Shown here: piece by piece, positions 1 to 64,000 of the stretch
Position numbering within the stretch: position 1 is the first letter of the stretch
How the letters are laid out: every line of letters starts with the position of its first letter
Assembly (NCBI GenBank): GCA_017526905.1
Contig: JAFXQT010000011.1
Location: forward strand, 1 to 64,000
Length of the DNA stretch: 64,000 nt
Direction: 5' to 3'
Source of the DNA: Bacteroidaceae bacterium
GTDB taxonomy: Bacteria > Bacteroidota > Bacteroidia > Bacteroidales > Bacteroidaceae
The notes under the pieces: model-generated
The model's input: only the letters and a program-made list of their open reading frames with translations
Databases searched by the model: none
What the model was told of the DNA's origin: nothing
Program-made: the position numbers and the translations under genes

Positions 1-10
1 AAAAGCATGT

Positions 11-238
11 TGAATGCACCTATCCGAGTGCATCGCGGTTTTCCCGCGATGACCAAATGACGAATGACGAATGACGAATAAAAGAATGATGAATGCACCC
101 ATCCGAGTGCATCGCGGTTTTCCCGCGATGACCAAATGATGAATGATGAATGATGAATGACGAATGACGAATAAAAGAATGACGAATAAAAGAATGATGA
201 ATGCACCTATCCGAGTGCATCGCGGTTTTCCCGCGATG
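11..238. repeat. Three-copy hairpin repeat with 7-bp spacer repeats
   Basis: Three nearly identical 41-bp units lie at 11-51, 90-130 and 198-238. Each holds a perfect 8-bp hairpin (CATCGCGG, loop TTTTC, CCGCGATG; first copy 31-51). An overlapping alternative stem (TGCAC/GTGCA) would compete with it. The spacers are built from a degenerate heptamer of the type GAATGAC, GAATGAT or GAATAAA. The block lies upstream of the aspartic protease gene and has no convincing coding frame. The third copy ends 29 bases before that start codon, so it could act on its mRNA leader. Function is unknown; a dispersed intergenic repeat family is the simplest reading. Confidence 0.8.
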
Positions 239-267
239 CCCCACCCACGAAAGCAGCATAACGAATA

Positions 268-1404
268 ATGAAACGCATATCCCTACTTTTCCTTGTGGCC
301 ATGGCCGCCATTGCCACCGCCCACGCCTTCCGCATGGAAACCACCTACCGCATGGACAACGGCAAGATGGTGGTCAGCGCCAGCATCAACGGCGAGAAAG
401 GCCTTTTCATACTTGATACCGGCGCCCCCTGCACCGTTACACACAGCTTTGCCCAGCGCGCCCACCTGGCCGCCGGACAGTCCACACAGGTGTATGACTC
501 CAACGGCAATGTGGCCCGCACACAAATCATCAACCTGCCCGAGCTGAAGCTGGGCGGCATCGGCTTCACCCATTTGCAGGCCATGCAGCTGCCCCAGGGC
601 AACATGATCGAAGCCTTTGGCGTGGACGGAATCATCGGTTACAACCTCTTCCAGCAAGGCATCGTTAAGTTCGACGGCCGCGTACATAAGTTCATCCTCA
701 CCAACGACACCACCGGCCTCGGCATGGACTTGAACCAGGCCATCGTCATGGCAGAGGATCCCTACTCCGTCATGCTGCCTATCCGCCTGGGCAACGTAAC
801 TGACACCGTCATGTTCGACTCCGGTGCCGTCGATCTCTACGAGATGTCCAACCGCATGTACCAACGCGTACAGGCCGACACTGCCCAGTTCCGCCGCCTG
901 GCCTCCGGCCAAGGCATCCTCTCCATGGGTGCCGCCGGTGTCGAAGCCGCATCGGTCAAACATCGCGTACTCATCCCCCAGTGCCACATCGGCAACAACC
1001 TCTTTGCCAATGTAACCACCATCACCACCGATGCCATCGACTCGCGCATCGGCTCCGAGCTCCTGCAGTATGGCGATGTCATCATCGACTACAAGCAGCA
1101 GTTCTTCTATTTCCAGCCACATGCCGACGTGACCACACCCATCAACGCCTACCGGCCCGAATGGGATGTCGTGATTACCGTCACCGATGACCACCTCACC
1201 GCCGGCATGGTGTGGGACAATGCCAAGGGCAACATCCGCTCCGGCGACCGCATCGTTGCCATCGGCCAGCAGCGCATCGACAAGGTCGATATGCGCCAGG
1301 CCACCACTACCCAGCTCTTCAACCTCGACCCGAAAGGCACTGAGATAACTTTCATCAACGGCCGCACTGGCAAGGAAGAGAAGACCACCATATCCATGAA
1401 ATAA
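268..1404 (+). CDS. Secreted retropepsin-like aspartic protease with C-terminal PDZ-like domain
   Basis: This 378-residue protein starts with a signal peptide of about 20 residues (MKRISLLFLVAMAAIATAHA). An aspartic protease motif LDTGA has its Asp at residue 50. A second DSG motif lies near residue 190 (VMFDSGAV), so one chain appears to carry both lobes. The tail from about residue 290 contains SGDRIVAIGQQRI, typical of a PDZ domain. The family (clan AA, retropepsin-like) cleaves peptides; Bacteroidetes members are exported, and substrates are usually unknown. The ATG at 268 is the only start that gives an intact signal peptide. It appears to be a single gene, with repeats upstream and a strong hairpin downstream at 1532-1561. 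Specificity cannot be read from sequence. Confidence 0.85.
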   Translation: MKRISLLFLVAMAAIATAHAFRMETTYRMDNGKMVVSASINGEKGLFILDTGAPCTVTHSFAQRAHLAAGQSTQVYDSNGNVARTQIINLPELKLGGIGFTHLQAMQLPQGNMIEAFGVDGIIGYNLFQQGIVKFDGRVHKFILTNDTTGLGMDLNQAIVMAEDPYSVMLPIRLGNVTDTVMFDSGAVDLYEMSNRMYQRVQADTAQFRRLASGQGILSMGAAGVEAASVKHRVLIPQCHIGNNLFANVTTITTDAIDSRIGSELLQYGDVIIDYKQQFFYFQPHADVTTPINAYRPEWDVVITVTDDHLTAGMVWDNAKGNIRSGDRIVAIGQQRIDKVDMRQATTTQLFNLDPKGTEITFINGRTGKEEKTTISMK

Positions 1405-1531
1405 AACAACCTCTACCCCACTGCCCGCCAAGGTATGCCTCGCAGGCAGCACGACAACTGTTTTCCGGGCGAACGACAGCTGTGTTACACCCGAATGACA
1501 GCTGTTCTCCACCAGCCCAGGTTAACCCAAA

Positions 1532-1561
1532 GCGCGCGCACACTTGACAGTGTGCGCGCGC
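1532..1561. terminator. Perfect 13-bp hairpin between convergent genes
   Basis: Arms GCGCGCGCACACT (1532-1544) and AGTGTGCGCGCGC (1549-1561) are perfectly complementary with a 4-base loop. It lies between the convergent genes ending at 1404 (+) and 1616 (-), so it can end transcripts from both sides. No long T-run follows on the plus strand. Confidence 0.7.
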
Positions 1562-1615
1562 CACGTTATCCCGTATGATGTCTCGTTGCCTGCCCAGTGC
1601 TGGCAGCAACACTAC

Positions 1616-4600
1616 TCAGCGCTGCCACAGGCGGAAGTCGGCAAAGCTGAAGGAGGCCAGGTTGTCCGTGTAGGTGACCTGGAACATGCCCAGTTTGAGC
1701 GAGCGTGCGGGGTCGATGCCCAGTTCCGTAAGGTCGATGGGCGAGTTGGGCATGTCTGTCCACTCCACCCCATCGCGGCTGGTGCGGGCATAAACAAGCG
1801 TGCCCTGCCGGTGCAGCTGCAAGTAGGGGTCGAAGCGCCAGCCGTTGCCGCGCTGGTACTGCGGCCGCTGTCCGTGGTGGCTCACCGTGGTGAGCATGTT
1901 GCCGCAATTGTAGGCCGGGAACACGCCCAGCTGCACCAGCCGTTGGTTGGCAGGGTCGCTATCGTCCAGCAACATCAGTCCGCCCTCGTTGTAGGCCGGC
2001 GTGGAGCGTCGCTTCAAACCCGACTGCGTCACATCCTTCTCGGCCGAGAGGTCGGTCACCTGCACCGTAGCCAGGAAGTCGCCCTGCACCGCCACATAGT
2101 GCAGCACCCCGTTGCGCTGTGCCTGCGCGTTGAAGTCGGCGCCGGCCGAGGTCAGCACAAAACCGCCCTCGCCCACGGCCTTGGCCGAAGCCTGCCGCGC
2201 CAGGCTTCCACTCAACGTGTGCCACTCGGGCTTGATGGCGCGTATGCTCTTGTCCGGTTGGTGCGTGATGGTGGGCTGCCCACCGGGCAGCGGGTCGCCC
2301 TCGGGGTCGAGCAGGCTCACGCGCACCAAGCCGAATCCCAGTTGCTCCGTCTGCCTCACGGGCTCCACCTGCGTGCGCGTTTGCACGTCAGCAGCGGTAG
2401 TGGCATAGAGCCGGGCTATTTCCTCGGCCGCAAGCGGACGGTCGTACAGTTGGAACGAATGCAGGTACCCGTCGAAGGCATCGGCACCGCCGAAGGCCGC
2501 CCCCAACTGCATGTTGCCCACCGGGCGCAACAGCAGCATCATATTCTTCTCGGCCACCAGCTGTCCGTTCAGGTAGTGGCGCTCCATGTACCCGTCGTAG
2601 GTAACCACCCAGTGCTGCCACTGCCCTTCTTGCTGTGCGATGTGTGGCGAGCCGCTGTTCTCGAACGAGGCGTTGTGTCGCATCAGCCCGTTTTGCGGGT
2701 CGGATCCGTTGCACAGCTCAACGGTCGAGAGGTCGTTGCGCACAGGCATCAGCTGTGCCACGCACTCGGTGCGCTCCACCTGCGGGTTCAGCAGCCACAC
2801 GCTCACGGTGTGCGGCGCACTGTAACTCATGCTGGCAGGCAGGCTGAAGTCGGCACGGAATGTCTGTCGGCCCGTGAAGCGGTAGGCGGCCAAGCCCAGC
2901 TTGTACCTGACCTGCAGCGGCACGGTGCTCAGCAGCGCACCTCCCAGCGTGCCGTGGTTGTCCATCCGATCCACGTCGGTGGCGGGCATCGTGGCGCACA
3001 CATCCACCAGCGGCTCTTTGGCGCCGGCTGCCGTTCCGTCGGGAACATCCTTGCGGGCCTGCTCCACCGGGTGCTGGGCATAGTAGTCCACCTCCGAGGG
3101 TTGCAGGGCGTAGGTCAGCACGCGCAGGTTCTGCACGTCGGGCTCCACGGTCAGCATGTGCCGATGCAGCCACTTGCGCTTGGTCTTGCCTTGGTCCACC
3201 CCATCCACAAACAGGCGTTGTGTGTGGCCGTCGGAAATGTAGGCATACATCCGCCCCTGCTGCTGATAGACCACCGAGTAGGGCTGGCCCTTGGCAAAGA
3301 GGAAACGAGCATCGACACCCTGCAGCTCCAGCCGCCCGCCGGATGCAGGCTTGAAGGAGCCGCCCAGCATGCCAGCCGTGTTGTCCCACCGGCCGTCGCC
3401 GGCCACCGCCACCTGTTGCTGGGGCGGCACTTGGTTGGCGCCGTTGAACACCTTCACGTTCCAGATGCCGCCGAAGTGTCCGTTCTTCTGCCGCCCGGTC
3501 ACAGCGATACGCAGATAACGGGCGGTACAGATGCCGCGGTCCACACACGGACTGGCCGCCAGCGTGTTCTGCCGCTTGTCGGCATAGGTGTACCACTGCT
3601 GGCCGTCGGTGCTGGTAGTGATGCAGTACTGATAGAAATAGGTGGCATACTCAAACTGCGTCCACACCTGGTCGAACTGCACCTGCCGGCCCAGGTCAAT
3701 CTCCAGATAGTCCTGTCCGGTGGCCGTGGCCGGCTTCCAGAGTGTGGCATTATTGTCGTCCACGGCATAGTCGGGTCGGAACCAGTCGCTGTAGTAGCTG
3801 CTGGCCGTAGCCTTGGCGCGGTAGGCCAGGTTCTGCATGCGTGGCAGGTGGGCCACCGACGGCGGCAGCAGCCCTTGGTGTGTAGGCACCACTTTCTCTA
3901 TGCGTCCGTCGGCGCCGAACACCAGTCGGTCCATACACACCTGCCGGTGAAAGCCGTGAGTGCTGCGCGGGTTGTTGTGGCGGTGGTACACGATATAGTA
4001 GTCGTCGCCGTCCTGCAGGATACTGTGGTGCCCCGGCCCGTGCACCGTTTGGTCGGCATTGGTTTCCAGGATGCAGCCCTTGTACTCGTAAGGCCCCATA
4101 GGCCCGGCTGTCGATGTGGCATACTGCACGCGGTAGGTGCCGTCGTGGCATGATCCGCTGGAGTACATAAAGTAGTACGTTCCGCCGCGCTTCAGCACGA
4201 ACGGCGCCTCGAAGAAGTCCTTGATCTCGGTGTTCGGAATCAGTTTCTTGTCGGTGAACGACTTCATATCTGCCCCCAGCCGGGCCACGCCGCAGCCAAA
4301 GCCCTCATAGATGCCCCACGTGCCGAAGTAGATGTAAACGGAACCGTCGTCGTCCACAAACGTCTGCCCGTCCAAGGTGATGGCGTTGTGCACAAAGCGG
4401 TCGGGCACCAGCACTGCATCCGCAGGGCCCAGGATATTGGTCCAGGGGCCTCGGGGCGTCTGCCCCACCCCCTCGTGCAGCACGCACGGCTGGCAGTAGA
4501 AGTAGTGGTAGGTGCCGTCGGGCATCTGCATCACATCGGGTGCCCACACCACTTCAGTGGCAGGCCAGCTCATAGTCATGTTGGTCCAGTTCTGGAAGTC

Positions 4601-4813
4601 CTTCGACATCCACACCTGAGCCGGGCCGTAGCCATTGCCATCGGTGGTGGCGTAGAGGTAGTAGGTGTCGCCGAACTTTCGTATGGTGGGGTCGGCAAAA
4701 TAACCGGGGATGAAGGGGTTGCCCGCTCCAGGTGTGTTCCACTGTGCGGGCTGTGTCTGAGCGTTGGCTGCCACGGCCAGCGTCAGCATGCATGCAAAGG
4801 AAATCTTCTTCAT
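1616..4813 (-). CDS. Secreted multidomain GH43-family glycoside hydrolase
   Basis: This 1065-residue protein has a signal peptide (MKKISFACMLTLAVAANAQ). Residues about 25-310 form a GH43-type five-blade propeller with the three expected acidic sites: Asp in YFADPTIRKFGDTYY, Asp in VVWAPDVMQ and Glu in FFEAPFVLKRGG. An F5/8 type C (CBM32-like) module follows at about 330-460 (ATASSYYSDWFRPDYAVDDN and LEIDLGRQVQFDQVW). Then come concanavalin/LamG-like modules at about 500-850 and a DUF1349-like beta-sandwich at the C-terminus. GH43 enzymes are mostly arabinosidases, xylosidases or galactosidases; the substrate cannot be assigned here. An upstream extension to 5011 is open, but MKK at 4813 gives the signal peptide and sits 28 bases from a TACCTTTGC box. 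No SusC/SusD pair is adjacent. Confidence 0.88.
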   Translation of the reverse strand: MKKISFACMLTLAVAANAQTQPAQWNTPGAGNPFIPGYFADPTIRKFGDTYYLYATTDGNGYGPAQVWMSKDFQNWTNMTMSWPATEVVWAPDVMQMPDGTYHYFYCQPCVLHEGVGQTPRGPWTNILGPADAVLVPDRFVHNAITLDGQTFVDDDGSVYIYFGTWGIYEGFGCGVARLGADMKSFTDKKLIPNTEIKDFFEAPFVLKRGGTYYFMYSSGSCHDGTYRVQYATSTAGPMGPYEYKGCILETNADQTVHGPGHHSILQDGDDYYIVYHRHNNPRSTHGFHRQVCMDRLVFGADGRIEKVVPTHQGLLPPSVAHLPRMQNLAYRAKATASSYYSDWFRPDYAVDDNNATLWKPATATGQDYLEIDLGRQVQFDQVWTQFEYATYFYQYCITTSTDGQQWYTYADKRQNTLAASPCVDRGICTARYLRIAVTGRQKNGHFGGIWNVKVFNGANQVPPQQQVAVAGDGRWDNTAGMLGGSFKPASGGRLELQGVDARFLFAKGQPYSVVYQQQGRMYAYISDGHTQRLFVDGVDQGKTKRKWLHRHMLTVEPDVQNLRVLTYALQPSEVDYYAQHPVEQARKDVPDGTAAGAKEPLVDVCATMPATDVDRMDNHGTLGGALLSTVPLQVRYKLGLAAYRFTGRQTFRADFSLPASMSYSAPHTVSVWLLNPQVERTECVAQLMPVRNDLSTVELCNGSDPQNGLMRHNASFENSGSPHIAQQEGQWQHWVVTYDGYMERHYLNGQLVAEKNMMLLLRPVGNMQLGAAFGGADAFDGYLHSFQLYDRPLAAEEIARLYATTAADVQTRTQVEPVRQTEQLGFGLVRVSLLDPEGDPLPGGQPTITHQPDKSIRAIKPEWHTLSGSLARQASAKAVGEGGFVLTSAGADFNAQAQRNGVLHYVAVQGDFLATVQVTDLSAEKDVTQSGLKRRSTPAYNEGGLMLLDDSDPANQRLVQLGVFPAYNCGNMLTTVSHHGQRPQYQRGNGWRFDPYLQLHRQGTLVYARTSRDGVEWTDMPNSPIDLTELGIDPARSLKLGMFQVTYTDNLASFSFADFRLWQR

Positions 4814-4840
4814 GTTGGGTTGGTAGGTTTTGTAGGCAGG

Positions 4841-4849
4841 GCAAAGGTA
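4841..4849 (-). promoter_or_regulatory. Bacteroidetes -7 promoter box for the GH43 gene
   Basis: The minus strand reads TACCTTTGC, matching the TAnnTTTG consensus, 28 bases before the ATG at 4813. Confidence 0.7.
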
Positions 4850-5110
4850 AGCATTTCCTGGCATCCCTCCTGCATTTTCGGCCAAAGAAATAGGGCGTGG
4901 CCCCGAAATTCGTAGCTTTGCAGTTCCTGCCGTATGTGCTTGGTCGGGTTTTGCCGTTGCAGATAGCCTTCCGCTATGGGCGGCACAGGCACGTGTCGTT
5001 CGGCGTGGCACAACGGCGCTGCTGTGATAATAAACGTTAAAAGGAGGTCGGAAGCGTTAAACTTGCCTGCACCCTTCGGCATCTAAACCATGCAGCACGG
5101 GCGTAATGCC

Positions 5111-5119
5111 TACCTTTGC
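5111..5119 (+). promoter_or_regulatory. Bacteroidetes -7 promoter box for the gene at 5153
   Basis: TACCTTTGC lies 33 bases before the start codon at 5153 and matches the TAnnTTTG consensus. Confidence 0.7.
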
Positions 5120-5152
5120 AAACCATAGCCCCAACAAACACCCCATTCCCAC

Positions 5153-6787
5153 ATGCAACCACCCAAAACTCTATGCTTGCTGGCCTGTGCACTGCTGTGC
5201 CAAGGCTTGACAATGGCCGCCGACATCACAGTGACCTTCAAAGGCAACAGCGCCACGGTGAAGCACTCGGCAACAGACAGCGTCACGGTGGAAACCGACG
5301 GCGCACACATACACATCAACAGCACCTACAAGGAGCACCGCCTCAGAGTGGTACTGAAAGGCAAGAGTACCGACGGACAGCTGATCCTGAAAACCGCCGG
5401 CAAGGCTCAGGTGCGGTTGGAAGGGCTCGACCTGACCAGCCAGGAGGGGGCTCCCATCTGGCTGAAGAACAAGAAGCGGGTGGAAATCGTGGCCGCCAAA
5501 GGCACCGAGAACACCCTGGCCATCGAGGCCTGCCGCGACACGGCCAACCAGAAGGGGGCCGTGATATTCAGCAAGGACAAACTGCGCCTCAGCGGCAAGG
5601 GCACGCTGCATGTGCTGTCCAAGGGCGACGGCTGCAAAGGCATCCATGTCAAGGACGACCTGGAGATAGAGGAACTGGTGCTGGACGTGGTGACCACGGG
5701 CAATAACCTGGGCGAAGAGGCCTTCGGCGGCGGTATGCCCGGCGGCTTTGGCCCTCACATGGGCGGCTTCGGCCGGCCCGGTGGCTTCGACCCCGAACAA
5801 CTATCGGACGAGGAGAAGGCACATTTCGAGCAGATGAGGGCGCAGTTTGAGCAGATGAGGGCACGCTTTGAAGAGATGCGCGAGAAGGGCGAACTGCCAC
5901 AAGGTGGTCCTTTCGGCGGCGGCGGCTTCGGATCAAATCCCTTCAACCCTAACGACTCCACCCGCCAAGGCGCACCTTTCGGCGGTGGCGGCTTCGGACC
6001 GAATCCCTTTACCCCCAACGACTCCACCCGCCAAGGCGGTCCCTTCGGTGGCTTTGGCGGTGGTTTCGGCGGCCCCATGAAACGCAACTACGTGGGCACG
6101 GCCAAGGGCATCAAGGCACTGGGCAAGATTACCATGAGCAGCGGCACCGTCAGCGTGCAAACCAACAGCCCCGGGGCCGAGGGCATCGAAGGGAAACAGG
6201 GCATAGAGATGAACGGCGGTGTGGTCAGCGTGGTGGCCGTGGACGATGCCATCAATGCCAACGCACCCATCTGCTTCAGCGGCGCGCACGTGACGGCCCG
6301 CAGCACCACCAACGATGCCATCGATGCCAACGACCGCAGCCGTGGCTTCATGCCCTTCGGCATGCCCGGACAGCAACAGGACGCCCAGCCGATGATTGTG
6401 GTGACCGGCGGCACGGTGTATGCCTGGAGTCAGATTGGGCCACCAGAGGAAGGGCTGGACTGCGACTTCTCGCCCATCGAGATAGCCGGCGGCACGGTGT
6501 TCTCGGCCGGCGCCGGCATGGGCGACATGCCTTCGGTGCCAAACGCGCAGACAGCCAAGCAGCCCACACTGCTGCTGATTGGGCTGAACATAGCCAAGGA
6601 CGAGCCCATCTGCCTGCTTGACAGCCAGTCCAAGGAGATCGGACGCGTGTGCATGCCCTTCGACCTGCAACACAGTTCGAGCCTCATCAGCTTTCCGCAA
6701 CTGGAGGTGGGCCAGAGCTACACCCTCCGCACCAAAGGCTACGAAAAGAAGTTCAACCTGACGGAACCCTTCACCATCGTAAGATAA
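5153..6787 (+). CDS. Secreted carbohydrate-binding (Cthe_2159-like) beta-helix protein with Gly/Phe repeats
   Basis: This 544-residue protein has a signal peptide of about 22 residues. The flanking segments (RLEGLDLTSQEGAPIWLKN; GIEMNGGVVSVVAVDDAIN; TNDAIDANDRS) show the short, repeated beta-strand pattern of the Cthe_2159 family, a right-handed parallel beta-helix reported to bind acidic polysaccharides. The helix is interrupted at about residues 190-310 by a low-complexity insert. The insert has heptads (FEQMRAQ, FEQMRAR, FEEMREK) and then 22-residue repeats rich in PFGGGGFG and NDSTRQG. A cell-surface or secreted glycan-binding role is inferred. It has its own promoter, and the small ORF at 6814 and TtcA follow closely on the same strand. 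Confidence 0.75.
   Translation: MQPPKTLCLLACALLCQGLTMAADITVTFKGNSATVKHSATDSVTVETDGAHIHINSTYKEHRLRVVLKGKSTDGQLILKTAGKAQVRLEGLDLTSQEGAPIWLKNKKRVEIVAAKGTENTLAIEACRDTANQKGAVIFSKDKLRLSGKGTLHVLSKGDGCKGIHVKDDLEIEELVLDVVTTGNNLGEEAFGGGMPGGFGPHMGGFGRPGGFDPEQLSDEEKAHFEQMRAQFEQMRARFEEMREKGELPQGGPFGGGGFGSNPFNPNDSTRQGAPFGGGGFGPNPFTPNDSTRQGGPFGGFGGGFGGPMKRNYVGTAKGIKALGKITMSSGTVSVQTNSPGAEGIEGKQGIEMNGGVVSVVAVDDAINANAPICFSGAHVTARSTTNDAIDANDRSRGFMPFGMPGQQQDAQPMIVVTGGTVYAWSQIGPPEEGLDCDFSPIEIAGGTVFSAGAGMGDMPSVPNAQTAKQPTLLLIGLNIAKDEPICLLDSQSKEIGRVCMPFDLQHSSSLISFPQLEVGQSYTLRTKGYEKKFNLTEPFTIVR
5911..6058 (+). repeat. 66-bp in-frame tandem repeat
   Basis: A 66-bp (22-codon) unit beginning near TTTCGGCGG at 5911 recurs at 5977 and partly at 6043. 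It encodes GGGGFG-NPF-PNDSTRQG type segments inside the Cthe_2159-like protein. The repeat preserves the reading frame. Confidence 0.8.
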
Positions 6788-6813
6788 ACACCCCGACTTA
6801 ATACCCACCGACT

Positions 6814-6954
6814 ATGGCATACAACCCCGATGAATGGCGGCGCGAGGAACTGATTCGCACCATCGAGAGGACCGTGGAGCGAATGACGCTGCGCCAACTG
6901 GAAGCCCTGGAGTATGAACTGAGCACCAAGGACTACACAGAGGAGGAGGATTAG
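6814..6954 (+). CDS. Small acidic protein of 46 residues, unknown function
   Basis: The ORF runs from ATG at 6814 to TAG at 6952-6954. It encodes a highly charged, probably helical peptide beginning MAYNPDEWRREELIRTIER and ending in DYTEEED. It has no signal peptide or membrane segment. It sits 26 bases after the beta-helix gene and only 7 bases before ttcA, with the same codon style as its neighbours, so translation in one operon is likely. The tight coupling suggests a tie to TtcA, but this is inference. I do not recognise the family. Confidence 0.6.
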   Translation: MAYNPDEWRREELIRTIERTVERMTLRQLEALEYELSTKDYTEEED

Positions 6955-6961
6955 CACGCCT

Positions 6962-7669
6962 ATGCTGCCCAACGAGACACACATACGCCGCGTGTTTAAC
7001 GACACCTGCAAGCGCTACCGCCTGCTGGCCGATGGCGACCACATCCTGGTGGGCCTTTCGGGCGGCAAGGACTCGCTGGCGCTTCTGGAACTACTGGCCG
7101 AACGCTCGCGGGTGTGGGTGCCACGCTTCCGTGTGGAGGCGGCCTTCGTGCGGATGGCCAACATCCCCTACCAGGCCGACGAAGCCTACCTGCACGACTT
7201 TGCCGAGACGCTGGGCGTGAAGCTGCACATTGTCCAGACGCAGTTTGACGAGCACACCGACCATCGGCACACACACTGTTTCCTATGCTCATGGCATCGG
7301 CGCAAGCAATTATTCGAAACAGCCAAACAACTGGGTTGCAACAAGATTGCGCTGGGACACCACCTGGACGACGTGATGCAGACGGCCCTGCTGAACCTGA
7401 CCTACCAGGGCGCTTTCAGCAGCATTCGGCCCACCATGCCCATGGACAAGTTCCCAATGACGCTGATCAGACCGCTGTGCCGCCTGCGCGAACGCGACCT
7501 GCAGGCCTGGGCCGAGGCCCGGGGCTACCGCAAGCAACTCAAGCAGTGCCCTTACGAAGACGCATCGCGCCGCGCCGATGCAAGAAACATCGTCGCGGCG
7601 CTGGAACAGATGAACCCCGAACTGCCCTTCAGCATGATTCACGCGCTGGGATGGGACAAGGGGCTATGA
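6962..7669 (+). CDS. ttcA: TtcA-like tRNA 2-thiolation ATP pyrophosphatase
   Basis: This 235-residue protein has the PP-loop SGGKDS at 33-38, which binds and splits ATP to adenylate the tRNA base. It has Cys106 and Cys109 (HCFLCSWHRRK) and Cys196 (KQCPYED), arranged like the cysteines that hold the [4Fe-4S] cluster in TtcA. GHHLDDVMQTALLN is a further family motif. TtcA makes 2-thiocytidine at tRNA position 32. The protein is shorter than E. coli TtcA (about 311 residues), mainly at the termini. It lies in line with the 46-residue ORF, and the minus-strand receptor gene converges 16 bases downstream. A different TtcA/TtuA-family thiolation target is possible. Confidence 0.85.
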   Translation: MLPNETHIRRVFNDTCKRYRLLADGDHILVGLSGGKDSLALLELLAERSRVWVPRFRVEAAFVRMANIPYQADEAYLHDFAETLGVKLHIVQTQFDEHTDHRHTHCFLCSWHRRKQLFETAKQLGCNKIALGHHLDDVMQTALLNLTYQGAFSSIRPTMPMDKFPMTLIRPLCRLRERDLQAWAEARGYRKQLKQCPYEDASRRADARNIVAALEQMNPELPFSMIHALGWDKGL

Positions 7670-7685
7670 GGCCATAAGCAAGAGG

Positions 7686-9641
7686 TCAGAAACTCAGGTT
7701 GACGCCCGCCATCACCGTGGCACGGGGCATCGGATAGCCTTGGTTTATTTCGTAGCGTTGGGCCAGGAGGTTCTCGCCCTTCAGCCACAAGCCCATGCAC
7801 TTGAGCACCTGATAACTTACGGTGGCATTGAGCAGCGTGAAGTTCTCCTTCTGCGGAGCGTTGCCCGTGGCTGTGTAAAGGCCGCTCACCTGCTGCAAGC
7901 CCGCGGCTACGTGCCAGCCCGCCTGACGGAAGGTGGCGCCAAGATAGCCCTTGTAGGTGGGCGCTGCCACCACGGGCGTTTCCATGTCCAGATAGCTGTG
8001 ATTGGTGGCCACAGTCCAGTGGCCGTTAATCTTGTAGGAGGCCTCCACCTCAAAGCCTTTGTTTTTGAACGAACCGGTGTTGATGTTCCTGCCAGCCACC
8101 GTCTGCACCATATTGTCGGCATTGATCAGGAAGAGGTTTACGCCATAGGTGAGGCGGCCGTCGAGCAGGCGCTGACGCCAAGCCAGTTCGTAGTTCATCA
8201 TGCGTTCGGCACGGAGCGAATCGTGGTTGGCTGTGCCATACAGATACATCTCGCGCGTGGTGGGATTGCGGAAACCTTTGCTCACCGTGGCCTTCAGTTC
8301 GCCTGTGCGCACCGGGCGCCACACCAGACCGGCCTGCGGCACCCACTCGCCTCCGGCCGTGGAATGGTGGTCGTAGCGCAGGCCGGCATCCACCGTTAGC
8401 CAGGAGGTGATGTCCTGGCGGAAATCCACATAGGCAGCCACCTCGTTCTCGTGGGCATGCGCGCTCTGCATAAGGCGTCGCTGCGTGGTGACGATGGCGC
8501 CCGTCTGGCGGTCGGTATAATAGGCACGGCCATAAATGTGCTGATAGTCCAGGCCAAACGTAAGGCGGTTGCCCTCGAACAGACGTGCGCTCTCATACCA
8601 CGACACACCCGCCACGGCATCCTTCGAGCGGAACAAATCCGTCTGCGGCGTGCCGCCATCGGCGTTATAGCCATCGTTTATCTTGTGCCGGCCAAAGTTG
8701 TCATACACGCTCACGGCACCGCTCAGCCTGTCGTAATGATGCTCCAGCACCAGGCTGGCCGCGCCGCGGGTAATCCACTGGTCGTTCTCCAGCTTGGGCT
8801 GAGTCACCAAGCCAGGATTGCTGGCATTGAAGTGGGTCAGGTCCAGATCGGCAAACACATTCCAATGGCTGGACAGGTCATAGCCCAGCTTCACATAGCC
8901 GCCGTACTGCTCAAAGCCCATGTGTGGGCGGTGGTTGTCGGTGCGGCTGTACTGCAGGGCCACGGTTGAGCTGAAACGGCCCTGGCGCACCTGGTTGCTC
9001 AGCTCGGCCTGCACCGTGCCGTAGGAACCGGCTCCGAGATGCACCTGCGTGCGCACACCATCGGCACGCATGCCGCGCGTTACGATATTGATCACGCCAC
9101 CCATGGCATTGCTACCATAGAGCATCGATGCCGGGCCGCGCGCCACTTCGACACGCTCGGCCATGAGGGTCTGGTAGCTGTCGGCAATGCTGTGGCCGTA
9201 CACGCCGTTGTACTGCGGATGCCCGTCGATGAGCACCAGCATCTGTCCGCTTCCGGCCGACAGGCCGCGCATGCTGATGCCACCGGCGGCGCCTGTCGAA
9301 ACGCCGTAGCCCATCACGCCGCGCGAGGTAACAAACAGGCCGGGCACCTGCTCGGTCAGTGTGGGCAGCACATTGGTGCGCTGGTGCTGAGTCAGTGCAT
9401 CGCGCCCCACCACCGAAACGGTCAGGGGCAGATGGCGGATATCTGTGTGGTTGCGAGTGCCTGTCACCACGACGTCGCCAAGGGTGGTTGAGCGCAGCTG
9501 GTTGCCAAGGGTGTCGGCAGGCAACAAGGCAGCCTCTGCGGCGACAGTTGTTAGACTTTCCTGTGGCTCTTGAATGGGTCGATTGGCAGCCCGAGCCGTA
9601 ACTGTTGTCAGCATTACGGCCAAGATGAGAAGTTGTTTCAT
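7686..9641 (-). CDS. TonB-dependent outer-membrane receptor
   Basis: This 651-residue protein has a signal peptide of about 18 residues. The plug domain spans about 50-190 (LGDVVVTGTRN; SMRGLSAGSGQMLVLIDG; VEVARGPASMLYGSNAMGG; GVINIVTRG). A 22-strand barrel pattern follows and ends in aromatic Phe (ATVMAGVNLSF), the usual BAM signal. The size and lack of an N-terminal carboxypeptidase-like domain place it with BtuB/FepA/CirA-type receptors rather than SusC. The ligand (cobalamin, siderophore, haem or glycan) is not readable. It begins 22 bases after fkp on the same strand with no promoter seen, so it is probably the third gene of the manC-fkp operon, an unexpected pairing. Confidence 0.9.
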   Translation of the reverse strand: MKQLLILAVMLTTVTARAANRPIQEPQESLTTVAAEAALLPADTLGNQLRSTTLGDVVVTGTRNHTDIRHLPLTVSVVGRDALTQHQRTNVLPTLTEQVPGLFVTSRGVMGYGVSTGAAGGISMRGLSAGSGQMLVLIDGHPQYNGVYGHSIADSYQTLMAERVEVARGPASMLYGSNAMGGVINIVTRGMRADGVRTQVHLGAGSYGTVQAELSNQVRQGRFSSTVALQYSRTDNHRPHMGFEQYGGYVKLGYDLSSHWNVFADLDLTHFNASNPGLVTQPKLENDQWITRGAASLVLEHHYDRLSGAVSVYDNFGRHKINDGYNADGGTPQTDLFRSKDAVAGVSWYESARLFEGNRLTFGLDYQHIYGRAYYTDRQTGAIVTTQRRLMQSAHAHENEVAAYVDFRQDITSWLTVDAGLRYDHHSTAGGEWVPQAGLVWRPVRTGELKATVSKGFRNPTTREMYLYGTANHDSLRAERMMNYELAWRQRLLDGRLTYGVNLFLINADNMVQTVAGRNINTGSFKNKGFEVEASYKINGHWTVATNHSYLDMETPVVAAPTYKGYLGATFRQAGWHVAAGLQQVSGLYTATGNAPQKENFTLLNATVSYQVLKCMGLWLKGENLLAQRYEINQGYPMPRATVMAGVNLSF

Positions 9642-9663
9642 CGTGTTTCTGGTTTGAGTGTTT

Positions 9664-12342
9664 TTATGGATGGGTTGTGTTTGAGTTACTATCGGAGGCA
9701 GGCACCTTCACCACATGCAAGCCATATCGGCCCAGGCCGAACTCATAGAAGCCGGCTGTGGGCGAAGGTGGATTGGCAGTGAGGCGACGGCGGATGAGCG
9801 CGGCGGCATCGGCATCGCGTGCCACCATGTAGAGGAAGCCGCCGCCGCCGGCACCGGGCAATTTATAGCCCAGGCAGAGGTCGTCGATCTGCTGGCAGAT
9901 GGCCTGCACGGCCGGTGGGTTGCAGCCGGCATCCAACTGCTGGTTCTGCTGCCAGTTGGCCCGCAGGCAAGCTCCATAGGCTTCCAGCGCCTGCTGCGGA
10001 TTGACATCGGCCAGGCGGATGGCATCGGCCATGACATAGGCGTGTTGCTTCATTTCGAAGAGATGGCGCTGCTGCAAAGGCTCGCGCAGGAACATGCGGC
10101 GCACGATCTGCCCCAATATCTGCCGCGCCGTGCGGGTAATGCCCGTGAAGTAGAGCAGGTGGCAAGGAGCCAGGTCGGGGAGGGTCCAAAGAGTGGAGGG
10201 CAAAGGCGTGATGGCTGGCTTCTGCAATGTGCCAGGCTGGGTCACCAGCAACTTGGCCGCCGGAATGATGCCACCATACTGATCCTGCCAGCCGCCACCT
10301 GAAGTGAGCAGCTGTTCCAGCACCAACGTCCGGTACCCAATCTCCTCGCGGCTCCAATCCAAATGGCAGTAGGCCGCCAGCGCTGCCAGCACCGTGGCGG
10401 CCAACACACTGCTGGTGCCCAAACCGCTACCTGCCGGAACAGGGCTATTCATAACCAACTCGAAGCCTCGGCCGTTAAGTTGCTCTTTAAGAGAAGCGTA
10501 TCGACCGCCGTTAAAGCGGGGATCGAAGCCTACCAACGCCAGCGCAGCCTTCGGGATGGAGAAGGCCGAACGTAGATGGGCATAGTCGGCCAAGTCCTCG
10601 TAGGTGCTGACGAAGCACTGCTGATTCAGGTCGCGGGAGATGATATGAATGCGGGGCTCGGGCAAAGGATGAACGAAGCAGGAGAGCGGTGCATTGCCAT
10701 TGAGCAGGAGCGACACATTGACCACCGCCCCGCCATGCTGGATGCAGAAGGGGGGCGTGTCCGTCCAACCTCCCGACACATCCATGCGGAGGGGAGCCGT
10801 GGCACGCACTTCGGCATACTGGTCATCGATCTGCGGGCAGACCTCGTGACCGGCCAAAAGCGGCTCGGTAATCTGCGCGCGCAACCGTGCAAAGGCCCGC
10901 GGCTCATCCAACCTGGCCTCGCGCAAGGCAAGGCGTTGGCGGTACAAACGCGGCAGGTTGGCACGTTCCATCAGCTGGTCGGCGCTGAGGCGTTCGGCAT
11001 TGGCATAAAGCGGGTGGCAGGCATCGGCAGACGGTGCCAACATCCATGCCAGCAAGGGGCCTGCATCCTCCAGGCCAACCACCGGGAACAACGGCGCCTC
11101 CTGAATATCGGCGGCGCCCAGTATATCAGGCTGTGTTACATGATGGGCTTCCAGCCACTGGCCGAGCGGTTGGCCCATGAACAAGGTGGCGGGATCGGTC
11201 GGCGCACCACGGAAGGCATCGGCGTAGCCATAGGGCCGAAGCGCATAGGCTTCGGCACCCACCGGAACCACATCGACACACTGCCCGGCGCGTAGGGCCA
11301 ACGGTGCAGAAAGGCGCGGCACACCCGTTACCACATTGCGGCCGGGCATGGTCCAGCCCTCGGTGACGCTGTTCTCTACCCAGATAGCATCAGGATTGGG
11401 CTGGCCTGTGAGGGTGGCCACTGACGTAATCAGTTCGGGGGTAGTGCCGAAATGCAGGAAGCGTCCTTCGGGCAGCGGAACGATGGCTACAGAGAGCGCA
11501 CTGACCTCGGCATCGGGCGTGTGTGGATGCCGTCCCAGCGCAGTGCCAAACTGGCCGTACAGGTCGTAGAAGCCGATGTTGCCATCGGCTTGGCAAGACC
11601 GCCGGCACAGCACTTGGACAGCGCGGTCGGACAAGGCCCAGAGGCCGATGTCGAGCAAAAGCGTGTGGGTAGATGTATATTGCTGCTGCTCGGTCACGGA
11701 GGGCTTCTGCAGCATGAAATCAAGAGTGAGTCCGTCGGCTGCCGACAGGGCATAGACACCGTGATGCGACAGCTGCTCGGGTGCCGCCGGCAAGGCATAG
11801 CACACCACATCGGCCTGCGGCATAGGCTGGGCCGGCAGGGGCGACGATATCAGGACATCGCCCGAAAGCACCAGCGTGTGAATGGATGCCGGAGCCGTCT
11901 GCATCAGTGCCTCACAGAAGGGCAAGCCCTCAGACAAGAGGTTACGCCCGTCGGCATCGATAGGTGCCAACACCTTGCCCGAAGGAGCATAGGCCGGAAG
12001 CCGACGGGACTGTCCGCCGGCATGGATCAGCACCCGGCGTTCGGCCGAGAGCCACTTGTTAAAAGCGGGACTGGAAAAGGGTTGGGAAGGCAAGGAAGAC
12101 GAAGGGGTGGCCTGTTGGGAAGAGGGTCCGGAAGAAGAGGGTTCGGAAGAAGAGGGTTCGGAAGAAGAGGGATGTGAAGACGCATGCTGCCAAGCCTGCC
12201 AGAGCAGCCAGGCGGTTCCCCCACCCGACCCCAGCTTATGACCAACGGGATCGGAGGTGCAGAAATAATCCGACGCGGGCAGTCCTTCCACGGCATGAAA
12301 GGCTCGCACCAGGTTGGGCGGCAGGGAAAGGAGTTTCTTCAT
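9664..12342 (-). CDS. fkp: Bifunctional L-fucokinase / GDP-L-fucose pyrophosphorylase
   Basis: This 892-residue protein carries the landmarks of Bacteroides Fkp (about 949 residues). The N-terminal nucleotidyltransferase half has FCTSDPVGHKLGSGGGT, HAGGQSRRLPAYAPSGK at about 107-123, DVVCYALP and LDFMLQKPS. The C-terminal GHMP kinase has PAGSGLGTSSVLAA, GGGWQDQYGG, GITRTARQI and YKLPGAGGGGFLYMVA. The enzyme phosphorylates fucose and then makes GDP-fucose for surface glycans. Start at 12342 follows an AGGTGG element and lies 8 bases after manC stop, so the two are translationally coupled. An odd feature is a Ser/Pro/Glu-rich linker at residues 54-92, between the GSGGGT motif and GGQSRR, encoded partly by a 15-bp repeat. 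Confidence 0.95.
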   Translation of the reverse strand: MKKLLSLPPNLVRAFHAVEGLPASDYFCTSDPVGHKLGSGGGTAWLLWQAWQHASSHPSSSEPSSSEPSSSGPSSQQATPSSSLPSQPFSSPAFNKWLSAERRVLIHAGGQSRRLPAYAPSGKVLAPIDADGRNLLSEGLPFCEALMQTAPASIHTLVLSGDVLISSPLPAQPMPQADVVCYALPAAPEQLSHHGVYALSAADGLTLDFMLQKPSVTEQQQYTSTHTLLLDIGLWALSDRAVQVLCRRSCQADGNIGFYDLYGQFGTALGRHPHTPDAEVSALSVAIVPLPEGRFLHFGTTPELITSVATLTGQPNPDAIWVENSVTEGWTMPGRNVVTGVPRLSAPLALRAGQCVDVVPVGAEAYALRPYGYADAFRGAPTDPATLFMGQPLGQWLEAHHVTQPDILGAADIQEAPLFPVVGLEDAGPLLAWMLAPSADACHPLYANAERLSADQLMERANLPRLYRQRLALREARLDEPRAFARLRAQITEPLLAGHEVCPQIDDQYAEVRATAPLRMDVSGGWTDTPPFCIQHGGAVVNVSLLLNGNAPLSCFVHPLPEPRIHIISRDLNQQCFVSTYEDLADYAHLRSAFSIPKAALALVGFDPRFNGGRYASLKEQLNGRGFELVMNSPVPAGSGLGTSSVLAATVLAALAAYCHLDWSREEIGYRTLVLEQLLTSGGGWQDQYGGIIPAAKLLVTQPGTLQKPAITPLPSTLWTLPDLAPCHLLYFTGITRTARQILGQIVRRMFLREPLQQRHLFEMKQHAYVMADAIRLADVNPQQALEAYGACLRANWQQNQQLDAGCNPPAVQAICQQIDDLCLGYKLPGAGGGGFLYMVARDADAAALIRRRLTANPPSPTAGFYEFGLGRYGLHVVKVPASDSNSNTTHP
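12131..12175 (-). repeat. 15-bp minisatellite inside fkp
   Basis: Two exact copies of GAAGAAGAGGGTTCG (12131-12145, 12146-12160) are followed by a diverged third (12161-12175) and preceded by a partial copy. Read on the minus strand they encode PSSSE-type pentapeptides. The unit keeps frame, so copy number could vary without breaking fkp. Confidence 0.85.
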
Positions 12343-12350
12343 CGTTCCAC

Positions 12351-13403
12351 CTACATCTTGCACAAACGCTGTTCCTCGGAGAGCTTGCACACCAGCAGGG
12401 CCCCGTTATGCTCGGCCACGATGTAGCCGTCCAGGCCCTGCACCACTACCTTATGTTCGCCCGTGGTATGCACAATGCAGTTAGAGCTCTCGTACATATT
12501 TATATTCTGACCGATGCACACGTTGCCGTTGGCATCGGGGGTGCCCTGCTCCAACAGCGAGCCCCAGGTGCCCAGGTCGCTCCAGCCGAAGTCGGCAGGG
12601 AACACGAAAATCTCCTCGGCTTTCTCCATCACGGCATAGTCGATGGAGATGTTGGGGCATGAAGGGAACATTGTATCGATGGCGTCACGCTCGTCGGCCG
12701 TGCCATACACCGGCAGCAAATCCTCGAAGATACGCGCGATGTCCGGCTGGTAGATACGCAATGCATTGACAATGGTGGACACGCGGAACAGGAAGATGCC
12801 GCTGTTCCACAGATAGTAGTTCTGGCGCACATACTTCTCGGCGGTGGCCAGGTCGGGCTTCTCACGGAACGAATCCACGCGGAATATCTCGCGGTTGCGG
12901 GCACTGGGTTCGCTCAAGTCGGCCTGAATGTAGCCATAGCCCGTTTCGGGGCGGGTCGGTTTCATGCCGAGCGTCAGGATGGCATCGTTCTCGGCCGTGA
13001 AGGCAAGGCTTGATGCAAGCACACGCCGGAACTCGTCCACGTTCATCACAACATGGTCGGCTGGGGTCACCACAATATTGGCCTTAGGGTTGAGCGCCTT
13101 GATGCGCCAACTGGCATAGGCAATGCACGGGGCCGTGTTGCGGCGGCACGGTTCGGTCAGGATGTGTCCCTGAGGCAGGTCGGGCAACTGCTTTGCCACC
13201 AGGTCGGCATAGGCAGCGCTGGTCACTACCCATGTGTTCTCGGGCATACAAAGACCTTTGAAACGGTCGGCAGTAAGCTGCAAGAGCGAACGGCCACATC
13301 CCAGCACATCGATGAACTGCTTGGGGCACTGCGGCGTGCTCATCGGCCAAAAGCGACTGCCGATGCCGCCAGCCATAATAACTAAGTGATTGTTCGGATT
13401 CAT
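12351..13403 (-). CDS. manC: Mannose-1-phosphate guanylyltransferase
   Basis: This 350-residue enzyme makes GDP-mannose from GTP and mannose-1-phosphate. It carries the signature IMAGGIGSRFWPMSTPQ followed by PKQF, then the sugar-binding region RPETGYGYIQ, FREKPD and WNSGIFLFR. It is a stand-alone pyrophosphorylase without a fused phosphomannose isomerase domain. I chose MNPNNH at 13403 because homologues begin this way; an in-frame ATG at 13418 would add five residues. It is the first gene of manC-fkp-receptor, behind a TACCTTTGC box at 13438-13446. GDP-mannose is also the precursor of GDP-fucose by the de novo route. Confidence 0.93.
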   Translation of the reverse strand: MNPNNHLVIMAGGIGSRFWPMSTPQCPKQFIDVLGCGRSLLQLTADRFKGLCMPENTWVVTSAAYADLVAKQLPDLPQGHILTEPCRRNTAPCIAYASWRIKALNPKANIVVTPADHVVMNVDEFRRVLASSLAFTAENDAILTLGMKPTRPETGYGYIQADLSEPSARNREIFRVDSFREKPDLATAEKYVRQNYYLWNSGIFLFRVSTIVNALRIYQPDIARIFEDLLPVYGTADERDAIDTMFPSCPNISIDYAVMEKAEEIFVFPADFGWSDLGTWGSLLEQGTPDANGNVCIGQNINMYESSNCIVHTTGEHKVVVQGLDGYIVAEHNGALLVCKLSEEQRLCKM

Positions 13404-13437
13404 TGTGATAAGAGCCATCTTGGCGTGTATTGAGGGT

Positions 13438-13446
13438 GCAAAGGTA
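13438..13446 (-). promoter_or_regulatory. -7 promoter box for the manC operon
   Basis: The minus strand reads TACCTTTGC, 35 bases before the preferred start at 13403. Transcription would begin about 12 bases before the alternative ATG at 13418, which also favours the downstream start. Confidence 0.7.
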
Positions 13447-13522
13447 GCGATTTCTTGTCAACTAAGACTAATTTCGCGACCTTTTTTATAAAAAAACGTG
13501 ACGTGTGTAGCCCCATTCTCAT

Positions 13523-13530
13523 TATTTTTG
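13523..13530 (+). promoter_or_regulatory. Probable -7 promoter box for glnS
   Basis: TATTTTTG fits TAnnTTTG and is followed at once by a second, weaker TACCTTCGC. The implied leader to the glnS ATG at 13621 is about 85 bases. Confidence 0.45.
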
Positions 13531-13620
13531 TACCTTCGCGCCGAAAACGAGGTGCCTGCCCACCCACCAAGGGCAACCAAACGCACAAGGGCACGGCGCC
13601 ACCCAAACACCAAGACACCT

Positions 13621-15444
13621 ATGAATACAACAACTGAACCCACAGGGGCTGCCGAGAAGCGAAGCCTCAACTTTATTGAGCAGAAAGTAGAAGCCGACCT
13701 GCACGAAGGCAAGAATAACGGACGCCTGCAAACGCGCTTCCCGCCCGAACCCAACGGCTACCTGCATATAGGACACGCCAAGGCCATCGCCCTGGACTTC
13801 GGTCTGGCCGAGCGCTACGGCGGCGAGTGCAACCTGCGCTTCGACGACACCAACCCACAGAAGGAGGACACGGAGTACATCGAGAGCATCGAGCAGGACA
13901 TCAAGTGGCTGGGCTTCAAGTGGGCCCACGTCTATTATGCCAGCGACTACTTCCAGGAGCTGTGGGACTTTGCCGTGTGGCTTATCAAGAAAGGACGTGC
14001 CTACGTGGACGAGCAGAGCGCCGAGCTGATAGCACAACAGAAAGGCACTACGACCAAGCCCGGCACCAACAGCCCCTACCGTGACCGACCCGTGGAGGAG
14101 AACCTGCGCCTGTTTGAGTTCATGAACAGCGGCCAGGCCACACCCGGAACGATGGTGCTGCGCGCCAAGATTGACATGGCACACCCCAACATGTTGTTCC
14201 GCGACCCGCTCATCTACCGCGTGCTGAACATCCCACACATCAAGACGGGCAACCGCTGGAACGCTTACCCCATGTACGACTTCACGCACGGGCAGAGCGA
14301 CTACCTGGAGGGTGTGACCCACTCGTGGTGTACGCTGGAATTTGTGGAGCACCGCCCCCTTTACGACCTGTTCGTGACGTGGATGAAGGAATGGGGCCAG
14401 GAACTGGCCGATGGCAAGCTGAAGCTGGATGCCTACGAGACCGACGAGCGGCTGAAGGCTTCGCTCGCGAACATACAATCGTATGACGGTCCGCGACAGA
14501 CCGAATTCAACAAGCTGAACCTGAACTATATCCTCTTGTCCAAGCGCAACCTGCGCGCCTTGGTCACCGATGGCCTGGTGAGCGGTTGGGACGACCCGCG
14601 CATGCCTACTATCTGCGGCTTCCGCCGTCGTGGCTACTCGCCCGAAGGCATACGCAACTTCATCAACAAGATCGGCTACACGACCTACGATGCGCTGAAC
14701 GATTTCGCGCTGATGGAAGCCGCCGTGCGCGAGGACCTCAACGCACGCGCCATCCGTGTGTCGGCCGTGCTCGACCCCGTCAAGGTGGTCATCACCAACT
14801 ATCCTGAGGACCAGTTGGAACAGCTGCAGGCTGTGAACAACCCCGAGAACGAGGCCGACGGCACGCACGAAGTAGAGTTCAGCCGCGAACTGTGGATCGA
14901 GCGCGACGACTTCATGGAAGTTGCCGAGAAGAAGTTCATGCGACTGGCACCCGGCAAAGAGGTGCGACTGAAGAACGCATACATTATTAAATGTAACGAG
15001 GAGCACCCCTGCGACAAGGATGCCGACGGCCGCGTCACCACCATCTACTGCACCTACGACCCCGAAACCCGCAGCGGACAGCCCGGAGCCGACCGCAAGA
15101 TTAAGGGAAAGACGCTGCATTGGGTGAGCTGCCACAATGCCGTGAAGGCCGAAGTGCGCCTGTACGAGCGCCTCTGGAAGGTGGAGAACCCACGCGACGA
15201 GCTGGCACGACTGCTGGACGAGGGCCTGCCCTACGAGGAGGCACGCGCGCAGATGCTCAACCCCGACAACCTGCACGTGCTGACCAACTGCTACGTAGAG
15301 CCCTTTGCCGCACAGATGCCGCCACTCAGCTACCTACAGTTCCAGCGCATCGGCTACTTCAACATCGACACCGACTCCACACCCGAGCACCTTGTGTTCA
15401 ACAAGACCGTTGGGCTGAAGGACACGTGGAACCGAAAAGCCTGA
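13621..15444 (+). CDS. glnS: Glutaminyl-tRNA synthetase
   Basis: This 607-residue class I aminoacyl-tRNA synthetase charges tRNA-Gln. FPPEPNGYLHIGHAKA contains the HIGH box and LLSKRNLRAL the KMSKS-equivalent loop. NLRFDDTNPQKEDTEY and the C-terminal anticodon-binding beta-barrels are typical of bacterial GlnRS. It is somewhat longer than E. coli GlnS (554) but lacks the C-terminal YqeY fusion. The frame is open upstream to 13498, but MNTTTE at 13621 matches the family start and lies downstream of the promoter. The TPR gene follows after 16 bases, so the two are probably cotranscribed. Confidence 0.97.
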   Translation: MNTTTEPTGAAEKRSLNFIEQKVEADLHEGKNNGRLQTRFPPEPNGYLHIGHAKAIALDFGLAERYGGECNLRFDDTNPQKEDTEYIESIEQDIKWLGFKWAHVYYASDYFQELWDFAVWLIKKGRAYVDEQSAELIAQQKGTTTKPGTNSPYRDRPVEENLRLFEFMNSGQATPGTMVLRAKIDMAHPNMLFRDPLIYRVLNIPHIKTGNRWNAYPMYDFTHGQSDYLEGVTHSWCTLEFVEHRPLYDLFVTWMKEWGQELADGKLKLDAYETDERLKASLANIQSYDGPRQTEFNKLNLNYILLSKRNLRALVTDGLVSGWDDPRMPTICGFRRRGYSPEGIRNFINKIGYTTYDALNDFALMEAAVREDLNARAIRVSAVLDPVKVVITNYPEDQLEQLQAVNNPENEADGTHEVEFSRELWIERDDFMEVAEKKFMRLAPGKEVRLKNAYIIKCNEEHPCDKDADGRVTTIYCTYDPETRSGQPGADRKIKGKTLHWVSCHNAVKAEVRLYERLWKVENPRDELARLLDEGLPYEEARAQMLNPDNLHVLTNCYVEPFAAQMPPLSYLQFQRIGYFNIDTDSTPEHLVFNKTVGLKDTWNRKA

Positions 15445-15460
15445 CACCACCAACCCCACC

Positions 15461-16555
15461 ATGCGCTACGAGGACAACCAAGAATACTTCAACGACCCCG
15501 ACTTTCTGCACATCCTGAACCAGTACGAACAGATGGAAGCCGGCGGGCCCAAGGCCTTCCTGGATGCAGACGACCTGACGGACGTGGCCGAGTACTACCT
15601 CATCGTGAAGGACGATGAGGCACGTGCCCGTGCATGCATCGACTACGCCTTGCAACTGTTCCCGCAAGCCACATCGCCGCTCATCTTTCAGGCCAGGCAA
15701 CACCTGCTGAACGACGACCTGGACACCACCCAGCAGCTGTGCGATGCCATACCCGACCAGGAGGACCGCGAAGTAATCTTCCTCAACGCCGAAATCATGG
15801 TGCGCCGCAAACTTACGTCGGCGGCCGTGCAATACCTGCTGGACAAAGGCAAGACCATCGAGTACGACTACGACTACTACCTGTACGACGGCGGCTGCAT
15901 CTTCATCGACTATGCCGAGTGGGAAGCCGCCCATACCCTTGCCAAGCACCTCTGCTCCTACGCACCCGACTGGTACAAGGCATGGCATCTAATGGCCGAT
16001 GCGCTGCTGGGATTGAGCCAATGGAAGGAGGCACTGACCTACATCAACCGCATGCTCGATGCCGACCCCTTCAGCATTGAAACCTGGAACTGGGCATCGG
16101 AAGCCTACTCGGGCAGCGAGGCCTACGAGAAAGCCGTCGAAGCCGCCGACTATGCCCTGGCCGTGGAGCCGGACAACGTGCGTGCCACACAGCTGAAAGC
16201 GCACGCTTTCCTGCACATGCAGCTGTACGAGCAGGCCATGCAGTTGTACAACGAAGTGCTGGACAGAGTGCCCGACGACGAGGCCACCATGGCCTTCATG
16301 ACCTACTGCTACCTGTGCATGGACCAGGTGGAGAAGGCCCGCCAGACCATTGAGCAGGCCGAGCTCCTGGCCGATGGCAACAGCCCCGAACAACAGATGA
16401 TTTATGAACAGCACGCCAACGTGCTGGCTGCCATGGGGCGCTACGATGAGGCCATCAGCTACATAGACAAGGCCCAGGCCGAAGGCGACGACGGCAAGAC
16501 TGACTACAACGCCATAAGGGCCGACTTCCGCCGCCGGCGCGACCTCGGCGAGTAA
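15461..16555 (+). CDS. Tetratricopeptide-repeat protein
   Basis: This 364-residue protein has no signal peptide and is made almost wholly of helical TPR-type repeats (for example WEAAHTLAKHLCSYAPDWYKA, read in shorter parts: ALTYINRMLDADPFSIETW; YEKAVEAADYALAVEPDN; YDEAISYIDKAQ). It is strongly acidic at the N-terminus (MRYEDNQEYFNDPDF). It is presumably a cytoplasmic scaffold for protein contacts; the partner is unknown. It lies directly behind glnS, an arrangement I cannot explain functionally. A cluster of GCGTACGC-containing repeats forms its terminator. Confidence 0.85.
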   Translation: MRYEDNQEYFNDPDFLHILNQYEQMEAGGPKAFLDADDLTDVAEYYLIVKDDEARARACIDYALQLFPQATSPLIFQARQHLLNDDLDTTQQLCDAIPDQEDREVIFLNAEIMVRRKLTSAAVQYLLDKGKTIEYDYDYYLYDGGCIFIDYAEWEAAHTLAKHLCSYAPDWYKAWHLMADALLGLSQWKEALTYINRMLDADPFSIETWNWASEAYSGSEAYEKAVEAADYALAVEPDNVRATQLKAHAFLHMQLYEQAMQLYNEVLDRVPDDEATMAFMTYCYLCMDQVEKARQTIEQAELLADGNSPEQQMIYEQHANVLAAMGRYDEAISYIDKAQAEGDDGKTDYNAIRADFRRRRDLGE

Positions 16556-16563
16556 GCATCACG

Positions 16564-16645
16564 AAGGCGTACGCTTTACTCAAGGAAGCCGTACGCTTTA
16601 CACGAAGAAGGCGTACGCTTTTCCTGTTGAAAGCGTACGCCTTTC
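16564..16645. terminator. Four-copy GCGTACGC repeat ending in a terminator hairpin
   Basis: The near-palindrome (A)AGGCGTACGCTTT occurs four times (about 16564, 16585, 16608, and inverted at 16630). The last two form a 14-bp perfect stem, 16608-16621 with 16630-16643, and an 8-base loop, followed by CTTTTGG. It lies between the convergent TPR gene and rubrerythrin gene and can terminate both. Confidence 0.75.
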
Positions 16646-16664
16646 TTTTGGCATGCTTTGGCGC

Positions 16665-17213
16665 TTAGCCGAAGTAGCGCTTGTACAGACCGTAGAAGCC
16701 ACGCCCGTGGCGAGCCTCGTCCTTGGCCATCTCATGCACGGTGTCGTGGATAGCATCCAAATTCAAAGCCTTAGCCTTCTTGGCAATAGCCATCTTGCCA
16801 GCACAAGCACCAGCCTCAGCTTCCATGCGCTTTTTCAAGTTGGTTTTGGTATCCCATACACACTCGCCCAGCAGCTCGGCAAAACGACTGGCATGGTCGG
16901 CCTCTTCGAAAGCATAACGCTTGAACGCCTCGGCTATTTCAGGATAGCCTTCGCGATCAGCCTGTCGGGCCATGGCCAGATACATGCCCACCTCAGAGCA
17001 TTCGCCCTCGAAGTTTGACTTCAGGCCTTCCCAGATTTCAGGGTCGCAACCCTTAGCCACACCTATCTCATGTTCTGTAACGAACTCCAGTTCGGCATCG
17101 GCCTCCAGTTCCTTGAACTTGGCTGCAGGAGCCTTACACTGCGGGCAACGCTCGGGAGCCTCAGTGCCCTCGTGGATATAACCACAAACGGTACATACAA
17201 ATTTCTTTACCAT
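16665..17213 (-). CDS. Reverse rubrerythrin (NADH peroxidase type)
   Basis: This 182-residue protein has the rubredoxin domain first: Cys7, Cys10, Cys23 and Cys26 ([10 protein letters not shown] and CPQCKAP) bind one iron. A ferritin-like four-helix diiron domain follows ([49 protein letters not shown]). This swapped order defines reverse rubrerythrins, which reduce hydrogen peroxide (and oxygen) with electrons from NADH in anaerobes. MVKKF at 17213 is the family start; an upstream in-frame extension is AT-rich and crosses the promoter. The gene stands alone with its own promoter at 17277-17285, divergent from nadE. Confidence 0.93.
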
Positions 17214-17276
17214 CGTCTTGTTTGTTTTACTGTGTTTAATAAATAATGTATAGTTAGTTTTGTTGCTTTCGGCTTC

Positions 17277-17285
17277 GCAAAGATA
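17277..17285 (-). promoter_or_regulatory. -7 promoter box for rubrerythrin
   Basis: The minus strand reads TATCTTTGC, matching TAnnTTTG, 64 bases before the start codon at 17213. The 5' leader is AT-rich. Confidence 0.6.
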
Positions 17286-17358
17286 GGACGATTGCACTAT
17301 CTATCCAAACGAATCAAAGAACAAAGCAAAAAAAAGGTGCTATTTCGGCCGAATGTCG

Positions 17359-17367
17359 TACCTTTGC
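17359..17367 (+). promoter_or_regulatory. -7 promoter box for nadE
   Basis: TACCTTTGC lies 22 bases upstream of the nadE ATG at 17390. Confidence 0.7.
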
Positions 17368-17389
17368 GGCCGAATAAAAACAATTACAC

Positions 17390-19321
17390 ATGAATTACGG
17401 ATTCGTTAAAGTGGCTGCCGCCGTGCCCGAGGTGCAGGTGGCCAATCCTAAATACAACGCCGAACAGATTGAAAGCCTCATCATTCAGGCCGCCGGACAG
17501 GACGTGGAAATCATCGTCTTCCCGGAACTGTGCCTCACGGGCTACAGCTGTGCCGACTTGTTCGCCCAGCAGTTGCTGCTGGACGAGGCCGAGTTGGCGC
17601 TGATCAATCTCATCAACTTCTCGCGCTCGCTGGACATCATCAGCATTGTGGGTCTGCCAGTGGCCTGGAAAGGGTCGCTGCTGAACTGTGCCGCTGTGGT
17701 TCAGAAAGGACGTCTGCTGGGCTTGGTGCCCAAGACCTACCTGCCCAACTACCGTGAGTTCTACGAGCGACGCTGGTTCACGCCAGCCACCGACCTGCCC
17801 AAGGACGCCACCGTGTGGCTGTGCGGTCAGGAGGTTCCGGTGTCGGCCCGCACCATCTTCCGCACCCCCTCCTGCCGCTTCGGCATAGAACTATGCGAGG
17901 ATCTGTGGGCTCCTATCCCACCCTCTGCCACGCTGGCCATGCAGGGCGCCGAAATCATCTTCAACCTCAGCGCCGACAACGAGACCATCGGCAAGCGCAA
18001 CTATCTGAACCAACTCATCGCGCAGCAGAGTGCCCACGGCATCAGCGGCTACGTATATGCCGCCGCCGGTTTCGGTGAGAGTACACAGGATGTGGTGTTC
18101 AGCCCCAAAGCCATGGTGTGGGAAAACGGGCAGCTGCTGGCACGCGAGAACGAGCGCACGCTGCACGCCCAGATTATCAGCAGCGAGATCGACGTGGAGC
18201 GCCTGCGCAGCGAACGCCGCATCAACACTACCTTCTCGGCCTGTGCGGCCGAGTGTTGCCACAGCTCCTACCGCGAGGTCGATACCGAGCTGTTCACCCC
18301 GCACGAGTTCGTACTGACACGCACCATTTCCGCACACCCCTTCGTGCCCGCCGAGCCACTGCTCAACCAACGGTGCGAGGACATATTCAACATACAGACC
18401 GAGGGCCTGGCCAAACGACTCACCCACACCAACTGTCCGGCAGCCGTGGTGGGCATCAGCGGCGGCCTGGACTCCACCCTGGCGCTGCTCGTCACCGTTC
18501 GCACGTTCGACCTACTCAAACGCAGCCGCAAGGACATCGTGGGCATCACGATGCCTGGATTCGGCACCACCGGCCGCACCTATACCAACGCCCTGTCGCT
18601 GATGAAGGCACTGGGCATCACCGTGCGCGAGATATCCATCGCCAAGGCCGTGGAACAGCACTTTGAGGACATCGGGCACGACATAGCCAAGCACGACACC
18701 ACCTATGAGAACAGCCAGGCGCGCGAGCGCACACAGATACTCATGGACGTGGCCAACCAAGTGAACGGTCTTGTCATCGGCACTGGCGACCTCTCCGAAC
18801 TGGCCCTTGGCTGGTGCACCTACAACGGCGACCACATGAGTATGTATGCCGTGAACGCCAGCATCCCCAAGACCCTCATCCAGCATCTGGTGCGCTGGTG
18901 CGCATCGCCCGAGCATTCCGGCAGCGAGGTTAGCCGAATCCTTTTGGACATCGTGGACACACCCATCAGCCCCGAATTGCTTCCGGCCAGTGCCGAAGGC
19001 AATATCCTGCAGAAGACCGAAGACCTTGTGGGCCCCTACGAACTGCACGACTTCTTCCTCTACTACACCATGCGCTGGGGCTTCCGTCCGTCCAAGATAT
19101 TCTACTTGGCCCAAGTGGCTTTCGGACGCACCTACACCATCGATGCCATCAAGAAGTGGCTCACCGTATTCTTCAGCCGCTTTTTCAGCCAGCAGTTCAA
19201 GCGTTCCTGCATGCCCGACGGGCCCAAGGTGGGTTCCGTATCGCTCAGCCCGCGCGGCGACTGGCGCATGCCCAGCGATGCCAACCGCGATGCTTGGCTG
19301 GCCGAGTGCAAGGCGCTCTGA
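17390..19321 (+). CDS. nadE: Glutamine-dependent NAD+ synthetase
   Basis: This 643-residue, two-domain enzyme performs the last step of NAD synthesis. The N-terminal nitrilase-type glutaminase has the Glu-Lys-Cys triad: Glu46 in FPELCLTGYSC, the lysine near VPKTYLPNYREFYERRW, and the cysteine in FGIELCEDLW. The C-terminal NAD synthetase has the PP-loop GISGGLDSTLALLV and GTGDLSELALGWCTYNGD. Length fits the bacterial glutamine-dependent class. It is a single gene with its own promoter, and is followed by a strong terminator at 19473-19515. Confidence 0.96.
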   Translation: MNYGFVKVAAAVPEVQVANPKYNAEQIESLIIQAAGQDVEIIVFPELCLTGYSCADLFAQQLLLDEAELALINLINFSRSLDIISIVGLPVAWKGSLLNCAAVVQKGRLLGLVPKTYLPNYREFYERRWFTPATDLPKDATVWLCGQEVPVSARTIFRTPSCRFGIELCEDLWAPIPPSATLAMQGAEIIFNLSADNETIGKRNYLNQLIAQQSAHGISGYVYAAAGFGESTQDVVFSPKAMVWENGQLLARENERTLHAQIISSEIDVERLRSERRINTTFSACAAECCHSSYREVDTELFTPHEFVLTRTISAHPFVPAEPLLNQRCEDIFNIQTEGLAKRLTHTNCPAAVVGISGGLDSTLALLVTVRTFDLLKRSRKDIVGITMPGFGTTGRTYTNALSLMKALGITVREISIAKAVEQHFEDIGHDIAKHDTTYENSQARERTQILMDVANQVNGLVIGTGDLSELALGWCTYNGDHMSMYAVNASIPKTLIQHLVRWCASPEHSGSEVSRILLDIVDTPISPELLPASAEGNILQKTEDLVGPYELHDFFLYYTMRWGFRPSKIFYLAQVAFGRTYTIDAIKKWLTVFFSRFFSQQFKRSCMPDGPKVGSVSLSPRGDWRMPSDANRDAWLAECKAL

Positions 19322-19448
19322 ACACAAGCTACAACAAGATGGTGCTCTGGGCAAGCAATGAGCCTTGCTGCAGAGATGTGTGCTTGTCACACCTGAAACA
19401 AGCGTTTATCACCGGGGAGGAGGTCCTTTCTCATTGCTGACAAACAGA

Positions 19449-19515
19449 AATGTCCCCGCAGACAAAATAAAATGTCCCCGCAGACAAAATGGGTTGCCTG
19501 CGGGGACACTTTTTT
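19449..19515 (+). terminator. Rho-independent terminator of nadE with duplicated arm
   Basis: TGTCCCCGCAG (19473-19483) pairs perfectly with CTGCGGGGACA (19498-19508), followed by CTTTTTTAT. A second copy of the left arm, AAATGTCCCCGCAGACAAAAT, lies just upstream (19449-19469), so two alternative stems are possible. Confidence 0.85.
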
Positions 19516-19520
19516 ATCTG

Positions 19521-19540
19521 CACCGGCATACCTGCCGGTG
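19521..19540. terminator. Short GC-rich hairpin at the end of the FadL-like gene
   Basis: CACCGGCA, loop TACC, TGCCGGTG forms a perfect 8-bp hairpin. Read on the minus strand it lies 17 bases after the stop of the gene ending at 19558 and is followed by AAAAAGTG complement, so it may terminate that transcript together with the neighbouring stem. Confidence 0.5.
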
Positions 19541-19557
19541 GTGCTGGTAACAGGTGT

Positions 19558-21153
19558 TTAGAACTTCAGGCCGAGGGTGACGGCGATGTTGTGGTGGTCC
19601 AGGATAACGCCCGAGTGGCCCAGCGTGGCACCGGCCAGTGTGGAATTATCCTCGACGAAATCGGCATCGGCCGTGGTATAGCTGTCGTCGAAGGCATAGA
19701 AGTCGCCACTCTGACGGCGGTACTTGTAAGCCAAGTCGGCATAAAAGTGCTTGCCGCGGTAGCCGATACCACAGGAAAGGATGTTGGTGGCTCCCAGGTT
19801 CATCCAGTCGGTCGAAGTGGTATATTCCATGGCCAGCGAGTTGACGTTCTGGTCCAACCGTGCCCCTTTCTTGAAGGGCGACGAGTAGAAGTTGTAGCCG
19901 GCACGCACAGCGAGCTTGGACGTTGGCTTCAGTTCCACACCTGCACGCAGGTTGTGGATACCGCGCAGCGTGTTCTTGTGCAGGACATTCATCTCCTTGT
20001 CCTTGTCCATGGCCAGCGAGCCGCCATCATAGTCGCCATAGCGCGGGTAACCCATCTTGGTGCCGGCGGTGGCATACTCATATTCCACGTCCCAGGCCAG
20101 CCAGGTATCAACGGTGCTTCCTACCGATGCGCGGAACTTCCACGGGGTGTGCACGTTATACTCCAGGTAGTTGTCGTCGCCGACGGCCGTTGCAGTGGTG
20201 CCGATGAACTGGTAGCTGCCGTTGGGCGCCATCAGCCCCACGGTGGAGCGTGAGTCGAGCGCATAGAACGTGGGCGTCTCGATGGCCAGACCGAAGCGAA
20301 GCGGGCTGGACACTTCGGGGCGGATGATCGTACCCATCTTCAGGTTGATACCATGTCCACTGATGTCCTGCTCCTGGAACAGGCGGTAGCGGCCGTTGGT
20401 GCCGTTGAACTCGGTATAGACGGTCTGCGCGCCATAGCTGAGGTGGTCAATGCCCAATGTCAGACCGAAGAAGTACTGATCCTGCACGTTGAAGGAGAGG
20501 TTGAAATCGTAGCCCTGCAGCGAACCGCGCGTAAGGCGCGAATACTGGTAGGCCGTGGAGGGGTAGTCGTTGGCAAAATACTGGTACTGTGTTTGTCCGG
20601 CTCCGTCCAAACGGTTGTACATGCCGAAGAGGCCTTCGTCATACAGCCCGTGAATGGTTCCCGAGGGGAAGTAGAGCTGGCCGTTTTCCTCGTAGGCCCA
20701 GTTGTTGCTCAGGTAGGCAAACTGGTCAACCTGCGATAGGCCACCAGTCAGACCGTCGGTCAGGAAGTTGCCGTTGAAGTTGGCCTTCTTCTGGTAGTTG
20801 AAGCCGAAGTTCACATAGCGCAGGTCGTCGTTCGTGTTCAGCGAGAACACCAGGCCTGCCTGGTCAAAGGTGAAGGTGCCCTTGCTCTCGCCGGGGATGG
20901 GGTCGTCATACTGAATCTGCCCGCCCAGCGTGAACGACACATCGCTGCGGCGATACAGACCGATGCCGGCCGGGTTGTTGCTCATCACCGAGAGGTCGGC
21001 GCCCAGCGCGCCCATGGCGCCGCCCATGCCCACATAGCGGGCCGAACCTATCACGTCGGAGGTGTTCAGGGTGCGGTCGTTGATATAAGGATCTTGCGCG
21101 AAGGTGGTGGCAGCCACGGCTGCAACGCCAACCAGGAGGAATACTCTTTTCAT
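19558..21153 (-). CDS. FadL/OmpP1-family outer-membrane transport protein
   Basis: This 531-residue protein has a signal peptide (MKRVFLLVGVAAVAATTFAQ). The conserved N-terminal hatch motif SARYVGMGGAMGALGADLSV followed by MSNNPAGIGLYRRSD is typical of Bacteroidetes OmpP1/FadL/TodX proteins. The rest alternates like beta-strands with many Tyr/Phe/Asn, and ends LGHSGVILDHHNIAVTLGLKF with a C-terminal Phe. The family forms a 14-stranded barrel that passes hydrophobic compounds across the outer membrane; the ligand is unknown. It lies 81 bases downstream of the Gly/Tyr-rich gene on the same strand with no clear promoter between, so cotranscription is possible. Confidence 0.85.
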   Translation of the reverse strand: MKRVFLLVGVAAVAATTFAQDPYINDRTLNTSDVIGSARYVGMGGAMGALGADLSVMSNNPAGIGLYRRSDVSFTLGGQIQYDDPIPGESKGTFTFDQAGLVFSLNTNDDLRYVNFGFNYQKKANFNGNFLTDGLTGGLSQVDQFAYLSNNWAYEENGQLYFPSGTIHGLYDEGLFGMYNRLDGAGQTQYQYFANDYPSTAYQYSRLTRGSLQGYDFNLSFNVQDQYFFGLTLGIDHLSYGAQTVYTEFNGTNGRYRLFQEQDISGHGINLKMGTIIRPEVSSPLRFGLAIETPTFYALDSRSTVGLMAPNGSYQFIGTTATAVGDDNYLEYNVHTPWKFRASVGSTVDTWLAWDVEYEYATAGTKMGYPRYGDYDGGSLAMDKDKEMNVLHKNTLRGIHNLRAGVELKPTSKLAVRAGYNFYSSPFKKGARLDQNVNSLAMEYTTSTDWMNLGATNILSCGIGYRGKHFYADLAYKYRRQSGDFYAFDDSYTTADADFVEDNSTLAGATLGHSGVILDHHNIAVTLGLKF

Positions 21154-21234
21154 AGTGTCTATGTTGTTACGGCCCGAGGCCGAGTGGTTAGGATGTTATG
21201 ATGTAAAGAAACGCTGTGTGTGGGGGAGTCGTGT

Positions 21235-22380
21235 TCAACGGCCGCGGCGACCACCGCCGCCAGAGAAGCCACCGCCGCCACCGCCGCCAAAGCTACCGCC
21301 GCTGCTGCCGCCGGAGAACGTGCTGCCGCCACCTGAGAAGGTGCTGCCGCTGCCAAAGGTGCTGCGCGTGCTGTTGCTGCTGCCCGAATAGGTGCTGCGT
21401 GTGCTGTTATTGGTTGTGGCAGAAGAACGGTTTTGCGAGGATATGGTGCTGTTGCTGCGAGTGCTGCCGCCATTGTAGCGCGACGAACTGGAACGCACCG
21501 TGGTGCGGCTGGAGTTGTTGTCGGTGTCCTGCTGCTGATAGACACGCCCCGTGCGCGATGTGGTTGTACGGTTGTTGGCATTGCCGAAACGGTAGCCGTT
21601 GTTGCCTGCTCCGAAGCGTGTGGAACCAGAACGCATGCCACCAGTGGTACGTCCGCCGTAACGTCCGCCACCCAGGCTCACACCCGTGCGACCGGTATAA
21701 CCACCGCGACTGGACACGATGCTGCCGCTGTAGCGATGACCGCCGCCATACCAGCCGCCATAGTAGCCACCGTACCAGCCGCCGTAATAGCCACCATACC
21801 AGTACGGATCGTACCAGCCATAGTGCGGCCAGCCATAGTAAGCGCTCCAGTAGGGATGGTGCCAGCCGTAGTAGCCCCAGCCTCCGTACCAATATGGGTC
21901 GTAGCCCCAGTACCAGGAGTCGTAGTACCACGGATCGTAAAAGCCTGCATAGTGGGGCCCATAGTGGAAGCCCACACCAAAACGGTTCAGCCGGCGGGCA
22001 TAATAGTAGTCGTCGGCATCCATGAAGCCCTCATCATAGCCGTCGGCATAAGCCTGGTTCAGTATGGCTGTGGTTTGTACCGTGGTGTCCTCCAATATAT
22101 ATAAGGTATCGTTGCCCGGCAACTGGTAGGAGAACTGCCTGCTGGCAGGCCCCCGGCGGTTGTACTCGTCGACATCGCGGTCGCAGCCCTGAATGGTATC
22201 GGCCTCGGCGTCGGCATAGATAATCTGCACCCTGTGTACTGGCTGCTCCTGCACCCGCTGCTGAGTAGCCTTGCCAGCCTTCTTGGGCGAGGAAGCGAAG
22301 TACATGTCGTCGTCCTGAGCCTGAAGGGCCATCGGAAGCAGGACGAGTGCCAATGCGAAGAGTTTGGTTGTCTTTGTCAT
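21235..22380 (-). CDS. Secreted low-complexity Tyr/Trp/Gly then Ser/Thr/Arg/Gly-rich protein
   Basis: This 381-residue protein has a signal peptide (MTKTTKLFALALVLLPMALQAQ). A moderately conserved-looking region (about 25-135) is followed by an aromatic stretch at about 140-215 made of WYYDSWYWGYDPYWYGG-type motifs. A Ser/Thr/Asn/Arg/Gly region ends in FSGGGGRRGR. The composition resembles flexible, phase-separating or adhesive surface proteins; no catalytic motif is visible. Another protein with the same kind of Gly/Ser/Arg C-terminus runs off the end of the window (63862-64000). Function is unknown. It is upstream of, and possibly cotranscribed with, the FadL-like gene. Confidence 0.75.
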   Translation of the reverse strand: MTKTTKLFALALVLLPMALQAQDDDMYFASSPKKAGKATQQRVQEQPVHRVQIIYADAEADTIQGCDRDVDEYNRRGPASRQFSYQLPGNDTLYILEDTTVQTTAILNQAYADGYDEGFMDADDYYYARRLNRFGVGFHYGPHYAGFYDPWYYDSWYWGYDPYWYGGWGYYGWHHPYWSAYYGWPHYGWYDPYWYGGYYGGWYGGYYGGWYGGGHRYSGSIVSSRGGYTGRTGVSLGGGRYGGRTTGGMRSGSTRFGAGNNGYRFGNANNRTTTSRTGRVYQQQDTDNNSSRTTVRSSSSRYNGGSTRSNSTISSQNRSSATTNNSTRSTYSGSSNSTRSTFGSGSTFSGGGSTFSGGSSGGSFGGGGGGGFSGGGGRRGR

Positions 22381-22573
22381 AGTTGTTGGGTTTTGGTTGA
22401 CGCTGCAAAGAACGCCATTTAGTTTTATACTGTCAAAGGGATTCCCCTACCCGAGAGGGGTATTTTCCCTAAAAGCAGCCAACAGGCCGCTTTAGGCGTG
22501 ACAAAAGTAGGCAAAGAAACGGTTTGAAGCAAACAATTTAACGAAAAAAGGGCTTTTTATAGATTTTTATCTA

Positions 22574-22582
22574 TACCTTTGC
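22574..22582 (+). promoter_or_regulatory. -7 promoter box for fabD and the following genes
   Basis: TACCTTTGC lies 40 bases upstream of the fabD start at 22622, preceded by an AT-rich stretch. No other clear promoter is seen before the sulfate genes, so it may drive a long transcript. Confidence 0.7.
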
Positions 22583-22621
22583 ACCCGATTTCGTTTGAGC
22601 ATAACCAAAAACAACACAGAA

Positions 22622-23518
22622 ATGAAAGCATTTGTATTCCCCGGACAGGGTGCCCAGTTCTCTGGAATGGGCAAGGACTTATATGAAAACAACGCTACCG
22701 CCAAGCAACTGTTTGACCAAGCCGACGAGATACTCGGTTTCAAGATAACAGACATTATGTTTGCCGGCACGGCCGACGAGCTGAAGCAGACCAAGGTGAC
22801 ACAGCCAGCCGTATTCCTGCACAGCGTGATCACCGCCATCTGCATGGGCGACGCCTTCCAGCCCGACATGGTAGGCGGCCACTCGCTGGGCGAGTTCAGC
22901 GCACTGGTAGCAGCCGGCGCCCTCTCGTTTGAGGATGGTCTGAAACTGGTCAGCGCCCGTGCCATGGCCATGCAGAAGGCCTGCGAGGCACAACCCTCGA
23001 CCATGGCCGCCATCATCGGCCTGGACGACGAGACCGTGGAGCGCATCTGCGCCGAGGTAGCTGCCGAAGGCGGCGTCTGCGTGCCGGCTAACTACAACAA
23101 CCCCGGCCAGCTCGTTATCAGCGGCACGGTGGAGGCCATAGGTGCTGCCTGCGAGAAGCTGAAGGCTGCCGGTGCCAAGCGTGCCCTGCCGCTGCCCGTG
23201 GGCGGAGCCTTCCACAGCCCGCTGATGCAACCCGCCAAGGACGAACTCCAGGCTGCCATCGAGGCCACCCAGTTCCACACGCCCAAATGCCCCGTGTATC
23301 AGAATGTGGACGGACAGGCACACACCGAACCCGAGGACATCAAGCAGAACCTTATCAAGCAGCTCACGGCCAGCGTACGCTGGACACAGGAGGTGCAGAA
23401 CATGATTGCCGCCGGTGCCACCGACTTCACCGAATGCGGTCCGGGCAAGGCACTGCAGGGCATGATCGCCAAGATAGCCAAAGGGCTTGAAGGCATCACC
23501 GCCCACGGCGTAGAATAG
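22622..23518 (+). CDS. fabD: Malonyl-CoA:acyl carrier protein transacylase
   Basis: This 298-residue protein has FPGQGAQFSGMGKDLYE at the N-terminus and the catalytic Ser88 in GGHSLGEFSALVAAG. The active-site His lies in GGAFHSPLMQ, and YNNPGQLVISG is another family motif. It transfers malonyl groups to ACP for fatty-acid synthesis. MKAFVF at 22622 is the family start; the frame extends nine codons upstream without support. It is the first gene after a consensus promoter. The GH13 gene follows after 34 bases. Confidence 0.96.
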   Translation: MKAFVFPGQGAQFSGMGKDLYENNATAKQLFDQADEILGFKITDIMFAGTADELKQTKVTQPAVFLHSVITAICMGDAFQPDMVGGHSLGEFSALVAAGALSFEDGLKLVSARAMAMQKACEAQPSTMAAIIGLDDETVERICAEVAAEGGVCVPANYNNPGQLVISGTVEAIGAACEKLKAAGAKRALPLPVGGAFHSPLMQPAKDELQAAIEATQFHTPKCPVYQNVDGQAHTEPEDIKQNLIKQLTASVRWTQEVQNMIAAGATDFTECGPGKALQGMIAKIAKGLEGITAHGVE

Positions 23519-23552
23519 GCCTCGCGCCTCAGCCCCTGGAGGGGGTAACACT

Positions 23553-25313
23553 ATGAAGAAACTTCTATTCACTGTCTGCATGGCTGCCATGGCCATGCAG
23601 ACTTTTCCCCAATCAATGGACAACGACAAGATCATCATCTACCAGGTGTTCACACGCCTGTTTGGCGCCGATGCCGGCACCAACATCCACAACGGCGACA
23701 AAAGCACAAACGGCTGCGGCACACTGGCCGACTTCACACCCAAGGCCCTGGGCGAGATAAAGAAGCTGGGCGCCACACACATCTGGCCGACAGGCATTAT
23801 CGAACACGCCACACAGACCGACTACTCGGCCTACGGCATCGCACGCGACCACCGCGCCATTGTGAAGGGTAAGGCCGGCAGTGCCTACGCCATCAAGGAC
23901 TACTACGACGTGGACCCCGACCTGGCCACCAGCGTGCCCGCCCGGATGAAGGAGTTTGAACGCTTCGTGGCACGCACACACCGCGCCGGACTGAAGATGA
24001 TTCTGGACTTCGTGCCCAACCATGTGGCACGCCAATACCACTCGGACGTGTGCCCCGAAGGCACCGACGACCTCGGCGCCACCGACGACTGCACCAAGGC
24101 CTTCTCGCCCGCCAACAACTTCTACTACATACCCGGGCAGCGCTTCACGGCCGATTTCGATCTGCAACAAGGCGAGCCGCAACCCTACACCGAGGAGCCC
24201 GCACGTGCCACCGGCAACGACAACTTCTCAGCCTTCGCACACCACGACGACTGGTACGAGACCATCAAGCTGAACTATGGCGTGGACTACGCCAACGGGC
24301 GCACCAATCATTTCGACCCCGTGCCCTCCACCTGGCACAAGATGCTGGACATCCTGCTCTTCTGGGCCTCGAAAGGCATCGACGGCTTCCGCTGCGACAT
24401 GGCCGAGATGGTACCCGTTGAGTTTTGGGGATGGGCCATACCGCAGGTGAAGAAGAAACACCCAGGTCTCATCTTCATAGCCGAGATTTACAACCCCGAT
24501 GCCTACCGCACCTACATCAACACCGGCAAGTTCGACTTCCTATATGACAAAGTGGGGCTGTACGACACGCTACGGGCCGTGACCTGCCACCACAGCAACG
24601 CCACAGCCATCACACAATGCTGGCAGGCGGTGGACGACATACGCGACCACATGCTGAACTTTCTGGAAAACCACGACGAGCAGCGCCTCGCCTCCGACTT
24701 CTTTGCCGGCGATGCCGAGAAGGGACGCGCACCGCTGTTGGTGTCGGCCTGCATGGGGCGTAACCCCATGATGATTTACTTCGGGCAGGAACTGGGCGAA
24801 CGAGGCATGGACGACGAAGGCTTCAGCGGCCGCGACGGACGCACCACCATCTTCGACTACTGGACGGTGTCCACCATCAGCCGCTGGCGCAACAAAGGAA
24901 AGTTCGACGGACAAAAGCTCACCCCGCAGGAAACAGCGCTGCAACAATACTACGCACGTGTGCTGAACCTATGCTCGAAGGAGGCAGCGCTGGCACACGG
25001 CGACTTCTTCGACCTTATGTATGTGAATCCGCAAGGGCCACATTTCAACCCACGCCGCCACTACGCCTTCGCGCGGCGACAGGGCAAGGAGGTGGTGCTT
25101 GTCATAGCCAACTTCGACACGACCGATGCCGACATGCACGTCGGCCTGCCCAAACATCTGTTTGAGCTGTACGGCCTCAAGCCCGCCAAACGCATCAAAG
25201 CCACCGAACTGCTCACCGGCAGCAGCAAGACCATCGCCTTCAGCCACGAGTGCCCCGTTGAGGTGCATGTACCAGCCTTGGGCGGCGTGATGCTCAAGGT
25301 GCAACTGAAATAA
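23553..25313 (+). CDS. Secreted or periplasmic GH13 alpha-amylase family glycosidase
   Basis: This 586-residue protein has a signal peptide (MKKLLFTVCMAAMAMQTFPQ). All GH13 regions are present: DFVPNH at 152-157, the nucleophile Asp282 in GFRCDMAE, the acid/base Glu311 in FIAEIYNP, and Asp375 in FLENHDEQR. The C-terminal beta domain ends at GGVMLKVQLK. The family cleaves or transfers alpha-glucans; no surface-binding module is visible. The exact activity (amylase, pullulanase-like or transferase) cannot be fixed. It lies between fabD and the SLC13 gene on one strand with short gaps (34 and 40 bases). Confidence 0.9.
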   Translation: MKKLLFTVCMAAMAMQTFPQSMDNDKIIIYQVFTRLFGADAGTNIHNGDKSTNGCGTLADFTPKALGEIKKLGATHIWPTGIIEHATQTDYSAYGIARDHRAIVKGKAGSAYAIKDYYDVDPDLATSVPARMKEFERFVARTHRAGLKMILDFVPNHVARQYHSDVCPEGTDDLGATDDCTKAFSPANNFYYIPGQRFTADFDLQQGEPQPYTEEPARATGNDNFSAFAHHDDWYETIKLNYGVDYANGRTNHFDPVPSTWHKMLDILLFWASKGIDGFRCDMAEMVPVEFWGWAIPQVKKKHPGLIFIAEIYNPDAYRTYINTGKFDFLYDKVGLYDTLRAVTCHHSNATAITQCWQAVDDIRDHMLNFLENHDEQRLASDFFAGDAEKGRAPLLVSACMGRNPMMIYFGQELGERGMDDEGFSGRDGRTTIFDYWTVSTISRWRNKGKFDGQKLTPQETALQQYYARVLNLCSKEAALAHGDFFDLMYVNPQGPHFNPRRHYAFARRQGKEVVLVIANFDTTDADMHVGLPKHLFELYGLKPAKRIKATELLTGSSKTIAFSHECPVEVHVPALGGVMLKVQLK

Positions 25314-25353
25314 ACCTGCAACGCCGGCCAACACACCAAAAGAAAGACACAGT

Positions 25354-27012
25354 ATGACGTTCTCCATCCTATATGTAGCCATCATCCTCGTTTTCATGCT
25401 CGTTGCGCTGATCCGCGAGTGTCTGCGTCCCGGCCTGATTCTCTTCACTGCGGTAGTGCTGCTGCTCGTGGCAGGCATCATCAACCCCGAGGAAGCGCTG
25501 AAGGGCTTTTCCAACAAAGGCATGATTACTGTGGCGCTGCTCTATCTGGTGAGCGAGGGCGTTCGCAAAAGCGGCATCCTGGAGCGCATCGTGTTCCGCA
25601 TGCTGCCCAAGAAAAATGCCACGGTAACCTCGGCCGGCCTGCGTTTCTACCCCATCGTCACCTTCATCTCGGCCTTCTTCAACAACACACCCGTTGTGGT
25701 GATATTCGCGCCGATGATCAAGAACTGGGCACGCAAGATGAAACTGCCCCCCACCAAGTTCCTCATCCCGCTCAGCTACGCCACCGTCATAGGTGGTATC
25801 TGCACGCTCATCGGCACCACCACCAACCTGGTGCTGCATGGCATGCTGCTGCAGGAGGCCAGAAACGAGGCCGTGGCGGTGGAGGAAGGCGGCACTGAGG
25901 GCATTTTGCTGCGCTACGGCATCGATGGCATGTCGATGTTCGAGCTGTCCAAAGTGGGTGTTTTTATTGCCTTGGCTGGCCTTATCTACCTGATATTCTT
26001 CTCGAAATACTTCCTGCCTAACGAGCGCCGCTCGGACGAGGAAGCTGCCGAGCAAGACCTGGCGCCGGGAATGTCCCGCCACGAAGTGCTGCTGGGCAAC
26101 CGCTTCCCAGGTCTGGGCAAGACGTTGCACGAGTTCGACTTCTACCGCCACTATGGGGCGCATGTACGTGCCATCAGCCGCGGCGGCAAGATTGTCGAAG
26201 GCGATTTCATGAACATGCGCCTCACACACGAGGACACACTCATCATCGATGCCGACGACTCGTTCATGAAAGCATGGGGCGAAAGCCGCGTGTTCTGGAT
26301 GATTAACCGCGTGGGCGAGTATGAACCGCCCATGGGCCAGAAGAAACGCTGGTTGGCCCTGCTGCTGCTCGTGCTGATGATTATAGGTGCCACTGTGGGC
26401 GAGCTGGAGCCTGTGAAACAACTGCTGGCACAGTCGGAATTTGTGCAGACGTACATGCCAGCCCTGAAGCTGGACATGTTCTTCTTCGTTTGCATCACAG
26501 TGGTCATCATGGCATGGACGCGCATGTTCTCGCCCCGCAAGTACACCAAATACCTGTCATGGGATGTGCTCATCACCATTGCGTGTGCCTTCGCCATCTC
26601 CACAGCCATGATCAAGAGCGGGTTTGCCGATTATGTTGCCGGCTACATCATCTCGCTCACCGAGCTGGCCCGCCACAGCGAGTTTGGCATCTACATCATT
26701 CTGGCCTCCTTGTTCCTCATCACCAACATCTTTACCGAGCTCATCACCAACAACGCTGCAGCAGCCCTGGCCTTCCCGTTGGCGCTCTCTGTAGCCGACA
26801 AACTGGGTGCCAACCCCATGCCGTTTGTAGTGTGCATCTGCTTCGCAGCCAGCTCGGCCTTCAGCACGCCCATCGGCTACCAGACCAATCTCATTGTGCA
26901 GGGTGTGGGCGGCTATAAGTTCTCCGATTTCATTAAGGTGGGCTTGCCCATGAATCTCATCGTGTTCGTACTGAGCGTGTTGCTCATCCCCCTGTTCTAC
27001 CATCTGACATAG
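25354..27012 (+). CDS. SLC13/DASS-family anion transporter with internal RCK_C domain, probable sulfate importer
   Basis: This 552-residue membrane protein has about ten hydrophobic segments. Family motifs are FFNNTPVVVIFAPMIKNWA, IGTTTNLVLHGML, ITNIFTELITNNAAAALAFP and FSTPIGYQTNLIVQG. A soluble insert at about 240-320 (HEVLLGNRFPGLGKTLHEFD; TLIIDADDSF) is a TrkA-C/RCK_C-type domain. DASS proteins import sulfate or dicarboxylates with sodium. Sulfate is favoured because cysC starts one base after its stop and cysD and cysN follow. Such RCK_C-bearing versions are common beside sulfate-activation genes. A dicarboxylate substrate cannot be excluded. Confidence 0.88.
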   Translation: MTFSILYVAIILVFMLVALIRECLRPGLILFTAVVLLLVAGIINPEEALKGFSNKGMITVALLYLVSEGVRKSGILERIVFRMLPKKNATVTSAGLRFYPIVTFISAFFNNTPVVVIFAPMIKNWARKMKLPPTKFLIPLSYATVIGGICTLIGTTTNLVLHGMLLQEARNEAVAVEEGGTEGILLRYGIDGMSMFELSKVGVFIALAGLIYLIFFSKYFLPNERRSDEEAAEQDLAPGMSRHEVLLGNRFPGLGKTLHEFDFYRHYGAHVRAISRGGKIVEGDFMNMRLTHEDTLIIDADDSFMKAWGESRVFWMINRVGEYEPPMGQKKRWLALLLLVLMIIGATVGELEPVKQLLAQSEFVQTYMPALKLDMFFFVCITVVIMAWTRMFSPRKYTKYLSWDVLITIACAFAISTAMIKSGFADYVAGYIISLTELARHSEFGIYIILASLFLITNIFTELITNNAAAALAFPLALSVADKLGANPMPFVVCICFAASSAFSTPIGYQTNLIVQGVGGYKFSDFIKVGLPMNLIVFVLSVLLIPLFYHLT

Positions 27013-27013
27013 T

Positions 27014-27613
27014 ATGAAAACAGAAAATATCTATCCTATAACAATGCTTCCGCGTTCTACACGCGAGGAACTGCTTGGGCAGCGCGGCATGATGATTTGG
27101 TTCACCGGCCTTTCCGGCTCAGGAAAGAGCACCGTGGCCCTTGGCGTGGAGCGCGAGCTGCATCGGCGCGGCCTGCTCTGCCGCATTCTGGATGGCGATA
27201 ATATCCGCAGCGGTATCAATGCCGGCTTAGGCTTCACGGCCGACGACCGGCGCGAGAATATCCGCCGCATTGCCGAGGTGGGCAAACTGTTCGTGGACAC
27301 CGGCATCATTACCCTGGCCGCCTTCGTATCGCCCACCAACGAATACCGCCAGATGGCCCGCGACATCATCGGAGCCAACGACTTCTTCGAGGTCTATGTA
27401 TCTACGCCGCTCGAGGAGTGCGAACGGCGCGACGTAAAAGGGTTGTATGCCCGTGCACGCCGCGGCGAGGTAAAGGACTTCACCGGCATAAGCGCGCCGT
27501 TTGAAGCCCCCGAGCACCCTGCACTTAGCATTGACACATCCATGCAACCTCTCGACGTAAGTGTCGAGCAGGTTCTCACCCTCATATTAAAACAACAACC
27601 ATCAAATGAATAA
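27014..27613 (+). CDS. cysC: Adenylylsulfate (APS) kinase
   Basis: This 199-residue protein has a P-loop at 32-40 (GLSGSGKST) and the APS-kinase motifs [33 protein letters not shown] and [15 protein letters not shown]. It phosphorylates APS to PAPS, the universal sulfonate donor. It starts one base after the SLC13 stop, and its end overlaps cysD by 8 bases, so translation is coupled. It is a stand-alone APS kinase, not fused to CysN as in some bacteria. The adjacent sulfotransferase is the likely consumer of its product. Confidence 0.96.
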
Positions 27614-28514
27614 TTATAAGTTATCACACCTTCAGGAACTTGAGGCCGAGAGCATCCACATTATTCGCGAGGTGGCGGCTGAGTTCGAAAATCCCGTCAT
27701 GCTCTACAGCATCGGCAAGGACAGCAGCGTGATGGTGCGACTGGCCGAGAAAGCCTTCGCACCCGGCAAGGTGCCCTTCCCACTGATGCACATCGACTCG
27801 AAATGGAAATTCAAGGAAATGATTCAGTTCCGCGACGAATATGCCAAGAAATACGGCTGGAACCTCATCGTGGAATCGAATATGGAAGCCTTCCGGGCCG
27901 GCGTAGGTCCCTTCACCCACGGCTCAAAAGTGCACACTGACCTGATGAAGACCAAGGCACTGCTCGACGCACTGGACAAGTATAAGTTCGACGCCGCTTT
28001 TGGAGGTGCCCGCCGCGACGAGGAAAAGAGCCGTGCCAAAGAACGTATCTTCTCGTTCCGCGACCAGTTCCAGCAATGGGATCCCAAGAACCAGCGACCC
28101 GAGCTTTGGGACATCTATAACGCCCGCATTCACAAGGGCGAGAGCATCCGCGTCTTCCCCCTCAGCAACTGGACGGAACTGGACATCTGGCAGTACATTC
28201 GCCTCGAGAACATACCTATCGTACCGCTTTACTACGCCAAGGAACGTCCGTGTGTGGAGATTGATGGCAACATCATCATGGCCGATGATGATCGCCTGCC
28301 CGAGAAGTATCGCCCTCTCGTAAAACCCCGCATGGTGCGCTTCCGCACCCTGGGCTGCTGGCCACTGACTGGAGCTGTAGAGAGCACCGCCACCACCATC
28401 GAGGAGATTGTGGAGGAGATGATGACCACCACCAAGAGCGAGCGCACCACTCGCGTCATCGACTTCGACCAGGAAGCCTCTATGGAACAGAAGAAACGCG
28501 AAGGCTATTTCTAA
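27606..28514 (+). CDS. cysD: Sulfate adenylyltransferase subunit 2
   Basis: This 302-residue protein belongs to the PAPS-reductase-like PP-loop family. The nucleotide loop is [18 protein letters not shown], followed by [36 protein letters not shown] and [13 protein letters not shown]. With CysN it forms APS from sulfate and ATP. The start overlaps the cysC end by 8 bases. The stop at 28512-28514 is followed directly by AT-rich degraded DNA, so cysN is displaced about 700 bases downstream instead of adjoining as is usual. Confidence 0.97.
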
Positions 28515-28687
28515 AATTAGCTTGGAGACCTGATTCCCGTCATAGCTATGGGCATGCGGTCATTTATGTTGGAGGAGAAAGAATTATTCATGCTCACGGT
28601 AAAGCTGGCAGTCCTACTGGTTATTCAAATAATTTAATCAGTTATTGGTTTCCAAATAGAGGATTGCCTGAAGTTTATAGGAAATAG
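28515..28687 (+). pseudogene. C-terminal remnant of an NlpC/P60-like peptidase
   Basis: In the frame ending at TAG 28685-28687 the DNA encodes WRPDSRHSYGHAVIYVGGE, then RIIHAHGKAGSPTGYSNN and ISYWFPNRGLPEVYRK. The pattern GHAVIYVGG...IIHA matches the catalytic-His half of NlpC/P60 (or CHAP-like) cell-wall hydrolases. The catalytic-Cys half and any start are missing, and the frame runs back into cysD out of phase, so it is a fragment. Base composition is clearly more AT-rich than the flanking cys genes, pointing to acquired DNA. Identification rests on a short motif, so the family call is moderate. Confidence 0.55.
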
Positions 28688-28739
28688 ACAGGATTGGAGC
28701 TTAAGCCCTTACCCCATTTACCCCCTCAAAAAATCAATA
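28688..28739. other. AT-rich filler between two gene remnants
   Basis: There is no start codon with a usable frame and no hairpin that I can support. It is part of the same low-GC insertion. Confidence 0.4.
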
Positions 28740-29121
28740 ATGAATCAGAACATATTCTTTAAACTATTGATGCTCGTTCACCTATCAGGGCTGATGACAT
28801 CATGAAAAAATAGTGCCACCTCTAACGCTACGGAAGCAATGTTGCAGCCGCGACATCAAGTAAAAGATAGTATATTTGACGCCACCAGAATATGACAAAT
28901 GCTCAATCATAGTAATAAACAACACAGGTAATTGCATTTATAATGACACTCTTAAGCATCTACCTCCAATAGCTACGGCAAGTGGTGTCGAAGAAAACTA
29001 CGGGTGGTTACAATCCGACGACCTGAGAACCATCTCAAATGATATATTATACCTAACAGGATATGATGAATACATGCACCAATTCTCAATCATTGCATAT
29101 CACCTTTCTGTTAATTCATAA
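28740..29121 (+). pseudogene. Decayed lipoprotein gene, possible immunity partner
   Basis: ATG at 28740 opens MNQNIFFKLLMLVHLSGLMTS, a good lipoprotein signal. The next codon is TGA (28803-28805), exactly where the lipobox Cys (TGT/TGC) is expected. Reading through gives KNSATSNATEAMLQPRHQV, then the frame is lost near 28880. A +1 shift continues as an open frame to 29121 (YDKCSIIVINNTGNCIYND; YGWLQSDDLRTISNDILYL; EYMHQFSIIAYHLSVNS). That second part has no ATG. One stop and one frameshift therefore break a lipoprotein of roughly 125 residues. Placed just after a cell-wall hydrolase remnant, it resembles the immunity half of an effector pair. This is inference. Confidence 0.5.
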
Positions 29122-29212
29122 AAAGGAGCTAAGATTGTGATATCTTGGGTTTAACTATCTACAAAATGATTTATACTTCACACTGAACGCAGTAATTAGT
29201 AAAACTGAACAA
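29122..29212. other. AT-rich leader before cysN
   Basis: These 91 bases run from the lipoprotein remnant to the cysN start. I see no TAnnTTTG box, so cysN may depend on read-through from cysD across the insertion or on a promoter I cannot recognise. Confidence 0.35.
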
Positions 29213-30640
29213 ATGGACAAGAAACTCGACATAAAAGCCTATCTCGACGCCGACGAGCAGAAGGACCTTCTGCGCCTGCTCACCGCCGGCAGCGTCGATG
29301 ACGGCAAAAGCACCCTCATTGGGCGCCTCCTATTCGACTCCAAGAAACTCTACGACGACCAACTGACCGCCCTGGAGCGCGACAGCAAGCGCGTTGGCAA
29401 TGCCGGCGACCACATAGACTATGCCCTGCTGCTGGACGGCCTGAAGGCCGAACGCGAGGAAGGGATCACCATCGATGTGGCCTACCGCTATTTCTCGACC
29501 AACCGCCGCAAGTTCATCATAGCCGACACGCCGGGCCACGAACAATATACACGTAACATGATTACCGGTGGCTCCACAGCCAACCTGGCCATTATCCTGG
29601 TGGACTGCCGCACAGGCGTCATCACGCAGACACGCCGTCATACCTATCTTGTGTCGCTGCTCGGCATCAAGCACATCGTGCTGGCTGTGAATAAGATGGA
29701 CCTCGTGGGCTTTGACCAGAAAGTGTTCAGCGACATCGTGGCCGACTACCGCCAGCTCACCGACCAACTCGGCATTGAGGATGTTACGTGTTTCCCCCTC
29801 TCGGCCCTGGACGGCGACAACGTGGTTGAGAAGAGCGAACGCACGCCTTGGTATGAAGGACCGGCCCTGCTTGACTTCCTTGAGACCGTGCCCATCCACG
29901 CGGACCGTAACTTCGACGATTTCCGCTACCCGGTGCAGTACGTGCTGCGCCCCAACCTTGACTTCCGCGGCTTCTGCGGCAAGGTGGCCAGCGGTATCCT
30001 TCGCAAAGGCGACGAAGTGATGGCACTGCCCTCGATGAAGCGCAGCCACGTGAAGAGCATCGTCACCTACGACGGTGAACTGCAGGAAGCCTTCCCACCA
30101 CAGAGCGTCACCATCACCCTTGAGGACGAGATTGACATCAGCCGTGGTGAGATGATTGTGCACCCTGACAATGTTCCCAACATAGGACGACACTTCACCA
30201 CCATGCTGGTGTGGATGGACGAAGAACCGATGGACACGGCGAAACAGTTCTTCCTGAAACACAACACAAATACCACCCGCGCCACGATTGCTGCTATCCG
30301 TCACCGTGTGGACGTGAACACACTTGAAAAGAAGGAGGGCAAGCCATTCCAACTCAATGAAATCGGGCAGGTGGATATACTCACGGCCAAGACTCTCTTC
30401 TTCGATGCCTATGCCACAAACCGGCAAACGGGTGCCTTCATCCTTATCGACCCCATCACCAACAACACGTCGGCCGTTGGTATGATTATCGCGCCCCTTG
30501 ACGAGAGTGCCCTCGAGAACGACCTCTTGCCCACACTCGACCTGAAAAAGCTGGGCATCGGAGAAGTACACTATGACGCTATAGAGACCGCTGTGAAAGA
30601 ATTGGCACGCCAAGGCTTGGAGGTGAAAGTGATCAAGTAA
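29213..30640 (+). CDS. cysN: Sulfate adenylyltransferase subunit 1 (GTPase)
   Basis: This 475-residue protein is an EF-Tu-like GTPase that drives APS formation by CysD. G1 is [20 protein letters not shown] at about 25-44, G3 is [12 protein letters not shown], and G4 is NKMDLVGF. Beta-barrel domains follow. The APS kinase is a separate gene (cysC), so this is CysN without a fused CysC domain. It is separated from cysD by about 700 bases of degraded sequence but intact itself, which argues that the pathway still works. The sulfotransferase gene follows after 49 bases. Confidence 0.97.
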
Positions 30641-30689
30641 CCACCATCGTCCACGCCTCCTATCTATTCTCTCCAAACTAAATCATTAC

Positions 30690-31799
30690 ATGGGATTACT
30701 TAAATTTGAGAATCTTCCAGTTTACCCGCTTGTCGGAGCAGACTGGAACACATTCAAACAGATGACCTCTCGTTGGCACGAGGACAAGAAATATCGCAAC
30801 AAGATGCTGGCAACCAAGGCCATCTGCCGTCTGCTCTCGCTGGGCGCTCCCATCCAAGAGCACCGCTACCAGAAGTTGCTGGCCGATAAGCCCTTGGAGC
30901 ACGATCCGCTGTTCATTCTTGGACATTGGCGTTCGGGCACCACCTTCGTTCACAACATCTTCGCACAAGACGAACATTTCGGGCACACAACCACCTACCA
31001 AACGGTATTCCCACACTTGATGATGTTCGGGCAACCCTTCTTCAAGTTCATGATGAACATCTTTATTCCTAACCATCGGCCTACCGATGGCATGGAACTC
31101 ACGCCCGACACACCGCAGGAAGAGGAGTTCGCCCTGAACAACACGATGCCCTTTTCCTACTACAACTTCTGGTACTACCCACAGGACACGCTGGACCTAT
31201 GCGACCGTTACCTTACCTTTGAGAAGATTACGCCCGAAGAAAAGCGTGCCTATCAGGAAGCCTTTATGAAGGTGGTCAAGATATCCCTGTGGAACACTGG
31301 TGGCACACAGTACCTAAGCAAGAACCCGCCTCACACGGGACATATCAAGGCGTTGCTCGAAATCTTTCCCAATGCCAAGTTCATCTATCTAATGCGCAAC
31401 CCTTACACTGTGTTCGAGAGCACCCGCTCGTTTTTCACTCAAACCATCGCGCCGCTCAAGGCACAAGTGGCCACAGACGATGAAGTAGAGATGAACGCCA
31501 TCAAAGTGTATCCACGGCTGTACAAAGCCTATCAGGAACAGAAGGTGTTCATACCCGAGGGCAACCTCTATGAAGTGAAGTTTGAGGAGTTTGAGCGCGA
31601 TGCTTATGCTACCACGCAAGACATATACAAGAAGCTGCAACTGCCGGGCTGGGAAGAAGCCGAACCCGCCATACGCGCCTATATTGAAAGCAAGCGTGGC
31701 TATAAGAAGAACCGCTACGAATACAAGCCCCGCACCATTCAGCTCGTAAATGAACATTGGGGGCAGGCCATAGACGACTGGGGCTATGAGCACCGCTGA
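30690..31799 (+). CDS. PAPS-dependent sulfotransferase
   Basis: This 369-residue cytoplasmic protein matches the Sulfotransfer_3 type. The 5'-phosphosulfate loop is at about 76-89 (ILGHWRSGTTFVHN). The 3'-phosphate-binding segment is FIYLMRNPYTVFESTRSFF, and KNPPHTGHIKALLEIFPNA lies between. It has no signal peptide or membrane anchor. It would transfer sulfonate from PAPS made by the upstream SLC13-cysC-cysD-cysN genes. From memory, a syntenic Bacteroides thetaiotaomicron cluster (around BT_0412-BT_0416) has a sulfotransferase that sulfonates sterols; orthology needs checking. Lipid, glycan or steroid acceptors are all possible. Confidence 0.9.
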   Translation: MGLLKFENLPVYPLVGADWNTFKQMTSRWHEDKKYRNKMLATKAICRLLSLGAPIQEHRYQKLLADKPLEHDPLFILGHWRSGTTFVHNIFAQDEHFGHTTTYQTVFPHLMMFGQPFFKFMMNIFIPNHRPTDGMELTPDTPQEEEFALNNTMPFSYYNFWYYPQDTLDLCDRYLTFEKITPEEKRAYQEAFMKVVKISLWNTGGTQYLSKNPPHTGHIKALLEIFPNAKFIYLMRNPYTVFESTRSFFTQTIAPLKAQVATDDEVEMNAIKVYPRLYKAYQEQKVFIPEGNLYEVKFEEFERDAYATTQDIYKKLQLPGWEEAEPAIRAYIESKRGYKKNRYEYKPRTIQLVNEHWGQAIDDWGYEHR

Positions 31800-31825
31800 T
31801 TTCCAACCAACATAACACCACGGCT

Positions 31826-32491
31826 ATGAAGCATCTAATGCTCTTGACACTACTCATTGCCCTATGCAATAATGGCGTAATGGCCCAATCACTTGCCGAC
31901 CACCTGACCGGCAAGACGATCCTCTTCTTTGGCGACAGTTATGTAAAGAACCATCGCCGTCCTGTAGAAGAAACGTGGCACTACCAAGTGGCTAAGCGCC
32001 ACGCCATGCACTACATCAACGCGGGTCGCAATGGCAGCAGCATTGCCTTCGACCGCACCCGCGATGGTTTCGGGCCCAACATGATTGCACGACTGCGCGA
32101 ACTGCCCGACTCCGTAGATTACTTTATCGTGATAGCCGGGCACAACGATGCCGACAAAGTGAAGAACAGTTCCGATTCGTTGCGCATGTTCTGCGACTCG
32201 TTAGACCGTTTCTGCACACTGTTGGTGGAGAAGTATCCTGCTGCACGCCTGGCATGGGTCACTCCGTGGAATGTGGACCGTCCCGGTTTCCCGCAAGTCC
32301 TGGCAGCAATCAAGAACATTTGCGGCCGCCATGCCATCCCCGTGCTTGACGCAGCACAGGAGAGCGGCATCCACGTGCGCAGTCAAGCCTTCCGCCGGCG
32401 ATACTTCCAAGGCGGCGATACGGCACACCTCAATGCCGAAGGCCATCGGCTGCTGCTCAATTGGGCCGACCATTTTATTTGTGGTCTATGA
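31826..32491 (+). CDS. Secreted SGNH/GDSL hydrolase
   Basis: This 221-residue protein has a signal peptide (MKHLMLLTLLIALCNNGVMA). The SGNH blocks are in order: Ser38 in FFGDSYVK, Gly in GRNGSSIAF, Asn107 in AGHNDADK, and Asp198/His201 in GGDTAHLNAEGH. Such enzymes are esterases or lipases acting on acyl or acetyl esters of lipids and glycans. It is last in the sulfonation cluster, 26 bases after the sulfotransferase, and a strong terminator follows. Its place suggests processing of an acceptor or product of sulfonation outside the cytoplasm, but the substrate is unknown. Confidence 0.88.
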   Translation: MKHLMLLTLLIALCNNGVMAQSLADHLTGKTILFFGDSYVKNHRRPVEETWHYQVAKRHAMHYINAGRNGSSIAFDRTRDGFGPNMIARLRELPDSVDYFIVIAGHNDADKVKNSSDSLRMFCDSLDRFCTLLVEKYPAARLAWVTPWNVDRPGFPQVLAAIKNICGRHAIPVLDAAQESGIHVRSQAFRRRYFQGGDTAHLNAEGHRLLLNWADHFICGL

Positions 32492-32494
32492 ACA

Positions 32495-32543
32495 AACCGA
32501 GGGTCTTGCCGTATCTTTTCTTTCAGCGACAAGACCCTCGGTT
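32495..32543. terminator. Bidirectional terminator between SGNH hydrolase and sulfatase genes
   Basis: AACCGAGGGTCTTG (32495-32508) and CAAGACCCTCGGTT (32530-32543) form a perfect 14-bp stem. It lies between convergent genes ending at 32491 (+) and 32576 (-). Confidence 0.85.
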
Positions 32544-32575
32544 ACTACTTTCTGTACGCTACTATAACCTTCGGC

Positions 32576-34081
32576 CTAAGGCAGCGTAACGCTAAAATAG
32601 GGATTGTTTGTGTGCGATGCCTTGACGAAGCCCTTCAGCTCGTTCACTTTGTCCGGATACTGACTGGCTATATCGTGATCCTCATGGACGTCGCTGGCCA
32701 GGTCGTAAAGTTCACAAACGCCTTTCTTCACAATGAGTTTCCAGTTGCCTTGACGCACGGCTATCTGGTTGGTTTCATTGAACTCCCAGTAAAAATAATC
32801 GTGCGACAACTGCTTGTCATTGTTACCTGTGAGGGTGGGCAAGAAGGAAATTCCATCGAAATAGTCCTTCTCGCCCAAAGCCGGATTGCTGTACTTGGCA
32901 ACATAATCCTGAATGCCAAGGATATCGGCAAAGGTGGGCATCACATCATAAAACGCAATCGGATGGTCGTTCTTCACGCCTGCCGGCACATGGCCGGGCC
33001 AACGAACAATGAAAGGCACGCGAATGCCGCCTTCGTGGCAGGAACGTTTCAACCCTTTGAGCACGCCATCACGGTTGAAGAAGGTGGGATCTGCACCCCC
33101 CTCTTCGTGAGGGCCATTGTCGCTTGAGAAAATAACAATGGTATTGTCCGTCAGCCCTTTCTCGTCCAACTTTGCCATGATTTGGCCCACATAGGCATCC
33201 AGACGGGTAATCATAGCAGCGAACTGAGCATGTACATGGCCGATGGCATGGTACCAACTGCCGTTATCGCCGCCGTAGGATTTATCTACACAGAACTTAG
33301 CACGATAGGCATTCAGAATGGAATCCTCAGGCTGCACCAACTCGGCATGCGGAATGGTGTAGGTGAAGAGTCCATAGAAAGGCTGGTCGGCTCGTTGTTT
33401 GTCCAACCACTCCATGGCCTTGCGGTGAATGATGTCGGCACTGTACTCCGGCCGCTTGTAATAGTCGTCGCCATAGAAGGAATGCTGGATGTTTTGCTGC
33501 ATCAGTTCGCGCGCCACCTCCGTGTCGCCGGCACTGGCACTATACTTATTCAGGAAGTTGGGATAGTAAGTGTGCGCTTCGAACTGACAGATGTAGCCAT
33601 AGAACTCATCGACTCCGCGCTTGTCTGGGGTGGACACGCTGCCTTCATAGCCACCGGCCCACTTGCCAAACTGGGCGGTGTTGTATCCATTGTCCTTCAT
33701 GATTTCAGGCAGGACAATGTGATTGGGGTCCAACGGGTGCTGCCCCACCACGGCATAGTCGGTGGCCTTTCCGTAGGTGACGGAGCCCGAACGATACTCC
33801 TTATTGCCGCGGATCTCGCAGTGGCCTGTGTGCTGCCCGGTCATGAGGGCTGCCCGAGAGGGAGCCGACACGGGGCTTCCTGCATAAGCTTGCATGAACT
33901 GCATACCTTGTGCGGCCAGACGGTCAATATTGGGTGTGGAGATGTATTGCTGCCCGTAGCAGGCCAGGTCGCCCCACCCCATATCGTCGCAGAGCACAAA
34001 GATGATATTCGGCTTCTGACCTTGTGCATTGGCTATTGCTGGGGCTAAAGCCAGGCTATATAAGAGTTTCTTGGTAATCAT
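32576..34081 (-). CDS. Secreted Ser-type sulfatase (arylsulfatase family)
   Basis: This 501-residue protein has a signal peptide of about 19 residues. Metal ligands are in FVLCDDMGWGDLACYG (Asp32, Asp33). The formylglycine signature is SPVSAPSRAALMTG with Ser72 in place of Cys, so activation would need an anaerobic radical-SAM maturase (anSME), not seen in this window. FSSDNGPHEEGG and KWAGGYEGS are further sulfatase features. The enzyme removes sulfate from glycans or small molecules outside the cytoplasm. It lies 11 bases downstream of the 652-residue gene, so the two form an operon facing the sulfonation cluster. Confidence 0.93.
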   Translation of the reverse strand: MITKKLLYSLALAPAIANAQGQKPNIIFVLCDDMGWGDLACYGQQYISTPNIDRLAAQGMQFMQAYAGSPVSAPSRAALMTGQHTGHCEIRGNKEYRSGSVTYGKATDYAVVGQHPLDPNHIVLPEIMKDNGYNTAQFGKWAGGYEGSVSTPDKRGVDEFYGYICQFEAHTYYPNFLNKYSASAGDTEVARELMQQNIQHSFYGDDYYKRPEYSADIIHRKAMEWLDKQRADQPFYGLFTYTIPHAELVQPEDSILNAYRAKFCVDKSYGGDNGSWYHAIGHVHAQFAAMITRLDAYVGQIMAKLDEKGLTDNTIVIFSSDNGPHEEGGADPTFFNRDGVLKGLKRSCHEGGIRVPFIVRWPGHVPAGVKNDHPIAFYDVMPTFADILGIQDYVAKYSNPALGEKDYFDGISFLPTLTGNNDKQLSHDYFYWEFNETNQIAVRQGNWKLIVKKGVCELYDLASDVHEDHDIASQYPDKVNELKGFVKASHTNNPYFSVTLP

Positions 34082-34092
34082 GGTGCTGTTTG

Positions 34093-36051
34093 TTATTTGT
34101 TAATCCTTTTTCTTCCACTCGCAATGACAACTCCCTTCGCCGTAGGACTGCTTTTGCGGCCTGCAAGGTCGTAGGCAGCTGGCTCACTCTTAGCATCTGG
34201 TGCTGTGTGCACATGGTGAACAGCAACGGGAATGGGCTGGGTATTGGGCGTAAACACAGCCACGATGCGCATGCTTTGGGTGAGTGGAATATCTGCCGTT
34301 GCTTCACTACTGACGATTTCGCCCTGACAGTGATTACGCATCAGTTTCCACCCAACGAAAAGGGCATCGCCAAGCGGTGTTGCTTCCAGATGCAGTTGGT
34401 CGGCTACCACCTCGGCGTGGACAGTGCCGCGCTCAGGATCATTCACCTCTACATTCCACACAATGGCGGCAGATGACGGCACCACGTTGACGAGAAAGTC
34501 GTAGCAAGCACCGATGACATCGTCCTCAGCACCTTCTGTGTCGGTTTCTGTGACACGGATGCGGATGCGGTATTGTCCAATAGCCGCCGTCAGCGGCACG
34601 TTGAAGGACACCATGCCGTCGGAGAGTTCTCTGCTTTCCTCGAACACACCACCCTTATCCCAATCGGCGTAGGCAAAAGTGCGGATGCCGCTATCGGCAT
34701 TGGCCACGGCCAAGGCAATAGGCAAAATGCCCCCTTGTCGCACTGAGGCTTTCTGTCCGACATGGAGCGTGTAGTAATTGCCCGGTTTTACTTTGGCTGA
34801 ATAGTGCAATGGAACCAGCACATCGGGCCCTTCGATGTCGGCAGCCGAAAGATAAGCGTTGCCGCTGGCACCACAAGGAATGGAATAGAGTTGGATGGAT
34901 CTGGCAAAAGCAGTGGCTTCGACCACAGGCGGATTGTAGGCATAGTCGCCCTCCTCGATCTGCCAATAAGAGTTGCCACGACCGGTCTTGATATAATAGG
35001 ACACCACGCCTGAGGCACCGAAATTAAGACCGAGGGAGCCATCAGTATCGACCGAGATTGTCTGGTCGGTACTGGCCAGATAATAGAAGCCTTTGGTATT
35101 GGCTCCAGGCGTTTCGTCCTTCTTTATCTGGAACTCGACGGGCGTGCCTGCCATGGGCACAAGAGTACTCAATGGTGTCTCAGCCGAACTCTGTACGTAC
35201 TTGCCTGTGGTAGCATTCTTGATATAATAGCAATCGGGGTTGCCGGTCGGTTCGAGCACCCACCAAAAAGGTTTGCTCGCATCAAGCTGTGCCGTGGCCA
35301 TGTATCCTCCGCTCTGATAGATATAGGCCGAGGTATTGCCATTGCGATGAATTGTATAGAACTTGTCGGCCGAGAAAGTTTCGGCCGGTTGTGGCTCTGT
35401 GCCTCCACCCTGCGTGTACAGGGTTACGGCTCCGATGCCCGCATAGCAACCTAAATCAGAAGTCTTGATCAGCGTGACACGAAGGTACAACGGATTTGTG
35501 GCCGTGGCAGCTCCCGTAGCCGTCATGGTCTGTATGCTATGGAACAGCCCTTTGTCCTGATCAGGAACAGTGCAGATATCAGTATCTATGTGCTTCACAG
35601 CGAATGTGCCGACATCGGCTGTGGCACCAGTGGCTACTTCAAACTGGAAATAGCGTACAGTGTTGCCTGTGTTGTACTGCGCTGTGCCGCCGGCATTCAA
35701 GGCATAGACATCGATATCGGCCGAGTCGAAGGTGAAATCGGCTGGCAACCCTTCGATGCGGAATAGGAAAGAGATTTGCGAGTCCTTTTTATTAGCGTAG
35801 GTGTCAGGAGCCAGAACACTACCGCCTGAGATAGCCTCGGCTCCGCTCTGCTTAAAGGAATCGAAAGACACGTCCTGGAGTTGTGCTGACACGCCATCCA
35901 AGGGTTGGCCGTCCTGGTTGGCCACAGACACTTGAACCGTGCTGGGAGTAAGCCCCGTGCGGTGAAAGGTTAACTTCACTGCATCGGGAACTGCCGCGCT
36001 CAAGGCAAGTGGCAACAGCAACAGGGCTGACAAGAGAGACTTTGTTTTCAT
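34093..36051 (-). CDS. Large secreted multidomain protein of unknown function with a possible sorting tail
   Basis: This 652-residue protein has a signal peptide (MKTKSLLSALLLLPLALSAA). The middle (about 215-380) reads FYTIHRNGNTSAYIYQSGG, YYIKNATTGKYVQSSAET and FYYLASTDQTISVDTDGS, a trefoil-like pattern seen in ricin-type or other glycan-binding modules. A later part (about 440-560) looks like beta-sandwich domains. The end, AYDLAGRKSSPTAKG and VVIASGRKRINK, resembles the C-terminal tails of Prevotella secreted proteins exported by type IX secretion. It shares a transcript with the sulfatase and may help it bind substrate. No catalytic motif is visible, and the domain names are tentative. 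Confidence 0.7.
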   Translation of the reverse strand: MKTKSLLSALLLLPLALSAAVPDAVKLTFHRTGLTPSTVQVSVANQDGQPLDGVSAQLQDVSFDSFKQSGAEAISGGSVLAPDTYANKKDSQISFLFRIEGLPADFTFDSADIDVYALNAGGTAQYNTGNTVRYFQFEVATGATADVGTFAVKHIDTDICTVPDQDKGLFHSIQTMTATGAATATNPLYLRVTLIKTSDLGCYAGIGAVTLYTQGGGTEPQPAETFSADKFYTIHRNGNTSAYIYQSGGYMATAQLDASKPFWWVLEPTGNPDCYYIKNATTGKYVQSSAETPLSTLVPMAGTPVEFQIKKDETPGANTKGFYYLASTDQTISVDTDGSLGLNFGASGVVSYYIKTGRGNSYWQIEEGDYAYNPPVVEATAFARSIQLYSIPCGASGNAYLSAADIEGPDVLVPLHYSAKVKPGNYYTLHVGQKASVRQGGILPIALAVANADSGIRTFAYADWDKGGVFEESRELSDGMVSFNVPLTAAIGQYRIRIRVTETDTEGAEDDVIGACYDFLVNVVPSSAAIVWNVEVNDPERGTVHAEVVADQLHLEATPLGDALFVGWKLMRNHCQGEIVSSEATADIPLTQSMRIVAVFTPNTQPIPVAVHHVHTAPDAKSEPAAYDLAGRKSSPTAKGVVIASGRKRINK

Positions 36052-36184
36052 AGTCAGAAGGTTTTAAGTGTGCTCTTACAATAGGTGTCGTCATTAAGGA
36101 TAGACCTTTCCAGGTTTTTTACTTCTACACCCAACCGAACGGACAACTACTATCGCAAGGGTGGTTCGGGTGTGCTTGCAAAGC

Positions 36185-36226
36185 AAAAGTCCCACGGGCT
36201 GGCATTGCACAACCCATGGGACTTTT
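36185..36226. terminator. Terminator of the nqr operon
   Basis: AAAAGTCCCACGGG (36185-36198) pairs with CCCATGGGACTTTT (36213-36226) with one mismatch. On the minus strand it lies 10 bases after the nqrF stop and runs into CTTTTGCTTT. Confidence 0.8.
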
Positions 36227-36235
36227 TGCCTGTCG

Positions 36236-37525
36236 TTATCCGCCGAAGTTGTCAAAGCGGATCATGTCGTCCTCCACGCCGAGGCTGTGCAAGAGGTCGA
36301 GCACGGTCTTGGCCATCATTGGAGGTCCGCAGAGGTAGTACTCACAATCCTCAGGTGCCTCGTGTGCCTTCAGATAGGTATCGCCCATCACAGGAGCCAC
36401 GAAGCCGGGGGTGTACTTGACGCCTGCTGCATCGGCCTTGGGATCGGGACGGTCCAAAGCGAGGTGGAAGTGGAAGTTGGGGTAATCCTTCTCCAGCTGG
36501 AGGAAGTCGTCGAGGAACGGAATCTCTTCCAGTGCGCGAGCACCATAGAAGTAGTGCATGGGGCGCTGACGGTCTTCGTCCTTGACGCCGTGGCCCTTGA
36601 GCATGTGCATAATCTGCGCGCGCAGCGGAGCCATACCGGCACCCCCACCTACCCAAATCATTTCGCGACCGGTGCCATACTGCGGGCGGAACTCGCCGTA
36701 AGGGCCGCTCATGGTTACCTTATCGCCAGGTTTGAGGCTGAAGATATAGGAGGATGCGATACCAGGATTGACGTCAATGAAGCCAGGGCCTTGATCCTTC
36801 GGTTTGAAGGGAGGCGTGGCAATACGGACGTTCAGTGTGATGATATCGCCCTCGTCGGGATAGTTGGCCATGGAGTAGGCACGGATAGTCTCCTCCGGAT
36901 TGGTGCACTTGAGGCCGAAGAGACCGAACTTTTCCCATGCAGGCAGATAGGTATCGCCAATGAGGCTCTTGTCGAAGTCCTTGTCGTAGTCGATGCAATC
37001 GAACTTGGGGATGCGGATCTGGGCGTACGAGCCAGGCTCGAAGTCCATGTGCTCGCCCTTGGGCAGCGCCACCTTGTACTCCTTGATGAAGGTAGCCACG
37101 TTGCGGTTGCCGATAACGGTGCATTCCCACTCCTTGACGCCCAGTACGCTCTCGGGCACCTTGATGGCAAGGTCGCCCTTCACTTTGGTCTGGCAACCCA
37201 GGCGCCAGTGGTCCTTGATTTCCTTGCGAGTGAAGTGGCCTTTTTCAGAGTCAAGAATCTCACCGCCACCCTCTACGACCTGGCATTTGCACTGGCCGCA
37301 GGAGCCCTTACCGCCACAGGCGGAAGGCAGATATACGCCCTGCTCAGAAAGGGTGGAAAGGAGGCTGGCACCCTGAGGCACGTCGTAGCTGTCCTTGCCA
37401 TTGATGGTAATCTTGACGTTACCGCTGGGCGAAAGATAGTTTTTTGCAACGAGCAGGATGATGACCAGCGCGATGATGATCACGAGGAACACCACGATGC
37501 TCGTAAGGATTAGTGATGTATTCAT
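36236..37525 (-). CDS. nqrF: Na+-translocating NADH:quinone reductase subunit F
   Basis: This 429-residue protein accepts electrons from NADH. One N-terminal membrane helix spans about residues 4-27. A plant-type 2Fe-2S domain has Cys70, Cys76, Cys79 and Cys111 (LPSACGGKGSCGQCKC and RLGCQTK). The FAD domain has IRAYSMANYP and the NADH domain MIWVGGGAGMAPLRAQIMH and YYLCGPPMM. It is the last gene of nqrABCDEF. MNTSLI at 37525 is the family start; an in-frame ATG at 37543 would add six residues. A terminator follows at 36185-36226. The gap to nqrE holds a mirrored repeat. Confidence 0.97.
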   Translation of the reverse strand: MNTSLILTSIVVFLVIIIALVIILLVAKNYLSPSGNVKITINGKDSYDVPQGASLLSTLSEQGVYLPSACGGKGSCGQCKCQVVEGGGEILDSEKGHFTRKEIKDHWRLGCQTKVKGDLAIKVPESVLGVKEWECTVIGNRNVATFIKEYKVALPKGEHMDFEPGSYAQIRIPKFDCIDYDKDFDKSLIGDTYLPAWEKFGLFGLKCTNPEETIRAYSMANYPDEGDIITLNVRIATPPFKPKDQGPGFIDVNPGIASSYIFSLKPGDKVTMSGPYGEFRPQYGTGREMIWVGGGAGMAPLRAQIMHMLKGHGVKDEDRQRPMHYFYGARALEEIPFLDDFLQLEKDYPNFHFHLALDRPDPKADAAGVKYTPGFVAPVMGDTYLKAHEAPEDCEYYLCGPPMMAKTVLDLLHSLGVEDDMIRFDNFGG

Positions 37526-37533
37526 AATAAAAA

Positions 37534-37668
37534 GCAGACCCACCCCTCAACCCCTCCCTTGCAGGGAGAGGAGTAGATACTTATGCTATTTAAAGGGTTA
37601 AACACATTGTTGTTTTGTTCTTGTTTTGATGACCGCTCCCTCCCAGAAGGGAGAGCAGAGGAAGGGTC
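37534..37668. repeat. Mirrored GC-rich repeat pair in the nqrE-nqrF gap
   Basis: ACCCCTCCCTTGCAGGGAGAGGAG (positions 37549-37572, each half an imperfect palindrome) is matched in inverse orientation by the block at 37634-37661 (GCTCCCTCCCAGAAGGGAG). An AT-rich centre of about 60 bases separates them. The same design recurs between nqrB and nqrA at 41406-41540. It looks like a dispersed REP/BIME-type element; it could also tune read-through within the operon. Confidence 0.65.
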
Positions 37669-37671
37669 TTC

Positions 37672-38298
37672 TTAGAGATTGAGTCCGCTGAAGCACATGA
37701 AGGCCATGGCCATCAAGCCCACCATGATAAAGGTGATGCCGAGGCCCTGCAGGGGCTTGGGCACGTCTGTGTAGGCCATTTTCTCGCGAATGGCAGCCAG
37801 GGCAACGATGGCCAACAGCCAACCGATGCCCGAACCCAGTGCGTAGGCAATGCTGTCCCACACATTGAGAATGGCCTGCGAGTTGGTGTCGGGCATGGTG
37901 ATGCGCTGCTGCATGAAGAGCGATGCACCCATGATGGAGCAGTTCACGGCGATGAGCGGGAGGAAGATACCCAGTGCTGCATACAGCGAGGGGCTGAAGC
38001 GCTCTACTACCATTTCCACCAGCTGCACGATACCGGCAATCACGGCTATGAAGAGGATGAACGAGAGGAAACTCAGGTCAACGCCTTCGACCAGACAGTT
38101 GGGGCCAAGGACATAAACCTGCAACAGATAATCCACCGGCACGGTGATGAGCAGCACGAAGGTGACTGCGGCGCCGAGCCCGAGGGCTGTCTTCACGCTC
38201 TTGGACACGGCCAGATAGGAGCACATGCCCAGGAAGAACGCGAAAATCATATTGTCCACGAAGATGGAGCGGACGAATAGGCTTATTAGATGTTCCAT
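37672..38298 (-). CDS. nqrE: Na+-translocating NADH:quinone reductase subunit E
   Basis: This 208-residue integral membrane protein has six predicted helices. It begins [20 protein letters not shown], contains [20 protein letters not shown] and [19 protein letters not shown], and ends [15 protein letters not shown]. The conserved Cys in the FFLGMC segment corresponds to the residue that, with NqrD, holds an intramembrane iron centre in Vibrio NQR. Length matches the family (about 200). It lies in the operon with 105 bases of AT-rich repeat-bearing spacer to nqrD. Confidence 0.97.
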
Positions 38299-38403
38299 AA
38301 TATTTAAGTGAAAAGTTTAAGAGTGAAACGTGAAAAACAAGATTTACCCTCAGCGCGAGAGACGTTGCTTATATTATTCACTCTTTCATTTTTCATTTTT
38401 CAT

Positions 38404-39030
38404 TTATTGTAGTTCTTTATTATATGCGCGGTGTGCCCAGATAACACAGCCCACAATGATAAGACTCATGGCGGGCATGGTCATCATGCCGTTGTTCACA
38501 TAGCCGTGGTCATAGCACCACTGCGGAACCACTTGGAATCCGAGCAGGCTGCCGCTGCCTAACAGCTCGCGCACAAAGGCCACGATAATCAGGATGATGG
38601 CGTAACCAATTCCATTGCCGATGCCGTCGAGGAACGAGGGCCAAGGCTTGTTCATCATAGCGAAGGCCTCCAAGCGGCCCATCAGGATACAGTTGGTGAT
38701 GATCAGGCCCACATACACGCTGAGCTGAACGCTCACGTCGTAGGCAAAGGCCTTCAGCACCTGGCTCACGATGGTAACCAGGGCGGCTACGACCACCAGC
38801 TGCACGATGATTCGAATGCGGTTGGGAATGGACTTACGGATCAGTGAGATAATCACGTTGGAGAAGGCGGTGATGACGGTCACGCTCAGACCCATCACGA
38901 TGGCGGGCTCAAGCTGTGAGGTCACAGCCAAGGCGGAGCAGATGCCGAGAATCTGTACAACGACAGGGTTGTCAAGATTCAGCGGGTTGGTCAGCGCCGC
39001 CATATTGTCTTTGCTAAATAATTGGCTCAT
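38404..39030 (-). CDS. nqrD: Na+-translocating NADH:quinone reductase subunit D
   Basis: This 208-residue membrane protein has six predicted helices. Characteristic segments are NPLNLDNPVVVQILGICSALAV (the Cys in GICSALA is the NqrE-like iron ligand position), TNCILMGRLEAFAM and DGIGNGIGYAIILI. NqrD is the structural twin of NqrE, with opposite topology, and together they carry sodium and electrons. The start at 39030 gives MSQLFSKDNMAALTNPLN. It follows nqrC by 42 bases that contain repeated GACGATTTA-like units. Confidence 0.97.
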   Translation of the reverse strand: MSQLFSKDNMAALTNPLNLDNPVVVQILGICSALAVTSQLEPAIVMGLSVTVITAFSNVIISLIRKSIPNRIRIIVQLVVVAALVTIVSQVLKAFAYDVSVQLSVYVGLIITNCILMGRLEAFAMMNKPWPSFLDGIGNGIGYAIILIIVAFVRELLGSGSLLGFQVVPQWCYDHGYVNNGMMTMPAMSLIIVGCVIWAHRAYNKELQ

Positions 39031-39072
39031 AACGATATTTACGATTTAATCATTGACGATTTACGATTTACC

Positions 39073-40203
39073 TTAGCGCTGTCCGCAGCAAGCCTTGTCG
39101 CCTTTGCAACCAGGCTTTCCGCATGAACCACTCTTGTCGCACTGGCCGCTCTTGCAGCAGTCGTTGCCACTCTTGCACTTGTGTGCCTGGGCATCGCCTT
39201 CCTTACAGCAGCCTTCAGCTTTGGCACAGCCTTCAGCCTTGGCACAACCTTCAGCCTTGGCACAACCTTCAGCCTTGGCACAACCTTCAGCCTTGGCACA
39301 ACCTTCAGCCTTGGCGCAGGGTTCGGTTTTCTCGCACTTGGCGCAGGGGCATTCCTCGCGCTTGCAGCACTTGGCATCGGAAGCACAGTTGCAGGCTGCA
39401 TCGCCACAACTGCCGTCCTTGCACGCGCACTGTTTCTTCTGTGCGCAGGTGCAATCGGGCTTGTCGCAGCACTTCTCTGCCTTGTGGCATGCTTCGTGCT
39501 TCTGGCAGGCGCTGCTGCCGCCAGCCTTGGCCAGCACATCAGCATAAGCCTGGAGTCCGCTCAGAACCATTTCGCCCACGCCCTTTGAGGTGAGCGTTGC
39601 ACCAGTCACACCATCCACCTCGGTTTCGGCCTTGGCGCTACCTTTCTTTACAACGTTAAGTGCAACCTTCCCATCGGTTCCGAATACAGGACGGCCCACG
39701 AACTGCTGCTGGAAGGGCACTTCCTTGATGAGGGCACCCAGACCTGCCGTCTCGGATTCATGGTCAAAATAGGCACCGGTCACCTTGCCCTGGGCATCAA
39801 CGGCCACATAGCCCCAGAGGCCACCCCAAAGACCACGGCCCTTGAGCGGGAACACGGTTACTTCTGCGCCGTTGGCATCCACAGCCTGATAGACGGGGAA
39901 CTTCTCGCCAATCTCCTTTGTCTCCACCTTGAAGGCATCGGCATCGGCCAGCTTCTGTCCGTCGGCATCGTAAACGGCCGTCTGTTTGATCAGCTCTTCA
40001 TATTTGGCCGGAATATCGCTCTTGGCCAACCCGCGCACGTTCAGCGCAGCCAGGATTTGGCTCTTCTTGTCGATTTCCACATTGGCATCCTGTGCAGGCT
40101 TCAAGGCACTGCTGACAAATGCCAGGAGGAAGGCCACGATGATCACCATGACACTTGCATAGATGATCGTATAGACATTGCTATTCGTATTGATCTTTGC
40201 CAT
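39073..40203 (-). CDS. nqrC: Na+-translocating NADH:quinone reductase subunit C with cysteine-rich C-terminal extension
   Basis: Residues 1-229 are an ordinary NqrC: one membrane helix (about 11-33), the motif GRGLWGGLWGYVAVD, and the FMN attachment site DGVTGATLTS, where Thr203 is predicted to carry phosphoester-linked FMN. NqrC normally ends near here (about 230-260 residues). This one continues for 147 residues (230-376) containing 32 cysteines; residues 1-232 contain none. The tail mixes CC, CxC and CxxxxxC spacings, Lys-rich, and includes six perfect AKAEGC repeats at 297-332. It looks metallothionein-like. The soluble part of NqrC faces the periplasm, so the tail should too. Metal binding, metal delivery or redox buffering are possible; none is shown. 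The downstream gene starts normally, so the tail is a true in-frame extension. Confidence 0.95.
   Translation of the reverse strand: MAKINTNSNVYTIIYASVMVIIVAFLLAFVSSALKPAQDANVEIDKKSQILAALNVRGLAKSDIPAKYEELIKQTAVYDADGQKLADADAFKVETKEIGEKFPVYQAVDANGAEVTVFPLKGRGLWGGLWGYVAVDAQGKVTGAYFDHESETAGLGALIKEVPFQQQFVGRPVFGTDGKVALNVVKKGSAKAETEVDGVTGATLTSKGVGEMVLSGLQAYADVLAKAGGSSACQKHEACHKAEKCCDKPDCTCAQKKQCACKDGSCGDAACNCASDAKCCKREECPCAKCEKTEPCAKAEGCAKAEGCAKAEGCAKAEGCAKAEGCAKAEGCCKEGDAQAHKCKSGNDCCKSGQCDKSGSCGKPGCKGDKACCGQR
39212..39319 (-). repeat. Six 18-bp tandem repeats encoding AKAEGC in nqrC
   Basis: Six 18-bp units of the type CCTTCAGCCTTGGCACAA lie head to tail (39212, 39230, 39248, 39266, 39284, 39302). 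Units 3 to 5 are identical and the others differ by one or two bases. Such near-identity suggests recent expansion and possible copy-number variation. Confidence 0.92.
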
Positions 40204-40212
40204 AGTGATATG

Positions 40213-41397
40213 TTATTTATTGGTTAGACGTTTCTGACGCTTTGAGATGTTTGCGCTGACGAAGCAGTAGTCGATGAGCGGTGCAAACACGTTCATAAGC
40301 AGGATGGCCAGCATCATACCCTCAGGATAGCCGGGATTGAGCACACGCACGGTCACGGCGATAAAGCCGATGAGGAAGCCATAGATCCACTTGCCGCCCT
40401 CTGTGCGGGCGCTGGTCACAGGGTCGGTGGCCATGAAGACGGCGCCGAAGCAGAAACCGCCCAGCACAAGGTGCTGATACCAGGGGATATGTGCGCCCAC
40501 GTTCTCAGGAGCCAGCGTGGCATCGAAGAGCATTGCCGTCAGGGCGCCGCCCACGAACACGCTCAGCATGGTCTTCCACGAGGCTACACCCGTCCACAGC
40601 AGCAGACAGGCACCCAGGGCGATAGCAATGACGCTGGTCTCGCCGATGGAGCCGGGGATGAGGCCGACAATCTGGTCGCAGAGGCTGGTGGTGGTGGCTG
40701 CTGCGCCTTGGGCCAGCTCGCCCAGCGGTGTGGCTGCCGAGAAGGCCTCGGGCACATCAAAGCCAAGGCCGCAGATGGCCGACTGAGCCACCCACACAGT
40801 GTCATCGCCAGTCATGCTGGAGGGGTAAGAGAAAAAGAGGAATGCGCGCGTAACAAGCGCCACGTTCAGGATGTTCATACCTGTGCCGCCAAAGATTTCC
40901 TTGGCGAAGATCACGGCGAAAGCCACGGCAATGGCCAGCATCCACAACGGGGTGTTCACAGGCACGATCATGGGGATGATGATACCTGACACGAGGAAGC
41001 CTTCCTGGATTTCCTCGTTCTTCCACTGAGCCACGGTGAACTCGATGCCGAGACCCACCACGTAGCTCACAATCAGTTTGGGCAGCACGGCCAGGAAGCC
41101 GTAGAAGAACATACCCCAGAAGGTGGCGTTCTCCAGCTGTCCGGCAGCCAATGCGTTCTGGTAGCCCACATTATACATGCCGAAGAGCAGCGCGGGCACA
41201 AGGGCTATCACCACAAGGCTCATGATGCGCTTGCTGTCGATGGCGTCGTGCACGCTGACCGAACCCACGCGACCGGTGGTGCTGGGCACAAAGGCGAACG
41301 TCTCGAAGCCATCATAAAGCGAACGAAAGGCGTGGAGCTTGCCACCCTCTTCAAAGTTCGGCTTTATCTTGTCGAAGTATTTTCTTAATGCGTTCAT
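40213..41397 (-). CDS. nqrB: Na+-translocating NADH:quinone reductase subunit B
   Basis: This 394-residue membrane protein has about ten helices. It begins MNALRKYFDKIKPNFEEGGK and contains VGLGIEFTVAQWKNEEIQEG, NILNVALVTRAFLFFSYP and MATDPVTSARTEGGKWIYG. The covalent FMN site is EAFSAATPLGELAQG, where the Thr of the AATP motif is the predicted attachment residue. NqrB also binds riboflavin and quinone and contains part of the sodium path. It is followed after nine bases by nqrC, which indicates coupling. Confidence 0.97.
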   Translation of the reverse strand: MNALRKYFDKIKPNFEEGGKLHAFRSLYDGFETFAFVPSTTGRVGSVSVHDAIDSKRIMSLVVIALVPALLFGMYNVGYQNALAAGQLENATFWGMFFYGFLAVLPKLIVSYVVGLGIEFTVAQWKNEEIQEGFLVSGIIIPMIVPVNTPLWMLAIAVAFAVIFAKEIFGGTGMNILNVALVTRAFLFFSYPSSMTGDDTVWVAQSAICGLGFDVPEAFSAATPLGELAQGAAATTTSLCDQIVGLIPGSIGETSVIAIALGACLLLWTGVASWKTMLSVFVGGALTAMLFDATLAPENVGAHIPWYQHLVLGGFCFGAVFMATDPVTSARTEGGKWIYGFLIGFIAVTVRVLNPGYPEGMMLAILLMNVFAPLIDYCFVSANISKRQKRLTNK

Positions 41398-41405
41398 AAT
41401 AGAAA

Positions 41406-41540
41406 TCAGACCTGCGCCCTGCCCTCCCTTGTAGGGGAGGGAGCAGAATCCTTTACTATTTAATGTATATAATCATGTTTTATGCTTCTTGAAGCTAACC
41501 ACTCCCTCCCCACAAGGGAGGGCGGGGGGAGGGGCCGCTT
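41406..41540. repeat. Mirrored GC-rich repeat pair in the nqrA-nqrB gap
   Basis: GCCCTCCCTTGTAGGGGAGG at 41421-41440 is matched inversely by CTCCCTCCCCACAAGGGAGG at 41502-41521. An AT-rich centre of about 60 bases separates them. Each half is itself an imperfect hairpin. Layout, arm sequence and spacing copy the element at 37534-37668 in the same operon. Confidence 0.7.
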
Positions 41541-41541
41541 C

Positions 41542-42891
41542 TTACATATTCTCTTTTCTCAGGATATCAAGTCCTTCGCGCACAATACGTTGCAGCTCAA
41601 GCTTAGAGCTATCCACGAACTCAGCCAAGGCAAAATCCTCAGGAGCCACTTCGTAGATGCCGAGCGCCTCCTGCCGGTCGATATCGCCGGCAATGATGGC
41701 CTTGACGAGGTAGCCTGCATAGATGTCCATGGGGAACACGCGGTCATACTCGCCCGACATGATCATGTGGCGCTCGCCGCCCTTGATGCGTGCATCCAGC
41801 GTGTACTCGGCCTTCTTCGGACGCAGCCAGCTGAAGTAGCTGCGGCTGGTGCTGAACTCCTTGAAGCGTGGCATGATCCAGCCCAGCATCTCATACTCGT
41901 CGTCGCCTTCAGGAATCACGGTCACTTCTGTGTGGTGTGCACCCAGCCAGCCAGTCTGCTTGATCTTGATGCCCGTCAGCGGGTTACCGCTGATCCAGCG
42001 CTGATGCTTGTCGCTGGGCAGGAGGTTTCCGGCCAGGATATCACTCACCTGAGCACCTACGATAACCTTGGCATACTTGGGGGCCTTCACCTCCGAACCA
42101 GCCACGGCGATGGTGCGTGTCAGGTCCACCTTGCCGGTGCGCAGCAGGCGGCCGATGAAAATCACCTCCTCGGCACCCATGGTCCACACCACTTCGCCTT
42201 TGTTGATGGGGCTGATGTGGTTGATCTGAACGCCCACGTTGCCGGCAGGAGCGGGCCCGTCGAACACAGTTACCTCAGCATCCTTGGCCGTGAGCAGTGC
42301 CGGTGCGCTCTGCTTGACGCTGACGCCGAGATGCACCTTGGCAATTTTGGCCAGCAGTGAGAGGCCAGCCTGGAAGTCGGCTTCCTGCCCCTTGAGCACG
42401 TACTCGAAGTCCTGTGCCAGCGGCATGTCCGAGAAGGCACTGACGAAGATAGCCTTGGGCTGATCGTCGGGGTTGGCCGTAACGTCGTAGGGACGCTGGC
42501 GGAAGAATGCGAACAAGCCAGCCTCGCAGAGCAGGTCTACGGCGCTCTTGGCGTCCTTCACCCCTTTCGTGTCGAGGGTCACGGCTTCGTTCTTCCCGTC
42601 GGCGGCAACCTGCACGCTCAGTACCTTGCGGCGGTCGCCGCGCTCAACAAGCGCCACGGTGCCACTCACAGGCGAAACGAATTTCACTTCGGGATGGGCC
42701 TTGTCCACAAACAGGGCATCCCCGGCCTTGACGGCATCACCTTCCTTGACCACAACCTTGGGTTTCATGCCCGTGAAACTGTCCGGCAGAAGTGCATACT
42801 TCTCCGAAGCCTTCACGGTCACCGTCTCCAAGCTTGCCTTGCCCTTCAGGTTCACGTCGAGGCCCTTGCGTAACTTGATTACATTTGCCAT
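41542..42891 (-). CDS. nqrA: Na+-translocating NADH:quinone reductase subunit A
   Basis: This 449-residue peripheral subunit has no membrane helix. It begins MANVIKLRKGLDVNLKGKAS and contains MKPKVVVKEGDAVKAGDALF, VKFVSPVSGTVALVERGDRR (a biotinyl/lipoyl-like fold) and VIPEGDDEYEMLGWIMPRF. It ends with GLDILRKENM. It is first in the operon and lies 38 bases after a TACCTTTGC box. The frame extends upstream to 42960 but across the promoter, so 42891 is the start. NqrA binds quinone at the cytoplasmic face in other species. Confidence 0.97.
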   Translation of the reverse strand: MANVIKLRKGLDVNLKGKASLETVTVKASEKYALLPDSFTGMKPKVVVKEGDAVKAGDALFVDKAHPEVKFVSPVSGTVALVERGDRRKVLSVQVAADGKNEAVTLDTKGVKDAKSAVDLLCEAGLFAFFRQRPYDVTANPDDQPKAIFVSAFSDMPLAQDFEYVLKGQEADFQAGLSLLAKIAKVHLGVSVKQSAPALLTAKDAEVTVFDGPAPAGNVGVQINHISPINKGEVVWTMGAEEVIFIGRLLRTGKVDLTRTIAVAGSEVKAPKYAKVIVGAQVSDILAGNLLPSDKHQRWISGNPLTGIKIKQTGWLGAHHTEVTVIPEGDDEYEMLGWIMPRFKEFSTSRSYFSWLRPKKAEYTLDARIKGGERHMIMSGEYDRVFPMDIYAGYLVKAIIAGDIDRQEALGIYEVAPEDFALAEFVDSSKLELQRIVREGLDILRKENM

Positions 42892-42928
42892 ATAAATGAA
42901 ATAAAAGATAGTGTTTTGCAAAAACTGC

Positions 42929-42937
42929 GCAAAGGTA
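42929..42937 (-). promoter_or_regulatory. -7 promoter box for the nqr operon
   Basis: The minus strand reads TACCTTTGC, 38 bases before the nqrA start at 42891. Confidence 0.75.
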
Positions 42938-43018
42938 ACACTTTTTTCGCAGACGCACACATTTTAACAAGGTATTTTTCGCAAAAAGATTTCTGCCTGC
43001 TCAAATCGCCCCTCTGCC

Positions 43019-46000
43019 ATGACGCCCGTTTTGCCTCGCAGCAGTCTTATTTTGCGTTTCTTTGCCCGATTCAGGCCAAAATCCTTGGTCATCACGCAGG
43101 AATGCCTTACCTTTGCCAGCAGAAACCAAACGCGCCACACTGCCATAAAAGTACTGCGCAACATACTACGTGCCCTGGCCATACTGCTCGCCGCCATCGC
43201 CACCGCATTGTTCCTGCTCACCGAGACGCCTTGGGGGCAGAAACAGATGGCCCGTGTGGCATCGCAGCAGCTGTCGCAGTTCTTCAGCACCCAGGTGGTG
43301 GTGAAGCGGGTGCATGTCGGGCTCTTCAACCGCCTGGTCCTGGACGACATATTCCTTACCGACCAACAGGACAGCCTACTGCTCAGTGCCGCCCGGCTCA
43401 GTGCCAAGGTCGAGCTGCGGCCGCTGTTGAACGGGAAGGTGCGCATCAACAACATCCAGCTGTTTGGCTACCATGCCGTGCTGCGCCGCGCTTCCGAAGC
43501 CGCCCCCTACAACTTCCAGTTCATTGCCGACCGCTTCAAAAAAGACGACAACGAGCCCTCCTCGCCGCTCGACCTGAACATCGGCACGGTGATGATCCGT
43601 CGCGGCCTCCTGGAGCACCACGTGGGAGCCGACACGCTGAGCACCGCCGCTGCTGCCATGCCGTTTTCGCCCAGACATCTGAGGCTGGACAGCCTCACGG
43701 CCAAGATTTCGTCCATTGCTTTAACAGACAGCAGTATCAGCCTGTCTGTTAACAATTTATCATTCAGAGAACTGCGTTCCGGTTTAAGGGTCAACGACCT
43801 GCATTTCCTGCTGAAGGCCACCACTGCCGAGGCGCAGGTAAACGACTTCGGCTGCCTATTGCCTCACTCTGAAATAAAGGTTCCAGAGGTGGTGGCGCGC
43901 TGGGAGGCAGGCGCCCCCGAGCAGACCAACATCATCGTCCCAGAGCTGGAGGCAAGCCTCACGCCAACCGACCTTCAGGCCTTCCTGCCCACCGGCCTGA
44001 CCAGGCAGCTGGGGCCTGTCCTCTCGCGCACGTACCAAATCAAAGCCGGCGGAGCCTACGACAAACAGCAGCTGGCACTGGGGCGGCTGGAAGTACAGAC
44101 CAATGGGTTCAGGCTGGACAGCCGACTCATCGGGCGGCTGAAACCCGAGGCCGAAGTGCATGCCGAGGTGGCACAGCTGGACGTGAATGAGGAACTGCTC
44201 GGCGCCTTGCAGCCCCTGCTCCAGGACAAAGGGCTGGCACCCCTTGCCAACCTTGGCAGCCTCCAACTGAGTGGCTGGGGCGACTACAAGCCCGGCCTGG
44301 TCAAAGCCGACCTGAATGCCCTGAGCGCCTTGGGCGAGATCCAGCTCGAAGGCACGCTGTGGGACAACGACACCTTCGACGCCCACATACAGGCCAAGCA
44401 GGTCAGCCTGGCGCCACTCACTGGCAAAAGCATTGCCCTGCACGACGGCAACATTAAGGCCCAGGGCAGCATCGCATCCAAGCAGCTGAAGGGCGTGGTG
44501 GAGGCAGCGGGCTTCCAGTGGGCCGAGCAGCGGCTGGCGCTGGGGCAGGTCAATGCCGACATCGAGCTTGTACAACAGCAGTTGGCAGGCCATGTCGAGC
44601 TGGCCGACGTGAACTACAAGGACACCCCACTGGGCACACTCAGCGCATCGGGCACACGCACCGACCAGGGCATGGTGTACAAGCTGCAGAGCGGATTCAT
44701 GGAGGCACAGGTCGAGGGCGAGGTCAACCCCTCGCGCCTGGTCAGCGTTGGCCGGCAGATGCTGCACCACACGCTGCCCAGCCTCTTCCCCACCCCATAC
44801 AACGATGCTGCCACCGCCACCAGCAGCGGCGCACCTGAATCCATGCGGTTCGACCTGCACCTGACCGACGTGACCCCCATCGCCGCCCTGACGGGCAAGG
44901 ACGTGGGCATAGGGCAGCCCGTACACGCCTCCGGCGTCATCGACCATGGCACCGGCGTGATCGCCCTGGAGATGCAAGCCCCACAAATCACCTATGGTGC
45001 TGAGGAACTGACCGACCTCTCGCTGAGTGCCTACGAGCAGGCCGACAGCATCAGCATACGTCTGGACGGCAAGCGGCAGATGGCTTTCGGCCCGCTGCTC
45101 ATCGGCCTCGACGCGCACGCGGCAGCCGACAGCCTGCGTGCCCTACTCACGTGGGACAACCAGCTGGCCCCCTCCACCCAAGGGGCCATCAGGGGCACCA
45201 GCCACTTCTTCCGCGACGCGCAGCAGAAGCTCGGCGCCAGCATTCATTTCCACCCGTCGCAGATGCTGGTGAGCGATACGGTGTGGAACATACACCCATC
45301 GGACCTGCTCTTGCACGACGGGAAGATCCGCGTGCACGACTTCGCAGTGTCGCAGCTGGGCCGGCACCTGAGGGTGGACGGGACGGTGTCCAAGGACGAG
45401 GCCGACACGCTGAGCGCCAACCTGCTGGGCATCAACCTGCAATACGTGTTCAACCTGATCGACTTCCATGCCGTCGAATTTGCCGGACTGGCCACAGGCG
45501 AAGTCAAGGCACACGGGCTGATGAAACAGCCTGTGGTGGATGCCGACCTGCGCGTGAACAACTTCACGCTGAACGACGGCCTGCTGGGGCAGCTGCGCGT
45601 GACCGGCGGCTGGGGGCGGCGCGGCCCCAAGAGCATCGACCTGGAGGGCCACATCACAGAGCCCACGCATGGGGAGGAGACGGTGGTGCACGGCCTGGTC
45701 ACGCCAGGACACGCGCCGGGCAGCGGCCTGGACCTGCAGATCTACGCGCGCCGCGTCAATGCCTACTTCGTCAACTTCTTCACCAAGGACATATTCACCG
45801 ACCTGGAGGGGTCGGCCAGCGGCTATGCCCATCTGTTCGGGCCTTTCGGCCAGCTGGACCTGGAGGGGGCGCTGAAACTGGACACGGCGGCGCTGACGCT
45901 GGACGTGATCGGTACCCGCTACCACCTGGCCGGCGACAGCCTGCTGTTCCGCCCCGGCCGCATCATCATCCCCGGCGCCTACGTGATGGATCCCGCCGCG

Positions 46001-47506
46001 AGCACGCTCAGGGCAGACGCCCGCCCCGAACAGGCCACGCAGCCGGCCGACATCCCCATCGGCCACTGCGGCCTGCTGCGCGGCGAGGTGCGCCACCAGA
46101 ACTTCAGCATCAAGAACTACCAGTTCGACATCCTGGCGCGCGAGATACAGGGGTACGATTTCCGCGACTTCGGCGACCAGGTGTTCTACGGCACCGTGTT
46201 TGCCTCCGGCAGGGTACGCCTCGGCGGGCGGCCTGGAGCGCTCAACGTGGATATCAGCTGCACGCCCACTGCCGGCACCACCTTCACCTACAACGCCTCC
46301 AACCCGGAGATATCCACCGACAATGCCTTCATCCGCTTTGTCCAGCCTGCACCCGTCGGTGACGAGGCCGACGGCACAGCCACTGCACAGCCGAACGAGG
46401 GCGACGTGTCCGAGGAGGAGGAGGAGCCGTCGGACATGCACATCAACTTCGACCTCGACATCAACCCCGATGCCACCATGCGCATCCTCATGGACGCCCG
46501 CTCGGGCGATTACATCACGCTGGCGGGCAACGGCCACCTGCGCGCACATTATTATAATAAGGGGGCCTTCCAGATGTATGGCACCTACCTCATCGACCAC
46601 GGCACGTACAAGCTGTCGCTGCAGGACGTGATCCGCAAGGAATTCCAGATACAGCAGGGCAGCAGCATCACCTTCGGCGGCGCGCCGATGAAGGGCGACC
46701 TCGACCTGCGCGCCATCTACACCGTGCCCTCCGTGTCGCTCAACGACCTGACCGTGGGCTCCAATTTCTCCAACTCCAGCGTCCGCGTGAACTGCATCAT
46801 GAACATCGGCGGGCGTGCCGAGCAGCCGCAGGTGTCGTTCGATTTCGACATCCCCAACGTGAACGAGGACGAGAAGCAGATGGTGCGCAGCCTCATCTCC
46901 ACCGAGGAGGAACGCAACATGCAGGTGATCTACCTGCTGGGCATAGGGCGCTTCTACACCTACGGCTCCGACGAGACGCAGGCGCAGGCCAACTCGGCCG
47001 TGCAGAGCCTGCTCTCCTCCACCCTCTCCGGGCAGCTGAACGAGTACCTGGGGCGCGCCCTGGGCAACACCCAGCACTGGAACTTCGGCACCAACCTGTC
47101 CACCGGCACCATGGGCTGGAACGACATGGACGTGGAGGGCATGCTCTCGGGGCGTCTGCTGAACAACCGACTGCTGCTGAACGGCACCTTCGGCTACCGT
47201 GACACCCCCGTGGCCAACACCAACTTCATAGGCGACTTCGACGTGCAGTACCTGCTCACCCCCAACGGCACGGTCAGCCTGAAAGCCTACTCCGAGACCA
47301 ACGACCGCTATTTCACGAAGATGGCGCTCACGACACAGGGCGTGGGCATTGTGCTGAAGAAGGATTTCAACAACCTGTCCGACCTGTTCCGCACCAGGCG
47401 CAACAAGGGCAACAAGGACGGCAAGGGCGGCAAGGCCAAGGGCGCAGAGGGGAAAGAGGCTGCGGCCCAGCCTGCCGCCCAAGAAGGGGGGGGGAGCGGT
47501 AAATAA
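43019..47506 (+). CDS. TamB-like translocation/assembly module protein
   Basis: This protein of up to 1495 residues has one N-terminal anchor (RALAILLAAIATALFLLTET) and a very long beta-strand-rich, AsmA/TamB-type body. The C-terminal TamB domain has MYGTYLIDHGTYKLSLQDV, FQIQQGSSITFGGAPMKGDL, DLRAIYTVPSVSLNDLT and GRAEQPQVSFDFDIPNVNED. It is inferred to bridge inner and outer membranes for lipid transport or outer-membrane protein assembly. The tail is Lys/Gly/Ala-rich. Start is uncertain. ATG at 43019 lies upstream of a good promoter at 43108-43116. The only family-like start after that promoter is ATA at 43145 (KVLRNILRALA...). In-frame TTG at 43085 is another choice. Confidence 0.85.
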   Translation: MTPVLPRSSLILRFFARFRPKSLVITQECLTFASRNQTRHTAIKVLRNILRALAILLAAIATALFLLTETPWGQKQMARVASQQLSQFFSTQVVVKRVHVGLFNRLVLDDIFLTDQQDSLLLSAARLSAKVELRPLLNGKVRINNIQLFGYHAVLRRASEAAPYNFQFIADRFKKDDNEPSSPLDLNIGTVMIRRGLLEHHVGADTLSTAAAAMPFSPRHLRLDSLTAKISSIALTDSSISLSVNNLSFRELRSGLRVNDLHFLLKATTAEAQVNDFGCLLPHSEIKVPEVVARWEAGAPEQTNIIVPELEASLTPTDLQAFLPTGLTRQLGPVLSRTYQIKAGGAYDKQQLALGRLEVQTNGFRLDSRLIGRLKPEAEVHAEVAQLDVNEELLGALQPLLQDKGLAPLANLGSLQLSGWGDYKPGLVKADLNALSALGEIQLEGTLWDNDTFDAHIQAKQVSLAPLTGKSIALHDGNIKAQGSIASKQLKGVVEAAGFQWAEQRLALGQVNADIELVQQQLAGHVELADVNYKDTPLGTLSASGTRTDQGMVYKLQSGFMEAQVEGEVNPSRLVSVGRQMLHHTLPSLFPTPYNDAATATSSGAPESMRFDLHLTDVTPIAALTGKDVGIGQPVHASGVIDHGTGVIALEMQAPQITYGAEELTDLSLSAYEQADSISIRLDGKRQMAFGPLLIGLDAHAAADSLRALLTWDNQLAPSTQGAIRGTSHFFRDAQQKLGASIHFHPSQMLVSDTVWNIHPSDLLLHDGKIRVHDFAVSQLGRHLRVDGTVSKDEADTLSANLLGINLQYVFNLIDFHAVEFAGLATGEVKAHGLMKQPVVDADLRVNNFTLNDGLLGQLRVTGGWGRRGPKSIDLEGHITEPTHGEETVVHGLVTPGHAPGSGLDLQIYARRVNAYFVNFFTKDIFTDLEGSASGYAHLFGPFGQLDLEGALKLDTAALTLDVIGTRYHLAGDSLLFRPGRIIIPGAYVMDPAASTLRADARPEQATQPADIPIGHCGLLRGEVRHQNFSIKNYQFDILAREIQGYDFRDFGDQVFYGTVFASGRVRLGGRPGALNVDISCTPTAGTTFTYNASNPEISTDNAFIRFVQPAPVGDEADGTATAQPNEGDVSEEEEEPSDMHINFDLDINPDATMRILMDARSGDYITLAGNGHLRAHYYNKGAFQMYGTYLIDHGTYKLSLQDVIRKEFQIQQGSSITFGGAPMKGDLDLRAIYTVPSVSLNDLTVGSNFSNSSVRVNCIMNIGGRAEQPQVSFDFDIPNVNEDEKQMVRSLISTEEERNMQVIYLLGIGRFYTYGSDETQAQANSAVQSLLSSTLSGQLNEYLGRALGNTQHWNFGTNLSTGTMGWNDMDVEGMLSGRLLNNRLLLNGTFGYRDTPVANTNFIGDFDVQYLLTPNGTVSLKAYSETNDRYFTKMALTTQGVGIVLKKDFNNLSDLFRTRRNKGNKDGKGGKAKGAEGKEAAAQPAAQEGGGSGK
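43108..43116 (+). promoter_or_regulatory. -7 promoter box inside the 5' part of the TamB-like ORF
   Basis: TACCTTTGC has a TTG element about 20 bases upstream (43085-43087), which fits the -33/-7 spacing. It would start transcription near 43123, downstream of the ATG at 43019. Confidence 0.6.
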
Positions 47507-47593
47507 GCACAGATGGACACCTGTAAAATGCTACATCTATATGTTACAGACAAAAAAGTGGGAAAAGATTGTGCCCGAATCCGAGGCTTTTAC

Positions 47594-47602
47594 TATCTTT
47601 GC
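47594..47602 (+). promoter_or_regulatory. -7 promoter box for transketolase
   Basis: TATCTTTGC matches TAnnTTTG. The leader of about 75 bases to the ATG at 47684 contains repeated CATAAAC/CTCATAA words but no riboswitch that I recognise. Confidence 0.65.
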
Positions 47603-47683
47603 GCCAACGTAGCCGTGAAAAAGGCTCCATAAGCTCATAAACACGATACTCATCTATTCATAAACTCATAAACCCAACCCCCT

Positions 47684-49702
47684 ATGAACGACATCAAAGT
47701 TCTGAACCATGCAGCCGACAACATCCGCATCCTGGCTGCATCGATGGTCGAGAAGGCCAAGAGCGGCCACCCAGGCGGTGCCATGGGCGGAGCAGACTTC
47801 ATCAACGTGCTCTACAGCGAATACCTCACCTACGACCCCGCCGACCCCACATGGGTGGGCCGCGACCGCTTCTTCCTCGACCCCGGCCACATGGCCCCCA
47901 TGCTCTACTCGCAGCTGGCCCTCATCGGCAAGTTCTCGCTCGACGAGCTGCAGCAGCTGCGCCAGTGGGGCTCGCCCACACCCGGACACCCTGAGGCCGA
48001 CCCCAAGCGCGGCATCGAGAACACCAGCGGCCCGCTGGGACAGGGACACACCTTCGGCATCGGCGCCGCCATAGCCGCCAAGTTCCTGGCTGCACACACC
48101 GGCAACCCCACGTTTGAGAAGGAAACCATCTACATCTACATCTCCGACGGCGGCGTGCAGGAGGAGATCTCTCAGGGCGCCGCACGCATTGCCGGCACGC
48201 TGGGCCTGGACAACGTGGTGATGTTCTACGACTCGAACGACATCCAGCTCTCCACCGAGACCAAGGAGGTGATGAACGAGGACACCGCTGCCAAGTACCG
48301 CGCGCTGGGCTGGGAGGTGTTCGAGATCAACGGCAACGATGCTGCCCAGATCCGTGGGGCCATCGAAGCAGCCAAGGCCGTGAAGGGCAAGCCTGCACTC
48401 ATCATCGGCAAGTGCATCATGGGCAAGGGTGCCCTGAAGGAGGACGGCTCCAGCTACGAGCGCAACTGCAAGACTCACGGCGCACCGCTGGGTGGCGATG
48501 CCTACAAGAAGACCATTGCCAACCTGGGCGGCGATGCCGAGAACCCATTCGTCATCTTCGACGACGTGAAGGACCTCTACGCCCGCCGGGCCGAGGAGCT
48601 GAAGGGCATCGTGGCCGCACGCAAGGCCGAGGAGGCCAAGTGGGCTGCACAGAACCCTGACTGCGCAGCAGCACAGACAGAGTGGTTCAGCGGCAAGGCT
48701 CCGAAGGTGGACTGGAGCAAGGTGCAGCAGAAGAGCGGCGACGCCACCCGCAACGCCAGCGCTGCCGTGCTCGGGCAGCTGGCCGAGCAGGTGCCCAACA
48801 TGATCTGCGCCAGCGCCGACCTGAGCAACTCCGACAAGACCGACGGCTTCCTCAAAAAGACCCACGCCCTGACGGCCGGCGACTTCAGCGGTGCCTTCTT
48901 CCAGGCAGGCGTGGCCGAGCTGACCATGGCTTGCTGCTGCATCGGCATGGCCCTGCACGGCGGCGTCATCCCCGCTTGCGGCACGTTCTTCGTCTTCTCC
49001 GACTACATGAAACCCGCCGTGCGCATGGCTGCCCTGATGGAGCTGCCCGTGAAGTTCATCTGGACGCACGATGCCTTCCGCGTGGGCGAGGACGGCCCCA
49101 CCCACGAGCCCGTGGAGCAGGAAGCCCAGATACGCCTCATGGAGAAGCTGAAGAACCACCACGGCAAGAACTCCACCCTCGTGCTGCGCCCTGCCGACGC
49201 ACAGGAGACCACCGAGGCCTGGCGCCTGGCCATGGAGAACACCGACAGCCCCACGGCCCTCATCCTGAGCCGCCAGAACATAGCCGACCTGCCCGCAGGC
49301 AACGACTACCGCCAGGCAGAGAAGGGCGCCTACATCGTGGCCGGATCGGACGAGAACCCCGACGTGATCCTCCTGGCCAGCGGTTCGGAGGTGAGCACAC
49401 TCGTGGCCGGCACAGAGCTGCTGCGCAAGGACGGCGTGAAGGTGCGCATCGTCAGCGTGCCCTCCGAAGGCCTGTTCCGCAGCCAGCCCAAGGACTACCA
49501 GCAACAGATTCTGCCCGCCGGCATCAAGAAGTTCGGCCTCACGGCCGGTCTGCCCGTCAACCTCGAAGGGCTGGTTGGTGCCGACGGCTGCATCTGGGGC
49601 CTGGAAAGCTTCGGCTTCAGCGCTCCCTACAAAGTGCTCGACGAGAAGCTGGGCTTCACCGCCGAGAATGTGTACAACCAAGTGAAGAAGCTGCTCGCAT
49701 AA
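47684..49702 (+). CDS. tkt: Transketolase
   Basis: This 672-residue thiamine-diphosphate enzyme of the pentose phosphate pathway moves two-carbon units between sugar phosphates. Motifs are EKAKSGHPGGAMGGADF at the N-terminus, ENTSGPLGQGHTFGIGAA, and the diphosphate-binding SDGGVQEEISQGAARIAG (SDG in place of the more common GDG, as I recall from Bacteroidetes enzymes). Also present are WTHDAFRVGEDGPTHEPVEQ and the catalytic-Glu region FQAGVAELTMACCCIGMA. Length is normal. It is a single gene with its own promoter and a strong terminator at 49761-49809. Confidence 0.97.
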   Translation: MNDIKVLNHAADNIRILAASMVEKAKSGHPGGAMGGADFINVLYSEYLTYDPADPTWVGRDRFFLDPGHMAPMLYSQLALIGKFSLDELQQLRQWGSPTPGHPEADPKRGIENTSGPLGQGHTFGIGAAIAAKFLAAHTGNPTFEKETIYIYISDGGVQEEISQGAARIAGTLGLDNVVMFYDSNDIQLSTETKEVMNEDTAAKYRALGWEVFEINGNDAAQIRGAIEAAKAVKGKPALIIGKCIMGKGALKEDGSSYERNCKTHGAPLGGDAYKKTIANLGGDAENPFVIFDDVKDLYARRAEELKGIVAARKAEEAKWAAQNPDCAAAQTEWFSGKAPKVDWSKVQQKSGDATRNASAAVLGQLAEQVPNMICASADLSNSDKTDGFLKKTHALTAGDFSGAFFQAGVAELTMACCCIGMALHGGVIPACGTFFVFSDYMKPAVRMAALMELPVKFIWTHDAFRVGEDGPTHEPVEQEAQIRLMEKLKNHHGKNSTLVLRPADAQETTEAWRLAMENTDSPTALILSRQNIADLPAGNDYRQAEKGAYIVAGSDENPDVILLASGSEVSTLVAGTELLRKDGVKVRIVSVPSEGLFRSQPKDYQQQILPAGIKKFGLTAGLPVNLEGLVGADGCIWGLESFGFSAPYKVLDEKLGFTAENVYNQVKKLLA

Positions 49703-49760
49703 ACCGGGGCAGCGGCACTATTGCACATTAACACGCCCCCACATCATCGTAAAAAAAGAA

Positions 49761-49809
49761 ACACATTAACGGAGCAACGCCTTGCAGCGTTTCCGTTAAT
49801 GTGTTTTTT
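49761..49809 (+). terminator. Rho-independent terminator of tkt
   Basis: ACACATTAACGGA (49761-49773) and TCCGTTAATGTGT (49792-49804) form a perfect 13-bp stem with an inner ACGC/GCGT stem, followed by TTTTTTA. Confidence 0.9.
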
Positions 49810-49842
49810 ATGGGGGGAATGGGGCGATGCAGCAGTGGGGCG

Positions 49843-50469
49843 CTATTGGTCCGAAAGCGGAAACAGGCCATACAGCTTCGCATCAATCTGGTCGGTAATC
49901 AGCTGGAAGTCCTGTGGGTTGTTCTCGAACTTCACGTGGTCGCCGTCCACGATGATGAGGTTTCCCTTGTAGGTGGCAATCCATTCCTCATACCTCTTGT
50001 GCAACCCCTCCAGGTAGTCGATGCGGATGCCCTGTTCGTAGTTGCGCCCGCGTTTCTGAATCTGCGCCACGATATTAGGGATGGTGGTGCGGATGTAGAT
50101 GAGCAGATCGGGCAGCTTCACCAGCGATATCATCAGGTCGAACAGATCCTTGTAGTTGGCAAAGTCACGGTCGGACATGTTCCCACCATCGTGCAGGTTG
50201 GGTGCAAAGATACAGGCATCCTCAAAGATGGTGCGGTCCTGCACGATGGTCTCGTCGCTCTTGGCAATCTCCACGATGTCCTGGAAGCGCTTGTTCAGGA
50301 AATAGATCTGAAGATTGAACGACCATCTGTTCATATCCTTGTAGAAATCGTCCAGATAGGGGTTGTAATCCACCGATTCGAATCGTGGCGTCCATCCGTA
50401 GCGATGGGCCAGCATCTTGGTCAGCGTGGTCTTTCCGCTGCCTATGTTTCCGGCAATGGCTATGTGCAT
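49843..50469 (-). CDS. Deoxynucleoside kinase (second of a tandem pair)
   Basis: This 208-residue protein has the P-loop IAGNIGSGKTTLTKMLA near residues 4-20. It has the DRS-type motif IVQDRTIFEDA and the lid region IQKRGRNYEQGIRIDYL, typical of the dGK/dAK deoxynucleoside kinase family. These enzymes phosphorylate salvaged deoxynucleosides. MHIAIAG at 50469 is chosen over an upstream ATG at 50511, because that lies within the previous gene's stop region and the P-loop is normally near the N-terminus. It follows its paralogue after 38 bases on the same strand. Base specificity is not readable. Confidence 0.9.
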   Translation of the reverse strand: MHIAIAGNIGSGKTTLTKMLAHRYGWTPRFESVDYNPYLDDFYKDMNRWSFNLQIYFLNKRFQDIVEIAKSDETIVQDRTIFEDACIFAPNLHDGGNMSDRDFANYKDLFDLMISLVKLPDLLIYIRTTIPNIVAQIQKRGRNYEQGIRIDYLEGLHKRYEEWIATYKGNLIIVDGDHVKFENNPQDFQLITDQIDAKLYGLFPLSDQ

Positions 50470-50507
50470 AGTTATTTCTTTTTGGTTGATTGCGTTATCA
50501 CTCTGGT

Positions 50508-51122
50508 TCAAAACAGGCCGAACAGCTCGGCGTCAATTTTATCGCAGATGGCGGCAAAGTCCTGCCTGTTGGCGAGGAAGTCCATGTTGTCCACGTCGAT
50601 GGTCAGCACACGCCCCTTGTACTTCTGGAAGATGAACTCCTCGTAGCGCTCGTTCAGGTTGCGCAGATAGTCCAGCGGCATGGTCTGCTCGTAATCGCGC
50701 CCGCGCTTCTGGATGTTGGCCACCAGATGCGCCACCGACGAGCGCAGATAAATCATCAGGTCGGGCAGTTTGGCCACATGGATCATCAGGTCGAACAGCT
50801 CCATATAGGTTTGGAAATCGCGGTCGGACAGGTGGCCCATGGCCTTGTTGTTGGCCGTGAACACATACACCCCCTCAAAGATAGAGCGGTCCTGCACGAT
50901 GGTTTCTTCAGCCTGTGCTATGGCCAGCAAGTCTCTGAAGCGCTGCTTCAGGAAGAACACCTCCAGCGCAAAGGACCAACGAGGGATGTCCTTGTAGTAA
51001 TCCTCCAGATAGGGATTGTCCGAGACTGGCTCAAACCGAGGTGTCCACCCGTATCTGCGGGCCAGCAGTTGCGTCAGCGTAGTCTTTCCGCTTCCTATAT
51101 TTCCGGCTATGGCTATATACAT
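50508..51122 (-). CDS. Deoxynucleoside kinase (first of a tandem pair)
   Basis: This 204-residue protein shares the plan of its neighbour: P-loop IAGNIGSGKTTLTQLLARRY, RYGWTPRFEPV, IVQDRSIFEGV and IQKRGRDYEQTMPLDYL. The two have clearly diverged over the middle, as expected for kinases with different base preference, possibly partners like dAK/dGK heterodimers of other bacteria. MYIAIAG at 51122 is the start; upstream codons (AKKKKS) come from a T-rich leader. A TATCTTCGC box lies 22 bases upstream. Confidence 0.9.
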   Translation of the reverse strand: MYIAIAGNIGSGKTTLTQLLARRYGWTPRFEPVSDNPYLEDYYKDIPRWSFALEVFFLKQRFRDLLAIAQAEETIVQDRSIFEGVYVFTANNKAMGHLSDRDFQTYMELFDLMIHVAKLPDLMIYLRSSVAHLVANIQKRGRDYEQTMPLDYLRNLNERYEEFIFQKYKGRVLTIDVDNMDFLANRQDFAAICDKIDAELFGLF

Positions 51123-51143
51123 TGATTTTTTCTTTTTGGCGAT

Positions 51144-51152
51144 GCGAAGATA
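51144..51152 (-). promoter_or_regulatory. Probable -7 box for the deoxynucleoside kinase pair
   Basis: The minus strand reads TATCTTCGC, one base off TAnnTTTGC, 22 bases before the start at 51122. Confidence 0.5.
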
Positions 51153-51214
51153 AGCCTTTTTCGCGAAAGGCATGCAATTATCGCCTTTTTTTTTGTCGTC
51201 AGGCGAAATCTTTG

Positions 51215-51223
51215 TACTTTTGC
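51215..51223 (+). promoter_or_regulatory. -33/-7 promoter for riboflavin synthase
   Basis: TACTTTTGC is preceded by TTTG at 51192-51195, 19 bases upstream, an excellent fit to the Bacteroidetes TTTG-N19-TAnnTTTG promoter. The roughly 85-base leader shows no FMN riboswitch. Confidence 0.8.
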
Positions 51224-51314
51224 AGCCCCGGCGGCCGTGGCGCCATGCCCCACCCCGCCCCCTTCATACACCTTATTATATATAAATAACGACACATCAA
51301 AACAACATCGCACT

Positions 51315-51929
51315 ATGTTTTCTGGAATAGTTGAAGATATGGCCACTGTAGTGGCCATCCAGCACGAACAGGACAACGTACACCTGACACTGCGCAGCCC
51401 GTTTGCCGAAACACTCAAGATAGACCAAAGCATAGCCCACAACGGCGTCTGCCTCACCGTGGTGCGCACAGAAGGCGACACCTACACCGTCACCGCCATG
51501 CGCGAGACGCTGGAACGCAGCAATCTCGGCCTGCTCAACGTGGGCGACCAGGTGAATGTGGAGCGCTCCATGCTGATGGGCGGCCGCCTGGACGGACATA
51601 TCGTACAGGGCCACGTTGACCAGACGGCACGCTGCATAGCCATCGAGGATCAGGAAGGCTCGCACGAGTACACCTTCCAGTACGACAGCACGCCTGAGAT
51701 GGTGCGCCGCGGCTATTTCACCGTGGACAAGGGTTCCGTCACCGTCAACGGCGTCAGCCTCACGGTTTGCCGCCCCACAGCCGACACCTTTGCCGTGTGC
51801 ATCATCCCCTACACCTACGAGCACACCAATTTCCATGCCATCAAGGTGGGCAGCGTGGTCAACATAGAGTTCGACATTTTGGGCAAATACATCGCCCAAT
51901 ACCAGAGCCGACTGCAAGAACTGAGCTGA
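51315..51929 (+). CDS. ribE: Riboflavin synthase alpha subunit
   Basis: This 204-residue enzyme joins two lumazine molecules to give riboflavin. The duplicated lumazine-binding barrels begin MFSGIVEDMATV and, in the second half, GHIVQGHVDQTARC. Each repeat has the substrate motif: HNGVCLTVV and VNGVSLTVC. MFSGIVE at 51315 is the invariant family start; upstream codons belong to the leader. It is a single gene. It supplies precursor for the FMN and FAD that the NQR complex in this window needs, although the two are not linked in one operon. Confidence 0.96.
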   Translation: MFSGIVEDMATVVAIQHEQDNVHLTLRSPFAETLKIDQSIAHNGVCLTVVRTEGDTYTVTAMRETLERSNLGLLNVGDQVNVERSMLMGGRLDGHIVQGHVDQTARCIAIEDQEGSHEYTFQYDSTPEMVRRGYFTVDKGSVTVNGVSLTVCRPTADTFAVCIIPYTYEHTNFHAIKVGSVVNIEFDILGKYIAQYQSRLQELS

Positions 51930-51997
51930 AAAGTACAAAAAAACGCCCTTCAACGCATTTTTTTTGCCAAAATCATTGCCAGACAAAAATAAATGCC

Positions 51998-52006
51998 TAC
52001 CTTTGC
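51998..52006 (+). promoter_or_regulatory. -7 promoter box for tRNA-Ser
   Basis: TACCTTTGC lies 27 bases before the first base of the tRNA. Confidence 0.7.
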
Positions 52007-52032
52007 AGCCGGAAACAAAAATCCTACGGATT

Positions 52033-52120
52033 GGAAGTTTGGGTGAGTGGCTGAAACCACCAGTTTGCTAAACTGACGTACGGGTTTACCGTACCGGGGG
52101 TTCGAATCCCCCAGCTTCCG
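52033..52120 (+). tRNA. tRNA-Ser (GCT anticodon)
   Basis: An 88-base cloverleaf has acceptor GGAAGTT/AGCTTCC with discriminator G. The anticodon loop TTGCTAA carries GCT at 52067-52069, which reads AGC/AGU serine codons. A long variable arm (GTACGG...CCGTAC) is typical of class II tRNAs, and the T-arm is GGGGGTTCGAATCCCCC. CCA is not encoded. A promoter box lies upstream and a hairpin downstream. Confidence 0.95.
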
Positions 52121-52131
52121 CAAGGATTGGA

Positions 52132-52165
52132 AAAGCCCGCTTGGCAAAACCGCCGAGCGGGCTTT
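52132..52165 (+). terminator. Terminator after tRNA-Ser
   Basis: AAAGCCCGCT (52132-52141) pairs with AGCGGGCTTT (52156-52165), followed by CGTTCT. Confidence 0.75.
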
Positions 52166-52287
52166 CGTTCTATGCGGGTGGGATTGCACCACTTGTTTAG
52201 CCCTTTATGTAAGCGCTAAAGAATATGCCGGTACGATTTAGCTCAGTTTTTTTACGGCTACTATGTAGGAATACCGACAAAAAAGGC

Positions 52288-52296
52288 TACCTTTGC
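52288..52296 (+). promoter_or_regulatory. -7 promoter box for the helicase gene
   Basis: TACCTTTGC lies 24 bases before the ATG at 52312. A start at 52303 would leave almost no leader. Confidence 0.7.
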
Positions 52297-52311
52297 AGCC
52301 AAATGCAGCGT

Positions 52312-54237
52312 ATGAACACATCGCCTACAGCTCTGTTGCAGCAGCAACGCACCCTCCTCCAGGCCGAATATGCCTACGAGAAGGAGGAGTTCCAGCGAAT
52401 CACCGAGGCCACAGGCGTGGCGCGCAAGGTGGCGCGCGGGCTGGCGTGGTTCCCGCTCGCGCTGGGGCGCAGCTACCGCAACTCGCTGGACCAGCTTGTG
52501 GTCGAGGTGACACGCACAGAGGCCCTGGACACCGACCACCAGTTCGAGCCAGGCAAGCCAGTGTGCTTCTTCGCAGAGGATGCCTCTGGGCTGCGACACG
52601 GCAGCGGAGGCATGCTGCACTACTACAAATTCGTGGGTCAAGTGAGCTATGTGGAACAGGACCGCATGGTGGTGGTCGTGCCCGACGGCACGGCCGTTGA
52701 ACAGCTGCGCGAGGCCGGGCACCTGGGCGTGCAGCTCTATCTGGACGAATACACCTACCGACTCATGTTCGAGGCCCTGGACCGCGTGATTGCCGCCAAG
52801 ACAGGGCGCCTGGCCGAGCTGCGCGAGATATTCCACTCAACCATGCCCACCAGCAAGTTCACGTTTGATGCAGTGCGCTTCCCCTGGCTGAACACCAGCC
52901 AGCAAGCGGCCGTGAACGAGGTGCTCTGGGCCAAGGACGTGGCCGTGGTGCACGGACCTCCAGGCACGGGCAAAACCACCACGCTTGTCGAGGCCATCTA
53001 CGAGACACTTCGGCGTGAGAGCCAAGTGCTGGTGTGCGCCCAGAGCAACATGGCCGTGGACTGGATTGCCGAAAAACTGGTGGACCGCGGCGTGTCGGTG
53101 CTGCGCATCGGCAACCCCACCCGCGTCACGGACAAGATGCTGTCGTTCACCTACGAACGCCGCTTTGAGAGCCACCCGCTCTACGAGCAGCTATGGGCCG
53201 TGCGCAAGGCCATTCGCGACCTTTATGCCTCCCGCACAGGCAGCAGCGACACGCGCCACCAGAAAATAGCACGCCTGCGCGACCGCGCCACCGACCTGGA
53301 ATACACCATCAACCAAGCGCTCTTCCAGGACACCAAGGTGATTGCATGCACGCTGGCAGGCTCGGCCAACCACGTGCTGGACGGCATGAAATTCGGCACG
53401 CTGTTCATCGACGAGGCCGCACAGGCCATGGAGCCCGCCTGCTGGATTCCCATTCAGAAGGTGCATCGCGTTATTCTGGCAGGCGACCACCGGCAGCTGC
53501 CACCCACCATCAAAAGCCCTGAAGCCATGCGCGGCGGACTGGGACGGACGCTCATGGAAGCCATCGTGGAGCAGAAGCCGCAGGCCGTCAGTCTGCTCAC
53601 TGTGCAGTACCGCATGGCCGACGGCATCATGCAATTCCCCAACCACGAGTTCTACCAAGGTCTTTTAGAGAGCGCACCCAACGTAAAATACCGTGGCATC
53701 CTGGACTGGGACACCGCCATGGAGTGGGTGGACACTGAGGCCATCGAGCCCGCCGGCAACAAGTCTGCTGCCCCACCCTTCGGCGCCACCAACGGCGAAC
53801 AGGCGGCCGGCCTGTCCAAGGTGAATCCGGCCGAGGCACGCCTGACCATTGACACCCTGCAGGCCTACTTCGAGAAAATCGGGAAGGACCGCGTGGTGGA
53901 AGAACGCATCGACGTGGGTATCATCTCGCCCTACAAGGCACAGGTCAACCTGCTGCGACACATGCTGAAGAGCGACCGCTACTGGCGTCCGCTGCGCGGG
54001 CTGATCACAGTCAACTCGGTGGATGGCTTCCAGGGGCAGGAACGCGACATCATCGTCATCTCTCTGGTGCGACATAACGACGAGGGCGACATCGGCTTCC
54101 TGCGCGACCTGCGGCGCATGAACGTGGCCATCACCCGTGCACGCATGAAACTGATCATTATCGGACACAAGCCCACCCTCTGCCGCATGCCTTTCTACAA
54201 GCGGCTGGCAGCCTACGTGGACGAACTGACGCCGTGA
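52312..54237 (+). CDS. SF1B (UPF1/IGHMBP2-like) DNA/RNA helicase
   Basis: This 641-residue helicase has motif I VHGPPGTGKTTTLVEAIYE, motif Ia VCAQSNMAVDWIAEKL, motif II LFIDEAAQAMEP, motif III ILAGDHRQLPPTIKS, motif IV VQYRMADGIMQFPN, motif V VNSVDGFQGQERDIIVISLV and motif VI NVAITRARMKLIIIG. The N-terminal beta-barrel region (about 85-150) resembles the 1B domain of the AAA_12/DNA2-NAM7 group. It is likely a nucleic-acid translocase in repair or RNA metabolism; its partner is unknown. ATG at 52312 suits the promoter at 52288-52296; 52303 is an alternative three codons upstream. The C69 peptidase gene follows after 66 bases. Confidence 0.92.
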   Translation: MNTSPTALLQQQRTLLQAEYAYEKEEFQRITEATGVARKVARGLAWFPLALGRSYRNSLDQLVVEVTRTEALDTDHQFEPGKPVCFFAEDASGLRHGSGGMLHYYKFVGQVSYVEQDRMVVVVPDGTAVEQLREAGHLGVQLYLDEYTYRLMFEALDRVIAAKTGRLAELREIFHSTMPTSKFTFDAVRFPWLNTSQQAAVNEVLWAKDVAVVHGPPGTGKTTTLVEAIYETLRRESQVLVCAQSNMAVDWIAEKLVDRGVSVLRIGNPTRVTDKMLSFTYERRFESHPLYEQLWAVRKAIRDLYASRTGSSDTRHQKIARLRDRATDLEYTINQALFQDTKVIACTLAGSANHVLDGMKFGTLFIDEAAQAMEPACWIPIQKVHRVILAGDHRQLPPTIKSPEAMRGGLGRTLMEAIVEQKPQAVSLLTVQYRMADGIMQFPNHEFYQGLLESAPNVKYRGILDWDTAMEWVDTEAIEPAGNKSAAPPFGATNGEQAAGLSKVNPAEARLTIDTLQAYFEKIGKDRVVEERIDVGIISPYKAQVNLLRHMLKSDRYWRPLRGLITVNSVDGFQGQERDIIVISLVRHNDEGDIGFLRDLRRMNVAITRARMKLIIIGHKPTLCRMPFYKRLAAYVDELTP

Positions 54238-54303
54238 CGGCCACCGCTGCACACACCTACCCCCACACCATAACGCATTCACACATTAACACATACACTA
54301 AGC

Positions 54304-55941
54304 ATGAAACATTTTCTCAGAAGCATGGCTGCATGGCTGCTGCTTGCCATGGCAACGCCATCCCACGCCTGCACCAACCTTATTGTAGGCAAGAAGGCAT
54401 CGGCCGACGGGTCGGTTATGATTACCTACAACGCCGACGACTACGGCTCCTACGGCTACCTGCGCCACTACCCCGCCGCACAGCACCCCAAAGGGACGAT
54501 GCGCAAATTGTACCACTACGAAACCAACAACTACCTGGGCGAGATTCCTGAGGCAGCCTACACCTACAACGTGATGGGACAAATCAACGAGCACCAGCTC
54601 AGCATCATGGAAACCACCTTTGGCGGACGTGAAGAGCTGGTGGACACCACCGGCCTGATGGACTACGGCGAGCTGATGTATGTGACGCTGCAACGCGCCA
54701 AGACTGCCCGCGAAGCCATCAGCGTTATGACCAAGCTCGTCGAGGACTATGGCTACCAGAGCGAGGGCGAAAGTATCACCATAGCCGACCCCAACGAGGC
54801 TTGGGTGCTGGAAATCATCGGCAAAGGCCCCGGCAAGAAAGGCGCCGTATGGGTGGCACTGCGACTGCCCGACGACTGCATCACAGCCCACGCCAACCAG
54901 GCACGCATCACCACCTTCCCGCTCAAGGACAAGGAGAACTGCCTCTATGCCAAGGACGTGATCAAGGTGGCACGCGAGCACGGATGGTTCAGCGGCAAGG
55001 ACAAGGACTTCAGCTTCCGCGATGCCTATGCACCGCTCGACTTCGGCGCGCGCCGCATCTGCGAAGCTCGCGTGTGGAGCTTCTTCAACCACCACTGCAA
55101 GGGCATGGAGCGCTACCTGCCCTTCGTGCTGGGCAAAGACAAGGAATTTGAGGAAATGCCCTGGTGCGTCAAGCCCGATGCGCCCGTAAGCCTGCACGAC
55201 CTGAAGATGGACATGCGCGACCACTACGAAGGCACCATCATGGACATGACTCAGGATGTGGGCATGGGCCCTTACGAGGCGCCCTACCGCCAAACACCCC
55301 TCTATTTCGAGGTGGACAGCGTCAAATACTTCAACGAACGCCCCATCAGCACCCAGCAGACGGGCACCAGCTACGTGGCGCAACTGCGTTCCTGGCTGCC
55401 TAACCACATCGGCGGCGTGCTGTGGTTCGGTTGCGACGATGCCAACATGCTGGCCTACACGCCCGTGTATTGCTGCGCCACAGCCGTGCCCAAGTGCTAT
55501 GACGAGCGCACGGCCGATGCCTTCCACTTCAGCATGCAGAGCGCCTTCTGGCTGCAAAACTGCGTGGCCAACATCATTTACGCCCGCTACTGCCAGCTCT
55601 TCCCTGAATTGCAGACCGTGCGCGACGGTTTGGAAGCCCGTTTCGAGCAGGAGCAGGCTTCCGTCGAGAGCCGGGCACAAGGCATGGCTGCCACCGAGGC
55701 TGTGAAGATGCTCACCGCCTACACGGCCAGCACAGCCCAGCAGATGATGGACGAATGGACGAAACTGTTCGAACGCATACAGGTCAAATACAACGACTTT
55801 GCCGTGAAGCCCGAAGCCGACGGCAAGTTCAAGGCCACGCCTGGCGGCGTAAGTGTTCCGCTGCAGCGTCCCGGCTACCCCCAGCGTTTCCGCCACCTCA
55901 TTGTCGAGAAAGAAGCGGCACGCTACAGCGTTCCTCAGTAA
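54304..55941 (+). CDS. C69-family (PepD-type) secreted dipeptidase
   Basis: This 545-residue protein has a signal peptide ending SHA, after which Cys23 (CTNLIVGKKASADGSVMIT) becomes the N-terminal nucleophile, the hallmark of C69/Ntn peptidases. GQINEHQLSIMETTFGGREE, NEAWVLEIIGKGPGKKG and HANQARITTFP are family motifs. It cleaves dipeptides from peptide N-termini, probably in the periplasm or at the surface, and suits an amino-acid-fermenting, protein-using lifestyle together with the C10 protease nearby. The start at 54304 gives the signal peptide. A terminator stem lies at 56030-56075. Confidence 0.93.
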   Translation: MKHFLRSMAAWLLLAMATPSHACTNLIVGKKASADGSVMITYNADDYGSYGYLRHYPAAQHPKGTMRKLYHYETNNYLGEIPEAAYTYNVMGQINEHQLSIMETTFGGREELVDTTGLMDYGELMYVTLQRAKTAREAISVMTKLVEDYGYQSEGESITIADPNEAWVLEIIGKGPGKKGAVWVALRLPDDCITAHANQARITTFPLKDKENCLYAKDVIKVAREHGWFSGKDKDFSFRDAYAPLDFGARRICEARVWSFFNHHCKGMERYLPFVLGKDKEFEEMPWCVKPDAPVSLHDLKMDMRDHYEGTIMDMTQDVGMGPYEAPYRQTPLYFEVDSVKYFNERPISTQQTGTSYVAQLRSWLPNHIGGVLWFGCDDANMLAYTPVYCCATAVPKCYDERTADAFHFSMQSAFWLQNCVANIIYARYCQLFPELQTVRDGLEARFEQEQASVESRAQGMAATEAVKMLTAYTASTAQQMMDEWTKLFERIQVKYNDFAVKPEADGKFKATPGGVSVPLQRPGYPQRFRHLIVEKEAARYSVPQ

Positions 55942-56029
55942 CACGCCCCCACCACCTGCCCATCGGGCACCTAAGCCAGCCGCCGAGCGACGTAATAACG
56001 CAACCCCCCGTTGGGTTGTAACCGACAGC

Positions 56030-56075
56030 AATCCGCCACCCCCATCGCACAGAAAGCGAATAGGGGTGGCGGATT
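56030..56075 (+). terminator. Terminator after the C69 dipeptidase gene
   Basis: AATCCGCCACCCC (56030-56042) and GGGGTGGCGGATT (56063-56075) form a perfect 13-bp stem followed by CTCTTT. A smaller CAACCC/GGGTTG stem lies just upstream near 56001. Confidence 0.85.
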
Positions 56076-56107
56076 CTCTTTACGGGTGTGTACGAAGAAG
56101 CTGTCTC

Positions 56108-56363
56108 AGAACACACCTTCAACTCGACGTGGGCTAAATCAGACTTCAGGTGTGTTCTATTAATTAATAAATTCTCTATGAATTATCTTTGTTTGCTCTT
56201 GCCTCTTTCCAACATCTTTTGCTCCAAGTCCTTGGGACGTTCTTGAAGTGTCAAGCGTCGCAAGCGCCGAGCGGCCCGCTACGCCCCGGCGGCCTTGAAA
56301 CAAAATCTGTTCGGAAATAGCCTAAGAGCAATTCAAAGCTAATTTATAGAACCCACCTTCAAC
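56108..56363. mobile_element. AT-rich remnant with repeated ends and a transposase-like tail
   Basis: This gap between genes contains AGAACACACCTTCAAC (56108-56123) and a near copy AGAACCCACCTTCAAC (56348-56363) 240 bases apart. An inverse copy AGGTGTGTTCT is at 56148-56158. On the minus strand a 31-codon open tail (56183-56278) ends RRLTLQERPKDLEQKM then LERGKSKQR, a basic C-terminus of the sort seen in transposases. There is no complete gene. It also holds a promoter-like TATCTTTGT at 56184-56192 with nothing downstream. It is best read as a decayed insertion element, but the family is not recognisable. Confidence 0.35.
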
Positions 56364-56411
56364 TTCCGAAAGTTTGATCAGGCCGATTGGGGGGCAAGCC
56401 TGATTGGCAGC

Positions 56412-56927
56412 TTACCGCTTCAGCAGATAGCGCAGCACGAAATAGCCGCCCACTACCTGCAGAGCCATGCCAGGCATACCGATGCGGAAGTCCTGGAAGC
56501 CCTGTGCAAAGGAACCGAGCATGGCCGATTCGATAAGCGAGCCGCCCACCTGATAGGCGAGCACTACGGCCAAGAGCAGGAGCAGGCTCACCGTCTGGAA
56601 CCTGCGGGCCACATAGGCGGCACACACGGCCAACAGCACCGACTTGGCCAGGATGCCGGGCATCACGGCAGCAGCAGGCATGCCAAAAAGCACGGAGTTG
56701 ACAATGGGCGAAGCCACTGCTGTGAGCAGGCCCACCTGCCAGCCGTACTTATAGGCACCCACCAGGGTGAAGAAATAGATGGGCAGCAGCATCAGGCCGC
56801 CTTGCGGAATCAGGTGGCAGAGCTGTGGCAGAGCGATGTTGCCCACCACAAAGAGGGTGGCGGCAAGCATGGCACGCGTCTCGCGGTAACTGAGCGAGTA
56901 GAGCTGAATGGGGTTTGCGTTCGTCAT
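56412..56927 (-). CDS. ECF-type transporter S component (substrate-binding membrane protein)
   Basis: This 171-residue protein is almost entirely hydrophobic with five or six helices (LAATLFVVGNIALPQLCHLI; GGLMLLPIYFFTLVGAYKYG; GLLTAVASPIVNSVLFGMPA). Size, helix count and the SYRETRAMLAAT N-terminus fit ECF vitamin-uptake S components. The substrate is not evident; biotin (BioY), thiamine precursors and queuosine precursors are candidates. It begins 54 bases after the DUF1893 gene on the same strand, so they probably form an operon. No ECF ATPase or T component lies in this window. Confidence 0.7.
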   Translation of the reverse strand: MTNANPIQLYSLSYRETRAMLAATLFVVGNIALPQLCHLIPQGGLMLLPIYFFTLVGAYKYGWQVGLLTAVASPIVNSVLFGMPAAAVMPGILAKSVLLAVCAAYVARRFQTVSLLLLLAVVLAYQVGGSLIESAMLGSFAQGFQDFRIGMPGMALQVVGGYFVLRYLLKR

Positions 56928-56981
56928 GTTTGTGTAGAATAATGTGTTATGGGTTTGTTTTTGTTGAGTGTCGTAGGTTTG

Positions 56982-57422
56982 TCAGCCATTGGGGCGTTCC
57001 ATGCGTCGTTTCTGCATCTCGGCAAAATGCTGTCGCAGCAACGTTTCGACCTGTACAGCAGTGTGTGCCGGCGCAACGATCTGCTCCAACGGGCAGCGCT
57101 GGTCGCCCTCGGGAATAACAATGCGCTCCACCAGCTGGCCATAGGTGTATTCAATGCCGGCCTCGTCGAGCAGCGGCAGTGCGGCACAACACATAACGTC
57201 GGCATAGAGCGAGCGCACAGCCCCGTTCACCACCAGTCCGGCAGCTGCCTTGCCAATCACTTTATCGGCCACGGCAGCCCCATGCAGGCGTTCGGGTTCG
57301 CAATCCAGCAGCCACACCAAATCGCGCACGCCTTTCTGGTTGTAGGTGGTAACTTCGCCCTGCGCATTGCGCACCACGAGCACGCAGTCGGTTTTGTGCA
57401 GGATGTCGATGAGTTTTTTCAT
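56982..57422 (-). CDS. DUF1893-type protein
   Basis: This 146-residue cytoplasmic protein begins MKKLIDILHKTDCVLVVRN. It contains KVIGKAAAGLVVNGAVRSLY, ADVMCCAALPLLDEAGIEYT and CPLEQIVAPAHTAVQV. This pattern matches my memory of DUF1893, a family with a cytidine-deaminase-like fold but often without a proven reaction. The C-terminal QHFAEMQKRRMERP is basic. MKKL at 57422 is chosen because it fits the family and lies 16 bases from a TATATTTGT box. It shares an operon with the ECF S component, which suggests a vitamin or base-derived metabolite as a common theme. Confidence 0.75.
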   Translation of the reverse strand: MKKLIDILHKTDCVLVVRNAQGEVTTYNQKGVRDLVWLLDCEPERLHGAAVADKVIGKAAAGLVVNGAVRSLYADVMCCAALPLLDEAGIEYTYGQLVERIVIPEGDQRCPLEQIVAPAHTAVQVETLLRQHFAEMQKRRMERPNG

Positions 57423-57437
57423 ATCCGTTTGTGGGCG

Positions 57438-57446
57438 ACAAATATA
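57438..57446 (-). promoter_or_regulatory. -7 promoter box for the DUF1893-ECF operon
   Basis: The minus strand reads TATATTTGT, matching TAnnTTTG, 16 bases before the start at 57422. Confidence 0.6.
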
Positions 57447-57550
57447 CGACAAATCCACCAAACGCCGCACAAAAGTGGAAAAAAACTTAGCCAAGCGGTC
57501 ACTTTGGCCTGCATAGTAAAGTCTGCATAGTAACCGCAAAAGGATACAAT

Positions 57551-57581
57551 AAAAACAGGCTCATGGTTACCCTTGAGCCTG
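57551..57581 (-). terminator. Terminator after tRNA-Ala
   Basis: On the minus strand CAGGCTCA and TGAGCCTG pair around a 10-base loop (57556-57563 with 57574-57581), followed by TTTTTATT. Confidence 0.8.
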
Positions 57582-57587
57582 CTTTAG

Positions 57588-57661
57588 TGGAGCATACGAG
57601 ACTCGAACTCGTCACCTCTTGACTGCCAGTCAAACGCTCTAGCCAGATGAGCTAATGCCCC
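57588..57661 (-). tRNA. tRNA-Ala (GGC anticodon)
   Basis: A 74-base cloverleaf on the minus strand has acceptor GGGGCAT/ATGCTCC and discriminator A. The anticodon loop is CTGGCAG with GGC (complement of 57625-57627), reading GCC/GCU alanine codons, and the T-arm is ACGAGTTCGAGTCTCGT. CCA is not encoded. A promoter box lies at 57690-57698. Confidence 0.93.
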
Positions 57662-57689
57662 AGAAGTGTCTTCGTTTCCGAATTGCGCT

Positions 57690-57698
57690 GCAAAGGTA
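57690..57698 (-). promoter_or_regulatory. -7 promoter box for tRNA-Ala
   Basis: The minus strand reads TACCTTTGC, 28 bases before the tRNA 5' end at 57661. Confidence 0.7.
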
Positions 57699-57814
57699 GG
57701 CATAATTCTTGGTCCGGCCAAGCTTTTGGCACATTTTTTTCATCTCTTTGTGCAATTATGGTACCGACGACACGTTTTTGAGGGTGTTTTATGCTGCGCA
57801 TTCCGATTTTTGCC

Positions 57815-57823
57815 TATCTTTGT
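57815..57823 (+). promoter_or_regulatory. -7 promoter box for the C10 protease gene
   Basis: TATCTTTGT fits TAnnTTTG and lies 26 bases before the ATG at 57850, which also argues against upstream in-frame starts. Confidence 0.65.
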
Positions 57824-57849
57824 GCCGTATTTACGCACAAAAAGCAAAG

Positions 57850-60800
57850 ATGAAAAAGATTCTTTTCGCCCTTTGGGCCTTCATCGTTTGTCTGAACCTG
57901 CAGGCCGACCCCATCAGTGCCGAACGTGCACGCACCATCGCCGCACGTTTTGCAGCCAATGCCGATAGCCCACGGCTGGTTCACAAGGCCGCACGCCGCA
58001 GTCCTGCCCGCGCGGGCTCCCATTCCGCAGCAGATGCACCTCTTTATATATATAGCCGTGGCGAAGGCCAGGGCTTCGTCATCGTGTCTGGCGACGACTG
58101 TCTGCCCGAAGTGCTGGCCATTGTCGAGCAAGGCGACTGGGACGAAGCCACCCTGCCCCCCACCCTGCTGGAATGGGTGGACGGCTATGCCGACCTGATC
58201 GAGGCTGCTCAGGCACAGCAGCGGCCAGCCCGGCAGCCACGGCAGGCAGCGGGCACCCGGACCATTCCGGCATTGTGCCAAACCCACTGGAACCAATCGT
58301 GGCCCTACAACAACCGTTGCCCATGGCGCAAGGACGACCCCAACTCCCGCTGTCTCACTGGCTGCGTGGCCACCGCCGCATCGCAGGTGGTCTATTACTG
58401 GCACCGCGACAACCCAAGCCGCTCCGGCTACGCCACACCCACCTATGGCTATGGCTCGCCTGTGACCGAGAGCGTGCCCAAGAACACGCCCCTGCGTTGG
58501 GACCTGATGCAAACCAGCTATGGCGGCAACACCCCCGCCGAGATGCAGAGTGCCGTGGCCGACCTGATGTTCATCACAGGCGCCAGCACATGGCTCACCT
58601 ATGGCAGCAGCACCAGCGGACAGATCAGCGACTTGGTCAACACCCTGAACGGGCAGTACAACCTGAGCAGCACCTGCTGGTACAAGAGCGGCAACTCGCA
58701 GGACTACTGGGAGAAGATTATCATCGACGACCTGGAAGCCGGCCGTCCCATCGTGTACAGCGGCGTGCATCCCACAAACGGCGGACATGCCGTGGTGCTC
58801 GACGGCTACAACCACACCAACAACCTGTTTCACTTCAACTTCGGCTGGGGCGGCCAGGGCGACGGCTGGTACACTGTCGATGACCAAACCGGCATGAACG
58901 GCTTCAACAGTCAGCAGGGCATGACATTCCGCATCCACCCCAAAGCCTACAACGTGGCGGGTAAGATACTGAATGTAAAGCAGGGCGACACCTTTGCCCA
59001 GCGCGTGGACAACACCATACGCGTGTCCTATACCAATCACTCCACGGTGCCGCAAACGGGTATCTACCTGTTCTGTCTCACCGGCAACAACAAACCAAGC
59101 AGCATCGATAAGGCCACACGCAAGGACGAAAGCACGGTGGTTCCCGTGGATGGCACAGGTGTCACCGAATTCACCTTCAAGCCCACTCTGGCCACCTCGG
59201 TCTATACAATCTATCTTACCGATGCCAACTGCACCGTGCTGGACAAAGCGGAGCACATCGGTGTGGCAGCTACAACGCCCGACCTCACACTGCAGGCCCT
59301 CGGCGTGAACGGCGCAGCCACGGCCACCGAAAGCATCAGTGTGGACGGCAGCCCGCAGCAAGTAACCGTGGCCACCGTGTTCAACACATCGGCCACCGTC
59401 ACCGCCAGCCTCAGCAACAGCGCCCAGGCCACCCTCTGCCAGCCATCGCTCACCTGCCAGCTGGACACCTACGATGCCACAGCCGGCTTCGCCAAGAGCA
59501 CCACCAAGAGCCACTCCGACACGCAGTTCACGCCTGCCGGCACTGAGGAGGTCACCTTCGCCTTTACACGGCTGAAGGAGAACGTGCTCTACCGCGCCAC
59601 ACTGGTGCCAACCAGCACCGTCCCCATTACCGGGAGCGATGCACAGGCTGTCTATTTCCGCATCCAGCCTGCCGACCTGGCCATCGCCGCCGCCACCGAC
59701 GATGAAGTGACCCTGACCGGCCATTGGAACGACGAGGCCTTTGCCTCTCTGGCCACCACGCCATCGGCCGTGCGCTACGACCTCACTGCCGTGCAGGGCA
59801 ACGTAAGCCATCCGCAGGCATCCAACCCCAATGCCCTTTTCTATGTGGGCAGCAACAGCGTGGCCAAGGGGCAGAACATTGTCCAGGACGGCATCTGCCA
59901 GCAGCTGGTCGTTGAGCCGGGCTACCGCTTCGCCCCCAAGGAGGCCTTCAAGGCCAAGCAAGCCTCCATGCACATCCGTACCGGCATCGCCGCCTGGAAC
60001 CTGCTGTGCATTCCCTTCCAAGCCGAAGTGCCCACCGGCGCCTTTGCACGTAGGGTGACCGACTATAACAGTTCCGGCGCCGTGAACAAGGCCGACTCTT
60101 TGTCGTCGCCCATCGCCGCCGGTGCCGAACACCTGCTGATGAGCAGCGTGGACGAGCTAACCCTTGCCGGCACCGACTGCACCATACAGCCCACACCGCT
60201 TGACGTGCTGTGCACCACCAGCGTAAAGGTATCGACCATCTACACCACCAAGGACACACAAAACAAGAAACTGGCCGAGGCCATCGGCGAGGCCGAGCTG
60301 CGCATCCCCGACATCCAGGCCACGGCCGACCCCGAGGCCATGCGGCAGCTGTCTGCAACCATCGCACAGGCCAAGGCATGCTTCACGGCTCAGCCCTACC
60401 GCGAACAGATCAAGGCTATGACTGCCACACTCAGCGACGCCCTGGAACAGGCCGAAGCCACACATCTCGACTTCACCGCCGACGGCAAGGTCAACCTGAC
60501 CAGCCTGATACAGAACCCCAGTTTCGAGAGCGGCACCAGCAAGTGGACCATCAAGAAACCTACGGGCGTAAGCTCGACTGCACAGAACATCACCACGTCG
60601 CAAGCCAACTATATGGCTGGGGCCGACGGCGAAAGGGTGCTGTATCTCTCCTACAAGCAGGGGGCAGACAACGCCTATTTCTTCCAGACACTCGACAACG
60701 TGCCCGAAGGCATCTACGAACTGCAGGCTGACCTGGCCTCCGACCGCGACTGCCAGGTGTGCCTCTTTGCCGGCACCGACACGGTGCGCGTGGCAGCCAC

Positions 60801-61092
60801 CGACTTCGGCCCCTTCTACTTCACCACCGTCAGCATCAAGAACATCCGCGTGGCCGACGGCACCCTCACCATCGGCGCACAAACCGTCGACGGGTGGCTC
60901 AAGGCCGACAACTTCCGCCTGTACCAAACCGAGGGCATGCTCACAGGCATCGACGCTGCGGCCGCAGCCACCCCGCACGCCCACCGGCAGGCCTACGACC
61001 TGCAAGGCCGGCCGGTGCCGGCCGCTGCCCTCCGTCAGGGCCAGCCGAAGGGCATCTATATCGTGGGCGGTCGCAAGAAGGTGGTCCGATAG
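57850..61092 (+). CDS. C10-family (streptopain/SpeB-like) cysteine protease, secreted, multidomain
   Basis: This 1080-residue protein has a signal peptide (about 19 residues). A Spi/SpeB-type propeptide has YIYSRGEGQGFVIVSGDDCL at about 67-86. The protease core has Cys172 in CLTGCVATAASQVVYYW, His313 in TNGGHAVVLDGYN and the Trp region FHFNFGWGGQGDGWY. About 650 further residues of Thr/Ala-rich beta modules follow. A carbohydrate-binding-like module at about 880-1030 includes LIQNPSFESGTSKWTIKK. The tail AYDLQGRPVPAAALRQG and KGIYIVGGRKKVVR resembles type IX sorting tails. C10 proteases cleave host proteins; targets are unknown. The start at 57850 is preferred over the upstream ATG at 57709, which precedes the promoter. 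Confidence 0.93.
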   Translation: MKKILFALWAFIVCLNLQADPISAERARTIAARFAANADSPRLVHKAARRSPARAGSHSAADAPLYIYSRGEGQGFVIVSGDDCLPEVLAIVEQGDWDEATLPPTLLEWVDGYADLIEAAQAQQRPARQPRQAAGTRTIPALCQTHWNQSWPYNNRCPWRKDDPNSRCLTGCVATAASQVVYYWHRDNPSRSGYATPTYGYGSPVTESVPKNTPLRWDLMQTSYGGNTPAEMQSAVADLMFITGASTWLTYGSSTSGQISDLVNTLNGQYNLSSTCWYKSGNSQDYWEKIIIDDLEAGRPIVYSGVHPTNGGHAVVLDGYNHTNNLFHFNFGWGGQGDGWYTVDDQTGMNGFNSQQGMTFRIHPKAYNVAGKILNVKQGDTFAQRVDNTIRVSYTNHSTVPQTGIYLFCLTGNNKPSSIDKATRKDESTVVPVDGTGVTEFTFKPTLATSVYTIYLTDANCTVLDKAEHIGVAATTPDLTLQALGVNGAATATESISVDGSPQQVTVATVFNTSATVTASLSNSAQATLCQPSLTCQLDTYDATAGFAKSTTKSHSDTQFTPAGTEEVTFAFTRLKENVLYRATLVPTSTVPITGSDAQAVYFRIQPADLAIAAATDDEVTLTGHWNDEAFASLATTPSAVRYDLTAVQGNVSHPQASNPNALFYVGSNSVAKGQNIVQDGICQQLVVEPGYRFAPKEAFKAKQASMHIRTGIAAWNLLCIPFQAEVPTGAFARRVTDYNSSGAVNKADSLSSPIAAGAEHLLMSSVDELTLAGTDCTIQPTPLDVLCTTSVKVSTIYTTKDTQNKKLAEAIGEAELRIPDIQATADPEAMRQLSATIAQAKACFTAQPYREQIKAMTATLSDALEQAEATHLDFTADGKVNLTSLIQNPSFESGTSKWTIKKPTGVSSTAQNITTSQANYMAGADGERVLYLSYKQGADNAYFFQTLDNVPEGIYELQADLASDRDCQVCLFAGTDTVRVAATDFGPFYFTTVSIKNIRVADGTLTIGAQTVDGWLKADNFRLYQTEGMLTGIDAAAAATPHAHRQAYDLQGRPVPAAALRQGQPKGIYIVGGRKKVVR

Positions 61093-61138
61093 CCCCGTTC
61101 GCATCCAATAGGAAAGTCAAATATAATTCATAACAGCC

Positions 61139-62080
61139 ATGTCACTAATCACATGTCCAGAATGCGGCAAGCAGGTGTCAAGCAAGGCACCCCACTGTCC
61201 GCACTGCGGCGTACCCATCGAGCACAACGTGAAACGGTGCCCCGTGTGCAACGCCTATGTCCTGATGAGCGCAGACGAGTGTCCGCACTGCAACGCTAAG
61301 TTCGTGAACAAGCCTGCCGCTCCTACCCCATCCACCCCAAGCACGCCGGCCAGTGCGGCCAACGTACCGCCAGCCGACCATGGTGTTGCACCTGCAGCAC
61401 CTGCGGCACCGGCAGCCACCGGCAGCCCCGCACCGGCCGGTCCGGCCGTGAAGCAGGGCCTGCTTGACGGCGGCGAAGGCAACACGCCCGAAACACCCCG
61501 AAAGGGCAAGGGCCACACCCCCTGGTACCTGCTCGTGCTGCTCATCCTCGTCATCGCCATCGGCGGCTTCTTCTACTGGGAGAACCAGAACCAGCAGCAA
61601 GCCGAGGAGCAGGCCTACCTGCTGCTCATGGACTGCCAGGACCCGCTCAACTACGAGGACTTCATAGCCCAGTTCCCCGACAGCAAGCATATCGACGAGG
61701 TGCGCACACGCCTGCGCGAACTGCAATCGGCCAAGTCCGAGTTTGATGCCGCCCTGGCAGCTGGCAGCGTGCAGCGGCTGCGCGACTTCATCAAGAACCA
61801 CCCCGACTCGCCCTTCAAGCCACAGGCCCTGAGCCGCATCGACTCGCTGGATTGGCTCGCAGCTACCACCGCCGGCTCGTCGGTTGCCTATCAGCTCTAC
61901 ATCGACCAGCACGAGAACGGCGAACACATTGACGCAGCCTTTGTGGCCCGCGACGAAGCCGCCAAACGCGAGGAGCAGGCACGTGCCGACTCTGTGGCAG
62001 CCGCACGCGCCAAAGCGGCCGCAGCCGACTCTGTGGCGGCTGCAACCGAGAGCACCGGTGTTGATGTGCTGGTTGAATAA
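61139..62080 (+). CDS. Double zinc-ribbon single-pass membrane protein
   Basis: This 313-residue protein has two zinc ribbons at the N-terminus with Cys6, Cys9, Cys20, Cys23 and Cys34, Cys37, Cys48, Cys51 (CPECG, CPHCG, CPVCN, CPHCN). A Pro/Ala/Thr-rich linker follows (about 55-105). One membrane helix lies at about 128-146 (WYLLVLLILVIAIGGFFYW), and the helical domain after it is periplasmic by the positive-inside rule. The tail is rich in Ala/Asp-Ser-Val repeats (RADSVAAARAK, AADSVAAATES). Function is unknown; zinc-ribbon membrane proteins often act as adaptors. It lies 46 bases after the C10 protease gene on the same strand. Confidence 0.8.
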   Translation: MSLITCPECGKQVSSKAPHCPHCGVPIEHNVKRCPVCNAYVLMSADECPHCNAKFVNKPAAPTPSTPSTPASAANVPPADHGVAPAAPAAPAATGSPAPAGPAVKQGLLDGGEGNTPETPRKGKGHTPWYLLVLLILVIAIGGFFYWENQNQQQAEEQAYLLLMDCQDPLNYEDFIAQFPDSKHIDEVRTRLRELQSAKSEFDAALAAGSVQRLRDFIKNHPDSPFKPQALSRIDSLDWLAATTAGSSVAYQLYIDQHENGEHIDAAFVARDEAAKREEQARADSVAAARAKAAAADSVAAATESTGVDVLVE

Positions 62081-62095
62081 GAAAAATCAAGATTC

Positions 62096-63547
62096 CTACC
62101 CCCGGCGTTCCAGCTGCACCACATTCTCAACATGGTGCGTGTGCGGGAACATATCCACGGGCTGAATGCGCGTGACCTTGTAGTCTGCATCGAGCAGCGC
62201 AAGGTCGCGCGCCTGCGTTGCAGGGTTGCAGCTCACATACACAATGCGGCGCGGGGCGGCCTTCAGTATCACCTCCACCACGTCGGCATGCATGCCGGCA
62301 CGGGGCGGGTCGGTAATAATGATGTCGGGCCTGCCGTGCGTGGCAATAAACTGCTCGGTGAGCATGTCCTTCATGTCGCCGGCAAAGAACTGCGTGTTGT
62401 CAATCCCGTTCAGGGCACTGTTCACTTTGGCGTCCTCGATGGCCTCCGGCACATACTCGATGCCGATCACCTTCCGCGCCTTGTGCGCCACGAAATTGGC
62501 TATGGTGCCCGTGCCGGTGTACAGGTCGTAAACCAGCGGCCGTTCCTCACCGACAACGCCGTCGGCATCGTCTTCTGGCTCGAAGGCAAAACTGCGGGCC
62601 ACTTTGTACAACTCGTAGGCCTGGTTGGTATTGGTCTGATAGAAACTCTTGGGGCCCACCTTGAAGCGGAGGCCCTCCATCTGCAGGAATATGTGGTCGT
62701 CGCCACGGAACACCACCACTGGAAGGTCGTTGAAGGTGTCGTTGAACTTTTGATTGTTCACATAGAGCAACGATGTGATTTCCGGGAACTTATCCGCCAG
62801 GTGCTGCAGTAGCGCTTCAGCCTGCTGCTGTGCTTCGGCCGAGTCTATGCAGAACTGCACCAGCAGCATCAGCCCCCCTGTGTTCGAGGTGCGAATCATC
62901 ATGCCGCGCAGCAGTCCCTCGTGGGCCCGTTGGTCGTAGAACGACAGCCCGTGTACATAGGCATAGTCGCGTATGGCCAGACGCAGCCGGTTGTTCACCG
63001 GTTCCATCAGGTGGCACTCGTCAATAGGCAAGATCTTGTCGAAGGACCCGCCGGCATGGAAGCCCACCGCCCCAGGCAGGTCGAACGTCTGTCCGCTCTG
63101 AATCTGCTGACGCGTCAGCCACGCCTTGTTGGCGCAGCCAAACTCCAGTTTGTTGCGGTATTCGCGCGTCTGTGCGCTGCCCAGAATGGGCGAACAGGCA
63201 GGCAGTTCCACCTTGCCTATGCGTGTCAGCGCATCCATCACCTGCTGCTGTTTCCACCGCAGCTGTTCCTCGTAGGGCAGGCACTGCCACTTGCATCCGC
63301 CACACACGCCGAAGTGTGGGCAGAAGGGTTCCGCACGCAGCGGCGAGGGCTGGACAATCCGCACGGCCTCGGCCTCGGCATAATGGTGCTTCTTGCGAGT
63401 GAGCTGCAAATCGACCACATCGCCAGGCACCACCAGCGGCACAAACACCACCAGGTCGTCCACACGCACCAAGGCCTTTCCCTCGGCGGCCACAGCCTCA
63501 ATAGTCACGCCCTGCAGCAAGGGCAACGTCTTCTTCTTTCTTGCCAT
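62096..63547 (-). CDS. rlmD: 23S rRNA (uracil-5-)-methyltransferase RlmD/RumA family
   Basis: This 483-residue protein starts with a TRAM domain (LPLLQGVTIEAVAAEGKALV; VPGDVVDLQLTRKKHHYAEA). The iron-sulfur cysteines are in CPHFGVCGGCKWQC. The SAM-binding region is YDLYTGTGTIANFVAHKARK, and the catalytic Cys lies in IVYVSCNPATQARDLALL. The family makes 5-methyluridine in 23S rRNA. RlmD versus RlmC cannot be fixed by eye, so the symbol is tentative. MARKKK at 63547 matches the family start and lies 19 bases from a TACCTTTGT box. It converges with the zinc-ribbon gene, with 15 bases between stops. Confidence 0.93.
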   Translation of the reverse strand: MARKKKTLPLLQGVTIEAVAAEGKALVRVDDLVVFVPLVVPGDVVDLQLTRKKHHYAEAEAVRIVQPSPLRAEPFCPHFGVCGGCKWQCLPYEEQLRWKQQQVMDALTRIGKVELPACSPILGSAQTREYRNKLEFGCANKAWLTRQQIQSGQTFDLPGAVGFHAGGSFDKILPIDECHLMEPVNNRLRLAIRDYAYVHGLSFYDQRAHEGLLRGMMIRTSNTGGLMLLVQFCIDSAEAQQQAEALLQHLADKFPEITSLLYVNNQKFNDTFNDLPVVVFRGDDHIFLQMEGLRFKVGPKSFYQTNTNQAYELYKVARSFAFEPEDDADGVVGEERPLVYDLYTGTGTIANFVAHKARKVIGIEYVPEAIEDAKVNSALNGIDNTQFFAGDMKDMLTEQFIATHGRPDIIITDPPRAGMHADVVEVILKAAPRRIVYVSCNPATQARDLALLDADYKVTRIQPVDMFPHTHHVENVVQLERRG

Positions 63548-63565
63548 AAAACCATGATTTTGGGC

Positions 63566-63574
63566 ACAAAGGTA
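63566..63574 (-). promoter_or_regulatory. -7 promoter box for the RlmD-type gene
   Basis: The minus strand reads TACCTTTGT, 19 bases before the start at 63547. Confidence 0.65.
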
Positions 63575-63861
63575 GCCCTTTTGCGCGAACCCGCCAACAC
63601 GCAGCCCGCTTTTTATGCTTTTTGCCTGCATTTATTGGTGCCCGCACACCCCTACGATAATGCAACAGCAGCTGCAAACCGGATGTTGCAGCTGCTGTGG
63701 TATAAACAGGTGCCATGCTCACTTTTCATTGAAGTTTCAGGAATTCCCATTCCTTTGACTAACACACGCCCCCGCCCCTCGGGGGCGTGTGTAACTCAAG
63801 CTGTTAGGGCACATGCGAAAGTTGAGTAACTCTTATTCTTCACTTTTCACTCTTTCGCTTT
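63575..63861. other. Intergenic region with two large hairpins
   Basis: No credible gene is seen. It holds a 13-bp stem ACAGCAGCTGCAA (63665-63677) with TTGCAGCTGCTGT (63686-63698), the terminator at 63762-63792, and a final stretch of TTCACTTTTCACTCTTTCGC type repeats (63838-63865). Similar repeats lie in the nqrD-nqrE gap near 38380. Confidence 0.55.
63762..63792. terminator. GC-rich terminator hairpin
   Basis: ACACACGCCCCCG (63762-63774) and CGGGGGCGTGTGT (63780-63792) are perfectly complementary, with a 5-base loop. It most likely ends the minus-strand Gly-rich gene whose stop is at 63862. Confidence 0.75.
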
Positions 63862-64000
63862 TCACCGTCCGCCGCGGCCCCCACGGCTGCTGCCGCTGCC
63901 ACCGCTACGGGTAACGCCGCCGCTGAAACTGCCACCACGGCTGCTGCCGCCGCTGAAGCTGCTGCCACGCGAACCGGCTGCCGAACTGCTGCCGCGCGAG
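63862..64000 (-). CDS. C-terminal part of a Gly/Ser/Arg-rich protein (cut by window end)
   Basis: Only the last 45 codons are visible. They read FSGGSSRGGSFSGGVTRSGG and end SSRGGRGGR before TGA (complement of 63862-63864). The composition matches the C-terminus of the protein at 21235-22380 (FSGGGGRRGR), so the two are probably paralogues with low-complexity tails. No function can be given. Confidence 0.65.
   Translation of the reverse strand, partial: SRGSSSAAGSRGSSFSGGSSRGGSFSGGVTRSGGSGSSRGGRGGR

Follow-up and report, generated by a model that had tools for sequence, protein, structure and literature searches.

A Cys-rich, putatively metallothionein-like tail on the NqrC subunit of Na+-NQR in a Bacteroidaceae bacterium and its relatives

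Metallothioneins (the animal, fungal and plant proteins and the bacterial SmtA/BmtA) are small free proteins, dense in Cys with CC and CxC motifs, rich in Lys and devoid of aromatic residues. The flavinylation motif is (S/T)GAT. In the respiratory sodium pump Na+-NQR, the FMN is carried by a Thr of the NqrC subunit (PMC10739449; this and the papers below are cited from those parts of their text that were available). NqrC is periplasmic and has a single transmembrane helix (PMC10643135, PMC12174285). The FMN domain of Vibrio NqrC, itself periplasmic, shifts by up to 21.6 Å between NqrD/E and NqrB (PMC10643135), and the Prevotella NQR has been modelled with the same architecture as that of Vibrio (PMC10739449). 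NqrC of Prevotella bryantii is 210 residues long (PMC6560451).

We analysed a stretch of 64,000 nucleotides from a Bacteroidaceae bacterium (the window), in which the nqrABCDEF operon is complete, with the five partners of nqrC in order and each over its curated cut-off (Table 1). The core of NqrC scores 168.5 bits against the curated model (TIGR01938, cut-off 144), and narrower clade models, e.g. NF003750, match it below their cut-offs. Its nearest solved relatives, by sequence and also by predicted fold, are 3lwx and Vibrio NqrC, and the first 14 Foldseek matches to the predicted fold are all NqrC structures. The AlphaFold2 model starts at residue 2 (its numbering is thus one below that of the protein); its first predicted helix spans residues 8–53 (7–52 in model numbering), and 184 residues, found in core blocks, have a pLDDT of at least 90. 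T203 is the predicted FMN-bearing Thr, since the motif TGATLT begins at residue 200. NqrD and NqrE share an intramembrane [2Fe-2S] cluster; by comparison with PMC10739449 its likely ligands are Cys31 and Cys114 of NqrD together with Cys26 and Cys120 of NqrE, the latter two at the same positions as in that paper. The genome to which the window belongs (79% complete) encodes one NqrC, two more distant FMN_bind proteins, and ApbE, which would attach the FMN.

Table 1. Features of the nqr operon and of the Cys-rich tail of NqrC, in window positions
Feature	Positions	Strand	Basis or remarks
nqrA	41542..42891	-	TIGR01936 over cut-off
nqrB	40213..41397	-	TIGR01937 over cut-off
nqrC (376 aa, Cys-rich tail included)	39073..40203	-	TIGR01938 over cut-off, FMN_bind; start ATG
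Transmembrane segment of NqrC, N-terminal, approximate (residues 10–32)	40108..40176	-	by eye; hydrophobic stretch in the first predicted helix
FMN-binding domain of NqrC (residues 124–217)	39553..39834	-	Pfam FMN_bind (PF04205); FMN attachment predicted at T203
Cys-rich tail of NqrC (residues 230–376, 32 Cys)	39076..39516	-	no Pfam match, no PDB match, mostly low pLDDT
Tail module A (residues 244–287, 13 Cys)	39343..39474	-	24 of 32 other clade tails align to it (score of 90 or more)
18-bp tandem repeat encoding KAEGCA units	39212..39315	-	5.8 copies, 97% match
Tail module B (residues 341–374, 8 Cys)	39082..39183	-	27 of 32 other clade tails align to it (score of 90 or more)
nqrD	38404..39030	-	TIGR01939 over cut-off
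nqrE	37672..38298	-	TIGR01940 over cut-off
nqrF	36236..37525	-	TIGR01941 over cut-off

A sequence-only reading of the window had described a complete NqrC that continues in frame into a tail of 147 residues, with 32 Cys in the tail and none before residue 233. This is what we find: all Cys of the protein lie in the tail, from residue 233 to residue 373. The abundant Lys and the CC, CxC and CxxxxxC spacings that it listed are there as well, as 25 Lys, five CC, four CxC and the 18-bp tandem repeat, from which the CxxxxxC spacing largely stems. Having 32 Cys, 25 Lys and zero aromatic residues over a length of 147, the tail is metallothionein-like in composition. The tail starts about 27 residues past T203 and is ordered as module A, the KAEGCA repeat and module B; its third-position GC is 0.642, vs 0.651 for the core.

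The tail has no match to any Pfam family (E up to 10) or to any PDB chain (E up to 1), and thus none to a known metallothionein family or structure in these databases; NCBIfam likewise gave no metallothionein family. The NCBIfam matches that did appear, to EntC-type proteins (E of 0.027), are far under cut-off, and we judged them to be composition effects. From residue 231 onward every ten-residue block of the AlphaFold2 model has a pLDDT below 60, a low confidence that, in a predicted model, is neither for nor against a metal-dependent fold.

In our view there is almost no chance that the tail results from misassembly, a frame error or wrong binning. The genomes are drafts (only 18 out of 139 in the genus combine a completeness of at least 90% with a contamination of no more than 5%), and two of the tail carriers, L001 and L002, are metagenome-assembled. 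However, nqrB, nqrC and nqrD are found together on one strand in 33 out of 33 other tailed loci examined (L010–L042), and at least seven Cys follow the FMN motif in 81 of the 120 homologous protein clusters listed (of 5272 matches in all), which come from several sources. This synteny, together with the codon statistics (including a low dN/dS), rules out a chimera as well as the frame error that the sequence-only reading had named as a possible refutation. One of the 33 loci, L042 (genome G111), has an nqrC frame broken by either assembly error or decay, though its tail part still matches. Given the low dN/dS of the nqrC frame, we discarded an alternative frame over the tail (39039–39545, minus strand, 168 aa).

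The in-frame fusion is shared by the window NqrC and 32 relatives that form one clade with it (SH-aLRT of 100). All 33 members of this tail clade have Cys-rich tails, with 7 to 45 Cys over a length of 36 to 195 aa. Where module A is found, its Cys cells are kept in 302 out of 305 cases (other cells are identical in 567 out of 725; 24 of 32 other clade tails); for module B the counts are 216 out of 216 and 623 out of 692 (27 of 32 tails). These Cys counts come from an alignment-based repeat of the analysis, whose cut-off (a score of 90) in turn selects for similar sequences. Module A is absent from eight of the 32 other clade tails and module B from five, so neither is essential. For module A the median pairwise dN/dS (unsaturated pairs) is 0.056 (23 sequences, 127 pairs) and for module B 0.052 (27 sequences, 271 pairs), vs 0.084 for the NqrC core (31 sequences, 428 pairs). 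The Cys stay in place even as their codons alternate between TGC and TGT. The modules used for dN/dS were picked by patterns that fix some Cys (five of 13 in module A, all eight in module B), so the Cys statistics of these sets are partly conditioned on the picking. From the dN/dS values it follows that purifying selection on modules A and B, where present, is no weaker than on the core, and this holds for the Cys above all.

These values bear on the explanation that the tail is neutral low-complexity growth by repeat slippage past the last residue needed by NqrC. The 18-bp tandem repeat and the wide range of tail lengths in the clade would fit such growth; but both modules have a dN/dS below that of the core, their Cys cells are almost all kept, and not one of the 33 clade members has lost the Cys-rich tail. 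We therefore consider neutral slippage highly improbable.

In the genus, which is made up of largely uncultured Bacteroidales, 126 out of 139 genomes gave a match. Leaving out four weak matches we obtained 122 loci, of which 120 were used (L042 and L129, broken or cut, were dropped). Tails of at least six Cys are found in 54 of these 120 NqrC proteins, and they include 21 proteins beyond the tail clade, whose tails contain 15–23% Cys. The sequences of the latter are unlike one another: there are CADCTKECKDGKK repeats, GQGQC repeats, HEGC repeats and CPNKGKC types. Such unlike sequences with dense Cys in common argue for selection on thiols as such. Length and Cys content go together, as 54 of the 58 genus tails of at least 33 aa have at least six Cys, vs none of the 62 shorter ones. 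On the tree of the cores (a quick search) the trait changes at least 15 times; because such counts do not separate gain from loss, part of the recurrence may be repeated loss.

The reading had also proposed searching NqrC homologues for Cys-rich extensions, and in the 20 rows from outside the genus sample and the 43 order-wide rows that were covered, none has at least six Cys. Among 20 NqrC outside the genus sample the maximum is four tail Cys, and four of the 20 have three or four. Nineteen of these loci were picked from 267 matching genomes in a family search (L154, with a frame running far upstream, was dropped), and the other, L003, is from a Bacteroidaceae genome that may or may not belong to the genus. 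The 43 order-wide rows, from 154 matching genomes out of 198, are 29 best matches plus 14 rows chosen because their frames are long. One of their tails has three Cys, and the longest three, of 44, 53 and 59 aa, have none; in this set two places are double (L187/L215 and L206/L208), and L179 and L181 are of the same family. The Cys-rich tail is a genus-level trait that comes in several unlike versions and not one inherited domain. What the reading observed is confirmed, and its interpretation, that the pump gained a periplasmic metal-binding or thiol-buffer module, perhaps to protect or load metal centres or to respond to zinc, copper or oxygen, is partly supported: the complete NqrC core, the predicted periplasmic face and the conserved Cys agree with it, whereas metal binding, loading of centres and sensing of zinc, copper or oxygen stay hypothetical.

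The tail was not found as a cassette elsewhere in its own genome (79% complete), where a tail-only search gave nqrC alone, and a search of phage records gave no match. Nor was it found as a free protein; the only matches in a tail-only search (proteins of about 81–257 aa) were a fragment of NqrC and a protein with a heavy-metal-associated (HMA) domain. A weak match to the tail (42% over 48%) is an unannotated Cys-rich stretch on a Halorussus limi plasmid (NZ_CP096660.1, 318110–318322), perhaps compositional. Two other Cys-bearing frames are seen in the window: an open frame at 21207–22025 (plus strand) has 25 Cys in 60 residues and is probably another gene read out of frame, and the frame at 61127–62080 (plus strand) has repeated CxxC motifs resembling those of zinc ribbons.

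The C-terminus of NqrC, and the tail with it, is predicted to lie in the periplasm because the FMN domain is periplasmic by homology. DsbA is over cut-off in none of the 139 genus genomes (one match is below cut-off). VKOR is found in 11 of the 139 (four out of 34 tail-clade genomes, and not in the window's own genome), and a DsbD-type reductase in 120, the window's own genome among them. Judging from gene content, the genus seems ill-equipped to form periplasmic disulfides and well-equipped to reduce them, so periplasmic thiols probably stay reduced, although other oxidants may act where DsbA and VKOR are missing, and VKOR itself is present in those four tail-clade genomes. The number of Cys is odd in 23 out of 33 clade tails, which gives no indication that all Cys are paired in disulfides. 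The tail is very unlikely to be a metal-free periplasmic stalk, knotted by disulfides, that serves as an anchor or spacer of the pump: a high Cys content can equally mean disulfides, and the lack of a confident metal-free fold from AlphaFold2 leaves room for one, but the odd Cys numbers and the scarcity of DsbA and VKOR speak against it.

Reduced thiols would suit another role too, that of a redox buffer near the FMN, which quenches oxygen or other oxidants, is recharged by DsbD or by the flavin, and so guards the pump of an anaerobe. The gene content makes reduced thiols plausible, the tail begins a short way beyond the predicted FMN Thr, and anoxic cell rupture guards the P. bryantii NQR against oxidative damage, going by the title of PMC7283201. 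A pure thiol buffer, however, would have no need of CC and CxC clusters in which almost every Cys position is conserved, and the Lys-rich, aromatic-free setting fits metal-thiolate clusters better. We consider this role unlikely.

We propose instead, giving it about an even chance from the sequence comparisons at hand, that the tail is a metallothionein-like sink for soft metals, tethered to Na+-NQR and protecting the pump. In favour of this are the conserved Cys and low dN/dS of both modules, the composition, the odd Cys numbers, the recurrence in the genus, the gene content, and P0122, an HMA protein with a similar end; against it count the lack of a match to any metallothionein family or solved structure, the tails in which module A or B is missing, and the fact that P0122 is a single case. 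The tail would hang from the mobile FMN domain of NqrC, which by homology moves between NqrB and the [2Fe-2S] cluster of NqrD/E. On the side of the membrane predicted to be periplasmic, it would fold around soft metal ions (e.g. Cu+, Ag+, Cd2+ or Zn2+). Its thiols, staying reduced as the gene content suggests, would be able to bind metal; clustered beside the pump, they would take up soft metals. By metallothionein stoichiometry, the capacity of the 32 Cys could be about 10 divalent ions, or a larger number of Cu+. Such a sink would shield the iron-sulfur sites of the pump itself. A protective role is suggested because NQR, which serves Prevotella and its relatives as a respiratory NADH dehydrogenase, is inhibited by micromolar Ag+: silver inhibits the Prevotella enzyme, and silver sensitivity sets NQR apart (PMC6560451). 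As tail-less NQRs work, the tail would not be needed for pumping and would add protection or metal buffering.

Many relatives of the window NqrC have a second Cys site, a rubredoxin-like Cys4 domain (RUBY_RBDX, PF21349) ahead of the transmembrane helix and predicted to be on the cytosolic side. Pfam finds it in five of the seven relatives scanned, these five having been picked for it, and carriers include L012, L047 and L063 (within L010–L130) as well as P0046, P0047, P0061, P0069 and P0071. When called by the pattern CxxC...CxxC (L106 included in the count), the domain is found in 73 out of 120 genus rows and in 23 out of 33 members of the tail clade; outside the genus it is seen in five of the 20 rows and in the order-wide rows L187, L206 and L216. 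It changes at least 32 times on the tree, being present or absent among close cores, and it is independent of the tail (33 out of 54 tailed vs 40 out of 66 other rows). The window NqrC does not have it.

The tail could, together with this domain, form a module for the delivery or storage of metal (iron, zinc or copper) for the centres of the pump or for periplasmic enzymes. Consistent with delivery or storage are the 33 tailed genus rows that also have a Cys4 N-terminus by pattern, the RUBY_RBDX matches among the preselected proteins, and a relative of the tail in the HMA protein P0122. But the two domains are predicted to be on opposite sides of the membrane and show no association, the window NqrC has only the tail, and NqrC works elsewhere without a tail; a delivery or storage role is thus quite unlikely. 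Returning to the tethered sink, a broader possibility, which we put forward tentatively and with some doubt, is that the respiratory sodium pump has been recruited repeatedly in one genus for metal handling, by a periplasmic sink and, in many species, a cytosolic rubredoxin-like domain, which would join energy conversion and soft-metal defence in one subunit.

Should the sink be real, a conserved metal-binding tail on the mobile NqrC would, within the searches made, be the first case of a respiratory pump linked to a module of metallothionein type. The sequence-only reading held such a fusion to be undescribed. In agreement with that, the open-licence literature searched by term, including the flavinylation surveys PMC8238504 and PMC11334425, contains no description of a Cys-rich or rubredoxin-fused NqrC in the text available from it. 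Near relatives with and without tails provide a natural comparison for the metal sensitivity of NQR.

The tailed NqrC is an unusual, well-conserved variant of a known protein. It shares the core family, the predicted fold, the flavinylation motif and the place in the operon with the known NqrC of Vibrio cholerae, Parabacteroides distasonis (3lwx) and P. bryantii, but these end soon after the FMN domain whereas the window NqrC continues for 147 residues. The rubrerythrin-type rubredoxin-like domain (PF21349) brings a Cys4 site to the N-terminus of NqrC in relatives, and it is absent here. P0122 ends in GCxKxEGC-type repeats like those of the tail (65% identity, with 33% of the tail query covered) and has an HMA domain in place of NqrC; this is one protein only, and a single case, since 20 out of 20 HMA proteins of the genus examined are without the tail. 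P0122 also has an export signal, as judged by eye. Compared with metallothioneins, the tail is similar in its Cys density, its CC and CxC motifs, its richness in Lys and its lack of aromatic residues; unlike them, as they are stand-alone proteins, it is fused to a respiratory membrane subunit and predicted to be periplasmic.
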